DNA from: Marinilabilia rubra | GTDB lineage: Bacteria > Bacteroidota > Bacteroidia > Bacteroidales > Marinilabiliaceae | Assembly: GCF_003121985.1 (NCBI RefSeq) | Contig: NZ_QEWP01000001.1 | Coordinates: 558,001-622,000, forward strand | Length of the DNA: 64,000 nt | Direction: 5' to 3' | In this document: positions 1 through 64,000 of the stretch, in pieces | Numbering within the stretch: the stretch's first letter is position 1 | Layout: every line of letters starts with the position of its first letter | The notes under the pieces: generated by a model | The model's input: the letters and a program-made list of their open reading frames with translations, nothing else | What the model was told of the DNA's origin: nothing | Databases searched by the model: none | Translations under genes and position numbers: made by a program

Positions 1-1
1 T

Positions 2-415
2 ACCCAGGTGAGTATTGGGCACTGTTTGCTGGAGTTGAAACAGTTTGATGAAGCCTTAAAGTATTATTTTAAAGTGGAATATCTGGCCCCTGATAATCAT
101 AAGGTATGGCGACCTATTGCATGGTGCTCCTTTGTGGAAGGGAAATTTGATCAGGCGCTTAAATACGGGCAAAAGCCAATAGATGAAAATCCTTCGCATC
201 ACGATTTTATGAATATGGGCCATATTCTCTGGTGTATGGGTAACCGAAAAGAAGCGCTTGATTGGTACCTTAAATCGATTAAGCATGAGAAGTCTTCTTT
301 AAAAGAGTTTATTTCAGCCTTTGTAGAGGATAAAGAGATTTTGTTGAAGCATGGCGTAGAGTCGTCCGATATTCCAATTATGCTTGATCAATTGCGTTAC
401 TATCTTGAAAATTGA
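2..415 (+). CDS. TPR-repeat protein, 5'-truncated by the window edge
   Basis: The reading frame is open to the left edge. The GTG at position 8 lies inside the frame and is probably not the true start, so only the last ~137 residues are visible. They contain helical pairs of tetratricopeptide type, such as 'QFDEALKYYFKVEYLAPDN' followed by 'KFDQALKYGQKPIDENPSH' and 'NRKEALDWYLKSIK', each about 34 residues apart with the usual small and aromatic residues. TPR arrays act as protein-binding scaffolds; no partner can be named. The stop is 6 nt before the DUF3859-like gene on the same strand, so the two are probably co-transcribed. Confidence 0.8.
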   Translation, partial: TQVSIGHCLLELKQFDEALKYYFKVEYLAPDNHKVWRPIAWCSFVEGKFDQALKYGQKPIDENPSHHDFMNMGHILWCMGNRKEALDWYLKSIKHEKSSLKEFISAFVEDKEILLKHGVESSDIPIMLDQLRYYLEN

Positions 416-421
416 ACTTAA

Positions 422-814
422 ATGCCTAAAAGGAAACGACCCCAAGTAGAATTATACAGTTACGGAATATACAGTGCCTGGGATCGCACTTCAAAAGATT
501 TGCCCAAACTGCAGGAAATAACAACCGAAATTCCTGTTACCCCTGAGGTTGAATTCGGATATGTTTTGAAAATCAAAGGGGGCAAAGGAGAAGTTCTGGA
601 TTTTGAAATAGTTCATCCTCCATTCCCCGATAGCAATGGTAATCCTGCTCCGCCTTTTACGGGGCAGGTTGTTATAAACTCTAACGACTGGGAATTCTTT
701 CTTGGGGATACTGTATGGGAGCCATACGAAAATAAAGCCGGTGACTGGATATTGGTTACACGACTTCAGGGCAAAGAAGTTGCCCGCAAAACACTCAGGC
801 TTTATTTAGCCTGA
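422..814 (+). CDS. DUF3859-like conserved protein
   Basis: A 130-residue soluble protein without signal peptide or membrane segment. It resembles the DUF3859 family: a 'YGIYSAWDRTSKDLPKL' start, the central 'EFGYVLKIKGGKGE', a 'HPPFPDSNGNPAPPFTG' loop and an 'FFLGDTVWEPYE' motif, all predicted to form a beta-sandwich. No biochemical function is known to me. It follows the TPR gene by 6 nt, which suggests an operon. The ATG is the first in frame. Family assignment is by recollection of conserved motifs, not by a search. Confidence 0.65.
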   Translation: MPKRKRPQVELYSYGIYSAWDRTSKDLPKLQEITTEIPVTPEVEFGYVLKIKGGKGEVLDFEIVHPPFPDSNGNPAPPFTGQVVINSNDWEFFLGDTVWEPYENKAGDWILVTRLQGKEVARKTLRLYLA

Positions 815-838
815 ACATCACTAGGAAAAAGTGATGTT
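814..838. terminator. 9-bp hairpin between convergent genes
   Basis: Arms 814-822 and 830-838 pair perfectly around a 7-nt loop directly after the DUF3859 stop. It also overlaps the end of the small convergent ORF at 821-976. Neither strand has a T tract after the stem, so it is only a possible transcription end. Confidence 0.4.
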
Positions 839-976
839 AAATAAAAACGCACCAAATAAAATCAGCACAATTACAATAGCTACTTCGATAATTGAGTAAA
901 TCAATATTTTCCTCTTTAGCTTCGCTATTGTATCATTCTCGCTCTCTCTCATCTTATTTTTTTTCAAGAAATTCAT
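821..976 (-). CDS. small single-pass membrane protein (51 aa), putative
   Basis: Reading the minus strand from the ATG at 976 gives a 51-residue frame ending with TAG at 821. The first ~24 residues are charged (start 'MNFLKKNKMRESEND'). They are followed by one hydrophobic stretch, 'IYSIIEVAIVIVLILFGAFL', and a short tail. Positive charges before the helix suggest the N-terminus is inside. A second in-frame ATG at 952 would give 43 aa. I recognise no family. It sits alone between convergent neighbours. Coding status rests only on the clean charge/hydrophobic layout. Confidence 0.45.
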   Translation of the reverse strand: MNFLKKNKMRESENDTIAKLKRKILIYSIIEVAIVIVLILFGAFLFNITFS

Positions 977-1169
977 ATCTACAAAGGAAAAATATTTTAT
1001 AGAGATTTTGAATGCTTAAAACCAATGTTGTGAATTTTTAACATATTTTAATTCAGGGGGTAGCGTATTTGTGCTAGGGCGTTTGCCTGGTTTTTATAGT
1101 GTAATAACCCGGGAAAATGATCGAATAGTATTCGATGGTTTTGTGAAAATAGATTTAAAATTTTCGGAT

Positions 1170-2270
1170 TTAGACATTAAATCTGAAGTGCATTACATCT
1201 CCATCCTGAACCTCGTACTCTTTTCCTTCAACATGAATTTTCCCTGCTTCTTTGCAGGCTTGTTCCGATCCCAGGTTTGTGAAATCATTGTATTTTATGA
1301 CTTCAGCTCTAATGAACCCTTTCTCGAAATCGGTGTGGATAACACCAGCAGCCTGCGGTGCCAATGCCCCGGCAGGAAATGTCCAAGCTCGTACTTCTTT
1401 CTCACCTGCTGTGAAAAAGGTTTTTAGTTCCAAAAGTTCATAGGCCAAACGAATTAGTTTCGACACACCCGACTCTTTAAGTCCCAAATCTTCCAGAAAC
1501 ATTTGGCGCTCTTCAAAAGTTTCAAGTTCTGCTATCTCAGCTTCAGTTTGAGCTGCAATAACCAAAACCCGGGCATTTTCATTCTTTACCGCTTCTTTAA
1601 CAGCGGCGACATGTTGATTGCCTGAGACTACAGCTGATTCGTCCACATTGCAAACATACATAATCGGCTTGTTGGTCAGTAGGTAAAGCTCTTTGGCTAT
1701 TTGTTTCTCCTGGTCCGATAGTTCAACAACCCGGGCAGATTTGCCGCTCTCCAGGGCATCTTTGTATTTGAGCAAAACGTCCAATAATCTTTTTGCATCA
1801 GGATCTTTTGAGGTTTTGGCCATTTTTTCGGTTTTGGATATTCGGCTTTCGACGGTTTCAAGGTCTTTAAGCTGAAGCTCCATATCAATAACATCTTTGT
1901 CGCGAACGGGGTCAATGGTTCCATCGACATGGGTGACGTTTTCATCTTCAAAACAACGGAGTACATGAATGATGGCATCTGTCTCCCGGATGTTGGCCAG
2001 GAATTTATTGCCAAGGCCTTCACCTTTGCTGGCTCCTTTTACCAATCCGGCAATATCAACAATCTCTACCGTTGTAGGTACAACACGTTGCGGATTTACA
2101 AGTTTTTCCAATTGAACGAGTCTGTGATCGGGGACAGTGATGACCCCCACATTGGGTTCAATGGTACAAAAAGGGAAATTGGCCGATTGAGCCTTTGCAT
2201 TCGACAAACAATTAAAAAGTGTTGATTTTCCCACATTTGGTAAACCGACTATGCCGCACTGTAAAGCCAT
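1170..2270 (-). CDS. ychF: redox-regulated ribosome-associated ATPase YchF (OLA1 family)
   Basis: Full-length 366-residue member of the YchF/OLA1 branch of Obg-like P-loop proteins. The N-terminal G domain starts '[12 protein letters not shown]' (residues ~6-17, Walker A). It has the switch/G3 '[10 protein letters not shown]' and the altered G4 'NVDE' in place of NKxD, which in this family gives ATP rather than GTP preference. A coiled-coil insertion lies around residues 130-200 and a C-terminal TGS domain occupies ~280-364, ending '[12 protein letters not shown]'. The protein is cytosolic and binds ribosomes; it is linked to stress responses in other bacteria. It stands alone, with a likely promoter ~135 bp upstream and a structured leader between. 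Confidence 0.97.
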
Positions 2271-2311
2271 TGTATTCCTGGTTTTTTAATGTTCTTCTAA
2301 TATATAATTCC

Positions 2312-2389
2312 CGATTTAGTTGCTTTTTGCTTCCTCACTAATTTCTTTTAAGTGTTGCAGCCACAAACTAATTGCAATCAACTAAATCG
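2312..2389 (-). repeat. inverted repeat in the ychF leader
   Basis: Arms 2312-2322 and 2379-2389 form a perfect 11-bp inverted repeat (CGATTTAGTTG and its complement) with 56 nt between. If the promoter at 2411-2418 is used, both arms lie in the 5' untranslated leader of ychF, upstream of its ATG at 2270. The role is unknown. Confidence 0.5.
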
Positions 2390-2410
2390 TTGTCTCTAAA
2401 AATGAGTTTG

Positions 2411-2418
2411 CAAAGGTA
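2411..2418 (-). promoter_or_regulatory. -7 element of the ychF promoter
   Basis: On the minus strand the sequence is TACCTTTG, a full match to the Bacteroidota -7 consensus TAnnTTTG. The usual TTG about 20 bp further upstream is not clear. The predicted leader is ~130 nt. Confidence 0.5.
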
Positions 2419-2459
2419 GCTGAATTTTTTTGATTAAAAGAAGATGCTTTTACATTCTC

Positions 2460-2487
2460 TTGAGGTGTTTAATTCTTTGTATCTTCG
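2460..2487 (+). promoter_or_regulatory. promoter of the ECF sigma operon
   Basis: TTG at 2460-2462, 17 bp, then TATCTTCG at 2480-2487 (7 of 8 to TAnnTTTG, counting n as free). It lies 25 bp before the sigma-factor ATG at 2512. Confidence 0.5.
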
Positions 2488-2511
2488 ACGGCAAATTAAT
2501 TAATTAAAAAC

Positions 2512-3063
2512 ATGCAGCCTGACGATAAGGAGATATTGTACCTGGCGCAAAAAGCCAATAAAAAACAGGAAGCTTTTGCTTTGCTGGTTGCAAAGTATAA
2601 AGAGCGGCTTTATTGGCATATCCGAAAAATGATTATTGTTCATGAGGATGCGGATGATCTCCTGCAGAATACATTTATGAAAGCATGGGGACACATTGGT
2701 CATTTCCGGGGCGATGCTTCATTGTATACCTGGCTGTATCGTATTGCAACCAACGAAACCCTTAATTATATAAATAAAAAGAAAGAAGGACTGTTGCATG
2801 AAGATGCTGACATGGAAGTAATGCTTGGTAATAAGATTGAGACAGATCCGCTTTTTTCGGGTGATGAAATTCAAAAACGATTGCAGAAATGTTTGCTTGC
2901 TTTACCTGAAAAACAAAGAATGGTATTCAATATGAAGTATTTTGAGGATATGACCTATGAGGATATCTCCAATGTTCTGGGAACCTCCGTGGGTGCCCTA
3001 AAGGCTTCTTATCACCATGCAGTTAAGAAGATTGAAGCCTTTATTAAGAATGAAGTTTTTTAA
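2512..3063 (+). CDS. ECF-type RNA polymerase sigma factor
   Basis: A 183-residue group 4 (ECF) sigma-70 factor. Region 2 spans roughly residues 23-90, with the core-binding helix 'HEDADDLLQNTFMKAW' and the -10-recognition part 'ASLYTWLYRIATNETLNYI'. Region 4 spans ~125-178, with the helix-turn-helix 'MTYEDISNVLGTSVGALKAS'. There is no sigma-1 or sigma-3, as expected for the class. It is followed by a membrane protein and a secreted protein on the same strand, the common sigma / anti-sigma / sensor arrangement in Bacteroidota. It probably directs an envelope or stress regulon and is held inactive by the next gene product. Confidence 0.93.
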   Translation: MQPDDKEILYLAQKANKKQEAFALLVAKYKERLYWHIRKMIIVHEDADDLLQNTFMKAWGHIGHFRGDASLYTWLYRIATNETLNYINKKKEGLLHEDADMEVMLGNKIETDPLFSGDEIQKRLQKCLLALPEKQRMVFNMKYFEDMTYEDISNVLGTSVGALKASYHHAVKKIEAFIKNEVF

Positions 3064-3187
3064 ATAATTCTAAAAGACTTTGCGTATTGCGGGGTTAAAC
3101 CTTTTTGCCTGTAAATGTTCTAAATAAAGGTGAATGAAAAAAGCATCTGGAGCAGCGTTCTGCTTTATTTGTTAAAGATAATTGGAA

Positions 3188-3610
3188 ATGAGAAAAGATT
3201 ATTTTGGAAATAACGAGTTGCCTTTTGAAGTTCCTGAAAATTATTTTGTGGAATTTGAGGAGAAGTTGATGAGACGGGTTGCGCAGGAAGAGACTCATGA
3301 TGATAGCGAGAATTCCATTGCTCCGATTATTTCCATTGTAAAACCATGGCTTGCAATGGCCGGAGGTTTTCTGTTAATCGCATTGGTTTATTACCAGGCT
3401 CCCCGCATCTTTTCGGATCAAATGGACGAGGTGAGCGAGGTTACTATATCCGGAGAGGATTTAATTAACTCTGTAGCCCTGATAGTGGATGAAAATGAAA
3501 TCAATGAGTTGATTGTTAACGAAGATTCAGCTTATCACTTTGGCACCGACTCTTCATTGATTAAATCCATTACTGAGGAAGAACTTGCCGCCCTGACGTA
3601 TTTTGATTGA
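3188..3610 (+). CDS. putative membrane anti-sigma factor
   Basis: A 140-residue protein starting at ATG 3188; an in-frame TTG at 3182 is less likely. The N-terminal ~45 residues are charged and cytosolic ('FEVPENYFVEFEEKLMRRV'). One membrane helix ('WLAMAGGFLLIALVYY') follows at ~50-70, then an acidic periplasmic part. The 'vPenYF.efeekl..rv' opening is typical of short membrane proteins encoded after ECF sigma factors in Bacteroidota. The role as anti-sigma is inferred from position and topology, not from a zinc-binding motif, which is absent. The 124-nt gap to the sigma gene shows no clear terminator. Confidence 0.65.
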   Translation: MRKDYFGNNELPFEVPENYFVEFEEKLMRRVAQEETHDDSENSIAPIISIVKPWLAMAGGFLLIALVYYQAPRIFSDQMDEVSEVTISGEDLINSVALIVDENEINELIVNEDSAYHFGTDSSLIKSITEEELAALTYFD

Positions 3611-3657
3611 TCCGAAGTCTATTTTTTACGCAATTCTGGTTATTATCATATTTTGTT

Positions 3658-4170
3658 ATGAACTACTCTGTTAGGAATATTGCTCTGTTGTTTCTGTTGG
3701 CCCTTCAGTCTATTTCTGTTTCATCAATTGCTCAGCACGACAAGAAGAAAGATCGTATTGAGTGCTTAAAGTCTCAGAAAGTTGCTTTTCTGACTGAGCG
3801 GGTAGGACTTTCTTCTAAGGAAGGGCAGAAGTTTTGGCCTGTTTACAATGAGTTCTCAGGTCGGATGGATAGTTTGTGGAGTATTAAAAAAGAGAATCTT
3901 GACGAGCTCTATGATTCAAAAAACAAAATGACGAATGCTCAAAAAGAGGCTGCTATTGATTTGCATATCGAATTAGAACTTAAGAAAGCAGAACTCGAAA
4001 AAAAATATCATCGTAAGTTTAAGAGTATCCTTAGTATTGATAAAGTCATTAAGCTTTACGGGGCAGAACATGAGTTTAAAAAGAAAATGCTCCATATGAT
4101 TCGGGACGGGAAGCCATCCTCTTGCGGAGACTGTAATCAGCTTCCCGATGATGAATTGTCTAAAACCTGA
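3658..4170 (+). CDS. secreted Spy/CpxP-like sensor protein of the sigma operon
   Basis: A 170-residue protein from the ATG at 3658; an upstream TTG at 3607 would add residues that spoil the signal peptide. Residues 1-26 are a signal peptide ending 'SVSSIAQ'. The mature part is helical and carries 'KVAFLTERVGLSSKEGQKFWPVYNEF', a hallmark of the small periplasmic proteins annotated as sensors of ECF sigma factors or heavy-metal sensors in this phylum. It ends with two cysteines ('SSCGDCNQ'). It is the third gene of the sigma operon and may feed envelope state back to the anti-sigma factor. Its last 11 bp overlap the convergent hutH gene. Confidence 0.7.
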   Translation: MNYSVRNIALLFLLALQSISVSSIAQHDKKKDRIECLKSQKVAFLTERVGLSSKEGQKFWPVYNEFSGRMDSLWSIKKENLDELYDSKNKMTNAQKEAAIDLHIELELKKAELEKKYHRKFKSILSIDKVIKLYGAEHEFKKKMLHMIRDGKPSSCGDCNQLPDDELSKT

Positions 4171-5665
4171 ATTCGGTTGTTGGCTGATTCTTTAAAAAGT
4201 CAACAGCTTTTTCGATTTCCATATACATAATTTTGTCTTCATGAACAAAAGGCACCTCTTTCCTGAATTCGTCCAGGAAAGACTCAAGAAACTTTGATGT
4301 TTTGGCCGGCTTTCTGAAGTCTAAAGCCTGAGCGGCATTAAAAAGCTCTATACCGAGTACTCTTTCAACATTTCTAACAATTTTAAGAGCTTTCGTGGCT
4401 GCATTCCCTCCCATACTTACATGATCTTCTTGTTCATTGGAGGAAGGAATGCTGTCGACCGAGGCCGGAGTAGCCATCTGCTTGTTCAGGCTCACTATTG
4501 ATGCTGCCGCATATTGTGGTATCATAAATCCGGAATTGAGGCCGGGATTCGCCACCAGAAAAACCGGAAGCCCTCGTTCTCCTGATATTAACCGGTAAAC
4601 TCTTCTTTCGGAAATGCTGGCCAGCTCAGTTATGGCAATGCCCATAAAATCCAATGCCATTGCTAAAGGTTCGCCATGAAAATTTCCACCCGAAAGGATG
4701 ACTTCTTCATCCGCAAAAATAATGGGGTTATCTGTCACCGAATTGATCTCTGTTTTTACCACTTTTGCTACATAGTCGATGGCATCCTTTACAGCTCCGT
4801 GAACCTGCGGAATGCAACGGAAAGAATAAGGATCTTGTACTTCTTTATTGGGTTGCTTTATGAGCTCACTGTCTTTTAATAGTTCTCTGATGTGGCCGGC
4901 TGTTTCCACCTGGCCCGGATGAGGTCTTACGGCATGCAGGTGTTCCAGAAAAGGGTCAATTCTTCCGTTAAATGCATCAATGCTCAGTGCAGCAATGATA
5001 TCAGCCTGCTTTACTACTTTGAAAGCCCTTAAAAGTGTGTAGACCGCATGTGCACTCATGAATTGTGTTCCATTCAGAAGCGCAAGTCCTTCTTTAGCTT
5101 CCAGTTTTATGGGTTCCCAGTTGTTTTGGCTGAGCATTTCCCCGGCTGTTATTTTTTGGTCGTTTAGCCAAACTTCTCCATGACCTAAAAGAGGCAAAAA
5201 GAGGTGGGCCAGGGGCGCCAGATCGCCGGAGGCGCCCAGTGAACCAAGTTCCAAAACCACAGGCACTATACCTTTGTTAAAGAAATCGATTAACCGCTCA
5301 ACGGTTTTTAGTTGTACACCGGATTTACCCATACTAAGTGCATGGATTTTTAGCAGAAGCATTAATCGCACTACGTCGTGCGGAACTTCCGGGCCTGCAC
5401 CACAGGCGTGACTTAAAAGCAGATTTTCCTGAAGCTTGTTGAGCTCGGTGCGGCTTACAGACCGGTTGTGAAGTGCCCCGAATCCTGTGTTTATTCCATA
5501 AACAGGGCCGTCTTCGGTTTCCAGCTTGTGGTCCAGCCAGTTTTTGCACTTAACAATGAGTTCTGTTGATGTATCTGACAGGGCTAGCTTTTGATTTTCT
5601 GTCAGAATGTGATTGATGGTCTCAAATGAAAGTGGGTCGGGAGAGATATAGTGGACTTTTTCCAT
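4160..5665 (-). CDS. hutH: histidine ammonia-lyase
   Basis: Catalyses non-oxidative deamination of L-histidine to trans-urocanate, the first step of histidine degradation, in the cytosol. The start 'MEKVHYISPDPL' at 5665 gives 501 residues, normal for the family; a longer frame to 5707 adds an atypical extension. The A145-S146-G147 triad in 'GSLGASGDLAPLAH' forms the MIO electrophile by self-cyclisation. Other family motifs are 'YGINTGFGAL' (catalytic Tyr), 'NGTQFMSAH' and 'SSNEQEDHVSMGGNAA'. No other hut gene is adjacent, so it is a lone locus here. The leader holds two hairpins that could regulate it. Confidence 0.96.
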   Translation of the reverse strand: MEKVHYISPDPLSFETINHILTENQKLALSDTSTELIVKCKNWLDHKLETEDGPVYGINTGFGALHNRSVSRTELNKLQENLLLSHACGAGPEVPHDVVRLMLLLKIHALSMGKSGVQLKTVERLIDFFNKGIVPVVLELGSLGASGDLAPLAHLFLPLLGHGEVWLNDQKITAGEMLSQNNWEPIKLEAKEGLALLNGTQFMSAHAVYTLLRAFKVVKQADIIAALSIDAFNGRIDPFLEHLHAVRPHPGQVETAGHIRELLKDSELIKQPNKEVQDPYSFRCIPQVHGAVKDAIDYVAKVVKTEINSVTDNPIIFADEEVILSGGNFHGEPLAMALDFMGIAITELASISERRVYRLISGERGLPVFLVANPGLNSGFMIPQYAAASIVSLNKQMATPASVDSIPSSNEQEDHVSMGGNAATKALKIVRNVERVLGIELFNAAQALDFRKPAKTSKFLESFLDEFRKEVPFVHEDKIMYMEIEKAVDFLKNQPTTEFRF

Positions 5666-5689
5666 GATACTTTCTTGGTTTATGGGTGT

Positions 5690-5730
5690 GATAAAATAAA
5701 AACTCAAACATCTTTTTTGTGAAGGATGTT
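5690..5730 (-). terminator. possible attenuator hairpin in the hutH leader
   Basis: On the minus strand, arms 5725-5730 and 5707-5712 (AACATC/GATGTT, 12-nt loop) are followed by a T-rich run ending about 20 nt before the hutH start. It lies before, not after, the gene, so premature termination is possible. The stem is short. Confidence 0.35.
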
Positions 5731-5744
5731 ATCATGGAAAGCGA

Positions 5745-5766
5745 ATGTCTCCACCCTGAGAGACAC
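5745..5766 (-). promoter_or_regulatory. second hairpin in the hutH leader
   Basis: GTGTCTC and GAGACAT (5760-5766 with 5745-5751, one G-U pair) enclose an 8-nt loop. With the terminator-like hairpin at 5707-5730 it makes a structured leader of ~100 nt. It fits no riboswitch class I recognise. Confidence 0.35.
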
Positions 5767-5969
5767 TTAAGTTATCGCGGTTTTTGAGTTTTCGTCCCAT
5801 AAAATCTAATTCGTTTTATGATTCCAAAATACAACGATTTTGTTGGGAGGCTAATGATTTTCGTCACAAAATGGATCAATGGTATTCGAAGAGAATTTAT
5901 GAAAAGTTTTCCCTTCGAACTTGCTTCGTAGCTGCCTTTGAACAGAGTCGGGACAGCTTCACTATAAAG

Positions 5970-6027
5970 TCATATTAAAGTCGAATTAAATTCAATTATA
6001 ATAGTATTTAATTAGGCTTTAATATGA
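5970..6027. repeat. long imperfect AT-rich inverted repeat
   Basis: The outer 11 bp pair perfectly (5970-5980 with 6017-6027). After a short interruption another eight or so A-T pairs extend the stem inward. No terminal target-site duplication was noticed. Confidence 0.5.
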
Positions 6028-6066
6028 GTTGAATACATCTTGATAACAACTTTCATGCGAAGTTGG

Positions 6067-6111
6067 TCCAGGGCTGTCTCGAAACTGGTGCGGAGTTGGT
6101 TTGGCCCTGGA
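6067..6111. repeat. inverted repeat TCCAGGGC / GCCCTGGA
   Basis: Perfect 8-bp arms at 6067-6074 and 6104-6111 with 29 nt between. They are GC-rich against an AT-rich background. Confidence 0.4.
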
Positions 6112-6522
6112 ATAATTAAGCTGGTATGTTAAATCGTGACATTGCTGCAAATCTAAGATTGGTGATAAAATTTAAAGATTTCTCCATTGATTACTGAATA
6201 AACTCCATCTTTCTTAAGGTTTCCCGACCTTTCTTCACCTTTTCTTCTGAAATCCTTTCCTTTTTCCATCTTTCCGCAACTTTACCACCATTTGGATCTT
6301 ATTATTTGAGGAATATTTGTCTTTTGGGAGGTATAGATTCGGTAGTGAGAAGTGTTTTTTTGCAGTGGAACTGTTTTGAATACTTTTAAATCTTGAAATA
6401 GAAAGCTTGAAGAACGAGAATTTGTTTAAAAAAACCTTACATTTTGAGTTTCCAGCAGGTCTAATTGACTTATCAAAAATACTCCCCGAGAGAAGAATTC
6501 CTAATGTTTCATTTAGTGTTGT

Positions 6523-6582
6523 TATAAAAAACCTGACCTCAAAGTACATAACCTTTATGTCATGTGCTTTGAAGTCAGGTTT
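6523..6582 (-). terminator. rho-independent terminator of the LamG gene
   Basis: Downstream of the minus-strand gene ending at 6606, arms 6574-6582 and 6529-6537 pair perfectly (9 bp). After a 2-nt mismatch the stem continues for ~10 bp. On the minus strand a run of six T follows at once. The strong stem plus T tract also shows that short open frames crossing it are not genes. Confidence 0.85.
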
Positions 6583-6605
6583 GAATAAAAAAATCAGGTA
6601 GTTTT

Positions 6606-7646
6606 TTATTTAATGACAATTTTCTGATTAGAAATTGTTTTACCTGTTTTATCAACACATTGAATAAGATAAATACCGCTCGGAACAGAGCTAATATCAA
6701 TGGTAGTTTCTGGAGTTGAAATAACTTTTGTTCCTGACATATTAAAAATGTTGACTGTTTCTACATTTTCTGCTTGGACGTTAAGTTTCTCCTGTGCAGG
6801 ATTTGGAAAAATTTCCACAGAATTTTCCATTGTTTTTTCTGCAATATCGGTAACAATTGGAGCTCCAAAATATAACTCCATTACCTCTGTGTCATTTAGA
6901 GTACGGTTAAAAACAGTCAAGTCATCAAAATAAGCACGGACACATTTACTGTTTCCACCTCCATCTACTCCCATGGAAATGTCTCCTGTTGCTGCATCAA
7001 CTTCTGTTTTGGCCCCAATAAAGAATTTGAGATTTGTTAATGAATGCAAGGCTTCAGGGCTGGCAGCAGGGGTTTCACCTTGAAGAGCTCCGTCTATGTA
7101 GATTTTAGCTATCCCGTTATCGTAGGTGAATACAACATGATAATAGACATCTTTTTCAAGAATATTGTCAGCTGTTTCAAACCCCAAACCATTTAGAGTA
7201 CCTGATGGTTTCTTCACCTGAAGTTTTGGAGAAACCCACCCGGGTTCAGTAACTTCTTCTCCGGTATCGGGATCTGTTACTGTGCGATTTTCGTCCCAAC
7301 CAACAAAGTTTATAAATCCAAGCCACCATACACTTTGGCCTGTCCATTTGTAATTGGTTACGATGGAAAATGTGTTTTTGTTAAGAATGGTTTCATCCAG
7401 GCCAATGTATCCTTCATAGTCTGTCCAGAGAACTGTTTTGTTGTCATCAGCGACAACTTCATTGGGAGTTTGGGTATATGTGGCATCATTTTTTATTACC
7501 ACATCACCTGTACCGTCTACATTATAAAAACCATCGATTTGAGGTATTTGACCATCTTCAAAGTCAACCATGAAGTCAGCAGTGTATTGCGCCATACTTA
7601 ATAATGGTACCAGAGCAACGAATAAAGTTGTAAATAATTTTTTCAT
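6606..7646 (-). CDS. secreted LamG/concanavalin-like protein with T9SS sorting domain
   Basis: 346 residues. A signal peptide (1-19, '...LVPLLSMAQ') is followed by a ~230-residue beta-sandwich of the LamG/pentraxin/concanavalin-lectin type. Supporting motifs are 'NTFSIVTNYKWTG', 'YYHVVFTYDNGIAKIYIDG' and 'RAYFDDLTVFNRTLNDTEV'. Residues ~270-346 are a type A T9SS sorting domain ('VEIFPNPAQEKLNVQ' ... 'IPSGIYLIQCVDKTGKTIS'-like end). Such proteins bind glycans at the surface or after secretion; some LamG folds are catalytic, but no active-site motif is evident. It is the leftmost PUL gene, transcribed away from GH2, with its own terminator. Confidence 0.82.
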   Translation of the reverse strand: MKKLFTTLFVALVPLLSMAQYTADFMVDFEDGQIPQIDGFYNVDGTGDVVIKNDATYTQTPNEVVADDNKTVLWTDYEGYIGLDETILNKNTFSIVTNYKWTGQSVWWLGFINFVGWDENRTVTDPDTGEEVTEPGWVSPKLQVKKPSGTLNGLGFETADNILEKDVYYHVVFTYDNGIAKIYIDGALQGETPAASPEALHSLTNLKFFIGAKTEVDAATGDISMGVDGGGNSKCVRAYFDDLTVFNRTLNDTEVMELYFGAPIVTDIAEKTMENSVEIFPNPAQEKLNVQAENVETVNIFNMSGTKVISTPETTIDISSVPSGIYLIQCVDKTGKTISNQKIVIK

Positions 7647-11343
<3,697 letters not shown>

Positions 11344-11433
11344 CCGGAATTTCTTTTTGCCAAAAGTTTATTCAATCTGTGTTATTCACGAATTTTCGTT
11401 GTCAGATGTTCAAATTTCAGAAGAGGCAAGGTG

Positions 11434-11448
11434 CCATAATAATTATGG
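11434..11448. promoter_or_regulatory. palindrome CCATAATAATTATGG upstream of a sulfatase gene
   Basis: Perfect 7-bp arms around one base, in the 220-bp gap between GH2 and the sulfatase. A second small palindrome, GGCACAAATGTGCC, lies at 11486-11499. Either could be an operator or a hairpin. No T tract follows. Confidence 0.3.
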
Positions 11449-11563
11449 TTGAATGTGGAGAATTGTTGTCCATCCAAAATTGCAAGGCACAAATGTGCCG
11501 AAAAGATATTTGAATATCACATCAGAATAATTTGTGAATAATGCAGGCTAAACTTTCTTATTT

Positions 11564-13513
11564 ATGTTGTCGTCCCTGAAAAAAATAAAGTTTCTGAAAT
11601 TAAGGCTTTTGATCTTGATGGTTGGATTATTAAGTCCGATTGTGCTTTGGGCAAAAGAGCCGGTTCGTCCCAATATATTGTGGATTACTATTGAGGATAC
11701 CTCCCCTCACTTCCTGGGGTGTTATGGAAATTCAGATGCTAAGACTCCTAACATAGATGAATTGGCGGATAAAGGCGTGCGGTTTACAAGGGCTTTTGCA
11801 ACAGGGGCTGTTTGTTCATCGTCCCGAAGTACAATTGTTACAGGTCTGTATACCGGGCAATTGGGCACAGGTAATCACCGTAGTAAATATGAAATTCCTA
11901 AAGAAATAAGAGGATTCCCGGCTCTTTTGAGGGAAGCCGGGTATTACACAACCAATAATAAAAAGCTGGATTACAATATTGCCAATATGAAACCCTTTGT
12001 GGCAGATGCCTGGAATGAAAGTAGCGGTCAGGCAGGCTGGTGGGGGCGAGGAAAAGATCAACCTTTTTTCGCAGTGTTTAACTTTATGAGTTCGCACCAA
12101 TCGCGCACAATGACTAACCCCTGGAATTGGTATGAGCATTTTGTTTTGGAAAAGCTGGGGGAACAAAACCGGATTGGGCCCGGTGAATTTGAAATGCCTC
12201 CTTTTTATCGTGACACACCCGAAATGCGTAAATATATGTCACGGGTCTACAATTCTTTGTCTTATACCGATCAACAAGTGGGTGAGCTGCTGGGCCGTTT
12301 AAAGAAAGACGGTTTAATGGAAAACACCATTATCTTCTTTTACGCCGATCATGGTGAGGGAATTCCACGAGGCAAGTGTAATCCTGTTGCCCTGGGATAT
12401 CGCGTTCCATTTATTGTTTGGGCGCCTGATAAATATCGTCATTTGCTGCCATGGAAGAATGATTCAGTAGCATCCGAACTGGTTTCATTTGTAGATCTGG
12501 CTCCGACTGTTTTATCTCTGGGCGGGCTGGAGAAACCGGAATATATGCCTGGCAGGGCTATTATGGGCGATAACCGTGAAAATTCACCTGAGCTGGTTTA
12601 TGCTTCGCGCAATCGTATTGATGAGTCTCCCGGCTTGGCCAGGAGTGTTACCGACGGAAGATTTATTTATACACGCATTTTTATGCCACACCTGCCCGAA
12701 CTTAAATACCAAAAGTATGCTGATGTCTCTGATATTGTTAAGCAAATAAGGCTGGATTACCGAAAGGGACATTTGAATCCCATTCAATCAGGAATGTTAG
12801 AGAAAAGACCCATAGAGGTATTGTATGATCTTGAAAATGATCCCTGGGAAATAAACAATCTTGCTCAGGACGCCCGGTATGAGTCCGTTCTTCAAAAGTT
12901 TAGAGCCGCTTTGAAATCGCAGATAGAGGATATTAAGGATGTGCATTTTCTTCCGGAGTCTGTTATGTTAAAGCGAGCTGAAGGAAGTAATATTTACCGG
13001 ATGCGGCAAAACAGGGAGCTCAATCCCATAAAAACACTCTATTCAGCAGCGTCTTTAGTGGGAAGAGAAGATAGTATGAAAAAACAATTTGAATTATTGA
13101 AGCATCCGGATGCAGCAGTCCGTTACTGGGCTTCACTTGGTTTGAAAAATCAGGAATTACCTGTAGAGAGCAAAAAAGAGATAGAGGAGGTGCTTGAAAA
13201 TGAAAATGCGCCTGAGGTCAGAATAGAGTTGTCATCTATTTTATATAACAGGTGGAAATGCCCGAAAGGCTTTAATGTTTTATCAGATATGGCCGTTAGC
13301 GAGAACCTGATAATTTCCAACCAGGCTCTTCAGGCAATTCTTTATTTAAGTGATTTTTCAGAATTTATTCCTATTGCAAAGAAGGTTTTATACCTAAACA
13401 AAGATAGGAGTGGAGGATTGAGCTATGAAGTGAAATGTGGTGCAGAGATGATTTTGTTTAAATCAGGAAACCATCCTTTGAACTACGCTCATTTTAAGAA
13501 ATGGATGAACTAG
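11564..13513 (+). CDS. S1-type sulfatase, sulfamidase-like, with helical-repeat C-terminus
   Basis: 649 residues with an N-terminal signal region (~1-30). The formylglycine site is C84 in 'VCSSSRSTIVTG', an unusual C-S-S-S-R where most S1 enzymes have C-x-P/A-x-R. The first metal site reads 'IEDTSP' (E44-D45) instead of D-D, a variant I associate with heparan-N-sulfatase-like bacterial sulfatases. 'YADHGEGIPRGK' supplies further metal and substrate residues. Residues ~480-649 resemble HEAT-type helical repeats ('AAVRYWASLGLK'). The substrate is probably a sulfated sugar of the PUL target. A homologue at 54236 has the same layout and the same downstream neighbour, an FN3-bearing hydrolase. Confidence 0.9.
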   Translation: MLSSLKKIKFLKLRLLILMVGLLSPIVLWAKEPVRPNILWITIEDTSPHFLGCYGNSDAKTPNIDELADKGVRFTRAFATGAVCSSSRSTIVTGLYTGQLGTGNHRSKYEIPKEIRGFPALLREAGYYTTNNKKLDYNIANMKPFVADAWNESSGQAGWWGRGKDQPFFAVFNFMSSHQSRTMTNPWNWYEHFVLEKLGEQNRIGPGEFEMPPFYRDTPEMRKYMSRVYNSLSYTDQQVGELLGRLKKDGLMENTIIFFYADHGEGIPRGKCNPVALGYRVPFIVWAPDKYRHLLPWKNDSVASELVSFVDLAPTVLSLGGLEKPEYMPGRAIMGDNRENSPELVYASRNRIDESPGLARSVTDGRFIYTRIFMPHLPELKYQKYADVSDIVKQIRLDYRKGHLNPIQSGMLEKRPIEVLYDLENDPWEINNLAQDARYESVLQKFRAALKSQIEDIKDVHFLPESVMLKRAEGSNIYRMRQNRELNPIKTLYSAASLVGREDSMKKQFELLKHPDAAVRYWASLGLKNQELPVESKKEIEEVLENENAPEVRIELSSILYNRWKCPKGFNVLSDMAVSENLIISNQALQAILYLSDFSEFIPIAKKVLYLNKDRSGGLSYEVKCGAEMILFKSGNHPLNYAHFKKWMN

Positions 13514-13595
13514 CCAGAAAGCAGGGCAATTTGATGAAAAGGGGGCCTGGGTTAAAGAAATATTAAGCTAAACGTACTATTCAAATTTAAAGATT

Positions 13596-16500
13596 ATGAA
13601 AAAAATTACTACAATCTTTTTTCTTCTGTTTCTTCTAATCCAACAGGCATACCTGCAGACGCCATGCGGGGTGGTTTTGGAAGAGGATTTCTCTACAAGT
13701 CAATTGCCGACGGGTTTTTCGGAAGTTTCAACATCCGGAAATGTTTTGGTTGAAGACGGAGTGTTGAAAATGGATTATAATCCATCTCCCAAAACGCAGT
13801 TGAAAATTGATTTTAATGAGTTGTCGGGTAATGTGTTTGTCAATTTTGGCTTTGAGACAGAAAGAAATTACTTCACTGTTTATGGCGATGTTTTCAATAG
13901 TAATGGAGAAGTGATTGCTCAAATAGTGCTTGGAAACAACGGGACTAAAGGTATTTGTATTTCAAATGAATATGTGACCTCCGGCGTTTCTAATGACTTT
14001 GTAAATCTGCTGTCAGAAAATATTTCAACAGGTACCCGTTATGATATCTATTTAGAGATAGATACTGATTCAAAAACGATTTCCGGCAATGTGAATGGAA
14101 ATATTTTAGATCCGGCCCAAGATGTTTCGTTGTTCAGTTCATCCATGAATGATGTTAGTCATATAGTTTTTGTTCAGGATTATATGTATGGTAATGACTC
14201 AGATAGAGATGATGTTGCTTTTGATGATTTTCAGGTGATTAATGACCCTGTGAACAGACTCCCATTATCTGATAAAATTGATGAAGCAAATGAATATATT
14301 AATAACGCTGTAGTTGGGACTGAAACAGGCTTTTATTCTCAATCGGATGTTGATGATTTTCAAAATGAAATTGACCAGGGCGAACTTGTTTTGGGTGATT
14401 GCAATTCCACCCAGACCATTGTAGATCAGGCTGAAAATGACCTTGACCAGGCCATCGCTTTGTTCCGAAGATCTGAAAATGCCTCCCCTGTTTCTGTATT
14501 GATAAACAGTTCAGAAGTGCATGAATTAACTGAAGGGCTCGCTGGGTATAATGTACGTATTGCCGACTCCCCCTGGAATTTTAATAATGAGGTGTTTCGT
14601 GAAGGGGTGAAGAATGCTGATGTTGGTTTCCTTCGTTATTTTTCGGGTACTACGGCCGACTATTTCGATATGAATACAGGAATGTACGAACCTCAGTGGT
14701 ATGAGCAGGTGCATAGTACTTCAGACGGTAGTAAAGGATGGAGCGGATTTCCGAATTTAATGAAGTGGCAGGAAGGGAAAGGACCTTCGCGTTTAAGTGA
14801 TTTGTATGATTTATTAGGAGAAAATGAGGCAAAACTGGTTATTACATGGAATGGGTTTGTGGATTCGCCGGACAGATTGAGAAATCTTGCCCAATTTTGT
14901 AAAGACAATAATATAATTGTGGAATGCTGGCAATTTTGTAATGAACCTAATTTCTATATTCCTGATAATCGACATTTCTTTAATAATGGTGCTGATTACG
15001 CCCGCAAAATGAAAGAATTTGCAGATGCTATTTTGTCTGTTGATCCTGATGCTAATCTGGCATTAAGTTATGGTTGGGATAATTGGGGCGGTTTTTCCGC
15101 TAGTATAAAAGATTATCAGAATTCTAATGGCCCATTTTGGACGCATCCTTCCATCCATTCCTATCCAATTCATGGATCGGGAGTTGATTTTAACTCGGCG
15201 ATGAGTAGTGCAAATGCCATGCTAATCTCAAGGACAGATGATGCCTATTTTAATTCGGTTGAACAGCGCAGTTGGAATGGCGCTCAACTCTTGATGACTG
15301 AATATGGCGTATGGAATGAATACCTTAAGGATAAGGTATATTCGGGAATATACTCCGGGGAGTTTCTGACGCGAATGTCCGTGCATCCTCAGGCCTGGCT
15401 CATTGGAAAGCATGTGATAAATGGCGCAGTGCAACCCGTTAATGACTATAAGACTGAAATTTGGGATGCCTGGGAGAATAATTATGAATTTGATGCAGAT
15501 GCCTTTGCAAATGATTATGAGGTAAACGTTGAAACACTCCCATTGCTGTACATTACCCCAGCCATTAATAACAGTAAGAGTGTATATTTAACAGGCGTTT
15601 TAGGTGGGGAGACTGTAAACTCATCTTCAGGAGAGATGGCTGCCGTTTATGCTGCAGGTTATGTTGGGAATTTCGACAAAGACTATCTGGTTCTCATCAA
15701 TAAATCTGATAAACTGCACGAAGTTGAATTGAAGATTGACGGTCAAATTTTATCCCAAAATATTTCTGTATATAGTGCATTCTCAGAAACTCCTGATGGA
15801 ATTGCTTTTGAAAGCGATACGCTGCAAATCACTTCAAGTGCTCTAACTTTGATGCCCTTTTCTGTAACACGTGTAGAATGGGATAAGGATCAGATGCTGG
15901 CTCCACGATCTCCTCGTATCTACAATGTTGAGCATGGTGACGCGGAGGTAACCTTGAACTGGTGGAAACGGGAAGGAGCCGATAGTTACACGCTAAAATA
16001 TGGAACAGTTTCGGGTCAATATGATCATTCTGTTGAGGTGACAACCAACTCGGCAACTTTGTCAACACTTTCACCCGGTACAAAGTACTATTTTGCGGTT
16101 ACAGCTTCTAATTCGGCGGGCACCAGTGAATTGTCCAATGAGGTGCCTGCATTCACAGGCACTCCCGGCATACCTGAAATTAACTATATCCACGAAAGTG
16201 ATGGCAGAATAACCATACATTGGGAGAGTGTGCCGTTTGCAAATGGATATAAAGTGAAGTATGGTACAATATCCGGAGATTATACCCAGGAGGTAGATGC
16301 AAAAAATGTTTCAGGTTACGTTTTGCGTTGGTTACCCAACGATACTGAGTATTTCATAACTGTTTGTGCCTACAATAATGCCGGAGAAGGAGGAGATGCT
16401 CAGGAAGTTACTGCCACTGCCATCTCAGGACGACCATGGGCCCCATTCTTATTGCAGGGCAATGAAAAGTCAGATGGCACAATTAATTTGAGTTGGTGGG

Positions 16501-16994
16501 CTTCTGTAAATAATAATGGTGCCACCTACGATATTTACCATTGTGAAACCCCATGGGATGAAAGTTCATATACCCTTGTGGAGAGTGGAGTTCAGACCAA
16601 TACCTACAACGATGTGACCATGAGAGATGCAGGGCGCCATTTTTACAGGGTTAAAGCCTCAAATGAGAAGGGGGAAAGCTTCTTTTTCTCTAATATCGCA
16701 ACAGTTTGGAAAAACCAAAGTGGAAATACCGTAGGAATTGAGGATGTTTTTGCAAAGAAAATTTCTGTTTCACCTAACCCGGCAAGTTCTTATGTTCGAA
16801 TCGAACTGGCGGCTGAAATGGGACCTGTCAATTACCGGATGGTTAATATGAATGGAGAAGTTTTGCTGGAAGGTGAATTGTTGAATAATAAGAGGCTGGA
16901 TGTTAGCAGGTGCAATACGGGGGGCTATTTTCTGGAGTTTACCATGGAAAATGAAAGGACTATTGAGAAAATTGTGATCAAACCTGAATATTAA
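13596..16994 (+). CDS. modular clan GH-A-like glycoside hydrolase with FN3 domains and T9SS tail
   Basis: 1132 residues. Domain order: signal peptide (1-20); carbohydrate-binding-like beta-sandwich (~22-215); helical FIVAR-like segment (~220-290); TIM-barrel hydrolase (~300-760 with its accessory beta domain); three fibronectin type III domains (~769-1040); T9SS type A sorting domain (~1046-1132, 'KKISVSPNPASSYVRIEL'). The acid/base candidate is E450 in 'CWQFCNEPNFYIP' and the nucleophile candidate E569 in 'LLMTEYGVWNEY'. The NEP motif at one strand end and a later TE motif are the clan GH-A signature; GH79/GH51 families look nearest, but I cannot place it in a family. Probably an extracellular, possibly endo-acting enzyme. 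It follows a sulfatase by 82 bp and has a paralogue at 56345. Confidence 0.75.
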   Translation: MKKITTIFFLLFLLIQQAYLQTPCGVVLEEDFSTSQLPTGFSEVSTSGNVLVEDGVLKMDYNPSPKTQLKIDFNELSGNVFVNFGFETERNYFTVYGDVFNSNGEVIAQIVLGNNGTKGICISNEYVTSGVSNDFVNLLSENISTGTRYDIYLEIDTDSKTISGNVNGNILDPAQDVSLFSSSMNDVSHIVFVQDYMYGNDSDRDDVAFDDFQVINDPVNRLPLSDKIDEANEYINNAVVGTETGFYSQSDVDDFQNEIDQGELVLGDCNSTQTIVDQAENDLDQAIALFRRSENASPVSVLINSSEVHELTEGLAGYNVRIADSPWNFNNEVFREGVKNADVGFLRYFSGTTADYFDMNTGMYEPQWYEQVHSTSDGSKGWSGFPNLMKWQEGKGPSRLSDLYDLLGENEAKLVITWNGFVDSPDRLRNLAQFCKDNNIIVECWQFCNEPNFYIPDNRHFFNNGADYARKMKEFADAILSVDPDANLALSYGWDNWGGFSASIKDYQNSNGPFWTHPSIHSYPIHGSGVDFNSAMSSANAMLISRTDDAYFNSVEQRSWNGAQLLMTEYGVWNEYLKDKVYSGIYSGEFLTRMSVHPQAWLIGKHVINGAVQPVNDYKTEIWDAWENNYEFDADAFANDYEVNVETLPLLYITPAINNSKSVYLTGVLGGETVNSSSGEMAAVYAAGYVGNFDKDYLVLINKSDKLHEVELKIDGQILSQNISVYSAFSETPDGIAFESDTLQITSSALTLMPFSVTRVEWDKDQMLAPRSPRIYNVEHGDAEVTLNWWKREGADSYTLKYGTVSGQYDHSVEVTTNSATLSTLSPGTKYYFAVTASNSAGTSELSNEVPAFTGTPGIPEINYIHESDGRITIHWESVPFANGYKVKYGTISGDYTQEVDAKNVSGYVLRWLPNDTEYFITVCAYNNAGEGGDAQEVTATAISGRPWAPFLLQGNEKSDGTINLSWWASVNNNGATYDIYHCETPWDESSYTLVESGVQTNTYNDVTMRDAGRHFYRVKASNEKGESFFFSNIATVWKNQSGNTVGIEDVFAKKISVSPNPASSYVRIELAAEMGPVNYRMVNMNGEVLLEGELLNNKRLDVSRCNTGGYFLEFTMENERTIEKIVIKPEY

Positions 16995-17006
16995 TGATTG
17001 AGCCAA

Positions 17007-17050
17007 AAGGAGAATGTTCGAAAAGTTCACTTCTTTTGAACATTCTCCTT
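17007..17050 (+). terminator. strong hairpin after the FN3-glycosidase gene
   Basis: Perfect 13-bp arms (17007-17019 / 17038-17050), 12 bp after the stop codon. No T run follows, so it may protect the 3' end rather than terminate. A further copy of ten bases of the left arm, AGGAGAATGT, at 17097-17106 could compete for the right arm. A second 9-bp hairpin lies at 17145-17175. Confidence 0.6.
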
Positions 17051-17274
17051 GATTACATATCGCTTAGTCTTTGTTTTTATCTTCCTTATTCAGTTTAGGA
17101 GAATGTGAATTTTGCTTTCCAAAAGATTCGAGCCGCATTATCCCTTGTCTGCAGTGAAAATGAAAATGCAGGCAACCATCACTTTTTATATAAAACACAC
17201 GATTTTACAGTTTCAAAACCTACTTTCTGGCACTATTTAATAATCCTGTTCAAGTAATAATTAAAGGTAAAAGA

Positions 17275-18861
17275 ATGATAAAAATATACAGATTAACTTT
17301 AAATGTGATAATAGGCCTGTTTGTTAGCGGAACTGTTAATTCTCAAATAACTTATTGGTTAGACCAGTCGGCACTGGATAGCCCCCATCGGGATAAAATT
17401 ATCCAGGCTATGGATTCATGTATAAGCGCCTACAATACTTATAGTAACTACGATGAACATGTAAGGGTTATTTATGATGAAACAATCCCAACTGCGAATG
17501 CCGGCTATCAGGGCCGTATAGCCTTTGGAGGGTCTATTGGTGAAAAAACGGCTATCCACGAGATGTCTCATGTTTTAGGAGTGGGCACTTACCGTGAATG
17601 GGATAATAACCGGGATGCTGATAATAAAAAATGGTTAGGAGAAAAAGCCATTTCCCAGCTGAAGGAATTTGACGGTGAAGATGCAGTATTAAATGCAGAT
17701 CATTGGCACTTTTGGCCTTACGGGTTGAATAAGAACTGGGCTGATGTTGAACATCATGTATACATGGTTGGTGCTTTGAGAGAAGACATGGGACTTTCAA
17801 ATACCAGTGGTGAAGGTGGTGGGAGCTGGTGCAATCCTGCAATGCTTGAAGGGTTTAGTGAAATTAACAATGGCGGAGAAAGGGATTTTGGCTTTGCTTT
17901 TGCAAAAGCAGGTGATGATGTTCGTTTAAAAGCTTCCACCCTATCTGACGACGAAGGTTCCTGGAGTTGGAGTGGGCCCGGTGATTTTTCAGGCAACTCG
18001 GAAAGTATCCTTATTAATGATGTGCAGAAGAATCAAAGCGGCACTTATATTGCAGAATTTACCAAGAATTGTGATGGGGTTACAACCAGAGAGTTTCCCG
18101 TTTTTGTGCATCAACACACTGCTTATTATGCCATTGAAATCACTACAGGTTTCCTTTTGCGACCAGAAACTGATTTGGAAGGATCTGAAATGAAATGTGC
18201 TGAATCTACTGTTACTGATTATTGGGTGCAATGGGAGAAAATTGATACAGATAATGGCTATTTCTACCTGAAAAACCGCAAAACCGGAATGTATTTTCGT
18301 CCGAAAGGGAATAGTGACGGCGACCGCATGGAGCAAATTAAAGTAGAAGATGGAGACGAAAGGGCTCAGTGGAAGATAAAAGACACAGGTGAAGGAAATG
18401 CATTTATAGTGAATCGAAGTACCGGTCTGAAGTTTCGGATTACTTCCGGGCAGGTAAATGATGCTTATATCGAACAAACGCATGATGGCAATACCGGGGG
18501 ATGGACCCGATGGGACTTTGTAATGCTGGATGATGTAGATAAAACATCTACCAGTGTTTCAGAGATGGATGGTTCTTCAGAAAATGATTTGTTGAATTGT
18601 TCACCAAACCCCTTTTCAGGGAAGTTAGATGTTGGCTTTTATGTGCTGGAAACCGGGAAGGTATGGCTGGAGATATATAGTCTTTCAGGAAAACGGATAG
18701 CCATCCTTGTTAGCGGCGAAAAATATCATGCAGGTGATCACTCGCTTGTTTGGAATGGAGAAGGTGACTGGGAAATGTCTCTTCATCCAGGGTCGGTTTT
18801 ACTTGTTCGTTATCGTACCGGACAAGAACTGGTTTCATCTAAAGTAATGCTGAAAAAGTAA
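17275..18861 (+). CDS. secreted zincin-like protein with Ig-like, ricin-type lectin and T9SS domains
   Basis: 528 residues. The signal peptide ends 'SGTVNSQ' (~23). Residues ~25-190 form a small zinc-metalloprotease-like domain with H95-E96-x2-H99 in 'TAIHEMSHVLGVGTYREW'; the third ligand is uncertain, perhaps in 'NADHWHFWPYGLN'. An Ig-like domain (~200-280, 'SWSWSGPGDFSGNSES') and a ricin B-like beta-trefoil (~283-425) follow. The trefoil has repeats 'ATTGFLLRPE'-like, 'NRKTGMYFRPKG' and 'NRSTGLKFR'. A T9SS sorting domain lies at ~440-528. The lectin fold suggests anchoring to polysaccharide. Whether the zincin cleaves protein, glycoprotein or nothing is not known. It lies among glycosidase genes on the same strand. 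Confidence 0.7.
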   Translation: MIKIYRLTLNVIIGLFVSGTVNSQITYWLDQSALDSPHRDKIIQAMDSCISAYNTYSNYDEHVRVIYDETIPTANAGYQGRIAFGGSIGEKTAIHEMSHVLGVGTYREWDNNRDADNKKWLGEKAISQLKEFDGEDAVLNADHWHFWPYGLNKNWADVEHHVYMVGALREDMGLSNTSGEGGGSWCNPAMLEGFSEINNGGERDFGFAFAKAGDDVRLKASTLSDDEGSWSWSGPGDFSGNSESILINDVQKNQSGTYIAEFTKNCDGVTTREFPVFVHQHTAYYAIEITTGFLLRPETDLEGSEMKCAESTVTDYWVQWEKIDTDNGYFYLKNRKTGMYFRPKGNSDGDRMEQIKVEDGDERAQWKIKDTGEGNAFIVNRSTGLKFRITSGQVNDAYIEQTHDGNTGGWTRWDFVMLDDVDKTSTSVSEMDGSSENDLLNCSPNPFSGKLDVGFYVLETGKVWLEIYSLSGKRIAILVSGEKYHAGDHSLVWNGEGDWEMSLHPGSVLLVRYRTGQELVSSKVMLKK

Positions 18862-19002
18862 GCAAGATGTTAAACTTACAAAGGAACCAAATATGCCATG
18901 GTCTTATACCATGAAATAATTGATAAGCATCCTGATACAAGGTTTCGTGCCGAAAATATGGAATGATAATTTTTATCTGGAAATTAAATAATTGCAGTAA
19001 AA

Positions 19003-20421
19003 ATGGAGTATTTTAAGTTTTTATTATTCATTTTGGCCGGGCTTCTATTTGAACTCACTTTACTTAATGCCCAAAATGCGTCAAAAAAACCAAACATTTT
19101 ACTTTTTGTTGGTGACGACATGACCTGGAGCGACTGTTCACCGTATGGCAATGAGGATGTTCATACGCCCAATATCGAAAAACTGGCTGATCAGGGTACT
19201 TCTTTTGACAACATGTTTACCGGAACAGCCATGTGTGCCCCTACGCGTCAGCAACTTTATTCGGGAATGTATCCTGTTCGCAGCGGGGCCTACCCCAATC
19301 ACAGCATTGTGTATGTCGGGGCAAAATCCTTTGCCACCTACTTTGGTGAGATGGGGTATCGCAACGCTTTAATCGGCAAAAAACATTATGGGCCTGAGTC
19401 ATCTTTCCCGCTTACTTATTTTGGTGGTGTTCATCATGACAACGGGAAAGGTCAGGATATTGATTTGTCTAAAGTTGAGGATTTTATAGTGGATGATCAT
19501 GAAAAACCTTACTTTATGGTCATTTCACAAAACCAACCTCATATGCCATGGACCAGGGGCAACCATGAGCAGTATGATGCCGAAAAACTAACTGTGCCTG
19601 AATATCTTATTGACTGTGACTTTACCCGTTCGGAAATGGTGAAATATTATGCCGAAATAACCTACATGGACAGTCTTCTTGGGGTATGCATGGATTATGT
19701 TGATCGTTCAGGGGAGGCTGACAATACAATCGTCATTTTCACCAGCGAGCAGGGTTCGCAGTTTCCCTTTGCCAAATGGACGTGTTATGATACCGGGCTA
19801 AAAACCTCTTTTATTATGCGTTGGCCCCAAAAAATCGAGGCTGGAAACCGCATTGATGATTTGTTGCATTACGTGGATGTTTTGCCGACATTAATTGAAT
19901 TGGCAGGAAGTGATCCCCGGAATATTCATACCGGTATTCCCGATGTTTGTGGTAATACAGACTTTGATGGTCAAAGCTTTGCTTCCTTATTTGAGGGGGG
20001 TGATCATCCCCGGGAATATGTTTACGGAGCGCAAACGACCAGGGGAATTTATCACGGGCCAGAAGCATACGCTATTCGATCCATCAGGAACAAAAAATAT
20101 AAACTCATCTGGAACCTGCATCACGAAACGGGGCTTACCAACCTGGTAACCGAAAAAAAGAAAAACAACATTCTGGATATTTGGTTGCGTGAAGCCTCTG
20201 ATTCGTCAGATAGTGCCCGGGTAAAAATGTACACGAACCGGCCCGAATTTGAGTTGTATGATATTCGCAAGGATCCTTATGAGTTGAATAACCTTGCTGG
20301 TGGCGAAGAATATGAGCATGTTAAAAAACGGATGTTCAATGAACTTAGAAAATGGATGGCCAGGCAAGTGGATCTTGGGCATGAGACGGAAATGAGGGCA
20401 TTGGATCGACAAGACAAGTGA
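19003..20421 (+). CDS. S1-type sulfatase (CAPTR motif)
   Basis: 472 residues with a signal peptide (1-23). Formylglycine residue C78 in 'AMCAPTRQQLYSG'; metal residues D38-D39 in 'LFVGDDMTWSDCSPYG'; 'IGKKHYGPESSFPL' provides the conserved Lys/His pair. The second metal site reads 'FTSEQGSQFPFAKW' instead of the common 'SDNG', a variant seen in some S1 subfamilies. Type I sulfatases remove sulfate esters hydrolytically after maturation of the cysteine to formylglycine. It precedes a GH43-like gene by 90 bp and is probably co-transcribed with it. The exact sulfated position cannot be told. Confidence 0.9.
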   Translation: MEYFKFLLFILAGLLFELTLLNAQNASKKPNILLFVGDDMTWSDCSPYGNEDVHTPNIEKLADQGTSFDNMFTGTAMCAPTRQQLYSGMYPVRSGAYPNHSIVYVGAKSFATYFGEMGYRNALIGKKHYGPESSFPLTYFGGVHHDNGKGQDIDLSKVEDFIVDDHEKPYFMVISQNQPHMPWTRGNHEQYDAEKLTVPEYLIDCDFTRSEMVKYYAEITYMDSLLGVCMDYVDRSGEADNTIVIFTSEQGSQFPFAKWTCYDTGLKTSFIMRWPQKIEAGNRIDDLLHYVDVLPTLIELAGSDPRNIHTGIPDVCGNTDFDGQSFASLFEGGDHPREYVYGAQTTRGIYHGPEAYAIRSIRNKKYKLIWNLHHETGLTNLVTEKKKNNILDIWLREASDSSDSARVKMYTNRPEFELYDIRKDPYELNNLAGGEEYEHVKKRMFNELRKWMARQVDLGHETEMRALDRQDK

Positions 20422-20511
20422 ATGTTATTTAAAACCGACAGAGATTCTGATTTATTGAATTGTTTTTATGCTTTGAAATCAATTAGTGATTAATATAAAA
20501 ATTTAAAGAAA

Positions 20512-21663
20512 ATGAGAGTACTATTTGTGTGGTTAAGTATTTTTTTAGGAATTTATGTTTTTTCTTCATGTGGTTCAAGGGCCAATCTATCAGAAAAAGA
20601 AAAAGCTTTCAAAGACCACGATAAGGCCATCTATATTAAAGATGGTTGGATTCGCGATCCCTATATTTTTCTGGATGATGATGGATTTTATTACCTGACC
20701 GGAACCACACCCCAGCCTAATGATCCACGGGTGGAAAAGGAACTTTACAATACCGGACTGGATGCCCAGAATATGGAGCTTTATGGCACTCCCAGTATCG
20801 TTGGACGGAGTTTGAGGGTTTGGCGAAGTAAAGATTTACTGGACTGGGAATATTTGGGCGAACCCTTCACTCTTGATAAGGGGTATTGGGCCGATGTATA
20901 CCCGGAAAGATTTGATACCATCCCCAAACAAGACTGGCGTTTGTGGGCTCCTGAAATTTATAAAATTGATAATAAGTGGGTCTATGTTCACACTACCCCC
21001 TCACCTGTAAAGGGGGGAGCGAACCTGGCAATTTCAGAGTCAGGTACCATGAAAGGTTCATTTAAGTTCCCAATGGGCAAAGATATGCGTTGGAAACATG
21101 ACCCGTCGCTTTTTGAAGACAGTGACGGTACCTGGTATCTCTTGTGGGGAAACACGAATATTGCACCTATTAAATCCGGTTTTAACGGGCTCGCTGATGA
21201 GCCCAAAAGAATTGATCCTGCAGACCGCCGCATTGGTCATGAGGGAGCCACCATACGAAAAATAGGGGACAAATACGTGCATTTTGGGACGGCTTGGTCG
21301 ACGGATAACATGCGTAAAGGTTCTTATAACCTGTATTATTGTCTGGCTGATAGTATTACCGGACCTTATGGGTCCCGCAGGTTTGTCGGTAGATTTCTTG
21401 GCCATGGCACGCCTTTTCAGGACAAAGACGGCCGTTGGTGGTGTACAGTATTTTACAATGCCAATGTCCCACCTGTTGACAAGGAGGGTATTCAGGAGCA
21501 CGATTTGAGCGAAACAGCCCAAACCATCAATGAACAGGGAACCACTATTGTACCGCTGAAGGTAGAGATCAGGGATGACGGTGATGTCTTCATCCGGGCC
21601 AAGGATCCACATTATGCAAATCCGGGGCCTGACGAAGCCCAGGACTTTGATGCGGTTGATTGA
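20512..21663 (+). CDS. GH43-like five-bladed beta-propeller glycosidase, lipoprotein
   Basis: 383 residues. Lipobox 'FSSCGS' with C20 predicts a lipoprotein. The propeller carries the clan GH-F triad: general base D49 in 'GWIRDPYIF', pKa-modulating D197 in 'WKHDPSLFED' and acid E244 in 'GHEGATI'. GH43 and the related anhydro-galactosidase family GH117 share this fold; the blade-one sequence looks GH43-like to me. It would act as an exo-enzyme on a terminal sugar of the fragments. It sits between a sulfatase and a secreted protein of unknown fold. Confidence is high for the fold and moderate for the family. Confidence 0.8.
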   Translation: MRVLFVWLSIFLGIYVFSSCGSRANLSEKEKAFKDHDKAIYIKDGWIRDPYIFLDDDGFYYLTGTTPQPNDPRVEKELYNTGLDAQNMELYGTPSIVGRSLRVWRSKDLLDWEYLGEPFTLDKGYWADVYPERFDTIPKQDWRLWAPEIYKIDNKWVYVHTTPSPVKGGANLAISESGTMKGSFKFPMGKDMRWKHDPSLFEDSDGTWYLLWGNTNIAPIKSGFNGLADEPKRIDPADRRIGHEGATIRKIGDKYVHFGTAWSTDNMRKGSYNLYYCLADSITGPYGSRRFVGRFLGHGTPFQDKDGRWWCTVFYNANVPPVDKEGIQEHDLSETAQTINEQGTTIVPLKVEIRDDGDVFIRAKDPHYANPGPDEAQDFDAVD

Positions 21664-21810
21664 TTCATTATTCTGTTAATCTCTTGAAAAAGGTTGTCAA
21701 TCATTTTTGGGGAATTATACGCGAGATTGCCTCAATGCCAGGGCTATTAGTGCTATATGGTTTGTCTTGCACCTTGTGTTTAAACTATTGAAAATAAAAG
21801 TTTTAATAGT

Positions 21811-23739
21811 ATGAAAATATTTTGTAAGCTTATTGTATTGTTAGGTGTATTTTGGTCTTTTCATATTTCCGCCGGGCAGGTGGTACAAGACCCTGATTTT
21901 TTTCACGGGCCGCGTACCAAGTGGGTGATTTATCCCGAACTTCCTTCAGGGCCTGAATGTACAGGAGGTTGTATAAACCGACATTCTATAATTCCTCAAA
22001 TGGATATTGGGATGGCTGAATGGCTTGGCAACCTGGAAGCTGTCGGGGCCAATTCGGCAACAATTAATCTTGAGGCCAGACGGGGACTTTTGTCATCCCC
22101 GGCTCATGCTACTTTTGATCTTTCCGCCGAACAGATCAATAATGGGGAATTTACCCCATACCAGCGCGACAGGCAGTTGATCAATTTTCTGATCGACGTA
22201 CAGGCGGCCATTAACAGAGGTGCTGTTAACGGAAATATTCGATTTCATGTGCATCAACGGTTATATCCCCGTAGAGAAAGTTCAAGAGAACAGCAGTTTA
22301 TAACCGACTTTTCGGAATTTGTTAATCGAGCCAAAGAATATGGTGTTGATCATTTAATTGCCGGCATAAGATTGGGCGAACATGGAACAGATGGCCGAAA
22401 TTACGTTTTGGAGTTTGCCCTGAAGGTTGTTAATGCAATTAATGAAAACACCGGGGGGTGGCTACGAAACAAGGGCTTAGAAATGAGCGGCGATGAATAT
22501 GGACGGATGTTTAAAAATATACATACCCGGGCGCTTTCTTCTACCTTTTTCGAAGAAATTAGCGGGGAAACAGGATACTTTACATTTTGCTTTAAAGCTT
22601 TTGGAGTAGGCGGCAGGTTACGTGATATGGGGTATGATACAGAATCGGTTTCCGGTTGGGAAACCGGCCTTCGGGAAGGCTTAGGGCTTGACGATTTAGT
22701 TAATTTTATTCAGGATCATCGTGAAGAATATCCTTATCATGCCAATGTAATTTTTATTGGCGATTCAGGAGATGCGCTTAAGCAAATCGGCTGGCAGGAA
22801 TATTGGGCTACAACCAATATTTTTACTCAGGCCGGTGATGGGTTTTCCGGAATTATTGGGGTCAATGGGTATCGGAGACCCGATAAAGGAACGGATGATA
22901 ATCACCTCTATTTTTATGATGCCATAGATGGAACCACAGCCACAGCTAAACCTAATAGTATTCAACGATGGCAGGCATGGCCATTTCACGATGGGGATGT
23001 AAGTGAACACCACATTGTACTGGCCAAATCAGGGATGTATGGCACCATGCAACCAGCCGGCCCTTTGAAAGTTGATAATGGTGCAAGCCTGGATTTTTCA
23101 GCTACGCCATGGCCCGGCTATGAAATCTCCGAAATTCTTGTAAATGGCAATCCTGTTTCTGTTTCAGAAAATTTTTCGATAGAAAATATTACCAGCAGTA
23201 CAAAACTTCAGGTAAAATACAGGAAAACGGAAGCTGTTCATAATGTGATTGCTTTCTCTGGTCATGGGGGAACCATTTCTCCTTCCGGTGTTGCCGGTTT
23301 TAATGATGGAGAAACAGCCACATACAGTATAACTCCATATCCCGGATATGAGGTGAAATCATTGCTGATTAATGGTGAGGAAGTGTCTCCAAGGGAAACT
23401 TTAATTCTTGAGCCTGTTGATAAAGATCATACCGTTCAGGTCTTTTTTAAAGCAATTACCAGCTCTGTCTCTGATGAATTTGAAGATGTCTTAATAGATG
23501 TTTACCCTGTTCCTGCAAAAAGCGGTGGATCTGTGTTTGTTGAACTGGATGGTTGGGGTATGCGAAATTATTCACTTAGTTTGTTTGATATGCGGGGGCG
23601 TTCTGTAAGTGATTATTCACCAGAATTAACCGGAACCGGTATGGTTTTGCATCTAGGGAATATTGACGGAGGGCTTTATTTTCTAAAAATTGATATCGCC
23701 GGGAAATCACTGTTAAAGAAAATACTGGTTGAGGACTAA
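21811..23739 (+). CDS. secreted protein of unknown catalytic fold with two InlB-type repeats and T9SS tail
   Basis: 642 residues. Signal peptide 1-22 ('...SFHISAGQ'). Residues ~25-400 match no family I recognise. They alternate helices and strands in a TIM-barrel-like way, with conserved-looking acidic motifs 'AGIRLGEHGTDGRN' (E190) and 'LEMSGDEYGRMF'. Two divergent InlB/'bacterial repeat' domains follow (~405-475 and ~482-552, both with 'PGYE' and 'LVNG/LING'), then a T9SS sorting domain (~560-642, 'VLIDVYPVPAKSGGSVFVEL'). A secreted glycan-active enzyme or binding protein is likely from context. It lies between the GH43-like and esterase genes. Confidence 0.6.
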   Translation: MKIFCKLIVLLGVFWSFHISAGQVVQDPDFFHGPRTKWVIYPELPSGPECTGGCINRHSIIPQMDIGMAEWLGNLEAVGANSATINLEARRGLLSSPAHATFDLSAEQINNGEFTPYQRDRQLINFLIDVQAAINRGAVNGNIRFHVHQRLYPRRESSREQQFITDFSEFVNRAKEYGVDHLIAGIRLGEHGTDGRNYVLEFALKVVNAINENTGGWLRNKGLEMSGDEYGRMFKNIHTRALSSTFFEEISGETGYFTFCFKAFGVGGRLRDMGYDTESVSGWETGLREGLGLDDLVNFIQDHREEYPYHANVIFIGDSGDALKQIGWQEYWATTNIFTQAGDGFSGIIGVNGYRRPDKGTDDNHLYFYDAIDGTTATAKPNSIQRWQAWPFHDGDVSEHHIVLAKSGMYGTMQPAGPLKVDNGASLDFSATPWPGYEISEILVNGNPVSVSENFSIENITSSTKLQVKYRKTEAVHNVIAFSGHGGTISPSGVAGFNDGETATYSITPYPGYEVKSLLINGEEVSPRETLILEPVDKDHTVQVFFKAITSSVSDEFEDVLIDVYPVPAKSGGSVFVELDGWGMRNYSLSLFDMRGRSVSDYSPELTGTGMVLHLGNIDGGLYFLKIDIAGKSLLKKILVED

Positions 23740-23928
23740 AAAAAGGTTGCGCTTTTATAATCTGTGACTTGAGGAGGGTGTGGTTTTGATTTTTTAACCT
23801 GGTTTCTTGTGTTTTTGCTTCATGAAAAAAGACAAATATAGCTATGATTACTTTTTTAATTTTAAAAAAAACTTTGCCTTACCCAACATATTGCAAATGA
23901 CATAACACTCTTTTCAAAACAAGAATTT

Positions 23929-24840
23929 ATGAAAAAAATAATCTTTCTTCTGGTTTTTATTCTTTTTGTATCAAATGCGCGTTCAAATGAACCATTTGAA
24001 TATAATTATTCATGCGTATATAAGACAATTGATACGACTAAACTTTCTTTACATTTCATCACTCCGGCTTCTATGTCGGATGACAAAGAATATCCTGCCA
24101 TTGTCTTTTTCTTTGGCGGCGGGTGGATTGGTGGCAGTGTTAAGCAATTCGAACCTCAGGCAAAATATCTTGCACAAAGAGGAGTGATTGCTGTATTGGC
24201 GGAATATCGAGTTGAAAAAAGAAACGGAACCACACCCTTTGATGCAGTTGAAGATGCCAAATCGGCAATACGTTATTTGAGAGCAAATGCATCCGGGCAT
24301 AAAATCAATCCAGACCAAATTGTTGCAGCAGGCGGATCAGCAGGCGGTCATCTGGCGGCGGCTACAGCTACTTTAGAGGAGTTGAATGCTCCGAACGATG
24401 ATCTGTCTGTAAGTTGTGTCCCAAATGCTTTAGTGCTATTTAATCCGGTGATTGACAATGGGCCTGACGGTTATGGATATGAGCGAATTAAAGCTCGGCA
24501 TAAAGAGATATCACCACTGCATAATATCCACCAAAAAGTTCCTCCAACAATTATTTTCCTGGGTACAAAAGATCATTTAATCCCGGTTGAAACGATGATA
24601 AAATTTAAAAATGAAATAGAGGCTTTTGGCGGTCGTTGCGATCTCTTTTTGTATGAAGGACAAAAGCATGGCTTTTTTAATCTGGGTGCCTTTAATAAGA
24701 ATAGCCCTGAATTTTTTAATGAAACTATGTACAGGACTGATCTCTTTTTAATGTCGCTTCATTATATTCCAGGAGGGCCTAAAATAAAATCAGAAATAAT
24801 ACCAATAGGTCTAAGAATTGAATCTGATTGCGGTAATTAG
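23929..24840 (+). CDS. alpha/beta-hydrolase, probable secreted carbohydrate esterase
   Basis: 303 residues with a signal peptide (1-20). Hormone-sensitive-lipase-like alpha/beta-hydrolase: oxyanion-hole motif 'FFFGGGWIGGS', nucleophile S137 in 'AAGGSAGGHLAA', acid D215 in 'LGTKDHLIP' and base H247 in 'GQKHGFFN'. All triad members are present. Relatives in PULs remove acetyl or other acyl groups from polysaccharides. The substrate here is unknown. It is on the same strand as the flanking PUL genes, 189 bp after the InlB-repeat protein. Confidence 0.85.
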   Translation: MKKIIFLLVFILFVSNARSNEPFEYNYSCVYKTIDTTKLSLHFITPASMSDDKEYPAIVFFFGGGWIGGSVKQFEPQAKYLAQRGVIAVLAEYRVEKRNGTTPFDAVEDAKSAIRYLRANASGHKINPDQIVAAGGSAGGHLAAATATLEELNAPNDDLSVSCVPNALVLFNPVIDNGPDGYGYERIKARHKEISPLHNIHQKVPPTIIFLGTKDHLIPVETMIKFKNEIEAFGGRCDLFLYEGQKHGFFNLGAFNKNSPEFFNETMYRTDLFLMSLHYIPGGPKIKSEIIPIGLRIESDCGN

Positions 24841-24873
24841 TCTTTGCATGAAATAAAATAGTCTTTTAAACAC

Positions 24874-25062
24874 ATGCTTATCTGCTTTGTTCAACCTTAT
24901 TCCGAAATAGAGGATCATCCTGAAAGATTGGCCTGCTATATACAAGTGAGTGAGTTGTTTTATGAGAATGGGGAACTCTCTGCCGACAGGAATAAACGTG
25001 TGCTTCCTTCAGAAGATATTGAACCCGAAAATGGAGAATGGGGATTTGTTGGGAAGCATTAA
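24874..25062 (+). CDS. small ORF, possibly a gene remnant
   Basis: A 62-codon frame between the esterase and the next glycosidase candidate, closed upstream by an in-frame TAG. It has no signal peptide or membrane segment. The sequence ('ERLACYIQVSELFYENGEL' ... 'ENGEWGFVGKH') is rich in acidic and aromatic residues, like the end of a longer enzyme. I recognise no family. It could be a tail left by a deletion or a true small protein. Confidence 0.3.
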   Translation: MLICFVQPYSEIEDHPERLACYIQVSELFYENGELSADRNKRVLPSEDIEPENGEWGFVGKH

Positions 25063-25114
25063 CAGTTGCCTGCTAAAGGATTTTTGTATATTAACAACTT
25101 TGAGATATTGATTT

Positions 25115-26257
25115 ATGAAGGAGCTTTTAACTTTTATAATGTTATTTGCGGGTTTAAGTGTGTTTGCCCAGGACAATATCAAATACACTAATGACATGGA
25201 TTATGTGTTGGGGGATGTCAAGCAAGCCTTTATTCATGATAAAATCTCGAATAAAACTCAGGTTGATAATCTGATAAAGGGCTTTAAGAGTCTTAAAGTT
25301 AATGGTATCCGGATTCCGATTTTTGCTGAGGGACTTGAGCCAAATAAGGCCATGCTTGATTATTTTTTTGAACAGGCAAAGGCCTATGGTTTTAAGATTT
25401 TTGCCAACCCTGCTCTTACCAGTGGAGGTATACGCATTGCCAATGTTGTTTTTAAAGATGAGGATGCAGGAGGATCTGTTTGGAACGATCCCGTAAAAAC
25501 TCAGGTGCTAATTGACAGAATCAAGGCTTTTGCAATTGAATATCCCTGCGATTGGATTTGTCCCTTTAATGAAGATGGGAGACCCGGGAAAAAATGGTCG
25601 GTAGCGCAATACAATGCGATCTTCCAGGGGTTGTTGGGGCAACTCAATGGGGCTGAGCTTGTTGGTTCCTGTCAGTGGGGCCTTGAGGCTGGGATTTTAA
25701 CCTTTGATAAAACCGAAACAGATCAATATATTAGTGTTGCTACCTCCCATAATCTGGGGTTTAACCATAATTTGTGGTCAACTTTCATAAATAAGGCCAG
25801 AGCGAAGGGCTTACCCGTTTGGGATTCAGAAGTTAATCACAATCAAAAATATCCCGACAGGCTTACAAGGCTTGAAGCAGCCCTTGAAAATAAGGTTGAT
25901 GGTTTGGTTATATATAATAGTTGGAGGGGGATTAACCTCTCCAACGGCACTTTGAATAATACTGAGCGGGTTTTGGAACAACAAGCCCTTTTTTTGGATA
26001 GTCAAACCTCTGTTAATGATTTGTATGGTGTTGATTCTGTTTTTGTTTATCCCAATCCGGCCTCCGAATTTATCAGCGTTAGCGGATATGTAAATGTCAA
26101 ACAACTTTCTTTGATCGATTTACAGGGGAAAATTGTAAGGTCTCAATCTGAAGCCAATCAATTAATCGTTGAAGGTCTTTCACGAGGAATATACATCCTT
26201 AAGCTTGAATTATTTGATGGTCATGTTAAGTATATGAAGGTTACAATTAACTCTTAA
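25115..26257 (+). CDS. secreted TIM-barrel glycoside hydrolase candidate with T9SS tail
   Basis: 380 residues. Signal peptide 1-18 ('...GLSVFAQ'). A compact (beta/alpha)8 domain (~30-295) has strand-end glutamates at clan GH-A positions: E153 in 'DWICPFNEDGRPGKKW' and E239 in 'LPVWDSEVNHNQKYP'. 'VNGIRIPIFAEGL' resembles the first strands of such barrels. The T9SS sorting domain occupies ~305-380 ('SVFVYPNPASEFISV', 'LSRGIYILKLE'). It is secreted, small and without binding modules; I cannot name a family. 111 bp of its coding sequence recur at 30237-30347, where a truncated paralogue remains. Confidence 0.65.
   Translation: MKELLTFIMLFAGLSVFAQDNIKYTNDMDYVLGDVKQAFIHDKISNKTQVDNLIKGFKSLKVNGIRIPIFAEGLEPNKAMLDYFFEQAKAYGFKIFANPALTSGGIRIANVVFKDEDAGGSVWNDPVKTQVLIDRIKAFAIEYPCDWICPFNEDGRPGKKWSVAQYNAIFQGLLGQLNGAELVGSCQWGLEAGILTFDKTETDQYISVATSHNLGFNHNLWSTFINKARAKGLPVWDSEVNHNQKYPDRLTRLEAALENKVDGLVIYNSWRGINLSNGTLNNTERVLEQQALFLDSQTSVNDLYGVDSVFVYPNPASEFISVSGYVNVKQLSLIDLQGKIVRSQSEANQLIVEGLSRGIYILKLELFDGHVKYMKVTINS
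25843..25953 (+). repeat. direct repeat, copy 1 (inside the TIM-barrel gene)
   Basis: 111 bp shared with 30237-30347 in the same orientation, with 8 mismatches counted by eye (~93% identity). Six of the eight changes are synonymous in the reading frame, so both copies were once coding. Confidence 0.9.
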
Positions 26258-26631
26258 AACATGCTTTATATCAGTAATATCAAACATTAAATTGTGTGGT
26301 TGATAATCCGAAAACCCGGCATTGTCGGGCAAAAAAACGATGATAGTGGTTTTTTTCTCCGTAGCCGAGAAACTGATGGCCAACAGCAAATTCATTATTA
26401 ATAAAATATATTTTATTTAGATCGAGTGAAGTTGAAATTTCATTGCATTCTTTTTATTTTTTATTATTACTTCGTGTCTGTCCATAAAGCAGCATTTTCT
26501 GCATTGTGCTTGTCCGAAAAGTTCTCATATACGATAAGTAAACTCCGTATTTCGCAAGCTTTGTAAATGGCACTTTCTGAACAGACACATGACCATTTAC
26601 AAAGTTAGCTTAGTTTATGGGCGGGCACTGT
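26258..26631. other. intergenic region between convergent genes with an IS-like hairpin
   Basis: 374 bp without a convincing gene. It holds a short GC-rich hairpin at 26315-26329, a 12-bp inverted repeat (26559-26570 / 26593-26604), and a stretch at 26506-26592 that resembles 52514-52582. It may be a degenerate insertion-sequence end or a terminator region. Confidence 0.5.
26506..26592 (-). repeat. dispersed repeat-like element, copy A
   Basis: On the minus strand, TCATGTGTCTG, then a CAGAAAGTG-type block, then ATGAGAACTTTTCGGACAAG recur in the same order and with similar bases on the plus strand at 52514-52582. The spacing between blocks differs. No transposase is nearby. Confidence 0.35.
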
Positions 26632-28785
26632 TTACAGTGTTACCGTTACGTCAACTTTTTCTTTGCCTTTGGGAAAATAAATTTTCCATAATCCACCACC
26701 AAGTTCTTCAACTTTGCTTGCCATGGCGCATTTTACAGGCTTTTTGTTATACACAACCAAAGTGCCGGGTTCAATCATGGTCAATTTTAGTTCCGATTGG
26801 TTGTATTCAATCGCATCAATAGCCGCTGCCGCCAGGTATTTATCGATACACCCAACAACCGACCAGCCTTTTTTAACCGGAGATAATTGTACAAAACAAT
26901 CGGAAAAACCATCGAGTTCTATTTTATATTGATCGTTTAATAATCCACCTTTGCCATCGTACCAGTCGTAATAAACCAGTCCTTCTTCAGGAACTTTCCA
27001 TTTTGGAACAGCAGGTTGTATAAATGATCCGGCATGTTGATAATCCTGTGTAGATATTTGAGTTTTAACAATTTGTTGCGGAGTTGGATGTGCTAAATTG
27101 TAGGCAACAAATGCCGCAGCACCGTTTGGCAGAGGAGCAACAACACGGTAGGCCTCAGGTGTTGTGAGTGCCGATATCATGGCCGATTCGGGTAGCGGTA
27201 CAGCAGGTGCTAATGGACGAAGCAACTTACCATCGCTATAACAAAGCGGTGTAACCAGTTCTTCGAGAAAATGGTCGGGTGCATCAGAGAGGTAAATGGG
27301 TGCGCCAGACATGGCTTTGCTAACAGCCATCATGCGGCCGGCAAATTTATCGCTGGAGTGAAACATATCGTGATCGGGCCAAACAGCTTGTCCCATCCAA
27401 AGGGTATTTTGGTACGATTGGAAAAGGTGCGATTTTGCTTTTTCCATGTTGTTTAGCAAATAGTCGACACTTACACGCGAAACAGCGCTGTATTTGGTGT
27501 TCATCAGGCTTAACAAATCCGAACAAAAGCAGTTGATCAGGCCACCCGATAGTTCATGGGCGGCACGCTCGAGCGATTGCGCATGTTGCGACACTGTTTT
27601 TACCGGGTTTTCTTTGCCTTTGTAAAATCTCATCTGACGGTTTTGGTTATCGATTTTCACAAAATCGAAACCATGTTTTTTAGTAGATCCAATAAGACCT
27701 TTGTAAAACATCCACGAAGATATGGAGTCGCCTTTGGGCATCATTACCGGCAAGGGTTCTCCTCTGAATTTTTTGTCAATTTTTATCAGGTGAGGATCCA
27801 GTTCCCGCAATTCATGATCGGGGTGAAGTCCTTGCCACTGGCCATTCATGGCATGCCAAATGCCCATCCACTTTATTTTTTCTGATCTTAAATCCATCAG
27901 GGGTTTAAATCCATTCGGAAACGTTTCAGGGTGCGCATCAAATGATAACATTCTGCTATCGCCCATCTTAAATCCTGTTTGGTGCTGGTGCCCGTCGTCA
28001 ACCAATACCCAGCGCACAGGTAAGGGGCTTTCTTCAATTTTTTGCATGGCATCAACCATTAAATCGCTGGTAATTTTGCGGCGGTATTGTTCCCAACTGC
28101 ACCAACCGAGGTATGTAAACATTTCAGGATACTCTTTTTCATGACGCATGGCTGTGCGTCCGGCAAGAGCTTCTGTGTTTATCGCATTTTTCCAGGCATT
28201 TTCAAAAACATCGTATAGATTATCACTTTTGGCGTATGCTACCAATGGGATATCGCCCGAAACAGTTTCAGTACCAAATGTAACAAGTTTAATTTTTAAC
28301 GAGCCATTATCGTTAATTGTGAAATGCGACATGGCATCAGGACTGGCAATACCTTGCAAAAGAAGGAACTCATTGTTCGGTAGCTTAAACAACACGTACA
28401 ATCCATTGCGCGAAGGTTCTGCTGCTTTGGGGTCTGGTTTAAAGCCCTTGCTGATGATTGTTTGTAAATCTTTGGCAGCCCATGGAAATATCCGGTTCGC
28501 TGCATCCAGTATTTTGTCGCGGTGATCGGTACTAAAATAAACAACCGATTCATAAGCGGGTAAATCAACACTTATCTCTTTTAATAACCCGTTTGCAGGC
28601 CTGGCCTCGAAATTCTTTAACACTAAGGCATCTGATCCTTCTGCATTTGCAGTATTCAAAACGTTTTTTTCAACACACAGTAAATCATTATTGTCTTTTG
28701 AATGACTAACGCATCCTGATAGGCTGAAAATGGTATTAACAGTTATGAAAAGAATTAATACTCTTTGAGGGAATAGATTTCTCAT
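26632..28785 (-). CDS. GH36 / raffinose-synthase-like glycosidase, lipoprotein
   Basis: 717 residues. Lipobox 'FSLSGCVS' (~C25) predicts a lipoprotein. The barrel shows raffinose-synthase/Sip1-type GH36 motifs: 'YLGWCSWEQYRRKI', 'PVRWVLVDDGHQ', nucleophile D379 in 'FDFVKIDNQ' and acid/base D473 in 'VWPDHDMFHS'. 'SGAPIYLSDAPDHF' is also conserved. Plant members transfer galactose; bacterial relatives are probably alpha-galactosidases, which fits removal of alpha-linked galactose here. It is on the opposite strand to its neighbours, and its codons look GC-richer by eye. With the flanking direct repeats, insertion of this block is possible. Confidence 0.85.
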   Translation of the reverse strand: MRNLFPQRVLILFITVNTIFSLSGCVSHSKDNNDLLCVEKNVLNTANAEGSDALVLKNFEARPANGLLKEISVDLPAYESVVYFSTDHRDKILDAANRIFPWAAKDLQTIISKGFKPDPKAAEPSRNGLYVLFKLPNNEFLLLQGIASPDAMSHFTINDNGSLKIKLVTFGTETVSGDIPLVAYAKSDNLYDVFENAWKNAINTEALAGRTAMRHEKEYPEMFTYLGWCSWEQYRRKITSDLMVDAMQKIEESPLPVRWVLVDDGHQHQTGFKMGDSRMLSFDAHPETFPNGFKPLMDLRSEKIKWMGIWHAMNGQWQGLHPDHELRELDPHLIKIDKKFRGEPLPVMMPKGDSISSWMFYKGLIGSTKKHGFDFVKIDNQNRQMRFYKGKENPVKTVSQHAQSLERAAHELSGGLINCFCSDLLSLMNTKYSAVSRVSVDYLLNNMEKAKSHLFQSYQNTLWMGQAVWPDHDMFHSSDKFAGRMMAVSKAMSGAPIYLSDAPDHFLEELVTPLCYSDGKLLRPLAPAVPLPESAMISALTTPEAYRVVAPLPNGAAAFVAYNLAHPTPQQIVKTQISTQDYQHAGSFIQPAVPKWKVPEEGLVYYDWYDGKGGLLNDQYKIELDGFSDCFVQLSPVKKGWSVVGCIDKYLAAAAIDAIEYNQSELKLTMIEPGTLVVYNKKPVKCAMASKVEELGGGLWKIYFPKGKEKVDVTVTL

Positions 28786-28877
28786 TTATACAATTTTTGT
28801 TTTTAATGATTATTTTTATGGCTATATTATTTCTGGTTTTTGATTTCTGAAGGATAAAAATAGATATGAGTGATTTC

Positions 28878-28906
28878 TTGTAAAAGGAATTGAAGTGTTA
28901 CTTTTG
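28878..28906 (+). promoter_or_regulatory. promoter of the transmembrane regulator gene
   Basis: TTG at 28878-28880, 18 bp, TACTTTTG at 28899-28906: a good match to the Bacteroidota vegetative consensus, 34 bp before the ATG at 28941. It is in the 155-bp divergent gap shared with the GH36-like gene. Confidence 0.6.
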
Positions 28907-28940
28907 TTATTCTTCTGTTATTTGTTAATAATGTTTAATA

Positions 28941-30233
28941 ATGAGAGAGTTGGATGCATTGAGAAAGTGGGTTGAATTAGTTCAGGAAATGAATCAATGG
29001 CCTCATTATAGTGACTGGAATAATCATCAATTCCGGTTATTAAGTGATGAGATCAGTGAAAAGGCAGGCGTCAGGATTGACAGGAATACGGTGCGCAAGG
29101 TAGTAGATAATGTTAATAATGGTAAAGTGTATTCTCCTCATATTAGTACAAAAGATGCATTGGCCTTATATATCGGAAAGAAAGACTGGGAGCATTTCGA
29201 AAAAAGTATTACAAGACCTGAAAAGCAAATAAAGGGAAAGCTTTTCTTCATTACTGCTGTTGCTGCAGTATTCTCTTTTATTGCGTTTTTGTATTTAATC
29301 AATAATGATGATGAACCATATTATTTTGCTGTTAAAAATCCGGAAGGTGTTATTCCTCATACTGTTGTTTGTAATTTTAATTTAAAGAAGTTAAAGGATG
29401 ATGAAGTATATATAGACTACGGACATGTTAATCAGGAGGGCAATTATGTATTTCAGGAGATTAACAAAAACTCGGTCATTAATAAGCACTGCTTTCATTT
29501 TCCGGGGTATTACAATATTCGTCTGTTTGTTGATGGAAAGGTTAAAAACAGGGAAAAATCATGGATCAATTCCCCTGGATGGTTTATTTATGCCATCGAT
29601 GCTACCTCTTATTTAAGTAAACATGAAGTGCCTGAAATGGTGAGGAAAGCAGGGTTACCCCTTCTTCAGCATATTCCTTTTAATGCCATTTTGGAAAAAC
29701 AAACCACTGATGATGGACATTTTTTTATACCTGAAGAAAAAATTATGGATATAAATGGGCAGGCAGTCAATCATCATCTGCATTTAAGGAATTTTAAACC
29801 TTTTGGCGTGGATATGCAAAATGCACTTTTTTCTATCCGGTTTAAAGATGACGATTTTGGTGAAGGGATTAACTGTTCTGAGGCAGCTGTTTATTTGCAT
29901 TGTGAACATGGTGATGTCGGCTTTAAATTTGCACAAAAAGGTTGTGAAAGATATACCCATCGGCGTATTGGAGATGATTTTAAAGCCGGGAGGGTTTCCG
30001 ACCTTGATTATTTGATTTTAAATTACAAACAATTCAGAACAATATCCGTGAGGGGTTCTGGTGACGAAGTTACGCTACTGGTTGATGGAAAGGAACTGAA
30101 ATCTTTTTCTGTACAGCAACAATTTGGCGAAATACGCGGAATGCACTTTTGGTTCAAAGGATCCACGTATATCGATTACGTCAGACTAGCCGACAATGAA
30201 GGTCAGTTGGTATTTTCAGAAGAGTTTGAGTAG
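28941..30233 (+). CDS. transmembrane protein with cytosolic HTH-like and periplasmic jelly-roll domain, putative sensor
   Basis: 430 residues without signal peptide. Residues ~1-90 are helical and resemble the N-terminal module of Bacteroidota membrane signalling proteins ('RNTVRKVVDNVNNG', 'STKDALALYIGKKDWEHF'). One membrane helix ('LFFITAVAAVFSFIAFLYLI') lies at ~98-118. A PKD-like beta domain (~125-210) is followed by a LamG-like jelly roll (~255-430, 'EVTLLVDGKELKSF', 'TYIDYVRLADNEG'). This layout suggests sugar binding outside coupled to a response inside. DNA binding is unproven. It has its own promoter and ends 4 nt before a gene remnant. Confidence 0.6.
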   Translation: MRELDALRKWVELVQEMNQWPHYSDWNNHQFRLLSDEISEKAGVRIDRNTVRKVVDNVNNGKVYSPHISTKDALALYIGKKDWEHFEKSITRPEKQIKGKLFFITAVAAVFSFIAFLYLINNDDEPYYFAVKNPEGVIPHTVVCNFNLKKLKDDEVYIDYGHVNQEGNYVFQEINKNSVINKHCFHFPGYYNIRLFVDGKVKNREKSWINSPGWFIYAIDATSYLSKHEVPEMVRKAGLPLLQHIPFNAILEKQTTDDGHFFIPEEKIMDINGQAVNHHLHLRNFKPFGVDMQNALFSIRFKDDDFGEGINCSEAAVYLHCEHGDVGFKFAQKGCERYTHRRIGDDFKAGRVSDLDYLILNYKQFRTISVRGSGDEVTLLVDGKELKSFSVQQQFGEIRGMHFWFKGSTYIDYVRLADNEGQLVFSEEFE

Positions 30234-30236
30234 CAT

Positions 30237-30347
30237 TCAAAAATATCCCGACAGGCTTACCAGGCTTGAAGTAGCTCTTGAAAACAAGGTTGATGGTTTA
30301 GTTATTTATAATAATTGGAGGGGGATTAACCTTTCCAACGGCACTTT
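30237..30347 (+). repeat. direct repeat, copy 2
   Basis: The second copy of the 111-bp segment at 25843-25953, starting 4 nt after the stop codon of the regulator gene. Identity ends abruptly at both sides, which marks rearrangement junctions. Confidence 0.9.
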
Positions 30348-30372
30348 TCCCGGAGTGGTGATTACTCCTTAA
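30238..30372 (+). pseudogene. remnant of a second TIM-barrel hydrolase gene
   Basis: A 44-codon frame without start signals translates to the same 36-residue stretch as residues 244-279 of the hydrolase at 25115 ('KYPDRLTRLEVALENK...'), with only A-to-V and S-to-N changes. It then reads a different short tail ('FPGVVITP') and stops. The T9SS domain and all upstream parts are missing. The end overlaps the 3' end of the convergent gene at 30362. It is best read as what is left of a paralogue removed by deletion or insertion. Confidence 0.8.
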
Positions 30373-32524
30373 CAAACGTATTTGCAGAAATTTGTTCAGA
30401 GTTATCCATTAATTGCAATAAATAAACCCCTTTTGGTAATATTCTTATGTCTATTTTGTTTTTTTCTGTCATGCCTGTTAATGTACAATCACCGGCCATA
30501 TTAAAAACCCTGTACTTATATTTAAATCCTTCCTGATTGTCCTTAATATATAAGAAATTAATCGAAGGGTTTGGGTAAATCTCTATTCGGTTTTGTTTTG
30601 AATCATTTATGCCCGTTTCGTTGTTTAGCAATATTTTAAAGCAATACAACGAAAAACCTTCCAGATCATAACTAAAGTTGGTTGAGAATGTATTGGCTAA
30701 TTGCGATACTTCTCCGGATCTGTTTAAAGAATTTTGCCATTGAGTCACTTCAATATCCTGACCCGCTAAATCATAGCCCGATACATCAAACTCTACTAAC
30801 GTTTTGTCAAAAGGACTTAGATTCAGGGCAAAGATGGTCAATACATTGTCCTTAATAAATGAGGTGGCTAAAACATCCGCAGAAGATTGGGTTGTTTCTA
30901 AATAATAGCCCCCATTGGCATTATTGACTACCTTTTTGAAAATTTCGTATTTTGTCGATTTTAAGATGTCTTTGTCGTTTGACCATATCATTGTGTGATC
31001 TTTCCCATTGTACGGGCCGTAAAATAACCATGTATCCAATCCAACGAAACCAGCTTTTACATGCTCAAAAAAATGCTTCGAATTAATTATTTCGTCTTGT
31101 TGAACGATGCCTACCCAATTATGTAATTCAGTATTCCAGGGTTCTTTGCCCAGTTGGTTGGCTTTGTTAACAAACCCTTCCGGAGTTCCACCATCACCCG
31201 TATTATGACTTGCAGCAATAGCAATAGATTCAATTTCATCCGGTGTTGCATTGTTTAAATAGTTTACCCCCTGCTCGTAACTCCATGTGGAAGGAGCAAT
31301 AAGCTCAGGCATATAAACCCCCTCATTTAGCATATCAGGTATGTTGTCATACAGATATTTACCATGTGTTGCAGTAATTTGATTCTTTTCATTAGTAATA
31401 TCCAAATAATCAATTTTAAAGCCTTTGCTGTGCATAAAATTCAAATAATCGGCATAGTATCTTGCTAATTTATCCACATACAAGTTGTCAAATACCCACT
31501 TTTTTACAACTTGTCCATCAACGGTTTTTGTGCCATTCTCCCTCCAGGTCATTATCCAGGCCGGTACCGGAGCCCATGGAGCCTTGGGGCCGCCCCATAC
31601 CGTCCAGGCTTCATTAGTCGAATAAGCTTCATCAAGTGGACGAGGACTGGCAAAAAACTTAATATCAGGGTTCGCTTGCTTCATCGCGCCCATCATGTTC
31701 AGGATTTTATCATATGCTTCAGGCTTTTTTACACCTTCTTCTCTTTCATAGGCACAGCTAATGGCTACACGCACAAATTCTGATTGTAATTTTTTAACTC
31801 CCAGTTCTGCCAGTTGTGTGCTTAACTCATTGGTTCTCCAATACCACAAGCGTTCAGCATCAATGCCAAAACGAAGTTTTTGCTTTTTATTGGAAGTAAC
31901 ATTTACCAATACCGAGCTTTCAGATCCAATTGAAATATACTCGCCTTTAATGGTTACTTTGTTCACATTCCAATCGAATGTTCCGTAATCAGGGCCACGG
32001 GCACAGACCCATGCAGTAACCGAGTTGTTGGTGCCTGATGATGCATAGTCAATAGGTGGATTATACGTTGTACTATTTAAGTTACTTGAAAATGGGATGT
32101 TATCAGTTGACTGATTGATATCCTTATTGTCGGGTGTGACTTCATTGTTTGTACAACCTATCCTGTAATAATATGGACCATCTGCTAAACTGGCACTATG
32201 CTCCACAATTATTTCCGTCACTACCAGCGAATAACCATCAATGGGCGTAATATTCATTGCCATATAGGTATTCTTATAGTTTGTTGCATTGTTATTAATG
32301 ATTTCACAACTCAAAACCGTTTTTCCTTCGACAGATTGAAAGCCTGTTGAGTTTATTTTAGGCCCTCCTGTTATAGCTGGATCGCCAACAATGGCTTCGC
32401 TTCCCATAGAAACCAAGGCCTGCATGGTATTATTAAAATTATACTCTATGCTAAACTTGTTAGTCTGTGCAGAAAGCCCTAAACATAGGTTTATAAATAG
32501 TAGTGGCAGTAAAACTCTTTTCAT
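30362..32524 (-). CDS. secreted clan GH-A-like glycoside hydrolase (GH30-like layout) with T9SS tail
   Basis: 720 residues. Signal peptide 1-19 ('...LCLGLSAQ'). Residues ~22-200 form a beta-sandwich of binding-module type. A TIM barrel (~210-560) has candidate acid/base E379 in 'DYLDITNEKNQ' and nucleophile E466 in 'EPWNTELHNW'. A small beta domain (~565-640), as in GH30, follows, then the T9SS sorting domain (~645-720, 'NRIEIYPNPSINFLYIK', 'LPKGVYLLQL'). Family membership is not certain. It is transcribed leftwards. Immediately upstream lies a broken T9SS-tail remnant rather than a recognisable promoter. Confidence 0.7.
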   Translation of the reverse strand: MKRVLLPLLFINLCLGLSAQTNKFSIEYNFNNTMQALVSMGSEAIVGDPAITGGPKINSTGFQSVEGKTVLSCEIINNNATNYKNTYMAMNITPIDGYSLVVTEIIVEHSASLADGPYYYRIGCTNNEVTPDNKDINQSTDNIPFSSNLNSTTYNPPIDYASSGTNNSVTAWVCARGPDYGTFDWNVNKVTIKGEYISIGSESSVLVNVTSNKKQKLRFGIDAERLWYWRTNELSTQLAELGVKKLQSEFVRVAISCAYEREEGVKKPEAYDKILNMMGAMKQANPDIKFFASPRPLDEAYSTNEAWTVWGGPKAPWAPVPAWIMTWRENGTKTVDGQVVKKWVFDNLYVDKLARYYADYLNFMHSKGFKIDYLDITNEKNQITATHGKYLYDNIPDMLNEGVYMPELIAPSTWSYEQGVNYLNNATPDEIESIAIAASHNTGDGGTPEGFVNKANQLGKEPWNTELHNWVGIVQQDEIINSKHFFEHVKAGFVGLDTWLFYGPYNGKDHTMIWSNDKDILKSTKYEIFKKVVNNANGGYYLETTQSSADVLATSFIKDNVLTIFALNLSPFDKTLVEFDVSGYDLAGQDIEVTQWQNSLNRSGEVSQLANTFSTNFSYDLEGFSLYCFKILLNNETGINDSKQNRIEIYPNPSINFLYIKDNQEGFKYKYRVFNMAGDCTLTGMTEKNKIDIRILPKGVYLLQLMDNSEQISANTFVKE

Positions 32525-32532
32525 ATTTTAGT

Positions 32533-32640
32533 TTATAAAATTTTGCTTTGAAACAGGCCTTCGTCTTTGGCCGGCATCAAAATATAAATGCCTGCTGAAA
32601 GATCTGATACATCCCACCGAAAGGGAGCTATAGAAAGTGC
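32533..32640 (-). pseudogene. frameshifted remnant of a T9SS-cargo gene
   Basis: The minus strand reads 'FRWDVSDLSAGIYILMPAKD' and then ten further codons to a TAA at 32533-32535. 'DLSAGIYIL' is a typical last strand of a T9SS sorting domain. Going upstream the frame meets a TAA, but a shifted frame continues with 'EKVVKRGTFYSS', also typical of such tails. The stop is only 8 nt before the ATG of the hydrolase at 32524, as expected for an operon whose first gene has been lost. Confidence 0.65.
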
Positions 32641-33247
32641 CTCTTTTTACAACCTTTTCTGCTATCTCAACTAGACTGTTGGAGAGTTCTGAATGTTATT
32701 TGACACTTCCATGTTAAGGATCTCCACTGCTTGCATGACTTCCGAATAGAGTGATGAACGAAGGACGTTTCAGCTTTGTAAAGATAGTTTTAGTAAACTT
32801 TCTGATGTATAACTTAAATTGCAATCACTATTAACTATTATTCATGAATGTTGGTTGTTGGTGACCTAATCATTTATTTTCTCAATCTATTAATCAATAC
32901 TTCGTTAATCATTTCTTATGGTCTAAACACTGATGTTGATTCTGTTTGGATATTGAAGATTATACCCCCAATTCATCAAAGATGAAGCGATAAATTCAAC
33001 TGCATGACTAATGCTTTTTAACGAGGGATTCTGTTTTTGGATTTATGAATATTGAAAACTCTCTCTCTAAAATACTGTTAAATTTTTAAGCAATAATCAG
33101 TGGGTTAATAATGGGAAGGATTTTTTTGTCATATAGTATTAGATTTTCTCCAACATTGGAAAAGTTACAGAATTTGACAAAAAATTAATATTAATAACAC
33201 TTATTGGGGGTTATGTTTGCGCCTGTGATACGTAAAAACCAATAACT
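32641..33247. other. intergenic region, mostly without recognisable features
   Basis: About 600 bp between the T9SS remnant and the lipoprotein hydrolase. Several short stop-bounded frames on the minus strand next to the remnant may be further decay products of the same gene. The only other feature seen is the -7-like element at 33212-33219. Confidence 0.45.
33212..33219 (+). promoter_or_regulatory. -7 element upstream of the lipoprotein hydrolase
   Basis: TATGTTTG matches TAnnTTTG, 28 bp before the ATG at 33248. No TTG is found at the expected -33 distance, so activation by a regulator may be needed. Confidence 0.4.
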
Positions 33248-34561
33248 ATGAAAAAGATCAGAATTAACAAGTTCTTTAGATTTTTTGTGCTCCTTGGATT
33301 TTTAGCAGGGTGTAGTGAACAGTCCTCCTTTCATGAGGTAGAGGAATCAAACAATTATGTTGGAAGTTTAAAATCCGCTGATTTAACAGCCGAAGTAGAT
33401 CCTTCCACTTTTCATCAGGAAGTGACCTTTGGAGGTGATGGAAAACTGACCATAAAAGATTGGGCAGAAAAAGATGTTTCAACCACTTCACAGCTGCTAT
33501 TCGGAGATATGCAATTAAAGGTTCTGCGAGTACCAATTTTTGCGTTGCAGGATATCTCCGATCCCATTTATGATAACGTAATAACTGTAATTCAAGCCGT
33601 ACAGAACGTAAATCCCAATGTTGAAATTTTTGCCAGCATTGCAAATGGTGATGGCTATGGAAATCATTATCATGGAGCTGATAAATTTCCCAACCAATGG
33701 ATAGGTTGTTGTCCTTATAATGTGTATGATCTAAACTTAACAGCTTATGCTTCTTACCTTGATAGCTTCATGGACAGAATGAGTAATGTCGGAATTAACA
33801 TCGATTACCTTGGTCCCTGGAATGAGGATCCTGCAGATGAAAGTGATCACCGGAAAGTATTTGATCAAATGCTTAATTTAGGTGGTACCGCAAAAGTAGG
33901 ACTTGAAAGATGGGGGTTGCAAACTTCAGTAAATGATGTAGAAGATGTAATGGGGCAAATAAATGTTTCCGGCTCACATTTTTATGATGACGATGCTATT
34001 GCTGAATCATCATGGGAAAGCACGTGGCAACAGTTGGTAAACAAATCTTCAAATCCGGTTTGGTACACTGAAGCCACAAGATATTCAACCAATGATGGCA
34101 TTGAAAACCTCATAGCCGGAATGAATAATATTTTTCCTGCCATAAGAGGAGGAGTTGAAAATGTAACATTTTACCAAGTCGTAAAAAGGTTTGTTTGGGC
34201 TAATGGTACGGCTCTTCCAATTAAATATTCAGGGTTTAAAAATCTTGTTAATAATGCTTCAGGAAAAAGAGTGGTGCCTTCGAACTCTTCTATTAACGAT
34301 GTAAAAGTAATTGCTTTTGCAAAGAATAAAAGTTTGAGTTTGCATTTTATTAATCTATCAACCAACAATAAAACAACCCGGATTGAATTACAAAGCGGGT
34401 ATGAAGCTCAGGGAACAGTAACAAGAACAATTTGGACTTCAAGTGATACTGAAAGTAGCAATAGTTATAATCTAGGGGGCAACTCGGCCTGGAATGTAAC
34501 CATCCCGGCAGAATCATATGTACATATTAATGTTCCTCTGAATAATAATGCAGGGAATTAG
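33248..34561 (+). CDS. lipoprotein clan GH-A-like glycoside hydrolase (GH30-like)
   Basis: 437 residues. Lipobox 'GFLAGCSE' (C22) predicts a lipoprotein. A TIM barrel (~55-345) has candidate acid/base E193 in 'IDYLGPWNEDPAD' and nucleophile E275 in 'NPVWYTEATRYS'. It ends in a beta domain (~350-437) without a T9SS tail. The positions of the two glutamates and the C-terminal beta domain fit a GH30-like enzyme, and it resembles a reduced version of the protein at 30362. Probably anchored in the outer membrane or facing the periplasm. A strong terminator follows, so it is likely monocistronic. Confidence 0.7.
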   Translation: MKKIRINKFFRFFVLLGFLAGCSEQSSFHEVEESNNYVGSLKSADLTAEVDPSTFHQEVTFGGDGKLTIKDWAEKDVSTTSQLLFGDMQLKVLRVPIFALQDISDPIYDNVITVIQAVQNVNPNVEIFASIANGDGYGNHYHGADKFPNQWIGCCPYNVYDLNLTAYASYLDSFMDRMSNVGINIDYLGPWNEDPADESDHRKVFDQMLNLGGTAKVGLERWGLQTSVNDVEDVMGQINVSGSHFYDDDAIAESSWESTWQQLVNKSSNPVWYTEATRYSTNDGIENLIAGMNNIFPAIRGGVENVTFYQVVKRFVWANGTALPIKYSGFKNLVNNASGKRVVPSNSSINDVKVIAFAKNKSLSLHFINLSTNNKTTRIELQSGYEAQGTVTRTIWTSSDTESSNSYNLGGNSAWNVTIPAESYVHINVPLNNNAGN

Positions 34562-34596
34562 TAGAAAAAAAAGAATTGTATAACAGCGTATCGCTT

Positions 34597-34636
34597 AAAG
34601 GGGTTGTTTTATGCTTTCTTAAAACAACCTCTTTTT
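34597..34636 (+). terminator. rho-independent terminator
   Basis: Arms 34597-34611 and 34620-34634 (14 of 15 paired, mismatch at one G-T) enclose an 8-nt loop and end in T6. It is 35 bp after the hydrolase stop and before the convergent regulator gene. Confidence 0.88.
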
Positions 34637-34663
34637 TAATGATATTCTCAGATAAGGGATTTA

Positions 34664-37600
34664 TTAAAGCTCCCTTTTTGTCCTTTTCTGGTAAGCTGTA
34701 GGTGTAACTCCATATTCTTTTTTAAAGCATACCCCAAAGTAACTTAAATCATTGAAGCCAGTGCTGTAAGCCGCCTCCGATACATTTATTGAATTGTCTT
34801 TAAGTAACTGTGCTGCTCTTCGAAGTCTTATACTCCTGATAAATTCATTCGGTGTCATGTCAAGTAAGGCCTTCATTTTACGATAAAACATTGAATTACT
34901 TAATCCAAGTTGTTCACACATCATTTTAACCGATAAATCCGGATTACTCATTTCCTGTTCAACGATTTCCTTGGCTTGTTCCAATATCTTTTTATCAATC
35001 GAAGGAATGGTTATTTTTTCAGGTTCAAGAAACTCATCGCTATCGAAATTGGCTTTTAGTTCATTTCTTTTCTTTAGCAGAGACTCAATTCGGGTCAATA
35101 AGAGTATGGGTGTAATCGGTTTGGTTAAAAAAGAATCAGCGCCGGATTCATATCCTTCCAGTCTTTCTTCATCCTGTTGAAAAGCTGTAATTAAAATAAA
35201 AGGAATATGGCTGGTGTTGATGTCATTTTTAATCAACTTACATACCTCTTTGCCGCTCATTTCCGGCATCATTACATCTGAAACAATAAGATCTACTGCT
35301 TTTTCTTTGGCTGCTTTTATCCCTTCTTTTCCATTGGGGGCTGTATGAACAGTAAAGTATTTTTCAAGTTCAAAGGTGATTAACTCCAGAAAATCCTGAT
35401 CATCTTCAATAAGCAGAATCTTTTTGTCCTTTTGTGATTGGATTTTTGGCAGATTTTCATCCTCTTTGGGCGATTGTACCCTTATTTTTTGTGGGTCAAT
35501 TATTGGCTGTTGCTTTTTAATATCAATTTCTTCATAAAAATCTTTAGAAAATGGCAATTGGATGGTGAATGTTGTTCCTGACCCGGGCAGGCTGGTTACT
35601 TCAATAGAGCCTCCATGAAGTTCAATTAAATTTTTTGTCAAAGCCAGTCCTATTCCGGCTCCTTCCTGTTCTTTGCCTCCATTCCCAATTCGATAAAAAC
35701 GATCAAATATGGTGTCTATTTTTTCAGGTGGGATACCCCTTCCGTTATCGGATATTTGAAAGGACACCCAGTGGTGCTTTTCACGTTGAAAAGCTTCTAA
35801 GTTCAGAGATACTTCTCCCCCGGGGCTTGTGTATTTAAATGCATTTGAAAGAATGTTGTTTAAAGAAATATCCAATTTTTCAGTATCAATCCATCCCCAA
35901 AGTTCATGAGGCAAATCTGTTTTTAAAGAAATATTCTTTTCTTCAGCTAACAGGTTGTAGTTATCCAGAATCTCTTTTGTAAACGAGGATAAATTGACCT
36001 CATGAAGATTTAACTTTATATTACCCGTTTCCACTTTTCTAAATTGCAGAACCTGATAAATTAATTGGGATAGCCTGGAGACATTTCTTCCAAGTATATT
36101 CCTTACTTCATCCTTTTTATTAACTACCAGATCCTCCCATTTTTCTGAAAGAATCTTTAAAATGGAAAGAGGGGTTAATAGTTCGTGTGAGAGATTTGTA
36201 AAGAATTGAAGTTTAAATTGGTTTATTTGTTCTGACTTCTCTCTCTCCAAGTGCTCGATTTTTAAGGCTTGTTTTGTTTTTATTCCGCTGAAGTATAGAT
36301 ATGTAAAAGCAAAAACCAGGCCCAGTAAGAATAGGATATAAAAAGTAAATGCCCACCATGTTTTATATGGGGCCTGTAATACTTCTAAATGAAACTTGGT
36401 TGGTTTTGGATTCCACACACCAAAACTGTTAGAACCCTTCACAATAAAGGTGTATTTACCAGGTCCAAGATTTGCGTATGTAGCGTTTCTGGCATTGGCA
36501 CCTGCATTTTGCCAATGTTCATCAAAGCCTTCAAGTTTGTATCGGTATTTTATGTTTTGAGGGTTTCTAAAATCCAGTGCAGCAAACGAAATACTGATGT
36601 ATTTTTCGTTGTGTTTTATTATGATGGTTGAATCTTCAGTGATTTTAGACCCATTAATCTCTTTCCCTGAAAGGTTTAAAGATGTAATGTGCAATGAAGG
36701 AATATAGTTGTCCGTTTTTATGGAAAGAGGGTTAAAGATATTATATCCATTATGTCCCCCGATGTAGAATAAACCTTTTTTATCCTTCTTAATGGCACCT
36801 TTAATGAATACCTCACCTTGAAGACCATCTCTGGAAGTGTAATTCTCAAGAACATAATCTTCCTCTCCCTTTTTCTTTAGGCAAATGACTCCTGTATTGG
36901 ATGTGGCCCAGATGCTTCCGTTGGCATCCTCTTCGATACCATAAATAATTGTGCCATTCATAGGATTCTCTGGTATGGGAGAGACGAATTTATGAGCAAC
37001 AGGGTCCCATTTTTTTAGGCCGTCTCCGGATCCAATCCAAATGTTTTCTTTACTGTCACTAAACAATGAAATTATATGGTTGGTTGTTAACCCTGATCCA
37101 TCATTCCAGCTGTATCTTTTAAAAGCGGTTTTTTGGTTGTTTTCAGCAATTGGTGAAGTAGATCTTGCAAGCCCGTTTTGGAAGGTCGAAACCCATATAT
37201 TGCCATCATTGTCCATGACTAAGTCTGAAATGTTGTTGGAGGGGATGGTTGTTGAATCGCCTTGAATGTGTCTGAAACTTTGAACCTTGAAATTGAAAAA
37301 AGATTTGTCTTTAGCGGGTTTTATATGATATACTCCATTTTCTGTAGCTACCCATAATTGATTGTTTTTGCAATGGAGTATAGATCTGACTTCCCGGGAA
37401 AAGAATAGTTTGTTTTTATTCCTCGGGTTCATAACGTAAGTTTCTCCGGATTCCGGATTTAATTTTATAAGTCCCCGGTATCGCGTACCAATCCATAAGT
37501 TGGAGTCGTTGTCCCAGGCAAAACAATTAACTGTGTTTATATCGAATTTTTGTAAGCTTTTATAATTGTCAATTTTACTAAAATGCTTTGTTTTCTTTTG

Positions 37601-38806
37601 TTTTTTATCAGCAACAACAAAGCCCAAGCTTTTAACCCCTACCAGTAGCCTTTCCTTATTGTCGATAGAAAATGCATGTATGCTCTGGCTTTTCTTTTGA
37701 GGATCAATGACCGGGATTTTTTTTGTTTCAAATTTTTGATTTATTAATTCTGTTTTATTCACTCCGCCACCCGTGGTTGATAACCACATAATATCTGTTT
37801 TGTCTTTGAAAATATGTCTGATAACATTATTCGATAAATTGTTTTTGTGGCTAGATGCTTCTATGTGAGAAGATTGAGGGCTTTCTGAAAGGGGGTCTTT
37901 GATAATGCCCAATCCGTATGGAGTCCCAACCCAAAGATTGTCATAAATATCACTTCGAATGCTAAGAATAATGTTACCTGGTATTAGATTCTTTGTTTTT
38001 TGAGTAGTGGTATGCCGGAATGTTTTAATTATTTCAGGCGTCTCAGGATTACTGATGTCCAGTATATGTAATCCAGTCTCCCACTGACCAGCTAAAAGAT
38101 AGTTTTTCTTATAGGCATAAAGGCTGTTAATAGCCTTGGCAAAATCGGCTTTCCGGGATTCGAAAATGTCATGAAACTCAAAATTGTCTTTTGATTTATT
38201 ATATCTTGCTATTCCCTGGTTCCAGGAACTCATCCATATGTCACCTGATTCGGTTTTCACCAATTCTTTACAATTACAACGGGTATTGTTTGGTCCCGGA
38301 TAATGCTTAAGAATGCCTGAGATCTGAGAATATCTATATAAACCATTATCTGTGCCAATCCAGACTGAGTTTTCATTGTCACAAAGTATTGAGTTGAATG
38401 GTCCGTTTAGGTATAAATCAGGGAAATCTGCAGAGGTGAAAAGGTTTACACTGTCGTTCTTTTTGTTGTAAAATAAAAAACCATTAGAGGTGGTAAACCA
38501 TAGATTCTTGTTTTGATCCTCAGCAGCATCTGTGAAGTTAATATTTGAGAGGTCTGATTTTGTCAGATCTTTAAAGTTTATCAACTCATAACCATCAAAC
38601 CTCATTAGACCCTCCTGGCTTCCGATCCAAAGAAAATTATCAGAGTCCTGAAAAACAAAATTGCATTCTTCAGATGGTAACCCATTTTTGGCATTGAAAA
38701 CTTCAAAATTGAGATTAGAATAATCCTGAGCCAAACACAGGGCAAATACGAATAATATATTAAAGAGGGTTAATGCAGCTCTGAGAAACAACCTATTCAT
38801 ATTCAT
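34664..38806 (-). CDS. hybrid two-component system sensor/regulator (HTCS)
   Basis: 1380 residues in one chain. Signal peptide (1-27). Two-bladed-propeller-type sensor of Reg_prop repeats (~30-740, many 'IWIGT.NGL' units). Y_Y_Y domain (~750-820). Membrane helix (~833-855). HisKA with phospho-acceptor H874 in 'FFTNLSHELLTPLSIL'. HATPase ('NNILSNAFKYTSPGG', 'GAGIGLALTKNL'). Receiver with D1177 in 'DLIVSDVMMPEMSG'. AraC-type helix-turn-helix at the C-terminus (~1280-1378). HTCS proteins sense PUL-derived oligosaccharides in the periplasm and activate the adjacent susCD genes. Here it is divergent from them with an 847-bp gap. It should be the main local regulator. Confidence 0.95.
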   Translation of the reverse strand: MNMNRLFLRAALTLFNILFVFALCLAQDYSNLNFEVFNAKNGLPSEECNFVFQDSDNFLWIGSQEGLMRFDGYELINFKDLTKSDLSNINFTDAAEDQNKNLWFTTSNGFLFYNKKNDSVNLFTSADFPDLYLNGPFNSILCDNENSVWIGTDNGLYRYSQISGILKHYPGPNNTRCNCKELVKTESGDIWMSSWNQGIARYNKSKDNFEFHDIFESRKADFAKAINSLYAYKKNYLLAGQWETGLHILDISNPETPEIIKTFRHTTTQKTKNLIPGNIILSIRSDIYDNLWVGTPYGLGIIKDPLSESPQSSHIEASSHKNNLSNNVIRHIFKDKTDIMWLSTTGGGVNKTELINQKFETKKIPVIDPQKKSQSIHAFSIDNKERLLVGVKSLGFVVADKKQKKTKHFSKIDNYKSLQKFDINTVNCFAWDNDSNLWIGTRYRGLIKLNPESGETYVMNPRNKNKLFFSREVRSILHCKNNQLWVATENGVYHIKPAKDKSFFNFKVQSFRHIQGDSTTIPSNNISDLVMDNDGNIWVSTFQNGLARSTSPIAENNQKTAFKRYSWNDGSGLTTNHIISLFSDSKENIWIGSGDGLKKWDPVAHKFVSPIPENPMNGTIIYGIEEDANGSIWATSNTGVICLKKKGEEDYVLENYTSRDGLQGEVFIKGAIKKDKKGLFYIGGHNGYNIFNPLSIKTDNYIPSLHITSLNLSGKEINGSKITEDSTIIIKHNEKYISISFAALDFRNPQNIKYRYKLEGFDEHWQNAGANARNATYANLGPGKYTFIVKGSNSFGVWNPKPTKFHLEVLQAPYKTWWAFTFYILFLLGLVFAFTYLYFSGIKTKQALKIEHLEREKSEQINQFKLQFFTNLSHELLTPLSILKILSEKWEDLVVNKKDEVRNILGRNVSRLSQLIYQVLQFRKVETGNIKLNLHEVNLSSFTKEILDNYNLLAEEKNISLKTDLPHELWGWIDTEKLDISLNNILSNAFKYTSPGGEVSLNLEAFQREKHHWVSFQISDNGRGIPPEKIDTIFDRFYRIGNGGKEQEGAGIGLALTKNLIELHGGSIEVTSLPGSGTTFTIQLPFSKDFYEEIDIKKQQPIIDPQKIRVQSPKEDENLPKIQSQKDKKILLIEDDQDFLELITFELEKYFTVHTAPNGKEGIKAAKEKAVDLIVSDVMMPEMSGKEVCKLIKNDINTSHIPFILITAFQQDEERLEGYESGADSFLTKPITPILLLTRIESLLKKRNELKANFDSDEFLEPEKITIPSIDKKILEQAKEIVEQEMSNPDLSVKMMCEQLGLSNSMFYRKMKALLDMTPNEFIRSIRLRRAAQLLKDNSINVSEAAYSTGFNDLSYFGVCFKKEYGVTPTAYQKRTKREL

Positions 38807-39653
38807 TTTTTTATTGTGGAGTACTGAAACGCAAAGGGGAAGTCTTAAGGCTGAATTGAATCTTGATTGCGTGTTAAAATCAGTTTAGAAAGTTTAGGGC
38901 AAAGATAATAATTGTTAACTGGAATGTTGTTGTTTTTTGTTCTCAGGTTTAAAAGAATCCGTTAAAAACAGGTTTTAACAAAGAAATTAAAGGAGTGAGT
39001 TATACCCTTAGAATCTCATATATTACATGGAAATATCTATTTAACCTGTTCTTCTTTAGGCAAAATGGATATCATCGCACACTTGAGGTAAAGTAGTCAG
39101 TTCTTTACATCTGGTTGACATTTAGAAAATGATTTTAATTTTGAGATTTAAGCCCATGATTAAGTGTTGTTTGATGTTGGTTTGGGTCGTTGACAAACAA
39201 GAATAAACCGGGTTATACTTAAATTGGGTAGTTTTATCTAATTACCGCAGGATTATTATAAGGTTTTTCTAGAATAAAGCAGAAGTTAGCATCTTAAGCC
39301 CTAATACTCCGTTTCCTTTTTACAATAACATCTGGTTTTTTTATATACGGGACTTTACAAACATGTGTATAACAAAATGCTGGTGGGTTTGCTGCTAGTG
39401 GTCTGAAAGAGAGACTTCTTTTGTCTGGCCTGAATAATTATTTATAATAATTGACAGTTTTTGCATAGTTTCTTTAGGTTTCTGTTCCGTCGTTTTAAGT
39501 GTTAGTAAGTCAATTCATTAAGATTGTTGTTTTAATTTCTTAATGTTTGAAAAAAATATCACAGTTTTTTTGTTTCAAAAGAGAGAGATTTGAAGTGTTG
39601 AATTTTAGTTAGTGTTTTAAATAAATCAGCTTTCAGTTATTAAAAACTATCGT
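38807..39653. promoter_or_regulatory. divergent regulatory region between HTCS and SusC
   Basis: 847 bp without a supported gene. A TATCTTTG element on the minus strand at 38900-38907 fits a -7 box for the HTCS gene (leader ~90 nt). A perfect palindrome, AATTATTTATAATAATT, lies at 39436-39452, ~200 bp before SusC, and could be an activator site. No consensus promoter was found for SusC itself, as expected for an HTCS-activated gene. Confidence 0.45.
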
Positions 39654-42600
39654 ATGCAGAAAAGAGTTTTTTTATTAACGATGGTCATGTTGCTATTTTA
39701 TTCGGTAATGTGGTCACAAACGCAAATGGTTTCCGGAACTGTTTATGATGATACCGGGGCTCCACTGCCTGGTGCTTCAGTTATTGTAAAAGGATCTCGG
39801 GAAACCCAGTTGGTTGGTACAATTACTGACATGGATGGTAGGTATAGCTTAGCCGTTGATGATGGTGATGTTTTGGTGTTTTCTTTTATAGGGTTTGAAA
39901 AGCAGGAAGTGCCTGTTCAGGGGAAAGAGGCTATAAATGTTACACTTCAATCTTCTGCAGCCATGTTGGAGGATGTCGTGGTGGTAGGTTATGGTATTCA
40001 GAAAAAAGCTTCTGTTGTTGGTTCAATTTCCCAGGTTGATGGGGAAGACCTTTTAGAGGTAGGAAGTCCGACCAATATATCGCAGGCAATTCAAGGACTC
40101 ATGCCCGGGGTTATTTCCATGAGTGAAACAGGAAAACCGGGAGCAGACCAGGCAAATATTCTTATTCGGGGAAAAGCCAGTTGGCAGGAGACTGATCCGC
40201 TTGTTTTGGTTGACGGAATTGAGCGTGATATGAATGATGTGGATCCAAATGAGATTGAGAATATTTCAGTTTTGAAAGATGCCTCTGCTACTGCAGTGTA
40301 TGGAGCCAAAGGTGCTAATGGAGTAATACTCATTACTACCAAGCGAGGAAAAGAAGCAGCCCCTGAAATTAATTTTTCAGCAAATTTCGGGTTCAAATTA
40401 CCTTCGGCACGTCCTGAATTTTCTGATTACCCTACAGCGCTGGAGATGCGGAATGAGTCGTTGATGAACGATCAGCGTTACAGTGAGCTTATTCCCCAAT
40501 CCATCATTGAGGAGTGGAGAGAAAATCTTGATCAGGCCGGCCCTTATAATGATTATTTCCCCAATGTGAATTGGTGGGACCAAATTGTTGATGACGCAGG
40601 ATATCAGCAACAGTATAATATTAATGTCCGTGGAGGAACAAAGTTTGTAAAATATTTTGCTTCGCTTGGTTACCTTAATGACGGGGATATTTTTAAAACC
40701 AAAGAAAATGATCTTTTTGATCCATCTTTTTACTACGAGCGTTATAACTGGAGATCGAATTTCGACTTTGATATAACCGAAACAACCCGTTTGTCGGCAA
40801 ATGTTTCCGGATCTCTGGCATACCGAAACCAACCCGGGTATCGCATTAACGATGGTGATGTCAGCGAAGATGGTTGGGGACAGGCCCAGTTTTTTGAACA
40901 ATTATATACCGCCGGGCAAAATGAGTTCCCTGTTAAATGGTCGGATGGTGAGTGGGGTGTTTCTCCCGAGGGAGGTGGTAACCTGCTTATGGATTTTGAT
41001 AAGGGACAGAGAAGCTATAGATACTACAAAGGATTTCTTGATTTCTTGTTGGATCAGAAACTCGATTTTATTATTGAAGGGTTGACTTTTAACGGGAAAT
41101 TAAGTTACAATTCACGAACTGCATATTCGTCCAGGATTCAGAGGTATCAGGGAGGAAATTTTGGCGATAGCTTTCCCGTAAGATATAGCCGGGAATGGGA
41201 TTATACCAATCCAAACCCGGATGGAACTTATCCTTTGATCAATGAAGTGCGCTGGCCTGATGCAAATGCCCAAAACCCTCCACCTTCGGCAGATTATGAT
41301 ATTCTGATGAATAAAGGATTCACCAAGAGCCTTTATTATGAATTGGCCTTGAATTACAGTCAAAGTTTTGGCAATCACAATGTTTCAGCTCTGGCTCTAT
41401 TTAGCAGAAGAGAAGATGAAGGGTTGGCCAATAATTCTAGTAACAACATACAAATCCCCTCCAGGAGGGAGGATTATGTAGGGCGTATCACCTACAACTG
41501 GAAGGAGCGGTATCTCATGGAATTAAACGGAGCTTATAATGGTTCTGAAAAATTCGCACGAGGTCAACGATTTGGTTTTTTCCCTTCCCTGTCTGCGGGG
41601 TGGAGGATTTCCGAAGAACCTTTTATTCAGGAAAGACTTGGTTCTTTTCTTGAAAATTTAAAAGTCAGGTATTCTTACGGGCAATCAGGTTATGACAATG
41701 TTCCCGGAAATCGGTTTGCATATATACAAACCTACAATTCGGCCGGCAATTTGGTTTTCGGATTTGACAACCCTGTGCCTTTTGGGCCACGGTATGTTGA
41801 AGGAGATGCTGCCAACCCCAATGCTACCTGGGAAACGGCCACCAAACAAAATTTTGGTGTTGAGATGAACCTGTGGGGTAAGCTTAATTTTACCATGGAT
41901 GTTTTTAAGGAGCGCCGAACGGGGATTCTCATGAATGTTTGGTCGCCTTTGTGGCTGGGTGTTTCTGAACCATCCGGAAATATTGGGGAAACCAAAAATC
42001 AGGGTGTTGAATTTGAACTTGGGTGGAGAGAGAAGATCGGAGCCAATTTTAATTATTGGGTGAAAGGAAATGTTTCTTTCAATGAGAACCGGATTGTATA
42101 CCGTAATGATGGTGCCAATGTTGAACCTCACCTTAGAGAAGCTGGAAAGCCCATCGATTGGCAGTCGCGTTACCTTGTACATGATTACTACCAGGATCTG
42201 GATGATGTCTTTAATTATGCCATTCCTGGTAATCGTGATCTTCAGAGTGGGATAATACCTGGTGATTTTATGTTTGTTGATTATAATGGTGACGGTGTCA
42301 TTGATCAAAACGATCAGGTTGTTATGGAAGAAGTTACCCATCCGCTTCATACCTATGCATTGTCGTTTGGGTTTAAATACAAGAATTTATCAATGAATGC
42401 CCGGTTTTATGGAGTGTCTGATATTTCAAAAAATGTGGACGGAGTCATTCTTTATGACCTATGGGATGCAGAAAAAGGTATTATTAAAGCAGGACCAGAG
42501 GTTTTGGGGCGCTGGACTCCTGAAAATGCTGATAATGCGGTCAAGCCTGTGTTGCACGCGAGTAGTTCATACGGAGATTACAGCAAAAGAAACAGCAGTT

Positions 42601-42824
42601 ATGGATTTCGTGATCACTCCTATGTTCGTCTGAAAAATGTTGAAATCAATTATACATTTCAAAATCTTGGAGTATTCGGATTGAGCAGGCTTCAGGTTTA
42701 TGCCAACGGTGACAATCTTTGGACCATTACCGATCTGGATGACAGAATGGACCCCGAAACAGGGGGAGCTGGTGTTTATCCAATTGTGAAAAGATATAAC
42801 CTCGGATTCAGAGCCAGGTTTTAA
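39654..42824 (+). CDS. SusC-like TonB-dependent outer-membrane transporter
   Basis: 1056 residues. Signal peptide (1-22, '...YSVMWSQ'). Carboxypeptidase-regulatory-like beta-sandwich (~25-105, 'VSGTVYDDTGAPLPGASV'). TonB-box/linker 'LEDVVVVGYG'. Plug domain (~115-235, 'PLVLVDGIERD', 'ASATAVYGAKGANGVILITT'). A 22-stranded barrel to the C-terminus ends 'YNLGFRARF'. Imports oligosaccharides too large for porins, with the SusD partner encoded next. First gene of the SusCD operon facing away from the HTCS. The length is normal. Confidence 0.95.
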   Translation: MQKRVFLLTMVMLLFYSVMWSQTQMVSGTVYDDTGAPLPGASVIVKGSRETQLVGTITDMDGRYSLAVDDGDVLVFSFIGFEKQEVPVQGKEAINVTLQSSAAMLEDVVVVGYGIQKKASVVGSISQVDGEDLLEVGSPTNISQAIQGLMPGVISMSETGKPGADQANILIRGKASWQETDPLVLVDGIERDMNDVDPNEIENISVLKDASATAVYGAKGANGVILITTKRGKEAAPEINFSANFGFKLPSARPEFSDYPTALEMRNESLMNDQRYSELIPQSIIEEWRENLDQAGPYNDYFPNVNWWDQIVDDAGYQQQYNINVRGGTKFVKYFASLGYLNDGDIFKTKENDLFDPSFYYERYNWRSNFDFDITETTRLSANVSGSLAYRNQPGYRINDGDVSEDGWGQAQFFEQLYTAGQNEFPVKWSDGEWGVSPEGGGNLLMDFDKGQRSYRYYKGFLDFLLDQKLDFIIEGLTFNGKLSYNSRTAYSSRIQRYQGGNFGDSFPVRYSREWDYTNPNPDGTYPLINEVRWPDANAQNPPPSADYDILMNKGFTKSLYYELALNYSQSFGNHNVSALALFSRREDEGLANNSSNNIQIPSRREDYVGRITYNWKERYLMELNGAYNGSEKFARGQRFGFFPSLSAGWRISEEPFIQERLGSFLENLKVRYSYGQSGYDNVPGNRFAYIQTYNSAGNLVFGFDNPVPFGPRYVEGDAANPNATWETATKQNFGVEMNLWGKLNFTMDVFKERRTGILMNVWSPLWLGVSEPSGNIGETKNQGVEFELGWREKIGANFNYWVKGNVSFNENRIVYRNDGANVEPHLREAGKPIDWQSRYLVHDYYQDLDDVFNYAIPGNRDLQSGIIPGDFMFVDYNGDGVIDQNDQVVMEEVTHPLHTYALSFGFKYKNLSMNARFYGVSDISKNVDGVILYDLWDAEKGIIKAGPEVLGRWTPENADNAVKPVLHASSSYGDYSKRNSSYGFRDHSYVRLKNVEINYTFQNLGVFGLSRLQVYANGDNLWTITDLDDRMDPETGGAGVYPIVKRYNLGFRARF

Positions 42825-42982
42825 TTCAACAGGAAATGAAATAAACCCAAATTTTTAAAAATAAAGAAGCATAAACCAATAATATGAAACGAACATGAAT
42901 TTTGGATTGCCAAATTCTAAAAAAGGCATATACAATATTCATCGTGAGTTCCATACGACAATAAAAAACAAATTTTATACGT

Positions 42983-44833
42983 ATGAAAAAGATTAGTATA
43001 ATTCTCCTGATAATAGTGGGGTTTCTTGCTTCCTGCGAGGATTACCTCGAGTTGTCTCCGGACATGGGAATGGAGGAGTCAACTGTCTTCAACGACTTTA
43101 ATTCTGTGCGGGGTTATCTTGACAATGGATATCACTTACTTTTTGATTATACAAGGTGGAATGCCCAGAAACTCCAGCGAACCAACATTGCTGCTCTTTC
43201 TGATGAAGCAGCGAGTACTTACGATTGGTCACCAATTCGAACTGCATTAAATACAGGTGATTGGTATAGAAAGGCCTGGCCATCTGAAGTTGGTTACGGA
43301 GGTGGTGATATAGGAAGTTTAAAGGGAAATGTTATACCAAACTCGTTTAGAGCCCTTCGTGTAATGAATAAGATTATCAATAAACTCCCTAATGTATCCG
43401 GATTAAGCGAAGACCAGAAAGATGAGATTCTTGGTCAGGCCTATTTTCTGAGGGCTTGGCACTATTTCGAGATACTAAAGCGATGGGGAGGGCTCCCTAT
43501 TTATGATAAGGTCTATGCGCCTGACAGTGATCTTGATTTAACGCGTAAGACTTACAAGGAATCGACAGAATGGATGCTCACTGATCTGGACAAAGCTATT
43601 GAGATGTTACCTGATCGATGGCCTGAAGATCAAGTTGGAAGAGCTACTAAGGTTTCGGCAATGGCACTTAAGTCAATGGCCACTCTTTACGGTGCCAGCC
43701 CTTTAATGCAAAATGGACTAAATTCTATCACTCAGCAGGATTATGATCAGGAGTGGTGTAAAGATGCCGCCCGGTATGCACATGAAGTGATAACTTATAT
43801 TGATTCCAATTTGCCTGAAAAACGCATGAAAGGATCCGACCTGGGATCAGGAGCCAGTCAGGAAGAAAGAGATTCTGCCTACAGGCATGTTTTTTATCAC
43901 TCTCCTGAGTTTGTGAGCAGTGAAGCACTTTGGGCCAATAATTCTGGAGGAATGGATCGAGAACTTGATATGGCCATCCATTTTTACAATAGTCGTTTTA
44001 CCAATCGTGCAGGTAACTATGGATGGGCTATAACGACTCCTTCTCAAAATTTGGTTGATAAATTTGAAGTCATTAATCCCGATGACGGGAAGGCCTATCC
44101 AATAGACCATCCACAATCAGGATACTCATTAGATGATCCTTATTCAAACCGGGATCCCCGTTTTTATAACAATATTCTTTATCCCGGTGGTCAATGGGGG
44201 TTTGGTGAACAAAACGAACCCTGGTATCTGGAACCCTGGGAGGGGGGTGCAGATTATGCTACAGACTGGTCGCGTACTGTCCCAACCGGGTATATGTGTG
44301 TGAAGTGGTTGTGGCCGGAAGCAAAATTCAGAAGACCAAATTTTGAGGATTACAATTACAGTGCTTCTTATATTCGTACTACACAGGTTTATCTGGACTA
44401 TGCCGAAGCCATGAATGAAGCTTATGGGCCAAACAATGCAGGCCCTCATTCTATGACTGCAGTTGAGGCTGTTAATATAGTCCGTGAGAGGGTTGGAATG
44501 CCTCCGGTTCTTCAGGAACTTGCCAGTTCTAAAGAAACTTTCAGAAGCCGTATACGGGACGAACGTGCAGTTGAATTAATGTACGAGAATCATCGGTGGT
44601 TTGACATTCGCCGGTGGATGATCGCTGAAAGCGTTTTGAGCGAGGGTATCATGGGTATGCATGTTGAGGATTTGACTCCGGGGGAAGACGATGTTTCGAA
44701 GAAAGAGTTTCGTTTTGATGTCAGACCTGTCGATACGGAAACCCGGGTGTTTGAAACAAAACATTACTGGTATCCAATTGCTGCCGATCATACTGATCAG
44801 TTGATGGAATTTGAACAAAATCCAGGATGGTAG
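42983..44833 (+). CDS. SusD-like glycan-binding lipoprotein
   Basis: 616 residues. Lipobox 'GFLASCED' (C18) places it on the cell surface. A SusD/RagB fold with helical TPR-like repeats: 'AYFLRAWHYFEILKRWGGLPI' in the N-terminal half and 'ERAVELMYENHRWFDIRRWM'-type end of the family (seen as 'RDERAVELMYENHRWFDIRR'). It forms a lid on the SusC encoded 158 bp upstream and delivers glycan to it. The surface loops that determine ligand choice cannot be read from sequence alone. Confidence 0.95.
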   Translation: MKKISIILLIIVGFLASCEDYLELSPDMGMEESTVFNDFNSVRGYLDNGYHLLFDYTRWNAQKLQRTNIAALSDEAASTYDWSPIRTALNTGDWYRKAWPSEVGYGGGDIGSLKGNVIPNSFRALRVMNKIINKLPNVSGLSEDQKDEILGQAYFLRAWHYFEILKRWGGLPIYDKVYAPDSDLDLTRKTYKESTEWMLTDLDKAIEMLPDRWPEDQVGRATKVSAMALKSMATLYGASPLMQNGLNSITQQDYDQEWCKDAARYAHEVITYIDSNLPEKRMKGSDLGSGASQEERDSAYRHVFYHSPEFVSSEALWANNSGGMDRELDMAIHFYNSRFTNRAGNYGWAITTPSQNLVDKFEVINPDDGKAYPIDHPQSGYSLDDPYSNRDPRFYNNILYPGGQWGFGEQNEPWYLEPWEGGADYATDWSRTVPTGYMCVKWLWPEAKFRRPNFEDYNYSASYIRTTQVYLDYAEAMNEAYGPNNAGPHSMTAVEAVNIVRERVGMPPVLQELASSKETFRSRIRDERAVELMYENHRWFDIRRWMIAESVLSEGIMGMHVEDLTPGEDDVSKKEFRFDVRPVDTETRVFETKHYWYPIAADHTDQLMEFEQNPGW

Positions 44834-44966
44834 AATGATTAAAACGGATATAAATAGTTTCTTTTCGAAAATGGCAGCTTTTGCTTTTGGGATATTTCCG
44901 GTGTCGGGAATGAAGGAGAGAAATTCAGATCCATCAGATTAATAATTAAATTTTACTGTGGAAAAT

Positions 44967-47900
44967 ATGAAACAAGATAATTTTAAAAAACAACTGGTTA
45001 TATACCTGGCCATCATTTTTCTCTTTAATGCAGGCCTTTTATTCGCACAGGAAGGCGGGGGGACTCAAGATGCCGGGACAGAGTTTGAGCTTAGACTTGA
45101 AAACAGCGACGGAGCACCTGTAACCAATGCCATGGTATATGGTAATGAAGGGTCACTGGTTTTTTTCCCCGATAACGATGGGCGTGTAAAGGTTGCTGTG
45201 GAACAGGGGTCTGTTTTGTTGATTGAAGGCAGTGGATGGGCATCCACTGAGATTGATCTGAGCAAAGATAAAATACCCTCTGTAGTCGTATTGGAAAAGG
45301 CGGCTGTTTATTTAGATAAAAATGAAACCCTGGGTCTTCCTATGGGTATGGAAGTGAGCAGGCGCAATAATACCGGGGCTATCAGTAAAGTGGACGTGGA
45401 AAAACTGAAACATTATCCGGATCCTTTATTGTCTAATACCATGCAGGGGCTTGGATTAGGATTGACAGTGGTGATGAATGCCGGCGGAATGAATAATAAT
45501 CCCGCAGCGCTCTATTTGAGAGGTCTTCCCCGAATGAGTGGTAACGAAGTTTTAACCATTGTTGATGGAATTGAGCGGCCTATTAATGATTTGATCCCTG
45601 AAGAAATAGAATCGATTGAATTGTTAAAAGATGCTACTTCAAAAATTGCCTACGGTTCCAGGGCTGCGAACGGAATTTTGATGATTACGACTCGCAGAGG
45701 TGAAGCCAATAGACGGGTAATTAAAGCAAGTGCTGATTATGGTATTGGCCAGGCGACCAGATTGCCTGATTTTATTAATTCCTATGATTATTCAAGGTTG
45801 TATAATGAAGCCAGACTAAATGACGGGTTAACACCTCTTTATTCTGAGGAAGACATTGAGGGGTATAAAAATAGTTCCGGACCTAATGATTTCAGATACC
45901 CGGATGTGGATTACCATGACTATTTCCTGAAAAGTTATACCAACTACTCAAAGTTTACCACTGAGTTTTCGGGTGGAAATAAAGGTGCACGCTATGCTGC
46001 TGTTGGCGGGTTTCTTCAATCCAAAGGTCTTGAAGCCGAGGGGCGGACCCCAACCAATACTCGTTTCAATTTCCGGGGTAATCTGGATGTTAAAATTAAT
46101 GAAATGATATCAGGAAATATGGGGGTTGCTGTTGTGGTTGATAATCGGGAGAGGGCATCACTTAATCATTCTGAGGTGTTCTCTGCCTTGAGTTCTCACA
46201 GACCAAATGAATACCCGGTAATCATAGACGAGGGGATTATGCCCAAAGATTCACTTGGCACCCCTGCCCTTGGTACCAGTTTTGATAAAAGCAATAACCT
46301 TTACGGTGACCTTAAATACGGGGGCTATAATAAAGCACAATACATTAGTGGACAGACTAACTTTGGGTTGGATTTTGACTTGGGTTCGGTTGTTGAAGGG
46401 CTTGAAGCTAATGCCTATGTGACTTTCGACAATTATTTTTTCGGTTCTGAAGTTCAAAACAAGTCTGCTGCTACCTATGCAAGGCGATTTATTCAAACTC
46501 CGGAAGGTGAAGATTCCATTGCACTTTTTGAACTTAATCGTGCCAATTACAATGACGATATTGAGTTAGCTTCGAATGAGAATTACAGGAATGCCGGGTA
46601 CTTTGGAGGGTTTAGTTATAACAACTCTTTTGGTGTTCATGAACTGGATATGGACCTGGGATATTTTTTCTTCCAGCGTGAAGTAAAAGGAATCGATCAG
46701 GACCTTAAAACAGCCAATACTTATTTCCGCACCAATTATGCCTTTGATAACAGATACGTTGCCGAACTGGGGCTTTCCTATATGGGCAGCGATAAGTTTG
46801 ACGAAGGCAACAGGTATGAATTATTTCCTGCGGCCGGACTTGGATGGGTTGTTTCGGAGGAAGATTTTATGGCCGGTAATAACATTTTTGACTACCTGAA
46901 GCTTAAGGCGAGTGCAGGAATCCTGGGATACGATGCTTCAACCCCCCACTATTTGTATGAAAAGCGATGGGAAGACACCGGAAATGTTTCTTTTGGAGAA
47001 CAAAATAATAATAACCAGGGGAAAGTTTCTTTTGGTCAGGAAGCCAGTCCCGGACTGGACTGGGAGAAGTCACGCGAAATAAACGTAGGGCTGGAAGGTG
47101 TTGGGTTCAATTACAAGTTGATGTTCGAGCTTAACTATTTTAATGAATTGCGTTATGATATAATTCAATATGCAAGTGCTGAATATCCCGAATTGTATGG
47201 AAAGTGGTATCCGTACAAGAATATTGGTGAAGTTAAAAACCAGGGTATTGAGTTACAGGTAAACTGGCAGGATCAGATTGAGGCGTTTTCATATAGCATT
47301 GGTGCAAACGTACTTTGGTCCAAAAATGAAATCATTGAACAAAACGAGGTGGACCATCCTGACCAATATTTGAGAACTACAGGAGAATCCACGGACGCCA
47401 TGTATGGATATGTTTCGGAAGGCCTTTTCGGAAAAGGTGTTGATATTGACGGTCATCCACATCAGGCCTTTGGTGATTACCAGGATGGAGATATTGCCTA
47501 CAAAGATCTGAACAATGACGGTATCATTGATAATCGCGATCAGAAAATGCTGGGCAATAGTTTTCCGCGTACCTCACTGGGCCTTGATATTTCTCTCAAA
47601 TACAAAGGATGGGGACTTTATGCTCTCGGTACAGCAAGTTTGGGTATGAGCAGCTGGTTGAATAATTCTTACTATTGGATGAACGGTGAAGGGAAGTATT
47701 CTTCCATGGCGATGGATCGCTATCATTCCGCAAATAATCCTGGAGGTAATTATCCAAGACTTACCACCACTTCGGGAAGTAACAATTACAGGAATTCTGA
47801 TTTCTGGATGGAGAACACCAGCTTTTTCCGGCTTAAAAACCTGGAGTTAAGCTACACCTTCAATAATCGGAACATGTCTGCATTGGCCAGAAAAGTAAAG

Positions 47901-48032
47901 ATTTATGCCAGAGGATCTAATTTGTTGGTAGTGTCTGAAGTTGACGATCTGGATCCTGAAGCACTCAATGCAGGGGTTAATAACTATCCTGTTTTGTCCT
48001 TTATTACAGGAGGAATTTCAGTTTCATTTTAA
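44967..48032 (+). CDS. second SusC-like TonB-dependent transporter
   Basis: 1021 residues from ATG 44967; an in-frame GTG at 44958 would add three residues. Signal peptide (1-28, '...NAGLLFAQ'). The N-terminal beta domain (~35-105) is divergent and lacks the usual 'G.V.D..G.PL.GA' pattern. Plug domain with 'VLTIVDGIERPIND' and 'ATSKIAYGSRAANGILMITT', then the barrel. It is only distantly similar to the first SusC, so it is not a recent duplicate. Its own SusD follows 12 bp later. A second transport pair implies two fragment types or a two-stage uptake. Confidence 0.94.
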   Translation: MKQDNFKKQLVIYLAIIFLFNAGLLFAQEGGGTQDAGTEFELRLENSDGAPVTNAMVYGNEGSLVFFPDNDGRVKVAVEQGSVLLIEGSGWASTEIDLSKDKIPSVVVLEKAAVYLDKNETLGLPMGMEVSRRNNTGAISKVDVEKLKHYPDPLLSNTMQGLGLGLTVVMNAGGMNNNPAALYLRGLPRMSGNEVLTIVDGIERPINDLIPEEIESIELLKDATSKIAYGSRAANGILMITTRRGEANRRVIKASADYGIGQATRLPDFINSYDYSRLYNEARLNDGLTPLYSEEDIEGYKNSSGPNDFRYPDVDYHDYFLKSYTNYSKFTTEFSGGNKGARYAAVGGFLQSKGLEAEGRTPTNTRFNFRGNLDVKINEMISGNMGVAVVVDNRERASLNHSEVFSALSSHRPNEYPVIIDEGIMPKDSLGTPALGTSFDKSNNLYGDLKYGGYNKAQYISGQTNFGLDFDLGSVVEGLEANAYVTFDNYFFGSEVQNKSAATYARRFIQTPEGEDSIALFELNRANYNDDIELASNENYRNAGYFGGFSYNNSFGVHELDMDLGYFFFQREVKGIDQDLKTANTYFRTNYAFDNRYVAELGLSYMGSDKFDEGNRYELFPAAGLGWVVSEEDFMAGNNIFDYLKLKASAGILGYDASTPHYLYEKRWEDTGNVSFGEQNNNNQGKVSFGQEASPGLDWEKSREINVGLEGVGFNYKLMFELNYFNELRYDIIQYASAEYPELYGKWYPYKNIGEVKNQGIELQVNWQDQIEAFSYSIGANVLWSKNEIIEQNEVDHPDQYLRTTGESTDAMYGYVSEGLFGKGVDIDGHPHQAFGDYQDGDIAYKDLNNDGIIDNRDQKMLGNSFPRTSLGLDISLKYKGWGLYALGTASLGMSSWLNNSYYWMNGEGKYSSMAMDRYHSANNPGGNYPRLTTTSGSNNYRNSDFWMENTSFFRLKNLELSYTFNNRNMSALARKVKIYARGSNLLVVSEVDDLDPEALNAGVNNYPVLSFITGGISVSF

Positions 48033-48044
48033 AAAGAAAAAATT

Positions 48045-49841
48045 ATGAGAATTAAACAGATATTTTCAGTGCTTTTGCTTGCGTTTGTTGTTTTGGGATG
48101 TGAAGATCAACTTGATCCCAAAATTGACAATACGTTTGGGGATGAATATACCTGGTCACATCCGGAGAAAGCACAGGGAGTTTTGATGAACGCTTACGCA
48201 ACAATTCCACAAATGTGGGATAACTGGGGAGGCAATAACTTCCTGGATGTAGCTACCGATGATGCCGTGACCAACGATTATAATTCAAGTCTTTATGATT
48301 TGGTTCATGGGGGAATGACTCATCAAAACAACCCTCTCTCAAACTGGGAAACAGCCTATAATCAGTTCCGGAACATCCATATGTTTTTGGAAAACGGATT
48401 AGGAGATAATATTACTTATATTCTGAGTGATTCTGCTCGTAATGTTACCGTTAAGGAACGTTTAAGAGGCGAGGCCTATTTTCTTCGCGCATGGTGGGGA
48501 ATGGAACTGCTTCGCAGGTATGGTGGAGTGGCAGACGACGGTGAAGCCTTGGGGTATATAATCGTGAAACGAGACCTTGGCGAGGATGACCTTGAGGAAA
48601 TGAAAAGCCGGGGAAGGGATACTTATGAGGCTTGCGTCCGGCAAATCATAAGTGATTGTGATACTGCGATAAAATATTTGCCTTTGGAATTTACCGGTGG
48701 TGATCCGGATATTGGTGAAAGTCATATAGGACGTGGCTCCGGGAAAGCTGCCTGGGCGCTGAAATCAAGGGTTGCTGTGATGGGTGCCAGTCCGGCGTTT
48801 CAACCGGAAGGTAGTTATGCTGTTTCAGCAGATTCCATAATGAGGAAATGGGAACGTGCTGCCAAATTATCTTTCCAGGCCATTGAAGAAGGTCAAATGG
48901 GCGGTTATGCTACTTTAGAAGAACACCATTTTAATGATGTTGGAAATACTCCGGATGAGTTTCTATTCAGACAATATTTCAATAACCGATGGATGGAGAA
49001 CCGGAATTTTCCACCCTATTTCTTCGGACAGGGGTTTACCAATCCTTCTCAGAATTTGGTAGATGCCTTTCCTGATGCCGAGGGGTATCCCATTTCACAT
49101 CCGGATTCTGATTATGATCCACAAGCTCCTTATCAGGCAAGAGATCCTCGTTTAGACCTTACGGTCTATTATAACGGGCGTATGTTTGGTGACCGTGAGC
49201 TCGAAATTTATTATGATGTGGAGAATGATACAGAAGGCCGCGACGCACCAGGGTTTGAGTATAATACCACCCGCACGGGGTATTATCTCAGGAAATGGCT
49301 TTCGCAGAAATATGAGATGTTAAAGCCCAATGAAGAACAGAACGACCGTCATATGCATGCATTACTTAGACGGGGAGAGGTTTATTTCAATCTTGCTGAG
49401 GCTCTGAATGAACTGGTTGGTCCGGCCACCACCTTCGCTGACGCTGGTTCTTACACTGCAGAAAGTATTATTCGCGAGGCCAGGAGTCAGGCTATCGGGA
49501 TTAATGATGATCCCTATCTGGATGAAGTAACAGCTGAAGGGAAAGATGCTTTCCGTTCTTTGCTTCAAAATGAAAAAAGGCTGGAATTCGCATTTGAGAA
49601 TATGCGGTATTTCGACATGAGAAGGTGGATGTTGCCACTGGATGAACCTGTTCGAGGATGTGAAGTTGAAAAGACTTCCGATGGTTTTGTCTATAAGGGG
49701 ACTGATCCTTCCGCAGTCAATGAAAGTATTATTGTTGAAGAAAGACTACTGGATGATCCAAAATACTATTATTCGCCTCTGCCATACTCAGAATTGGTCA
49801 AAAATATGGACATGAAGGATAATAAGGGTTGGAGTTTTTGA
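48045..49841 (+). CDS. second SusD-like glycan-binding lipoprotein
   Basis: 598 residues. Lipobox 'FVVLGCED' (C19). SusD/RagB fold: 'EAYFLRAWWGMELLRRYGGV', 'HALLRRGEVYFNLAEALNEL' and 'NEKRLEFAFENMRYFDMRRW'. It pairs with the SusC 12 bp upstream. It is 20 bp before the DUF1735-like lipoprotein gene, so the three form one tightly packed transcription unit. Likely located on the outer surface as the lid of its transporter. Confidence 0.95.
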   Translation: MRIKQIFSVLLLAFVVLGCEDQLDPKIDNTFGDEYTWSHPEKAQGVLMNAYATIPQMWDNWGGNNFLDVATDDAVTNDYNSSLYDLVHGGMTHQNNPLSNWETAYNQFRNIHMFLENGLGDNITYILSDSARNVTVKERLRGEAYFLRAWWGMELLRRYGGVADDGEALGYIIVKRDLGEDDLEEMKSRGRDTYEACVRQIISDCDTAIKYLPLEFTGGDPDIGESHIGRGSGKAAWALKSRVAVMGASPAFQPEGSYAVSADSIMRKWERAAKLSFQAIEEGQMGGYATLEEHHFNDVGNTPDEFLFRQYFNNRWMENRNFPPYFFGQGFTNPSQNLVDAFPDAEGYPISHPDSDYDPQAPYQARDPRLDLTVYYNGRMFGDRELEIYYDVENDTEGRDAPGFEYNTTRTGYYLRKWLSQKYEMLKPNEEQNDRHMHALLRRGEVYFNLAEALNELVGPATTFADAGSYTAESIIREARSQAIGINDDPYLDEVTAEGKDAFRSLLQNEKRLEFAFENMRYFDMRRWMLPLDEPVRGCEVEKTSDGFVYKGTDPSAVNESIIVEERLLDDPKYYYSPLPYSELVKNMDMKDNKGWSF

Positions 49842-49861
49842 AAAACTAAAAAAAGGAAATT

Positions 49862-50779
49862 ATGAATATTAAATTTTTTATATCTGCTGTTGTTTTATTC
49901 TCCCTTGCTTTTTTCGGTTGTGAGAAATATGATGATTACGTAGAGGATTACACACATTCTACTGTCTATTTCGGTGCTCAACACCCCCTCCGTACGGTGG
50001 TTGCAAGAGGTGATGATATGCAAATCAAACTTGGTGTGGTTTTAGCCGGTAAAAGGCAAAACAATGATGAGGAGTGGGTCACATATTCCATTGAGCCTTC
50101 TTTACTGGATGAAGTTAACCAAGACGAAGAGATGGATGTGCAACTTGAACTTCTTCCCGAAGAATACTATACCCTTGCTGATGAGAAGCAATTTACGATC
50201 CATAAGGGGGAACTTCTTGGTGAGATAGAAATGACCATTGATCATGATCTTTTTGTCTCTGATCCAAATGCAATGAACACTCATTATGCTTTGCCACTGC
50301 AGATCCAGGAGACTTCCGCCGACTCAGTTAACGCCACCAAAGATTACACCATTGTTGCGATAAAGTATATCAGTGAAAAGAGCGGTTACTATTATAGTAA
50401 GGGAGCTTATTATGAACTTGATGAAAGCGGTGAGCAATATGTTGATACATCAGAATTTTGGAATAAGGATCTGACAGAGAACGATTTTTGGTATCTGGAA
50501 ACGTTAGGTTTAGACAGTCTGGAAACATTGGATGAAGCGGTTTCAAGTGCTAGCCATGGCGTTAACCTCCGAATGAAAATTGAAGACAACAACCAGGTTG
50601 TAATTGAGCCTGTTGTGTTTTTTAATAATATTCTGGAAGGAGGAGGAACCTATGATCCGGAAAATAAATCTTTCTATTTAGACTTTAAGTACGAGCAGTT
50701 TGGTAACCAGTATCATGTGCTGGACACCCTTATTCAAATGCATGATCCTGAAAAAGATCTTCGTTTTGAAGAGTATTAG
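49862..50779 (+). CDS. DUF1735-like surface lipoprotein (SusE-position protein)
   Basis: 305 residues. Lipobox 'AFFGCEKY' (C20). The N-terminal half fits the DUF1735 pattern of PUL lipoproteins ('STVYFGAQHPLRTVVARGDD', 'LPEEYYTLADEKQFTIHKGE'), a beta-sandwich. The C-terminal half is acidic and less conserved, possibly a second glycan-binding domain. It occupies the place of SusE/F after a SusCD pair and is probably a surface glycan-binding protein. It is the last gene before a terminator. Confidence 0.8.
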   Translation: MNIKFFISAVVLFSLAFFGCEKYDDYVEDYTHSTVYFGAQHPLRTVVARGDDMQIKLGVVLAGKRQNNDEEWVTYSIEPSLLDEVNQDEEMDVQLELLPEEYYTLADEKQFTIHKGELLGEIEMTIDHDLFVSDPNAMNTHYALPLQIQETSADSVNATKDYTIVAIKYISEKSGYYYSKGAYYELDESGEQYVDTSEFWNKDLTENDFWYLETLGLDSLETLDEAVSSASHGVNLRMKIEDNNQVVIEPVVFFNNILEGGGTYDPENKSFYLDFKYEQFGNQYHVLDTLIQMHDPEKDLRFEEY

Positions 50780-50789
50780 TTTTTCAAAG

Positions 50790-50832
50790 GTAGAGGACTT
50801 CTCTATTCAGGAGATCCTCTACTGATTTTTTC
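50790..50832 (+). terminator. terminator of the SusCD operon
   Basis: Perfect 8-bp arms 50790-50797 / 50815-50822 are followed by a T6 run, 11 bp after the lipoprotein stop. It separates the transport operon from the sulfatase genes. Confidence 0.8.
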
Positions 50833-50889
50833 TGGCGTTTAGCTTTAAGTCAGAACAAGGACAGTTTATTGTGATACAATTTTATAATT

Positions 50890-52374
50890 ATGAAGAATAA
50901 ATTTTTGTACAAAACCTTTCTTGCTGTCTCAGTGGCAATATTTTTATTGTCCGGCTGTAAAACAAAGGGGACGGAAGAAAAAAAGAATATTTCTGAAAAA
51001 CCCAATATTATCTACATTCTGGCCGATGATGCCGGTTATGGAGATATTGGTGCCCTGGGACAGGAAAAAATTGAAACACCAAATATTGATCGCCTGATAT
51101 CGGAGGGTATGTTGTTTACAGAGCATTACAGCGGAAGCACTGTTTGCGCGCCTTCACGCTCTGCTCTACTTACCGGTCAGCACACTGGTCATACGGCTGT
51201 CAGGGGAAACCTGGAACTTCAGCCGGAGGGGCAGTACCCTCTTCCCAATGACCGAAAATCCATTGCTCAGGTGTTGAAGGATGCCGGTTATAAAACCGGT
51301 GCTTTCGGGAAATGGGGACTTGGTTTTATTGGCACTACTGGTGATCCCGTTAATCAGGGGTTTGATGAGTTTTATGGCTACAATTGCCAGCGAATGGCAC
51401 ATCGTTATTACCCCAATCACATCTGGCATAATGATAAAAAGGTCATTCTGGAAGGTAACGGTTGGGAAAATACCGAGGTTTATGCACAAGATTTAATCCA
51501 GGAAAAAACACTTGATTTTATTGATAAGAATCAGGAAGACCCTTTTTTCTTGTTTGTTCCGGCAGTATTGCCTCATGCTGAGTTGATTGTGCCTGAGGAT
51601 TCATTGTTTAATAAATATCTGGGCGAATTTCCGGATAAACCTTTTGTGAATAAACGGAAAGGCTCTGATTATGGCTCTGAAAATTTTGAGATCATTTTGT
51701 ATACTTCTCAGGAATACCCACTTACCACCTATGCTGCAATGATGTCCAGACTGGATGTTTATGTTGGTCAAATAATGGATAAAGTTGAAGAATTGGGGCT
51801 TGCTGAAAACACTATTATTATGTTTTCATCTGATAATGGCCCCCATCAGGAAGGCGGTAATGATCCTGATTTCTTTAATAGTAACAATGGATTCAGGGGC
51901 TATAAAAGGGATCTTTACGATGGAGGTATACACGTGCCCTTTGCAGTGTCCTGGCCTGGTGTGGTTAAGGAGGGAAGCCGTACAGATCATATTTCTGCAT
52001 TCTGGGACGTCCTTCCTACTTTCTGTGATATTGTAGATTCAGATATCCCGGAAAATACTGATGGAATTTCTTTTCTACCTACTTTGCTTGGCAATCCTGG
52101 TGAACAGAAAGAACATGATTACCTCTATTGGGAATTTCATGAAAGAGGAGGAAGACAGGCAATTAGAATGGGGAAATGGAAAGCCGTACGCTATAATGTT
52201 TTTAAGGGTAACAGGCCTATTGAATTGTATGATCTTAGTGTTGATCCCCGGGAACAAAACAATTTGGCCGGAGACCATCCTGAAATCATAAAGAAAGTAA
52301 AAGAGATCTTTGAAAAAGCAAGGACAGAGTCGGATATTTTTAAATTTCAGGCTAAAACCGTTGCCGGAGATTGA
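50890..52374 (+). CDS. S1-type sulfatase, lipoprotein (CAPSR motif)
   Basis: 494 residues. Lipobox 'FLLSGCKT' (C23). Formylglycine residue C86 in 'TVCAPSRSALLTG'. Metal residues D46-D47 in 'ILADDAGYGDIG' and 'SSDNGPHQEGG'. 'TGAFGKWGLG' gives the conserved active-site Lys. C-terminal S1 subdomain 'ELYDLSVDPREQNNLAG'. This arylsulfatase-A-like architecture is typical of exo- or endo-acting carbohydrate sulfatases. It is anchored by lipid, probably facing the periplasm. First of four sulfatases in the right part of the PUL. Confidence 0.92.
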   Translation: MKNKFLYKTFLAVSVAIFLLSGCKTKGTEEKKNISEKPNIIYILADDAGYGDIGALGQEKIETPNIDRLISEGMLFTEHYSGSTVCAPSRSALLTGQHTGHTAVRGNLELQPEGQYPLPNDRKSIAQVLKDAGYKTGAFGKWGLGFIGTTGDPVNQGFDEFYGYNCQRMAHRYYPNHIWHNDKKVILEGNGWENTEVYAQDLIQEKTLDFIDKNQEDPFFLFVPAVLPHAELIVPEDSLFNKYLGEFPDKPFVNKRKGSDYGSENFEIILYTSQEYPLTTYAAMMSRLDVYVGQIMDKVEELGLAENTIIMFSSDNGPHQEGGNDPDFFNSNNGFRGYKRDLYDGGIHVPFAVSWPGVVKEGSRTDHISAFWDVLPTFCDIVDSDIPENTDGISFLPTLLGNPGEQKEHDYLYWEFHERGGRQAIRMGKWKAVRYNVFKGNRPIELYDLSVDPREQNNLAGDHPEIIKKVKEIFEKARTESDIFKFQAKTVAGD

Positions 52375-52645
52375 TTAAATATCTGGTTTCAGGACAAGTT
52401 AATTTGTGTTTCAAAGGAAATTTTCCCTTTGTAATAGCGAATTATAGAAATAAAGGGGCTTTAGACTGTCATAATTAGAGCCTGTCTGTAAAGTAAGTAA
52501 AGTTTGTTTTTAGTCATGTGTCTGACCAAGAAGTGTCAATTGCAATCGTAACACATCAAATGATACTTTTTGGAAAGACACTAATTGGTCGGTTTTTCTA
52601 ACAGGAAAGGTCAATTCTTAGTATTAGAAAATTAAATTTTTTGGA
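52375..52645. other. intergenic region with repeat-like element, copy B
   Basis: The segment 52514-52582 (TCATGTGTCTG block to ATGATACTTTTTGGAAAGAC) resembles the minus strand at 26506-26592. It overlaps an imperfect inverted repeat, 52524-52537 / 52577-52590 (12 of 14 paired). No transposase gene or target duplication is visible. Confidence 0.4.
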
Positions 52646-54103
52646 ATGAGAAAAAATGGCTTTGTAATTTGGGTAATAGCAGTCCTCATAGGATTATCAT
52701 ATTATTCCTGTAATTATTCCAGCGGCAAGGATCTTCCTGCTGATTCTCCAAATGTTGTTTTTATTCATATTGATGACCTGGGATGGGCCGACCTGGGTTA
52801 TATGGGAAGTGACTATTATGAGACGCCCCATATTGATAGGTTAGCCTCTGAGGGCCTTGTTTTTACCAATGCCTATGCTGGAGCTGCCAATTGTGCTCCA
52901 AGCAGAGCATGTCTGTTGACCGGAGAAAATACACCCCGTCATGGAGTTTATACGGTCAGCCCCTCAGAAAGAGGGAATTCAAAAACCAGGAAGCTCGTTC
53001 CAATTGCGAATACCGACAGTATTCTTCCATCTAACTTGACATTGGGGCATTTATTTAAAAAAGCCGGATATGAAACATGTGCTATTGGAAAATGGCATGT
53101 CAGCAGAGATGCATTGAACAATGGGTTTGACATAAACATTGCCGGGAGCCATCAGGGAAACCCGGGCAAAAATGGCTATTTCGCACCATTCAATGTTCCT
53201 CTTGATCATAAAGTTGAAGGAGAATATCTGACTGACAGGCTGACAGATGAAGCCATTAACTTTATTGAATCGAACCGGAGAAGCCCTTTCTTTTTATATA
53301 TGTCTTATTATACTGTGCATACTCCTTTGCAAGGGAAAGAAGACCTGGTTAAGAAATATGAAATGAAACAGGGGCATAACGGGCAGGATAATCCTACCTA
53401 TGCAGCGATGGTCGAGGCCATGGATCAGAATGTTGGCCGGATATTAAATCGGCTTGAGGCTTTGCAGCTCGAGAATAATACAATGGTTGTGTTTCTTTCT
53501 GATAATGGAGGTATAAGGGCTATTTCCAATCAAGCTCCGTTAAGAGGGGGAAAAGGATCTTATTATGAGGGCGGAATACGGGTGCCTATGATTGTTAAGT
53601 GGCCTTCTAACGTTTATCAGGGCGTTACAGAAGAGCCTGTCGTTAATTTAGATTTTTTTCCAACTTTTCAGTCTGTGCTGAATGTTGATTTAAATAAGGA
53701 GACTCTGGACGGAGTTGATCTTACTCCCCTGTTTGAAGGAAAAGAATTAAAAAAACGACCATTCTTTTGGCATTTTCCTATTTATTTACAGGCATATAAC
53801 CCTTCGGAAGATCAAGGAAGGGATCCACTGTTTAGAACCAGACCTGGTTCTGTGGTAAGATATGGAAATTGGAAGCTGCATCAATATTTCGAAGACGGAG
53901 GACTTGAGTTATACAACCTGCTTCAGGATCCCGGAGAAACTAAAAATCTGGTACAACAAAAACCGGATAAAACCAGGGAGCTAAAGCAATTACTTGAGAA
54001 ATGGAGGGAAGAACTTGATGCACCAGTGCCAGATAAGCCAAATCCTGATTTTGATCCGCAATTTGAATCAAAGCGGATTGAAAAAGCCCTGGAAAAGAAA
54101 TAG
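52646..54103 (+). CDS. S1-type sulfatase (CAPSR motif)
   Basis: 485 residues. The N-terminal hydrophobic segment ends 'LSYYSCNY', with a possible lipidation Cys at 22. Formylglycine residue C83 in 'ANCAPSRACLLTG'. Metal residues D43-D44 in 'IHIDDLGWADLG' and 'LSDNGGIRAIS'. 'CAIGKWHVSRD' supplies the Lys and His. The layout with 'PLRGGKGSYYEGGIRVPMIV' matches the large S1 group that also includes the sulfatase at 58995. It is preceded by a 271-bp gap with a repeat-like element and followed by a strong terminator, so it is likely its own unit. Confidence 0.92.
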   Translation: MRKNGFVIWVIAVLIGLSYYSCNYSSGKDLPADSPNVVFIHIDDLGWADLGYMGSDYYETPHIDRLASEGLVFTNAYAGAANCAPSRACLLTGENTPRHGVYTVSPSERGNSKTRKLVPIANTDSILPSNLTLGHLFKKAGYETCAIGKWHVSRDALNNGFDINIAGSHQGNPGKNGYFAPFNVPLDHKVEGEYLTDRLTDEAINFIESNRRSPFFLYMSYYTVHTPLQGKEDLVKKYEMKQGHNGQDNPTYAAMVEAMDQNVGRILNRLEALQLENNTMVVFLSDNGGIRAISNQAPLRGGKGSYYEGGIRVPMIVKWPSNVYQGVTEEPVVNLDFFPTFQSVLNVDLNKETLDGVDLTPLFEGKELKKRPFFWHFPIYLQAYNPSEDQGRDPLFRTRPGSVVRYGNWKLHQYFEDGGLELYNLLQDPGETKNLVQQKPDKTRELKQLLEKWREELDAPVPDKPNPDFDPQFESKRIEKALEKK

Positions 54104-54138
54104 ATTGTTGTTTGATTGAAATTAATATTATGGAAAAC

Positions 54139-54188
54139 AGAGCTATGAGTTAGGGTTAATACTAAAAAACTCATGGCTCTTTTTTTTA
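54139..54188 (+). terminator. rho-independent terminator
   Basis: 13-bp arms with one mismatch (54139-54151 / 54168-54180), then T8. It lies 36 bp after the sulfatase stop. Confidence 0.9.
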
Positions 54189-54235
54189 TGTGTTTTCAGT
54201 TAATGTTTTATGTTAATTAGGTAAAAAGCTTTGTT

Positions 54236-56212
54236 ATGAGGAAAATTATAGTCTGTCTTGTTTTAACTTTAATATTTAGTTATGCAGCAGATGCGAAATC
54301 AGGAGAAAAAAATCAGGAGAGACCGAATTTCTTATTTTTAGTGATTGAGGATACCTCTCCATATCTTTTGCCTCCATATGGCAATGAGGATATTAAAACA
54401 CCCAATCTGGATTTTCTGGCGAAAAACGGAGTTGTTTTTTCCAAGGCATATTCAAATGGGCCTCAATGCTCTCCAGCCAGATCTTCTTTGATTAGTGGTA
54501 GTTACAGTACTACTTATGGAAACGATTGGCACAGAAATCCCCACATTGTTCCCGGCCAATATTTCTTCCCGCAATATTTGAGAGAGGCAGGATATTTTAC
54601 TGTAAATGCGGGTAAAACCGACTACAATGTTACCAAAGATGTTCGACGGGAATTTTATCCTGTTGCCTGGGATAAGATGAGTGGGTATCAGTCAAAAACA
54701 GGTAAACCAAATGCTTCGTATAATGATGAGGAGCGTAATGGACGTCCTTTTTTTGCTCAGTTTAATAATATGACGACCCACATGAGTCGCATGACTTCCG
54801 TCTCAGTTGAAAACAGAGAGGCTTCAAAGCTAAATCCTGATTCCGTGAATCTTCCGCCTCATGTTCCCGATCTGCCAGATGTAAGAGCAGATTATGCTTT
54901 GCATTTGGATGGCGTAAGCGATGCTGACAAATGGGTTGGCTATTTTATTGAGGATTTAAAAGAAAAAGAATTATTTGAAAATACGATTATTTTCTTTTTC
55001 TCCGATCACGGTGGGTGTTTGCCACGTGGAAAGGCCTTTGGTTATAACACGGGTTATCAGGCCGGACTAATTATTTCAGCACCTCCCAAATGGCAACACT
55101 TATTACCTGAGAAACCCGGTTCTGTTTCAGAGAGAATTGTGGAATTTGCTGATTTCGGACCTACTTTACTCAGCGCTGCCGGGGTGGAGCCTCCTGACCA
55201 TCTTCAGGGTAAGCCTTTCATGGGTGAACATGAAACAGAAGAAAGGGAGTATGGGTTTTGTTTTCGCACCAACACTGAAGATCATTTTGATCCCTCCCGA
55301 TCTGCTTTTTCTAAAAAGTTTCAATACATAAAGTTTTATACCCCTTACAAAATTCATGCTTTACGGCAATCTTTTCAATGGGGTATGCCTGCACAATTGG
55401 CCTGGGATAGTTTATTTCTTGCAGGGAAAACGAAACCACAGCATCGACAGTATTATGAACCCAAACCAAGGGAAATGCTGTTCGATATGGAAAAAGATCC
55501 CTACTGTCTTAACAACCTGGCCGATGATCCTGAATATTTTTCAGCTCTGAAAAAGCACCGGAAACAGGTTTTCTCACATGTTAGAGAAACCAAGGATCTT
55601 GGGTTTTTTCCCAGGGATGTAAGGGATGACTTTGTCAGAAAGGGCATTTCGTTATATGAGTGGATTCGTGAGGAAGATTATCCGCTGGATTCTTTGTATG
55701 ACCTGGTCGAAAGGGCTTCATGGCCTTCAATTGAAGACGTGGATTACTTTTCTGAAAATTTATCCCACTCCCGTCCGGAAATGAGGTTTTGGGCAGCATC
55801 AGGACTGGCCTATCTTTTCCAGCAGGGGCATTTTTCGAAAGTACCTGTTGAAGGTTTAAAAAAACTTTTAAATGATGATTTTCCAAGTGTTTCGGCTCAT
55901 GCTGCAATGGCTCTTGTTTATTGTGGTATGGTTGGCCAGGGGATGGATACGCTTCTTGGTCAGGCTGCCGATGGAAATAGTTTTGCATGGTCGGCCATTG
56001 AGAACCTTGGAGCCCTGGCTCAACCGTATGTTTCTGACATCGCCGAAATTGCTGAACATCCTAAAAATCGTTCAGTAGCTTTTTCAGCCAGAAGTGTGTT
56101 GATAAACTTTGGCGAATTGACCATGAAAGATTTGATAGATGACAAAGCAGAACAGAATTTTATTAAGAATCAAAAGAATAGAATTGAGCATTGGGCACCG
56201 ACTTTGCCTTGA
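54236..56212 (+). CDS. S1-type sulfatase, sulfamidase-like, with helical-repeat C-terminus
   Basis: 658 residues with a signal peptide (1-20). Formylglycine residue C78 in 'PQCSPARSSLISG'. The metal site reads 'VIEDTSPYLLPPYG' (E38-D39, not D-D). 'FFSDHGGCLPRGK' forms the second metal site. HEAT-like helical repeats lie at ~500-650 ('MRFWAASGLAYLFQQG'). It shares layout and the 'IEDTSP' variant with the sulfatase at 11564, but has the ordinary C-x-P-x-R maturation motif. The next gene is again an FN3-bearing hydrolase, repeating the gene order of the left module. Confidence 0.9.
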   Translation: MRKIIVCLVLTLIFSYAADAKSGEKNQERPNFLFLVIEDTSPYLLPPYGNEDIKTPNLDFLAKNGVVFSKAYSNGPQCSPARSSLISGSYSTTYGNDWHRNPHIVPGQYFFPQYLREAGYFTVNAGKTDYNVTKDVRREFYPVAWDKMSGYQSKTGKPNASYNDEERNGRPFFAQFNNMTTHMSRMTSVSVENREASKLNPDSVNLPPHVPDLPDVRADYALHLDGVSDADKWVGYFIEDLKEKELFENTIIFFFSDHGGCLPRGKAFGYNTGYQAGLIISAPPKWQHLLPEKPGSVSERIVEFADFGPTLLSAAGVEPPDHLQGKPFMGEHETEEREYGFCFRTNTEDHFDPSRSAFSKKFQYIKFYTPYKIHALRQSFQWGMPAQLAWDSLFLAGKTKPQHRQYYEPKPREMLFDMEKDPYCLNNLADDPEYFSALKKHRKQVFSHVRETKDLGFFPRDVRDDFVRKGISLYEWIREEDYPLDSLYDLVERASWPSIEDVDYFSENLSHSRPEMRFWAASGLAYLFQQGHFSKVPVEGLKKLLNDDFPSVSAHAAMALVYCGMVGQGMDTLLGQAADGNSFAWSAIENLGALAQPYVSDIAEIAEHPKNRSVAFSARSVLINFGELTMKDLIDDKAEQNFIKNQKNRIEHWAPTLP

Positions 56213-56344
56213 TATTTTGAAGCTAAACTCTCTTTTTGCAATGAATTGAATATAAAGTAATTGGTAGGAAAAAACAAGGATGTTGTCTTGTGGGTGCTTT
56301 GCCCGGCCTTGCAAATTAATTGTTTACCAATAAAAATAGATTTT

Positions 56345-58957
56345 ATGGATCATAGATTATATTTCTTAAGACAAGTTGTTTTTTTAGCTTTATTTACCAT
56401 ATGCTTTTCTTTGAATGCAGGAAATCAATCTCATAAAACAGGTTTTCTCAGAATTCAAACTGAAAGTGGTCGTGAGATAGAGCAAGGCGTAAGTGGATTT
56501 AACGTAAGAATAGCTGATAGCCCCTGGAATTATACTCATCCTGAATTTCGAAATGCTGTTCATACGCTTAAACCCGGCTGGTTGAGGTACTTTTCAGGAA
56601 CAATGGGTGATGCTTTTAATAGTGCTACCGGCCTTTACGATAAGGATTATGCCTGGATGTTTGATAAACAGGATCAATACTTCCGGGGATATGCATTTAC
56701 TGATGTTAAAGGGCCTCACCGAATAGTAGATTTATACGATTTGCTGGGGGAAGTTGGTGGTAAACTCGTAGTCACGATCAATGGATTTTCCGAAACACCC
56801 GAGGTTGCCGGTGAGCTGGCACGTTTTTGTAAAAACAATAACATAAAAGTGGAGGTATGGCAGTTTTGCAATGAGCCTTATTTCTATGTTCCACATCGTG
56901 ACCGTTTTTGGTGGAATGACGGGTATGACTATGCCTTAAAGATGAAGCCTTATGCGGAAGCAATCCGGGAGGTGTTTCCTGATGCTAAATTGGCATTGAA
57001 TTATACATGGGATGGAATATGGGGATTCATGAAGGAGATCCATAAATATCAGGAGAAGAATGGCGCCTACTGGGATGTGTTTTCCAAGCATTCTTATGCT
57101 CCCCATATTGGGGGAAAGGAATCATTTCAGAATGCATATAAACGCGGAAATACCCGTATCATTAGTGCAACATCTTCAAAAGCCATGGATAATATTGAGG
57201 CTTATACCCGGGAGGATGTGCCTATGTTAATTACTGAATTTGGGGTGTGGAACCGTCCATTAAACGGAATCTATTCCGGTATTTACTATGTGGAATATAC
57301 CTTGCGACAGCTTCAGCATTCTAATGCTTTTCTTATTGGTAGCCATGAGATTAGTAATAAATATGTTCCTGAGAAGAATTTGAATAAAGTTGTTTTAGAC
57401 GCTTATTACAGTGGAAAAGAAATTGATACCGACACTTTAAAAACCGGGGGTACTCTAAATTATGATGGCAAAGGTGTTAAAATAATGCATGAGGCAACCA
57501 ATAATAGTGATTTCACCTGGGATGTTGAGGTAAATGGCGCTCCATTGGTTGAAGGTCTTAAAAATAAGGAAGTTTCCGGTGTTTATGCGCGGGCGTTCAA
57601 AGGGGTTGAAGGACATAATTATCTGGTGGTCACCAATCGCTCCGGTGAGGATTGTTTTTTTGATGTCTGGTTAGGAGATGAAACTCTGGAGGTAGATATG
57701 GAAAGAACTTTTATGGCCTCTGAAAAAGCTCAAAATAAGGATTTTGATATTAAAACAGATCATGTCAACTCTAACAATGTGGAAATCCCGGCCTATTCAG
57801 TAGTTCTTTTAAAATGGGAATCAAAGGAGAAAACTGCGCCGTCAAAATCAAGAATTTATAAATCATCAGTGGTTGAAGACGGAATAGAGTTGAAATGGTG
57901 GAAACGAAACTCTGCAGATAAATATGAGGTGTTTGCAGGAGAATCATCCGATAATCTAAAAAAGGTTCACTCAGTCGAAGATGGTTCGAATAGTTATGTT
58001 GTTAAAGGGTTAAAGCCTGATACGAAATACTATTTTGCGATTGAATCCATTAACCGGAATGGACACAGTGGTTTGTCTGAGACAGTGAGTCTCACTTATG
58101 AAAAACCTGAAAAACCTGAAATTTTTAAAGTTGCACGTAGAGATACAACCATCACTGTTATGTGGAAAAGTGTGCCGGATGCCAGTGGGTATAAGGTGCG
58201 CATTAAGCCTGAGGAAGGAAATGAAATCGTATATGATGCTGAAAATGTTTTTGGTTATAGAATTTCAGGATTGAATTATGATGAAGAGTATTCTGTTTCT
58301 GTCTCGGCATACAATGGTTTAGGGCAGGGAGATTACTCTCCTGTACAGACCGTCATCTGTAAAGAATTTCTACCCATTCCTCCCAGAAATATTTCGGCTA
58401 AAGAGACCCCTAAGGGAAGTATTGCGCTGCAATGGGTGCATCAGGATACGATAAATCCGGGGGTGAAATACAGGTTGTTCCGGGGAACCGATCCTTCAAA
58501 TATGAAAATGATAAAGGAGGAAATTTCCGGAAATCATTATTTGGATGAAAGTGTAAAGCATGACAGGAAATATTTTTATACTGTAAAATCCTATAATGAT
58601 GCCGGAGAGTGTAATTTCCATCCTAATATTGCCACAGTTATCAGCAATGATGAGATTGTAAGCATTGAAATTGTCAATATTGAGAAAACTGAAGCGGCAT
58701 TTAAAATAGAAGTTTCATTTGAAAATGTGAAAACCGATGGAAATGTTGAATATGGTGTTGCATTAAGTGATATATCCTATTTGAATGTAGAGGAAGATAT
58801 TTTCAAAACCTCTGAAGTCTCTGGTAATTCATACACCATAGAAATTCCATTTTCAGAGTTGAAAAAGGGACGAACGTATGCTATTCGAGGTGTGATTTTC
58901 ACCAATGGAAGTCCTGTTTACAGTCTTCCTCCTCATAAAAATATTTCGGTTGAATAA
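56345..58957 (+). CDS. clan GH-A-like glycoside hydrolase with FN3 domains, no T9SS tail
   Basis: 870 residues from ATG 56345, which gives a proper signal peptide ('MDHRLYFLRQVVFLALFTI...'); the longer frame to 56261 adds an unlikely leader. The TIM barrel with accessory beta domain (~35-490) has candidate acid/base E177 in 'WQFCNEPYFYVPH' and nucleophile E298 in 'LITEFGVWN'. Three FN3 domains (~495-780) and a last beta-sandwich (~785-870) follow. It is a clear paralogue of the protein at 13596 ('GFNVRIADSPWNYTHPEF' against 'GYNVRIADSPWNFNNEVF'). It lacks that protein's N-terminal binding module and T9SS tail, so it should stay in the periplasm. It lies between two sulfatase genes. Confidence 0.75.
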   Translation: MDHRLYFLRQVVFLALFTICFSLNAGNQSHKTGFLRIQTESGREIEQGVSGFNVRIADSPWNYTHPEFRNAVHTLKPGWLRYFSGTMGDAFNSATGLYDKDYAWMFDKQDQYFRGYAFTDVKGPHRIVDLYDLLGEVGGKLVVTINGFSETPEVAGELARFCKNNNIKVEVWQFCNEPYFYVPHRDRFWWNDGYDYALKMKPYAEAIREVFPDAKLALNYTWDGIWGFMKEIHKYQEKNGAYWDVFSKHSYAPHIGGKESFQNAYKRGNTRIISATSSKAMDNIEAYTREDVPMLITEFGVWNRPLNGIYSGIYYVEYTLRQLQHSNAFLIGSHEISNKYVPEKNLNKVVLDAYYSGKEIDTDTLKTGGTLNYDGKGVKIMHEATNNSDFTWDVEVNGAPLVEGLKNKEVSGVYARAFKGVEGHNYLVVTNRSGEDCFFDVWLGDETLEVDMERTFMASEKAQNKDFDIKTDHVNSNNVEIPAYSVVLLKWESKEKTAPSKSRIYKSSVVEDGIELKWWKRNSADKYEVFAGESSDNLKKVHSVEDGSNSYVVKGLKPDTKYYFAIESINRNGHSGLSETVSLTYEKPEKPEIFKVARRDTTITVMWKSVPDASGYKVRIKPEEGNEIVYDAENVFGYRISGLNYDEEYSVSVSAYNGLGQGDYSPVQTVICKEFLPIPPRNISAKETPKGSIALQWVHQDTINPGVKYRLFRGTDPSNMKMIKEEISGNHYLDESVKHDRKYFYTVKSYNDAGECNFHPNIATVISNDEIVSIEIVNIEKTEAAFKIEVSFENVKTDGNVEYGVALSDISYLNVEEDIFKTSEVSGNSYTIEIPFSELKKGRTYAIRGVIFTNGSPVYSLPPHKNISVE

Positions 58958-58994
58958 AGTGAAATTTTATTTTTTGGCAAAAATTTGTTTGAAA

Positions 58995-60473
58995 ATGGTT
59001 AAAAAACAATCAATATTTATTTATGGGAAAGCAGCTTTGGTGGTTTTAACAGTATTGATTTCCGGAATAGCGGGCTGTCAGACCCCTCAATCTGAGACGA
59101 AAACGGGAGAAAGTACTCAACCCAATGTTGTACTTTTTTATGTAGATGATTTGGGGTGGAAGGATTTGTCCAGTTACGGGAGTGAGTTTTATCAGACACC
59201 CAATGTAGATAAATTGGCTGCTGAAGGGATTGCTTTTACTAATGCTTATGCCGCCTGCAATGTTTGTTCCCCATCCAGGGCAAGCCTGATGACGGGGAAA
59301 TATCCGGCTCGAATAAACGTTACAGACTGGATAACAGGATGGAAATTTCCTTACGCAAAATTAAATGTTCCTGATTGGACCATGTATTTGGATACTGCAC
59401 ATTATACACTGGCGGAGGCTTTCAGGGATGAGGGATATACTACCGCCCATATTGGGAAATGGCATCTCGGAGAAGAGGAGGTCTTTTGGCCCGAAAATCA
59501 GGGATTTGACATCAATGTGGGAGGGTGGAAAAAAGGCTCACCAAACCGAAATAAGAATAAAGGATTTAATGGTTATTTTCCACCTTTCGGTAATCCCCGG
59601 CTGGAGGATAAACCCGGTGATAACTATCTTACTGACAGATTGGCTCAGGAGGCGTGCCGCTTTTTGGAAAACACCGGAGACTCTCCTTTCTATTTAAATC
59701 TCTGGTTCTACTCGGTACATACGCCATTGCAGGCTGAAAAGGCTAAAATTGAAAAATACAAGAGCCTGGTTGATTCTTCTTATTACCAGCAAAACCCTGT
59801 TTATGCTGCGATGGTAGAGCATATGGATTTAGCCATAGGAAAAGTTGTAGAAAAACTAAAAAGTGAAGATCTTTTTGAGAATACCATTATACTTTTCACC
59901 TCGGATAACGGTGGGCTTTTGGGTAATAAGAAACGAAGTGTTACCAATAATTATCCATTAAGGGAGGGGAAAGGACATTCTTATGAAGGAGGGGTAAGAG
60001 TCCCTTTCATTGTATACGCACCTTCGTTGGATGAGAAAAATAAAAAATGTGATGTGCCTGTTATTACCCCAGATATTTATCCCACTTTACTGGATTTATG
60101 CAATATTCCAATAAGAAAAGATTTAACGGGTGAAATAGACGGAAAAAGCCTTCGTACACTTTTGCATAATCCGGAGGGATCATTTAGCAGAGAGGCTGTT
60201 TATTGGCATTATCCACATTACCATATCCAGGGGGCAACACCTCACAGTGCAATTCGCAAGGGCGATTATAAGTTAATTCATTTTTATGAAAATGATTCTT
60301 TTGAACTATATAATCTTATAGAAGATATTGGTGAAACAAATAATGTGATTGATGAAGAAGTGAGCATTGCTGCGCAGATGAAAATGGATTTGGAAGAATG
60401 GATTGAAAATGTTGATGCTCAAATGCCAACTGTGAATAATGAATATAATCCCCAAAAACGCAACAAACACTGA
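58995..60473 (+). CDS. S1-type sulfatase, lipoprotein (CSPSR motif)
   Basis: 492 residues from ATG 58995, chosen because it directly precedes a lipoprotein signal ('ISGIAGCQT', C28); the open frame to 58905 overlaps the previous gene. Formylglycine residue C91 in 'NVCSPSRASLMTG'. Metal residues D51-D52 in 'FYVDDLGWKDLS' and 'FTSDNGGLLGNK'. 'AHIGKWHLGEEE' supplies the Lys and His. It belongs to the same general S1 type as the sulfatase at 52646. It starts 37 bp after the hydrolase stop and is the last PUL gene; a terminator follows. Confidence 0.92.
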   Translation: MVKKQSIFIYGKAALVVLTVLISGIAGCQTPQSETKTGESTQPNVVLFYVDDLGWKDLSSYGSEFYQTPNVDKLAAEGIAFTNAYAACNVCSPSRASLMTGKYPARINVTDWITGWKFPYAKLNVPDWTMYLDTAHYTLAEAFRDEGYTTAHIGKWHLGEEEVFWPENQGFDINVGGWKKGSPNRNKNKGFNGYFPPFGNPRLEDKPGDNYLTDRLAQEACRFLENTGDSPFYLNLWFYSVHTPLQAEKAKIEKYKSLVDSSYYQQNPVYAAMVEHMDLAIGKVVEKLKSEDLFENTIILFTSDNGGLLGNKKRSVTNNYPLREGKGHSYEGGVRVPFIVYAPSLDEKNKKCDVPVITPDIYPTLLDLCNIPIRKDLTGEIDGKSLRTLLHNPEGSFSREAVYWHYPHYHIQGATPHSAIRKGDYKLIHFYENDSFELYNLIEDIGETNNVIDEEVSIAAQMKMDLEEWIENVDAQMPTVNNEYNPQKRNKH

Positions 60474-60514
60474 GTTAGGGTTATTAGTATTGAGGAATAT
60501 TTGCTTTTTGCCTG

Positions 60515-60551
60515 AAATGCCTTGGAGAAAAATCTTCTTTGAGGCATTTTT
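60515..60551 (+). terminator. terminator at the right end of the PUL
   Basis: 8-bp arms (60515-60522 / 60542-60549) with a T-rich end, 42 bp after the last sulfatase. Confidence 0.65.
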
Positions 60552-60700
60552 GGACTTATTGAATCAAAAATCTAAAAGAAATATTTAGAAAAGTCTTAGG
60601 CGTTTTTTGATTGAATTAAATTAGACTGTGTTTGCCTTAAAAGATTTCCATCGCCTATTCATTCAAAATGATCTTTTAAGAATGTTATTGTTCTGAAAAC

Positions 60701-60733
60701 AAAAAAGCCACCCAAAAAATGAGTGGCTTTTTT
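60701..60733 (-). terminator. terminator of tRNA-Lys
   Basis: Perfect 11-bp arms (60701-60711 / 60723-60733) flanked by A6/T6, directly after the tRNA 3' end on the minus strand. The symmetric runs allow termination on both strands. Confidence 0.85.
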
Positions 60734-60735
60734 GC

Positions 60736-60811
60736 TGGTGACCCAGCAGGGATTCGAACCCTGGACCCACGCCTTAAAAGGGCGTTGCTCTACCAGCTGA
60801 GCTACTGAGTC
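60736..60811 (-). tRNA. tRNA-Lys (anticodon TTT)
   Basis: The minus strand folds into a full cloverleaf. The acceptor is GACTCAG with CTGGGTC (one G-U pair). The anticodon stem ACGCC/GGCGT encloses loop CTTTTAA with anticodon TTT. The T stem CAGGG/CCCTG carries TTCGAAT. The 3' CCA is encoded (60736-60738). Length 76 nt including CCA. It decodes AAA/AAG. It marks the boundary between the PUL and the conserved right flank. Confidence 0.96.
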
Positions 60812-60834
60812 ATCCGTTTCTCTCAAACGCGGTG

Positions 60835-60865
60835 CAAAAATAGGGGGTTCATTTGAAACTCGCAA
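60835..60865 (-). promoter_or_regulatory. promoter of tRNA-Lys
   Basis: On the minus strand, TTG (60863-60865), 20 bp, TATTTTTG (60835-60842): full match to the Bacteroidota consensus. It lies 24 bp before the mature tRNA 5' end. Confidence 0.8.
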
Positions 60866-60963
60866 GCGTTTGACTGAAAAAATGTCGTTAAAAAATGTTT
60901 CTCTCCCTTTAATTGTCATGGGTCTAGAGTATTAATGTTTAAATTTTTTTTGAGTCTGAATGA

Positions 60964-60971
60964 TATGTTTG
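60964..60971 (+). promoter_or_regulatory. -7 element upstream of the Memo-AMMECR1 gene
   Basis: TATGTTTG matches TAnnTTTG, 36 bp before the chosen ATG at 61007. It lies inside the longest open frame, which supports the shorter start. No clear -33. Confidence 0.4.
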
Positions 60972-61006
60972 TAACTTTAAATAGTGCAAACAGACTTTTA
61001 GGAGCT

Positions 61007-62542
61007 ATGGTCATTATTAATCTATCAATACTCATAAGGAAAAGGGGCAAATATGTATTTGTAGTTCTTTTAGTGCTGCTTGTTTTGAATGTAACAGGGC
61101 AAAATAACGATAGTATGCAAGCTAAAGACAGAAAACCGGCTGTGGCAGGGATGTTTTATGATGGTGACAGTGTTTCTTTAAAAGATCATCTGAAGACTCT
61201 TTTTTCCACAGCCAAAGGACGGATTAGTGAAGATGAAGTGGCTGCAGTTATTGTGCCTCATGCCGGATATGTTTATTCAGGTGGGGTTGCAGCTTCAGGG
61301 TTTAATCAAATTCCTTCAGACAAAAAGTATGAGCGGGTGTTTTTGATCGGCTCCAGTCATCGGGTTGCTTTTGAAGGGGCCTCGGTATATTCTTCTGGCG
61401 ATTATTTCACCCCACTTGGAAAAGTAGAGGTTGATCATGATGTGGTAAAGGAGTTGATTAACTCCTCACGGGATATTTACTTTGAGCCTGATGTGCATGC
61501 AGAGGAGCACTCCCTTGAGGTTGAATTGCCGTTTCTTCAGTATCATTTACAGCACCCGTTTAAACTGGTGCCCATTGTAATGGGGCCACATGATGCTTCT
61601 GCAGCAAAGAATGTTGCCAGGGTTTTATCAAATTGGTTTAAGCCGGGGAATTTATTTGTGATCAGTACCGATTTCTCGCATTATCCTGCCTATGAGGATG
61701 CCGAAAGAGTAGATGGAAAAACCGCGCGGGCTATTCTTGAAAATGATCCACAGGCTTTGTTGGATGTGCTGGAGGAGAATCGCAAAGAGGGAGTGGAAGG
61801 ACTTGCAACCAGTCTCTGTGGATGGACGTCGGTTCTTACCCTGCTAAATATTACAGGAGATAACGATCAGTTAAGGTTTGAGAAGATTGAATATAAGAAT
61901 TCGGGGGATGCCCGTTTTGGCGATAAAAACAGGGTGGTTGGCTATAATGCCATAGCGATTTTCAGGGAGAGCCAAACAAAAAAGAAAGAGGATGGTTTTT
62001 CATTAAATGAAAATGAAAAGCAGTGGATTTTGAATCGTTCCAGACAATCGTTGAGGTCGGTTGTGATGGGCGAAACCCCGGATCCTCCCGAAGAAGATGA
62101 TCTTACCGATAATCTGCAATATAAAACGGGAGCTTTTGTTTCGTTATATAAAGGTAGTTCATTGAGGGGATGTATCGGCAATTTTGGGAGTGATGTTCCT
62201 CTATGGAAGATGGTGGATCAAATGACAGCATCTGCCGCAGTGAACGATTCGCGGTTTTTGCCGGTCAAATCCAATGAAGTTAACGACATCCGCATTGAAA
62301 TATCTGTGCTGACCCCCTTAAGGAAAATCGATGATATATCAGAAATAATTCCCGGGAAGCATGGTATTTATTTAGAAAGCGAAGGACGGACCGGAACTTT
62401 TCTTCCCCAGGTAGCCGGAAAGACCGGATGGAATCGTGAAGAGCTGCTGGGGCACTGCGCTAAGGATAAAGCGGGAATAGGTTGGGATGGATATAAAGAT
62501 GCCAATATCTATGTTTATGAAGCTTTGGTCTTTGGGGAGTGA
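61007..62542 (+). CDS. AmmeMemoRadiSam proteins B and A fused (Memo-AMMECR1), with N-terminal signal-like segment
   Basis: 511 residues from ATG 61007 (AGGAG just upstream). Residues ~10-34 form a hydrophobic signal or anchor ('YVFVVLLVLLVLNVTGQ'). The Memo domain (~45-325) has its metal-site motifs 'VPHAGYVYSGG', 'EEHSLEVELPFLQY' and 'STDFSHYPAY'. The AMMECR1 domain (~340-508) has 'KTGAFVSLYKGSSLRGCIG' and 'NDSRFLPV'. In many bacteria these are two proteins grouped with a radical-SAM enzyme; the biochemical role is unknown. The radical-SAM partner is not in view and may lie to the right. A membrane protein gene follows 23 bp downstream. Confidence 0.88.
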   Translation: MVIINLSILIRKRGKYVFVVLLVLLVLNVTGQNNDSMQAKDRKPAVAGMFYDGDSVSLKDHLKTLFSTAKGRISEDEVAAVIVPHAGYVYSGGVAASGFNQIPSDKKYERVFLIGSSHRVAFEGASVYSSGDYFTPLGKVEVDHDVVKELINSSRDIYFEPDVHAEEHSLEVELPFLQYHLQHPFKLVPIVMGPHDASAAKNVARVLSNWFKPGNLFVISTDFSHYPAYEDAERVDGKTARAILENDPQALLDVLEENRKEGVEGLATSLCGWTSVLTLLNITGDNDQLRFEKIEYKNSGDARFGDKNRVVGYNAIAIFRESQTKKKEDGFSLNENEKQWILNRSRQSLRSVVMGETPDPPEEDDLTDNLQYKTGAFVSLYKGSSLRGCIGNFGSDVPLWKMVDQMTASAAVNDSRFLPVKSNEVNDIRIEISVLTPLRKIDDISEIIPGKHGIYLESEGRTGTFLPQVAGKTGWNREELLGHCAKDKAGIGWDGYKDANIYVYEALVFGE

Positions 62543-62565
62543 TAACTGATAACCAGACATAGCGA

Positions 62566-64000
62566 ATGTTGAACTCAAATTCTCGTGATTTTTCAAAAGA
62601 GTCGTCTCATTTCTTGTTTAAGGGGCGGCTCGCTGTTTTTGTAAGTGGCTTTACCATGCTGTTGGTTCAGGTGGTGTTGTTACGTGAACTCTCTTCTTTG
62701 TATGCTGTCAACGAATTAATTGTTGGCGTATTTCTTTCATTCTGGATGTTTTTTGCCGGGTTGGGGGCTTTCGTGGCCAGGTTCTTCAGAGGGTTTCGAT
62801 GGCAGTATTCGGGATTATTTCCTTTGATTTCTGGTGCTACAGCCCTGATGGCACTTTGGTGGCTGTACCTGGCCAAAGAATGGCTCCTTCCAATGGGCGT
62901 TTCTCCGGGATTGTCAGACTGGATATTCATTACCGCCCTGGCTGCTTTTATTTTTTGTTTTCCTACCGGAATGATGTTTACCTGGTTTTCTGCTGTTTTG
63001 AGCAACAAGTCAGGAAGCCGGGAAACGGAAGGAGTGTATATGGCTGAACAAGGGGGGAGTCTCCTTGCAGGTTTTTTGTTTTATCTGGCAGCGTCTTTCT
63101 GGGTCAATGCCTTCACGACTTTTTCTTTTCTGGTGCTTTTGAATTTTCTTACCGGCTTGTATTTATCCGCTCCTGTCAGGAAGCTGTTTTTGCGCGGACT
63201 TTCAGTTGTTAGCCTTTTGTTTGTAGTACTGTTGTGGTTTGTTCCACAGTACGAAACAGCTCGTGAAATGGTGCTTCATAAGTCTGTAGGACATACTTTT
63301 TTTTCTCCTCATGGAAGTGTGGATGTTGTTGAACGCGATGGAGAAATTGATTTCTTTAAAAACGGGAATTTTATCTCGGGGGCTATTGTCCCCCGGAAAA
63401 CAGAGGAGCTTTTGCATCCTGTTTTGTTGGTGCATCCTTCGCCCCGTAAATTATTATTGGTCAATGCAAGTGTGGGCTTGATTCCTGAGGCCTTGAAATA
63501 CGATTCCTTAAAAGTAGTTTTTTTATCTTCTGATAATGCCCGGATTGAGCTGGAAAAAGAACTTCTGGAACTATCAGGAAAGCCAGCTTCCAGGGTGGAT
63601 TTTATTCATGCCGATCCGGTTAACTATCTGGAGAAGCAATCATCAGAGAATTATGATGTTGTGTTGGTGGGGAAAGGTATACCCTATAACCTTGCATCGA
63701 CAAGGTTTTTTACCGGGAGTTTTTTTGCATTAATTACTCGTCATTTGTCTCCGGATGGGATTTTGGCAACAGGAGGGATCGATTATTCTCCTTTGTGGAC
63801 CAGCCATCGTCAGGAAATATTGATGGTGATGCATGAGACAGTAAATGGAGCTTTTCCTTTTTTAAGAATATGGGCAGGAGAAAAAGTTTTCTTTATGGGA
63901 AGTCGACAGGAAATTTCTAATGACTGGTGGCAATACCATCCCGCCGTTCTGACCGAAAATGTATTTTTAAACCCCGATTTTTTCCCCGATTACCTTTTGG
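62566..64000 (+). CDS. membrane protein with degenerate spermidine-synthase-like domain, cut by the right edge
   Basis: The frame opens at ATG 62566 and runs without a stop to the end of the window (478 codons seen). About seven hydrophobic helices occupy residues ~20-228 ('LIVGVFLSFWMFFAGLGAFV', 'FLFYLAASFWVNAFTTFSFL'). From ~240 a Rossmann-like region follows the spermidine-synthase pattern: 'EELLHPVLLVHPSPRKLLLV', 'YDVVLVGKGIPYNLASTRFF', 'LSPDGILATGG'. The glycine-rich nucleotide loop reads 'NASVG' instead of 'GGGDG', and the catalytic aspartate of 'YDVIIvD' is replaced by Gly. So polyamine synthesis is unlikely. It is 23 bp after the Memo-AMMECR1 gene and probably in one operon with it. 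Confidence 0.82.
   Translation, partial: MLNSNSRDFSKESSHFLFKGRLAVFVSGFTMLLVQVVLLRELSSLYAVNELIVGVFLSFWMFFAGLGAFVARFFRGFRWQYSGLFPLISGATALMALWWLYLAKEWLLPMGVSPGLSDWIFITALAAFIFCFPTGMMFTWFSAVLSNKSGSRETEGVYMAEQGGSLLAGFLFYLAASFWVNAFTTFSFLVLLNFLTGLYLSAPVRKLFLRGLSVVSLLFVVLLWFVPQYETAREMVLHKSVGHTFFSPHGSVDVVERDGEIDFFKNGNFISGAIVPRKTEELLHPVLLVHPSPRKLLLVNASVGLIPEALKYDSLKVVFLSSDNARIELEKELLELSGKPASRVDFIHADPVNYLEKQSSENYDVVLVGKGIPYNLASTRFFTGSFFALITRHLSPDGILATGGIDYSPLWTSHRQEILMVMHETVNGAFPFLRIWAGEKVFFMGSRQEISNDWWQYHPAVLTENVFLNPDFFPDYLL

Follow-up and report, generated by a model that had tools for sequence, protein, structure and literature searches.

A putative cell-surface glycoside hydrolase of a very sparse, uncatalogued family in a sulfated-polysaccharide locus of Marinilabilia rubra

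We propose that the protein encoded at positions 21811-23739 (+) of the window, the whole 64,000-nucleotide stretch of M. rubra DNA that was analysed, is a putative cell-surface glycoside hydrolase of a very sparse, uncatalogued family that probably acts on a sulfated glycan. We consider this the probable reading. Here "uncatalogued" is judged against Pfam, NCBIfam, PHROGs and PDB sequences. Because the main domain falls in no catalogued family, has a predicted sugar-cutting fold and carries three conserved acids at catalytic places, we regard the protein as a candidate for the founding member of a small new family. The fuller version of this proposal is tentative: a new glycoside hydrolase (GH) family with a GH-A-like barrel and an unusual strand-4 Glu/strand-7 Asp (GDxGD) set, specialised for sulfated glycans in a few Bacteroidota. 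Many enzymes that open sulfated polysaccharides still lack assignment.

The open reading frame, called and translated from the DNA, starts with ATG and encodes 642 residues. These are arranged as an export signal, a domain of residues ~23-400, two InlB-type repeats and a type IX secretion (T9SS) tail:

21811..21876 (+): probable N-terminal export signal peptide, residues 1-22, a hydrophobic stretch judged by eye from the translation
21877..23010 (+): candidate catalytic domain without family assignment, residues ~23-400, predicted to be a (beta/alpha)8 barrel (AlphaFold2, Foldseek)
23023..23226 (+): first InlB-type repeat, residues ~405-472, found by self-alignment with the second
23251..23454 (+): second InlB-type repeat, residues ~481-548, found by a Flg_new_2 match below the cut-off and by self-alignment
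23500..23730 (+): T9SS type A C-terminal sorting domain, residues 564-640 (PF18962, TIGR04183)

The sorting tail scored above both curated cut-offs (PF18962, 27.1 vs 27 bits; TIGR04183, 24.9 vs 23 bits), and a gene for the T9SS translocon protein SprA is present in the genome (TIGR04189, 2789 bits). With sorting domain and translocon both present, we class the protein, by sequence, as a T9SS type A cargo, which would be exported by Sec first and then by the T9SS. We observed that the two repeats aligned to each other with a score of 124, whereas 500 shuffles reached 46 at most; Pfam matched the second repeat only, below its cut-off (Flg_new_2, 20.4 vs 23.6 bits). The repeats most likely form a stalk or a weak glycan-binding spacer. 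The initial annotation had described export and T9SS signals, two InlB-type repeats and a main domain of no recognised family. The tail scores bear out the sorting signal, the signal peptide is plausible by eye, and the repeats stand well clear of the shuffles. The ~375-residue domain had no match among Pfam, NCBIfam and PHROGs models or PDB sequences. PDB profile matches to ribosomal protein L7, KRas and an iron-transport binding protein were set aside as chance.

Homologues of the domain were found in one other genome, the Bacteroidetes metagenome-assembled genome SZUA-561, which carries three copies with 55, 27 and 20% identity to the M. rubra protein. SZUA-561 was the sole further genome with convincing matches in an order-wide sample (n = 393 genomes; local identities 56% and 34%). 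Profile searches added its third, more distant paralogue (E = 4.5e-7), and a profile-guided scan of the genome collection led to SZUA-561 again. The three relatives aligned to the M. rubra protein with scores of 1070, 218 and 79 (shuffle maxima 56-57). All three carry a terminal T9SS-type tail. One tail exceeds the Pfam cut-off, another exceeds that of TIGR04183, and the tail of the closest relative falls short of the cut-offs. An InlB-like repeat is also present in this relative.

No relatives were found by an exact-peptide scan of one genome per species, and no homologue in samples of 396 genomes of the phylum and 61 close relatives. A phylum sample searched with a four-row profile yielded no additional convincing member, and searches of plasmid, phage and viral collections found no relatives of the domain. 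Weak same-family matches (E = 0.02-0.7) were judged to be chance after residue-by-residue inspection. Later weak profile matches (E = 6e-4 to 0.01) were short, some with internal stops, and were rejected as relatives, as was a candidate frame containing stops. A literature search turned up no account of SZUA-561 or of this domain. Because convincing homologues occurred in SZUA-561 only, across samples and profile scans, we regard the four-member family, on sequence evidence, as real but very sparse in the collections scanned; these scans were pattern-limited or covered samples, and the sparseness holds for them.

Several recent GH families have no Pfam model, and the domain might accordingly be a divergent member of an existing CAZy family that lacks both a Pfam model and a structure in the libraries. 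This reading overlaps with the one we prefer and does not exclude it. We consider it doubtful, since neither the domain in any member tested, including those of SZUA-561, nor the family profile matched Pfam, NCBIfam or PDB, and since only one other genome was found, unlike for most CAZy families.

Conservation was scored over the four sequences with a MAFFT alignment and independent pairwise alignments. The only acids invariant among the four homologues, down to 20% identity, were D180, E190, D318 and D321. R150 and K262 were also invariant in all four by both methods, and the MAFFT alignment alone added N172, K175, N211, W387 and W390. The invariant set holds no His or Tyr. Invariance is a coarse measure here, because there are four sequences and three come from one genome. 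The positions discussed below are:

22258..22260 (+): R150 codon, end of predicted strand 3, candidate anionic-substrate contact
22378..22380 (+): E190 codon in a GEHG motif, two residues past predicted strand 4, candidate acid/base
22492..22497 (+): D228-E229 of SGDEYG, acids not kept and unlikely to be catalytic
22594..22596 (+): K262 codon, end of predicted strand 6, candidate anionic-substrate contact
22762..22773 (+): codons of D318 to D321 in VIFIGDSGD, past predicted strand 7, candidate nucleophile/base

The acidic motifs around E190 and in SGDEYG had been put forward initially as possibly catalytic, with conservation of the acids as the check. E190 passed this check, being present in 4/4 homologues and following predicted strand 4. 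The SGDEYG acids did not: in the three relatives D228 is D, A or K and E229 is G throughout, so that the glycines are kept and the acids are not. The stronger acid pair, D318 and D321 of VIFxGDxGD after strand 7, was absent from that annotation; GDxGD is invariant in 4/4 homologues.

We performed structure prediction with AlphaFold2. The single-sequence model reached a pLDDT of 35 and was not used. The four-row alignment gave a model with a pTM of 0.64 and a mean pLDDT of 55, with a pLDDT of about 65-90 through much of the stretch 100-290 (model numbering) and below 50 in the N-terminal third and the strand 8 region. Adding 20 to the model numbering gives the protein numbering (E170 = E190, D298 = D318). 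Strands were predicted at model residues 19-20, 62-67, 124-129, 163-168, 202-206, 236-242, 290-296 and 326-327, with helices between them; the first and last are short and of low confidence. This modest-confidence model (pLDDT 55) predicts eight strands in (beta/alpha)8-barrel order. In the model, E190 lies two residues past strand 4, and D318 and D321 lie two and five residues past strand 7. R150 follows strand 3, K262 ends strand 6 and D180 is at the start of strand 4. Catalytic residues after strands 4 and 7 are the placement of clan GH-A.

A Foldseek search against the PDB returned 113 matches at E <= 0.001, with GH5 enzymes at the top. The best match had E = 2.8e-6 and prob 1.00, and TM-scores were at most 0.56 by target and about 0.3-0.5 by query. 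GH5-type matches were also obtained from the viral library. The initial annotation had suspected an enzyme and proposed structure prediction with a fold search. Because the fold matches are GH5-type barrel enzymes, they point, through the modest-confidence model, to an enzymatic domain and not to a non-enzymatic structural family.

A surface protein built on a degenerate GH-type barrel could instead bind sulfated polysaccharide and pass it to neighbouring enzymes without cutting it. The InlB-type repeats and T9SS tail would suit such surface display, and both the Asn-Glu signature and the strand-7 Glu of clan GH-A are absent. Catalytically dead barrels tend to lose the acids at their strand ends, whereas three such acids, at the C-ends of barrel strands, are here among the few residues invariant down to 20% identity. 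We therefore hold this binding role to be unlikely. TIM barrels are also found in non-hydrolases. The domain could be a polysaccharide lyase, with a role for the invariant R150 and K262, an enzyme of isomerase/epimerase type, or a hydrolase that depends on a metal held by D318/D321 (and E190). Foldseek also matched sugar phosphate isomerase/epimerase (3l23, 3obe) and endonuclease IV (8rly) at similar E-values. We judge such other chemistry improbable, given that GH5-type hydrolases dominate the list, that the invariant set lacks the His or Tyr needed by most lyases and metal sites, and that secreted isomerases of barrel fold are unusual.

The putative glycoside hydrolase lies among genes for polysaccharide use. 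As the initial annotation had noted, a GH43-like enzyme and an esterase flank it, and profile scores agree with both assignments:

19003..20421 (+): sulfatase, two genes upstream (PF00884, 134 bits)
20512..21663 (+): GH43-like enzyme, immediate upstream neighbour (PF04616, 77 bits)
23929..24840 (+): BD-FAE/abhydrolase_3 esterase, immediate downstream neighbour (PF20434, 96.8 bits)

Beyond the GH43-like enzyme and the sulfatase lies a RicinB-lectin T9SS protein, and beyond the BD-FAE-type esterase lie a T9SS protein without family and a raffinose-synthase-like enzyme. The window contains six sulfatases in all, a LacZ-type GH2 beta-galactosidase, GH43, two SusC/SusD pairs, a BT_3987-like N-domain protein and a hybrid two-component regulator. 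Judged by gene content, this locus is a system for a sulfated polysaccharide.

The T9SS-type RicinB lectin protein upstream of the sulfatase (17275-18861, +) has an HEMSHVLGVGT motif and resembles a zinc metalloprotease. The 380-aa T9SS protein at 25115-26257 (+) had no catalytic family match, and its CPFNED and LPVWDSE motifs allow a GH-A barrel-like reading, which makes it a second candidate hydrolase without family assignment near the first; by profile it showed no relation to the family described here. The proteins at 30362-32524 (-) and 33248-34561 (+) also lack a Pfam catalytic family and carry clan GH-A-like N-E motifs (ITNEKN; GPWNED); no PDB sequence relatives were found for their catalytic parts. 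The protein with fn3 domains at 56261-58957 (+) is likewise GH-A-like in its N-terminal region, where FCNEP and LITEFG motifs occur and no Pfam assignment was made. The 5.4-Mb genome as a whole has ~70 sulfatase matches, a marked specialisation for sulfated glycans.

In SZUA-561 the homologues likewise occur beside sulfatase-related genes:

L015 2567-4066: sulfatase upstream of the tandem paralogues
L015 4056-6095 (+): 679-aa protein between the sulfatase and the two paralogues, no family assigned
L015 6153-7532 and 8265-9632: tandem paralogues, downstream of the sulfatase and the 679-residue protein
L014 2265-4220: closest relative, adjoining a formylglycine-generating-enzyme-type (sulfatase-modifying-factor) gene (PF03781)

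The only match of the 679-aa protein, to a C5-epimerase, was at chance level. We compared the SZUA-561 sulfatase with the ~70 sulfatases of the M. rubra genome. The best two matches scored 252 and 215.6 bits and the third 106; the second-best is encoded at 19003-20421, two genes upstream of the M. rubra homologue. Because two sulfatases score far above the rest and one of them stands beside the homologue, the same kind of sulfatase appears to accompany the family in both genomes.

These data suggest how the putative enzyme may work. The ~375-residue domain, as a (beta/alpha)8 barrel, would hydrolyse a glycosidic linkage of a polysaccharide that is sulfated or anionic in some other way. E190 would serve as general acid(/base), and either D318 or D321 as nucleophile or base. 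R150 and K262 may contact negative charges. An anionic substrate, most plausibly a sulfated one, is suggested by the invariant basic residues at two strand ends and by the sulfatases near the family in both genomes. The domain would work beside the sulfatases, GH43-like enzyme, esterase, GH2 enzyme and SusC/SusD proteins of the locus. The family appears to pair a barrel fold with an atypical strand-4 Glu/strand-7 Asp arrangement; it is rare and is linked to sulfatases in two genomes, which belong to different families within one order. As a testable target it is small, comprising four sequences, three residues that are candidates for catalysis and a defined set of neighbouring genes.

Compared to GH5 and clan GH-A (PDB 4lx4, 5ljf, 5d9m), the domain would, going by the modest-confidence model, share the (beta/alpha)8 order, a conserved Glu after strand 4 and conserved acids after strand 7, but has no detectable sequence similarity (Pfam, NCBIfam, PDB). 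Clan GH-A usually has an Asn before the strand-4 Glu and a Glu after strand 7. Here, the residue before E190 is G, G, I or D in the four members and never Asn, and the strand-7 acids are Asp (D318, D321; GDxGD) with no conserved Glu. Because the domain lacks the strand-4 Asn and has Asp as its strand-7 acid, we do not file it as a GH-A member; going by the model, it may still work like a GH-A enzyme. An O-GlcNAcase was among the fold matches, and clan GH-K/GH18-GH84-type barrels have their catalytic acid where strand 4 ends, the place of the candidate E190 here. Their DxxDxDxE or Asp-Asp strand-4 motif is absent in 4/4 members of this family, in which the invariant strand-4 acids are instead D180, at the strand start, and E190. 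The tandem ~70-residue repeats share PGYE and L.NG motifs and resemble the InlB B-repeat (Flg_new_2, PF18998), but fall below its Pfam cut-off and are accessory rather than the main domain. At the level of the locus, the carrageenan system of Zobellia is a Bacteroidota locus for a sulfated algal glycan (PMC5698469). The M. rubra locus differs from such loci in that the main domain of the protein studied here is of no recognised family, and resembles them in its clustering with sulfatases, here together with GH2/GH43-type enzymes and SusC/SusD pairs.
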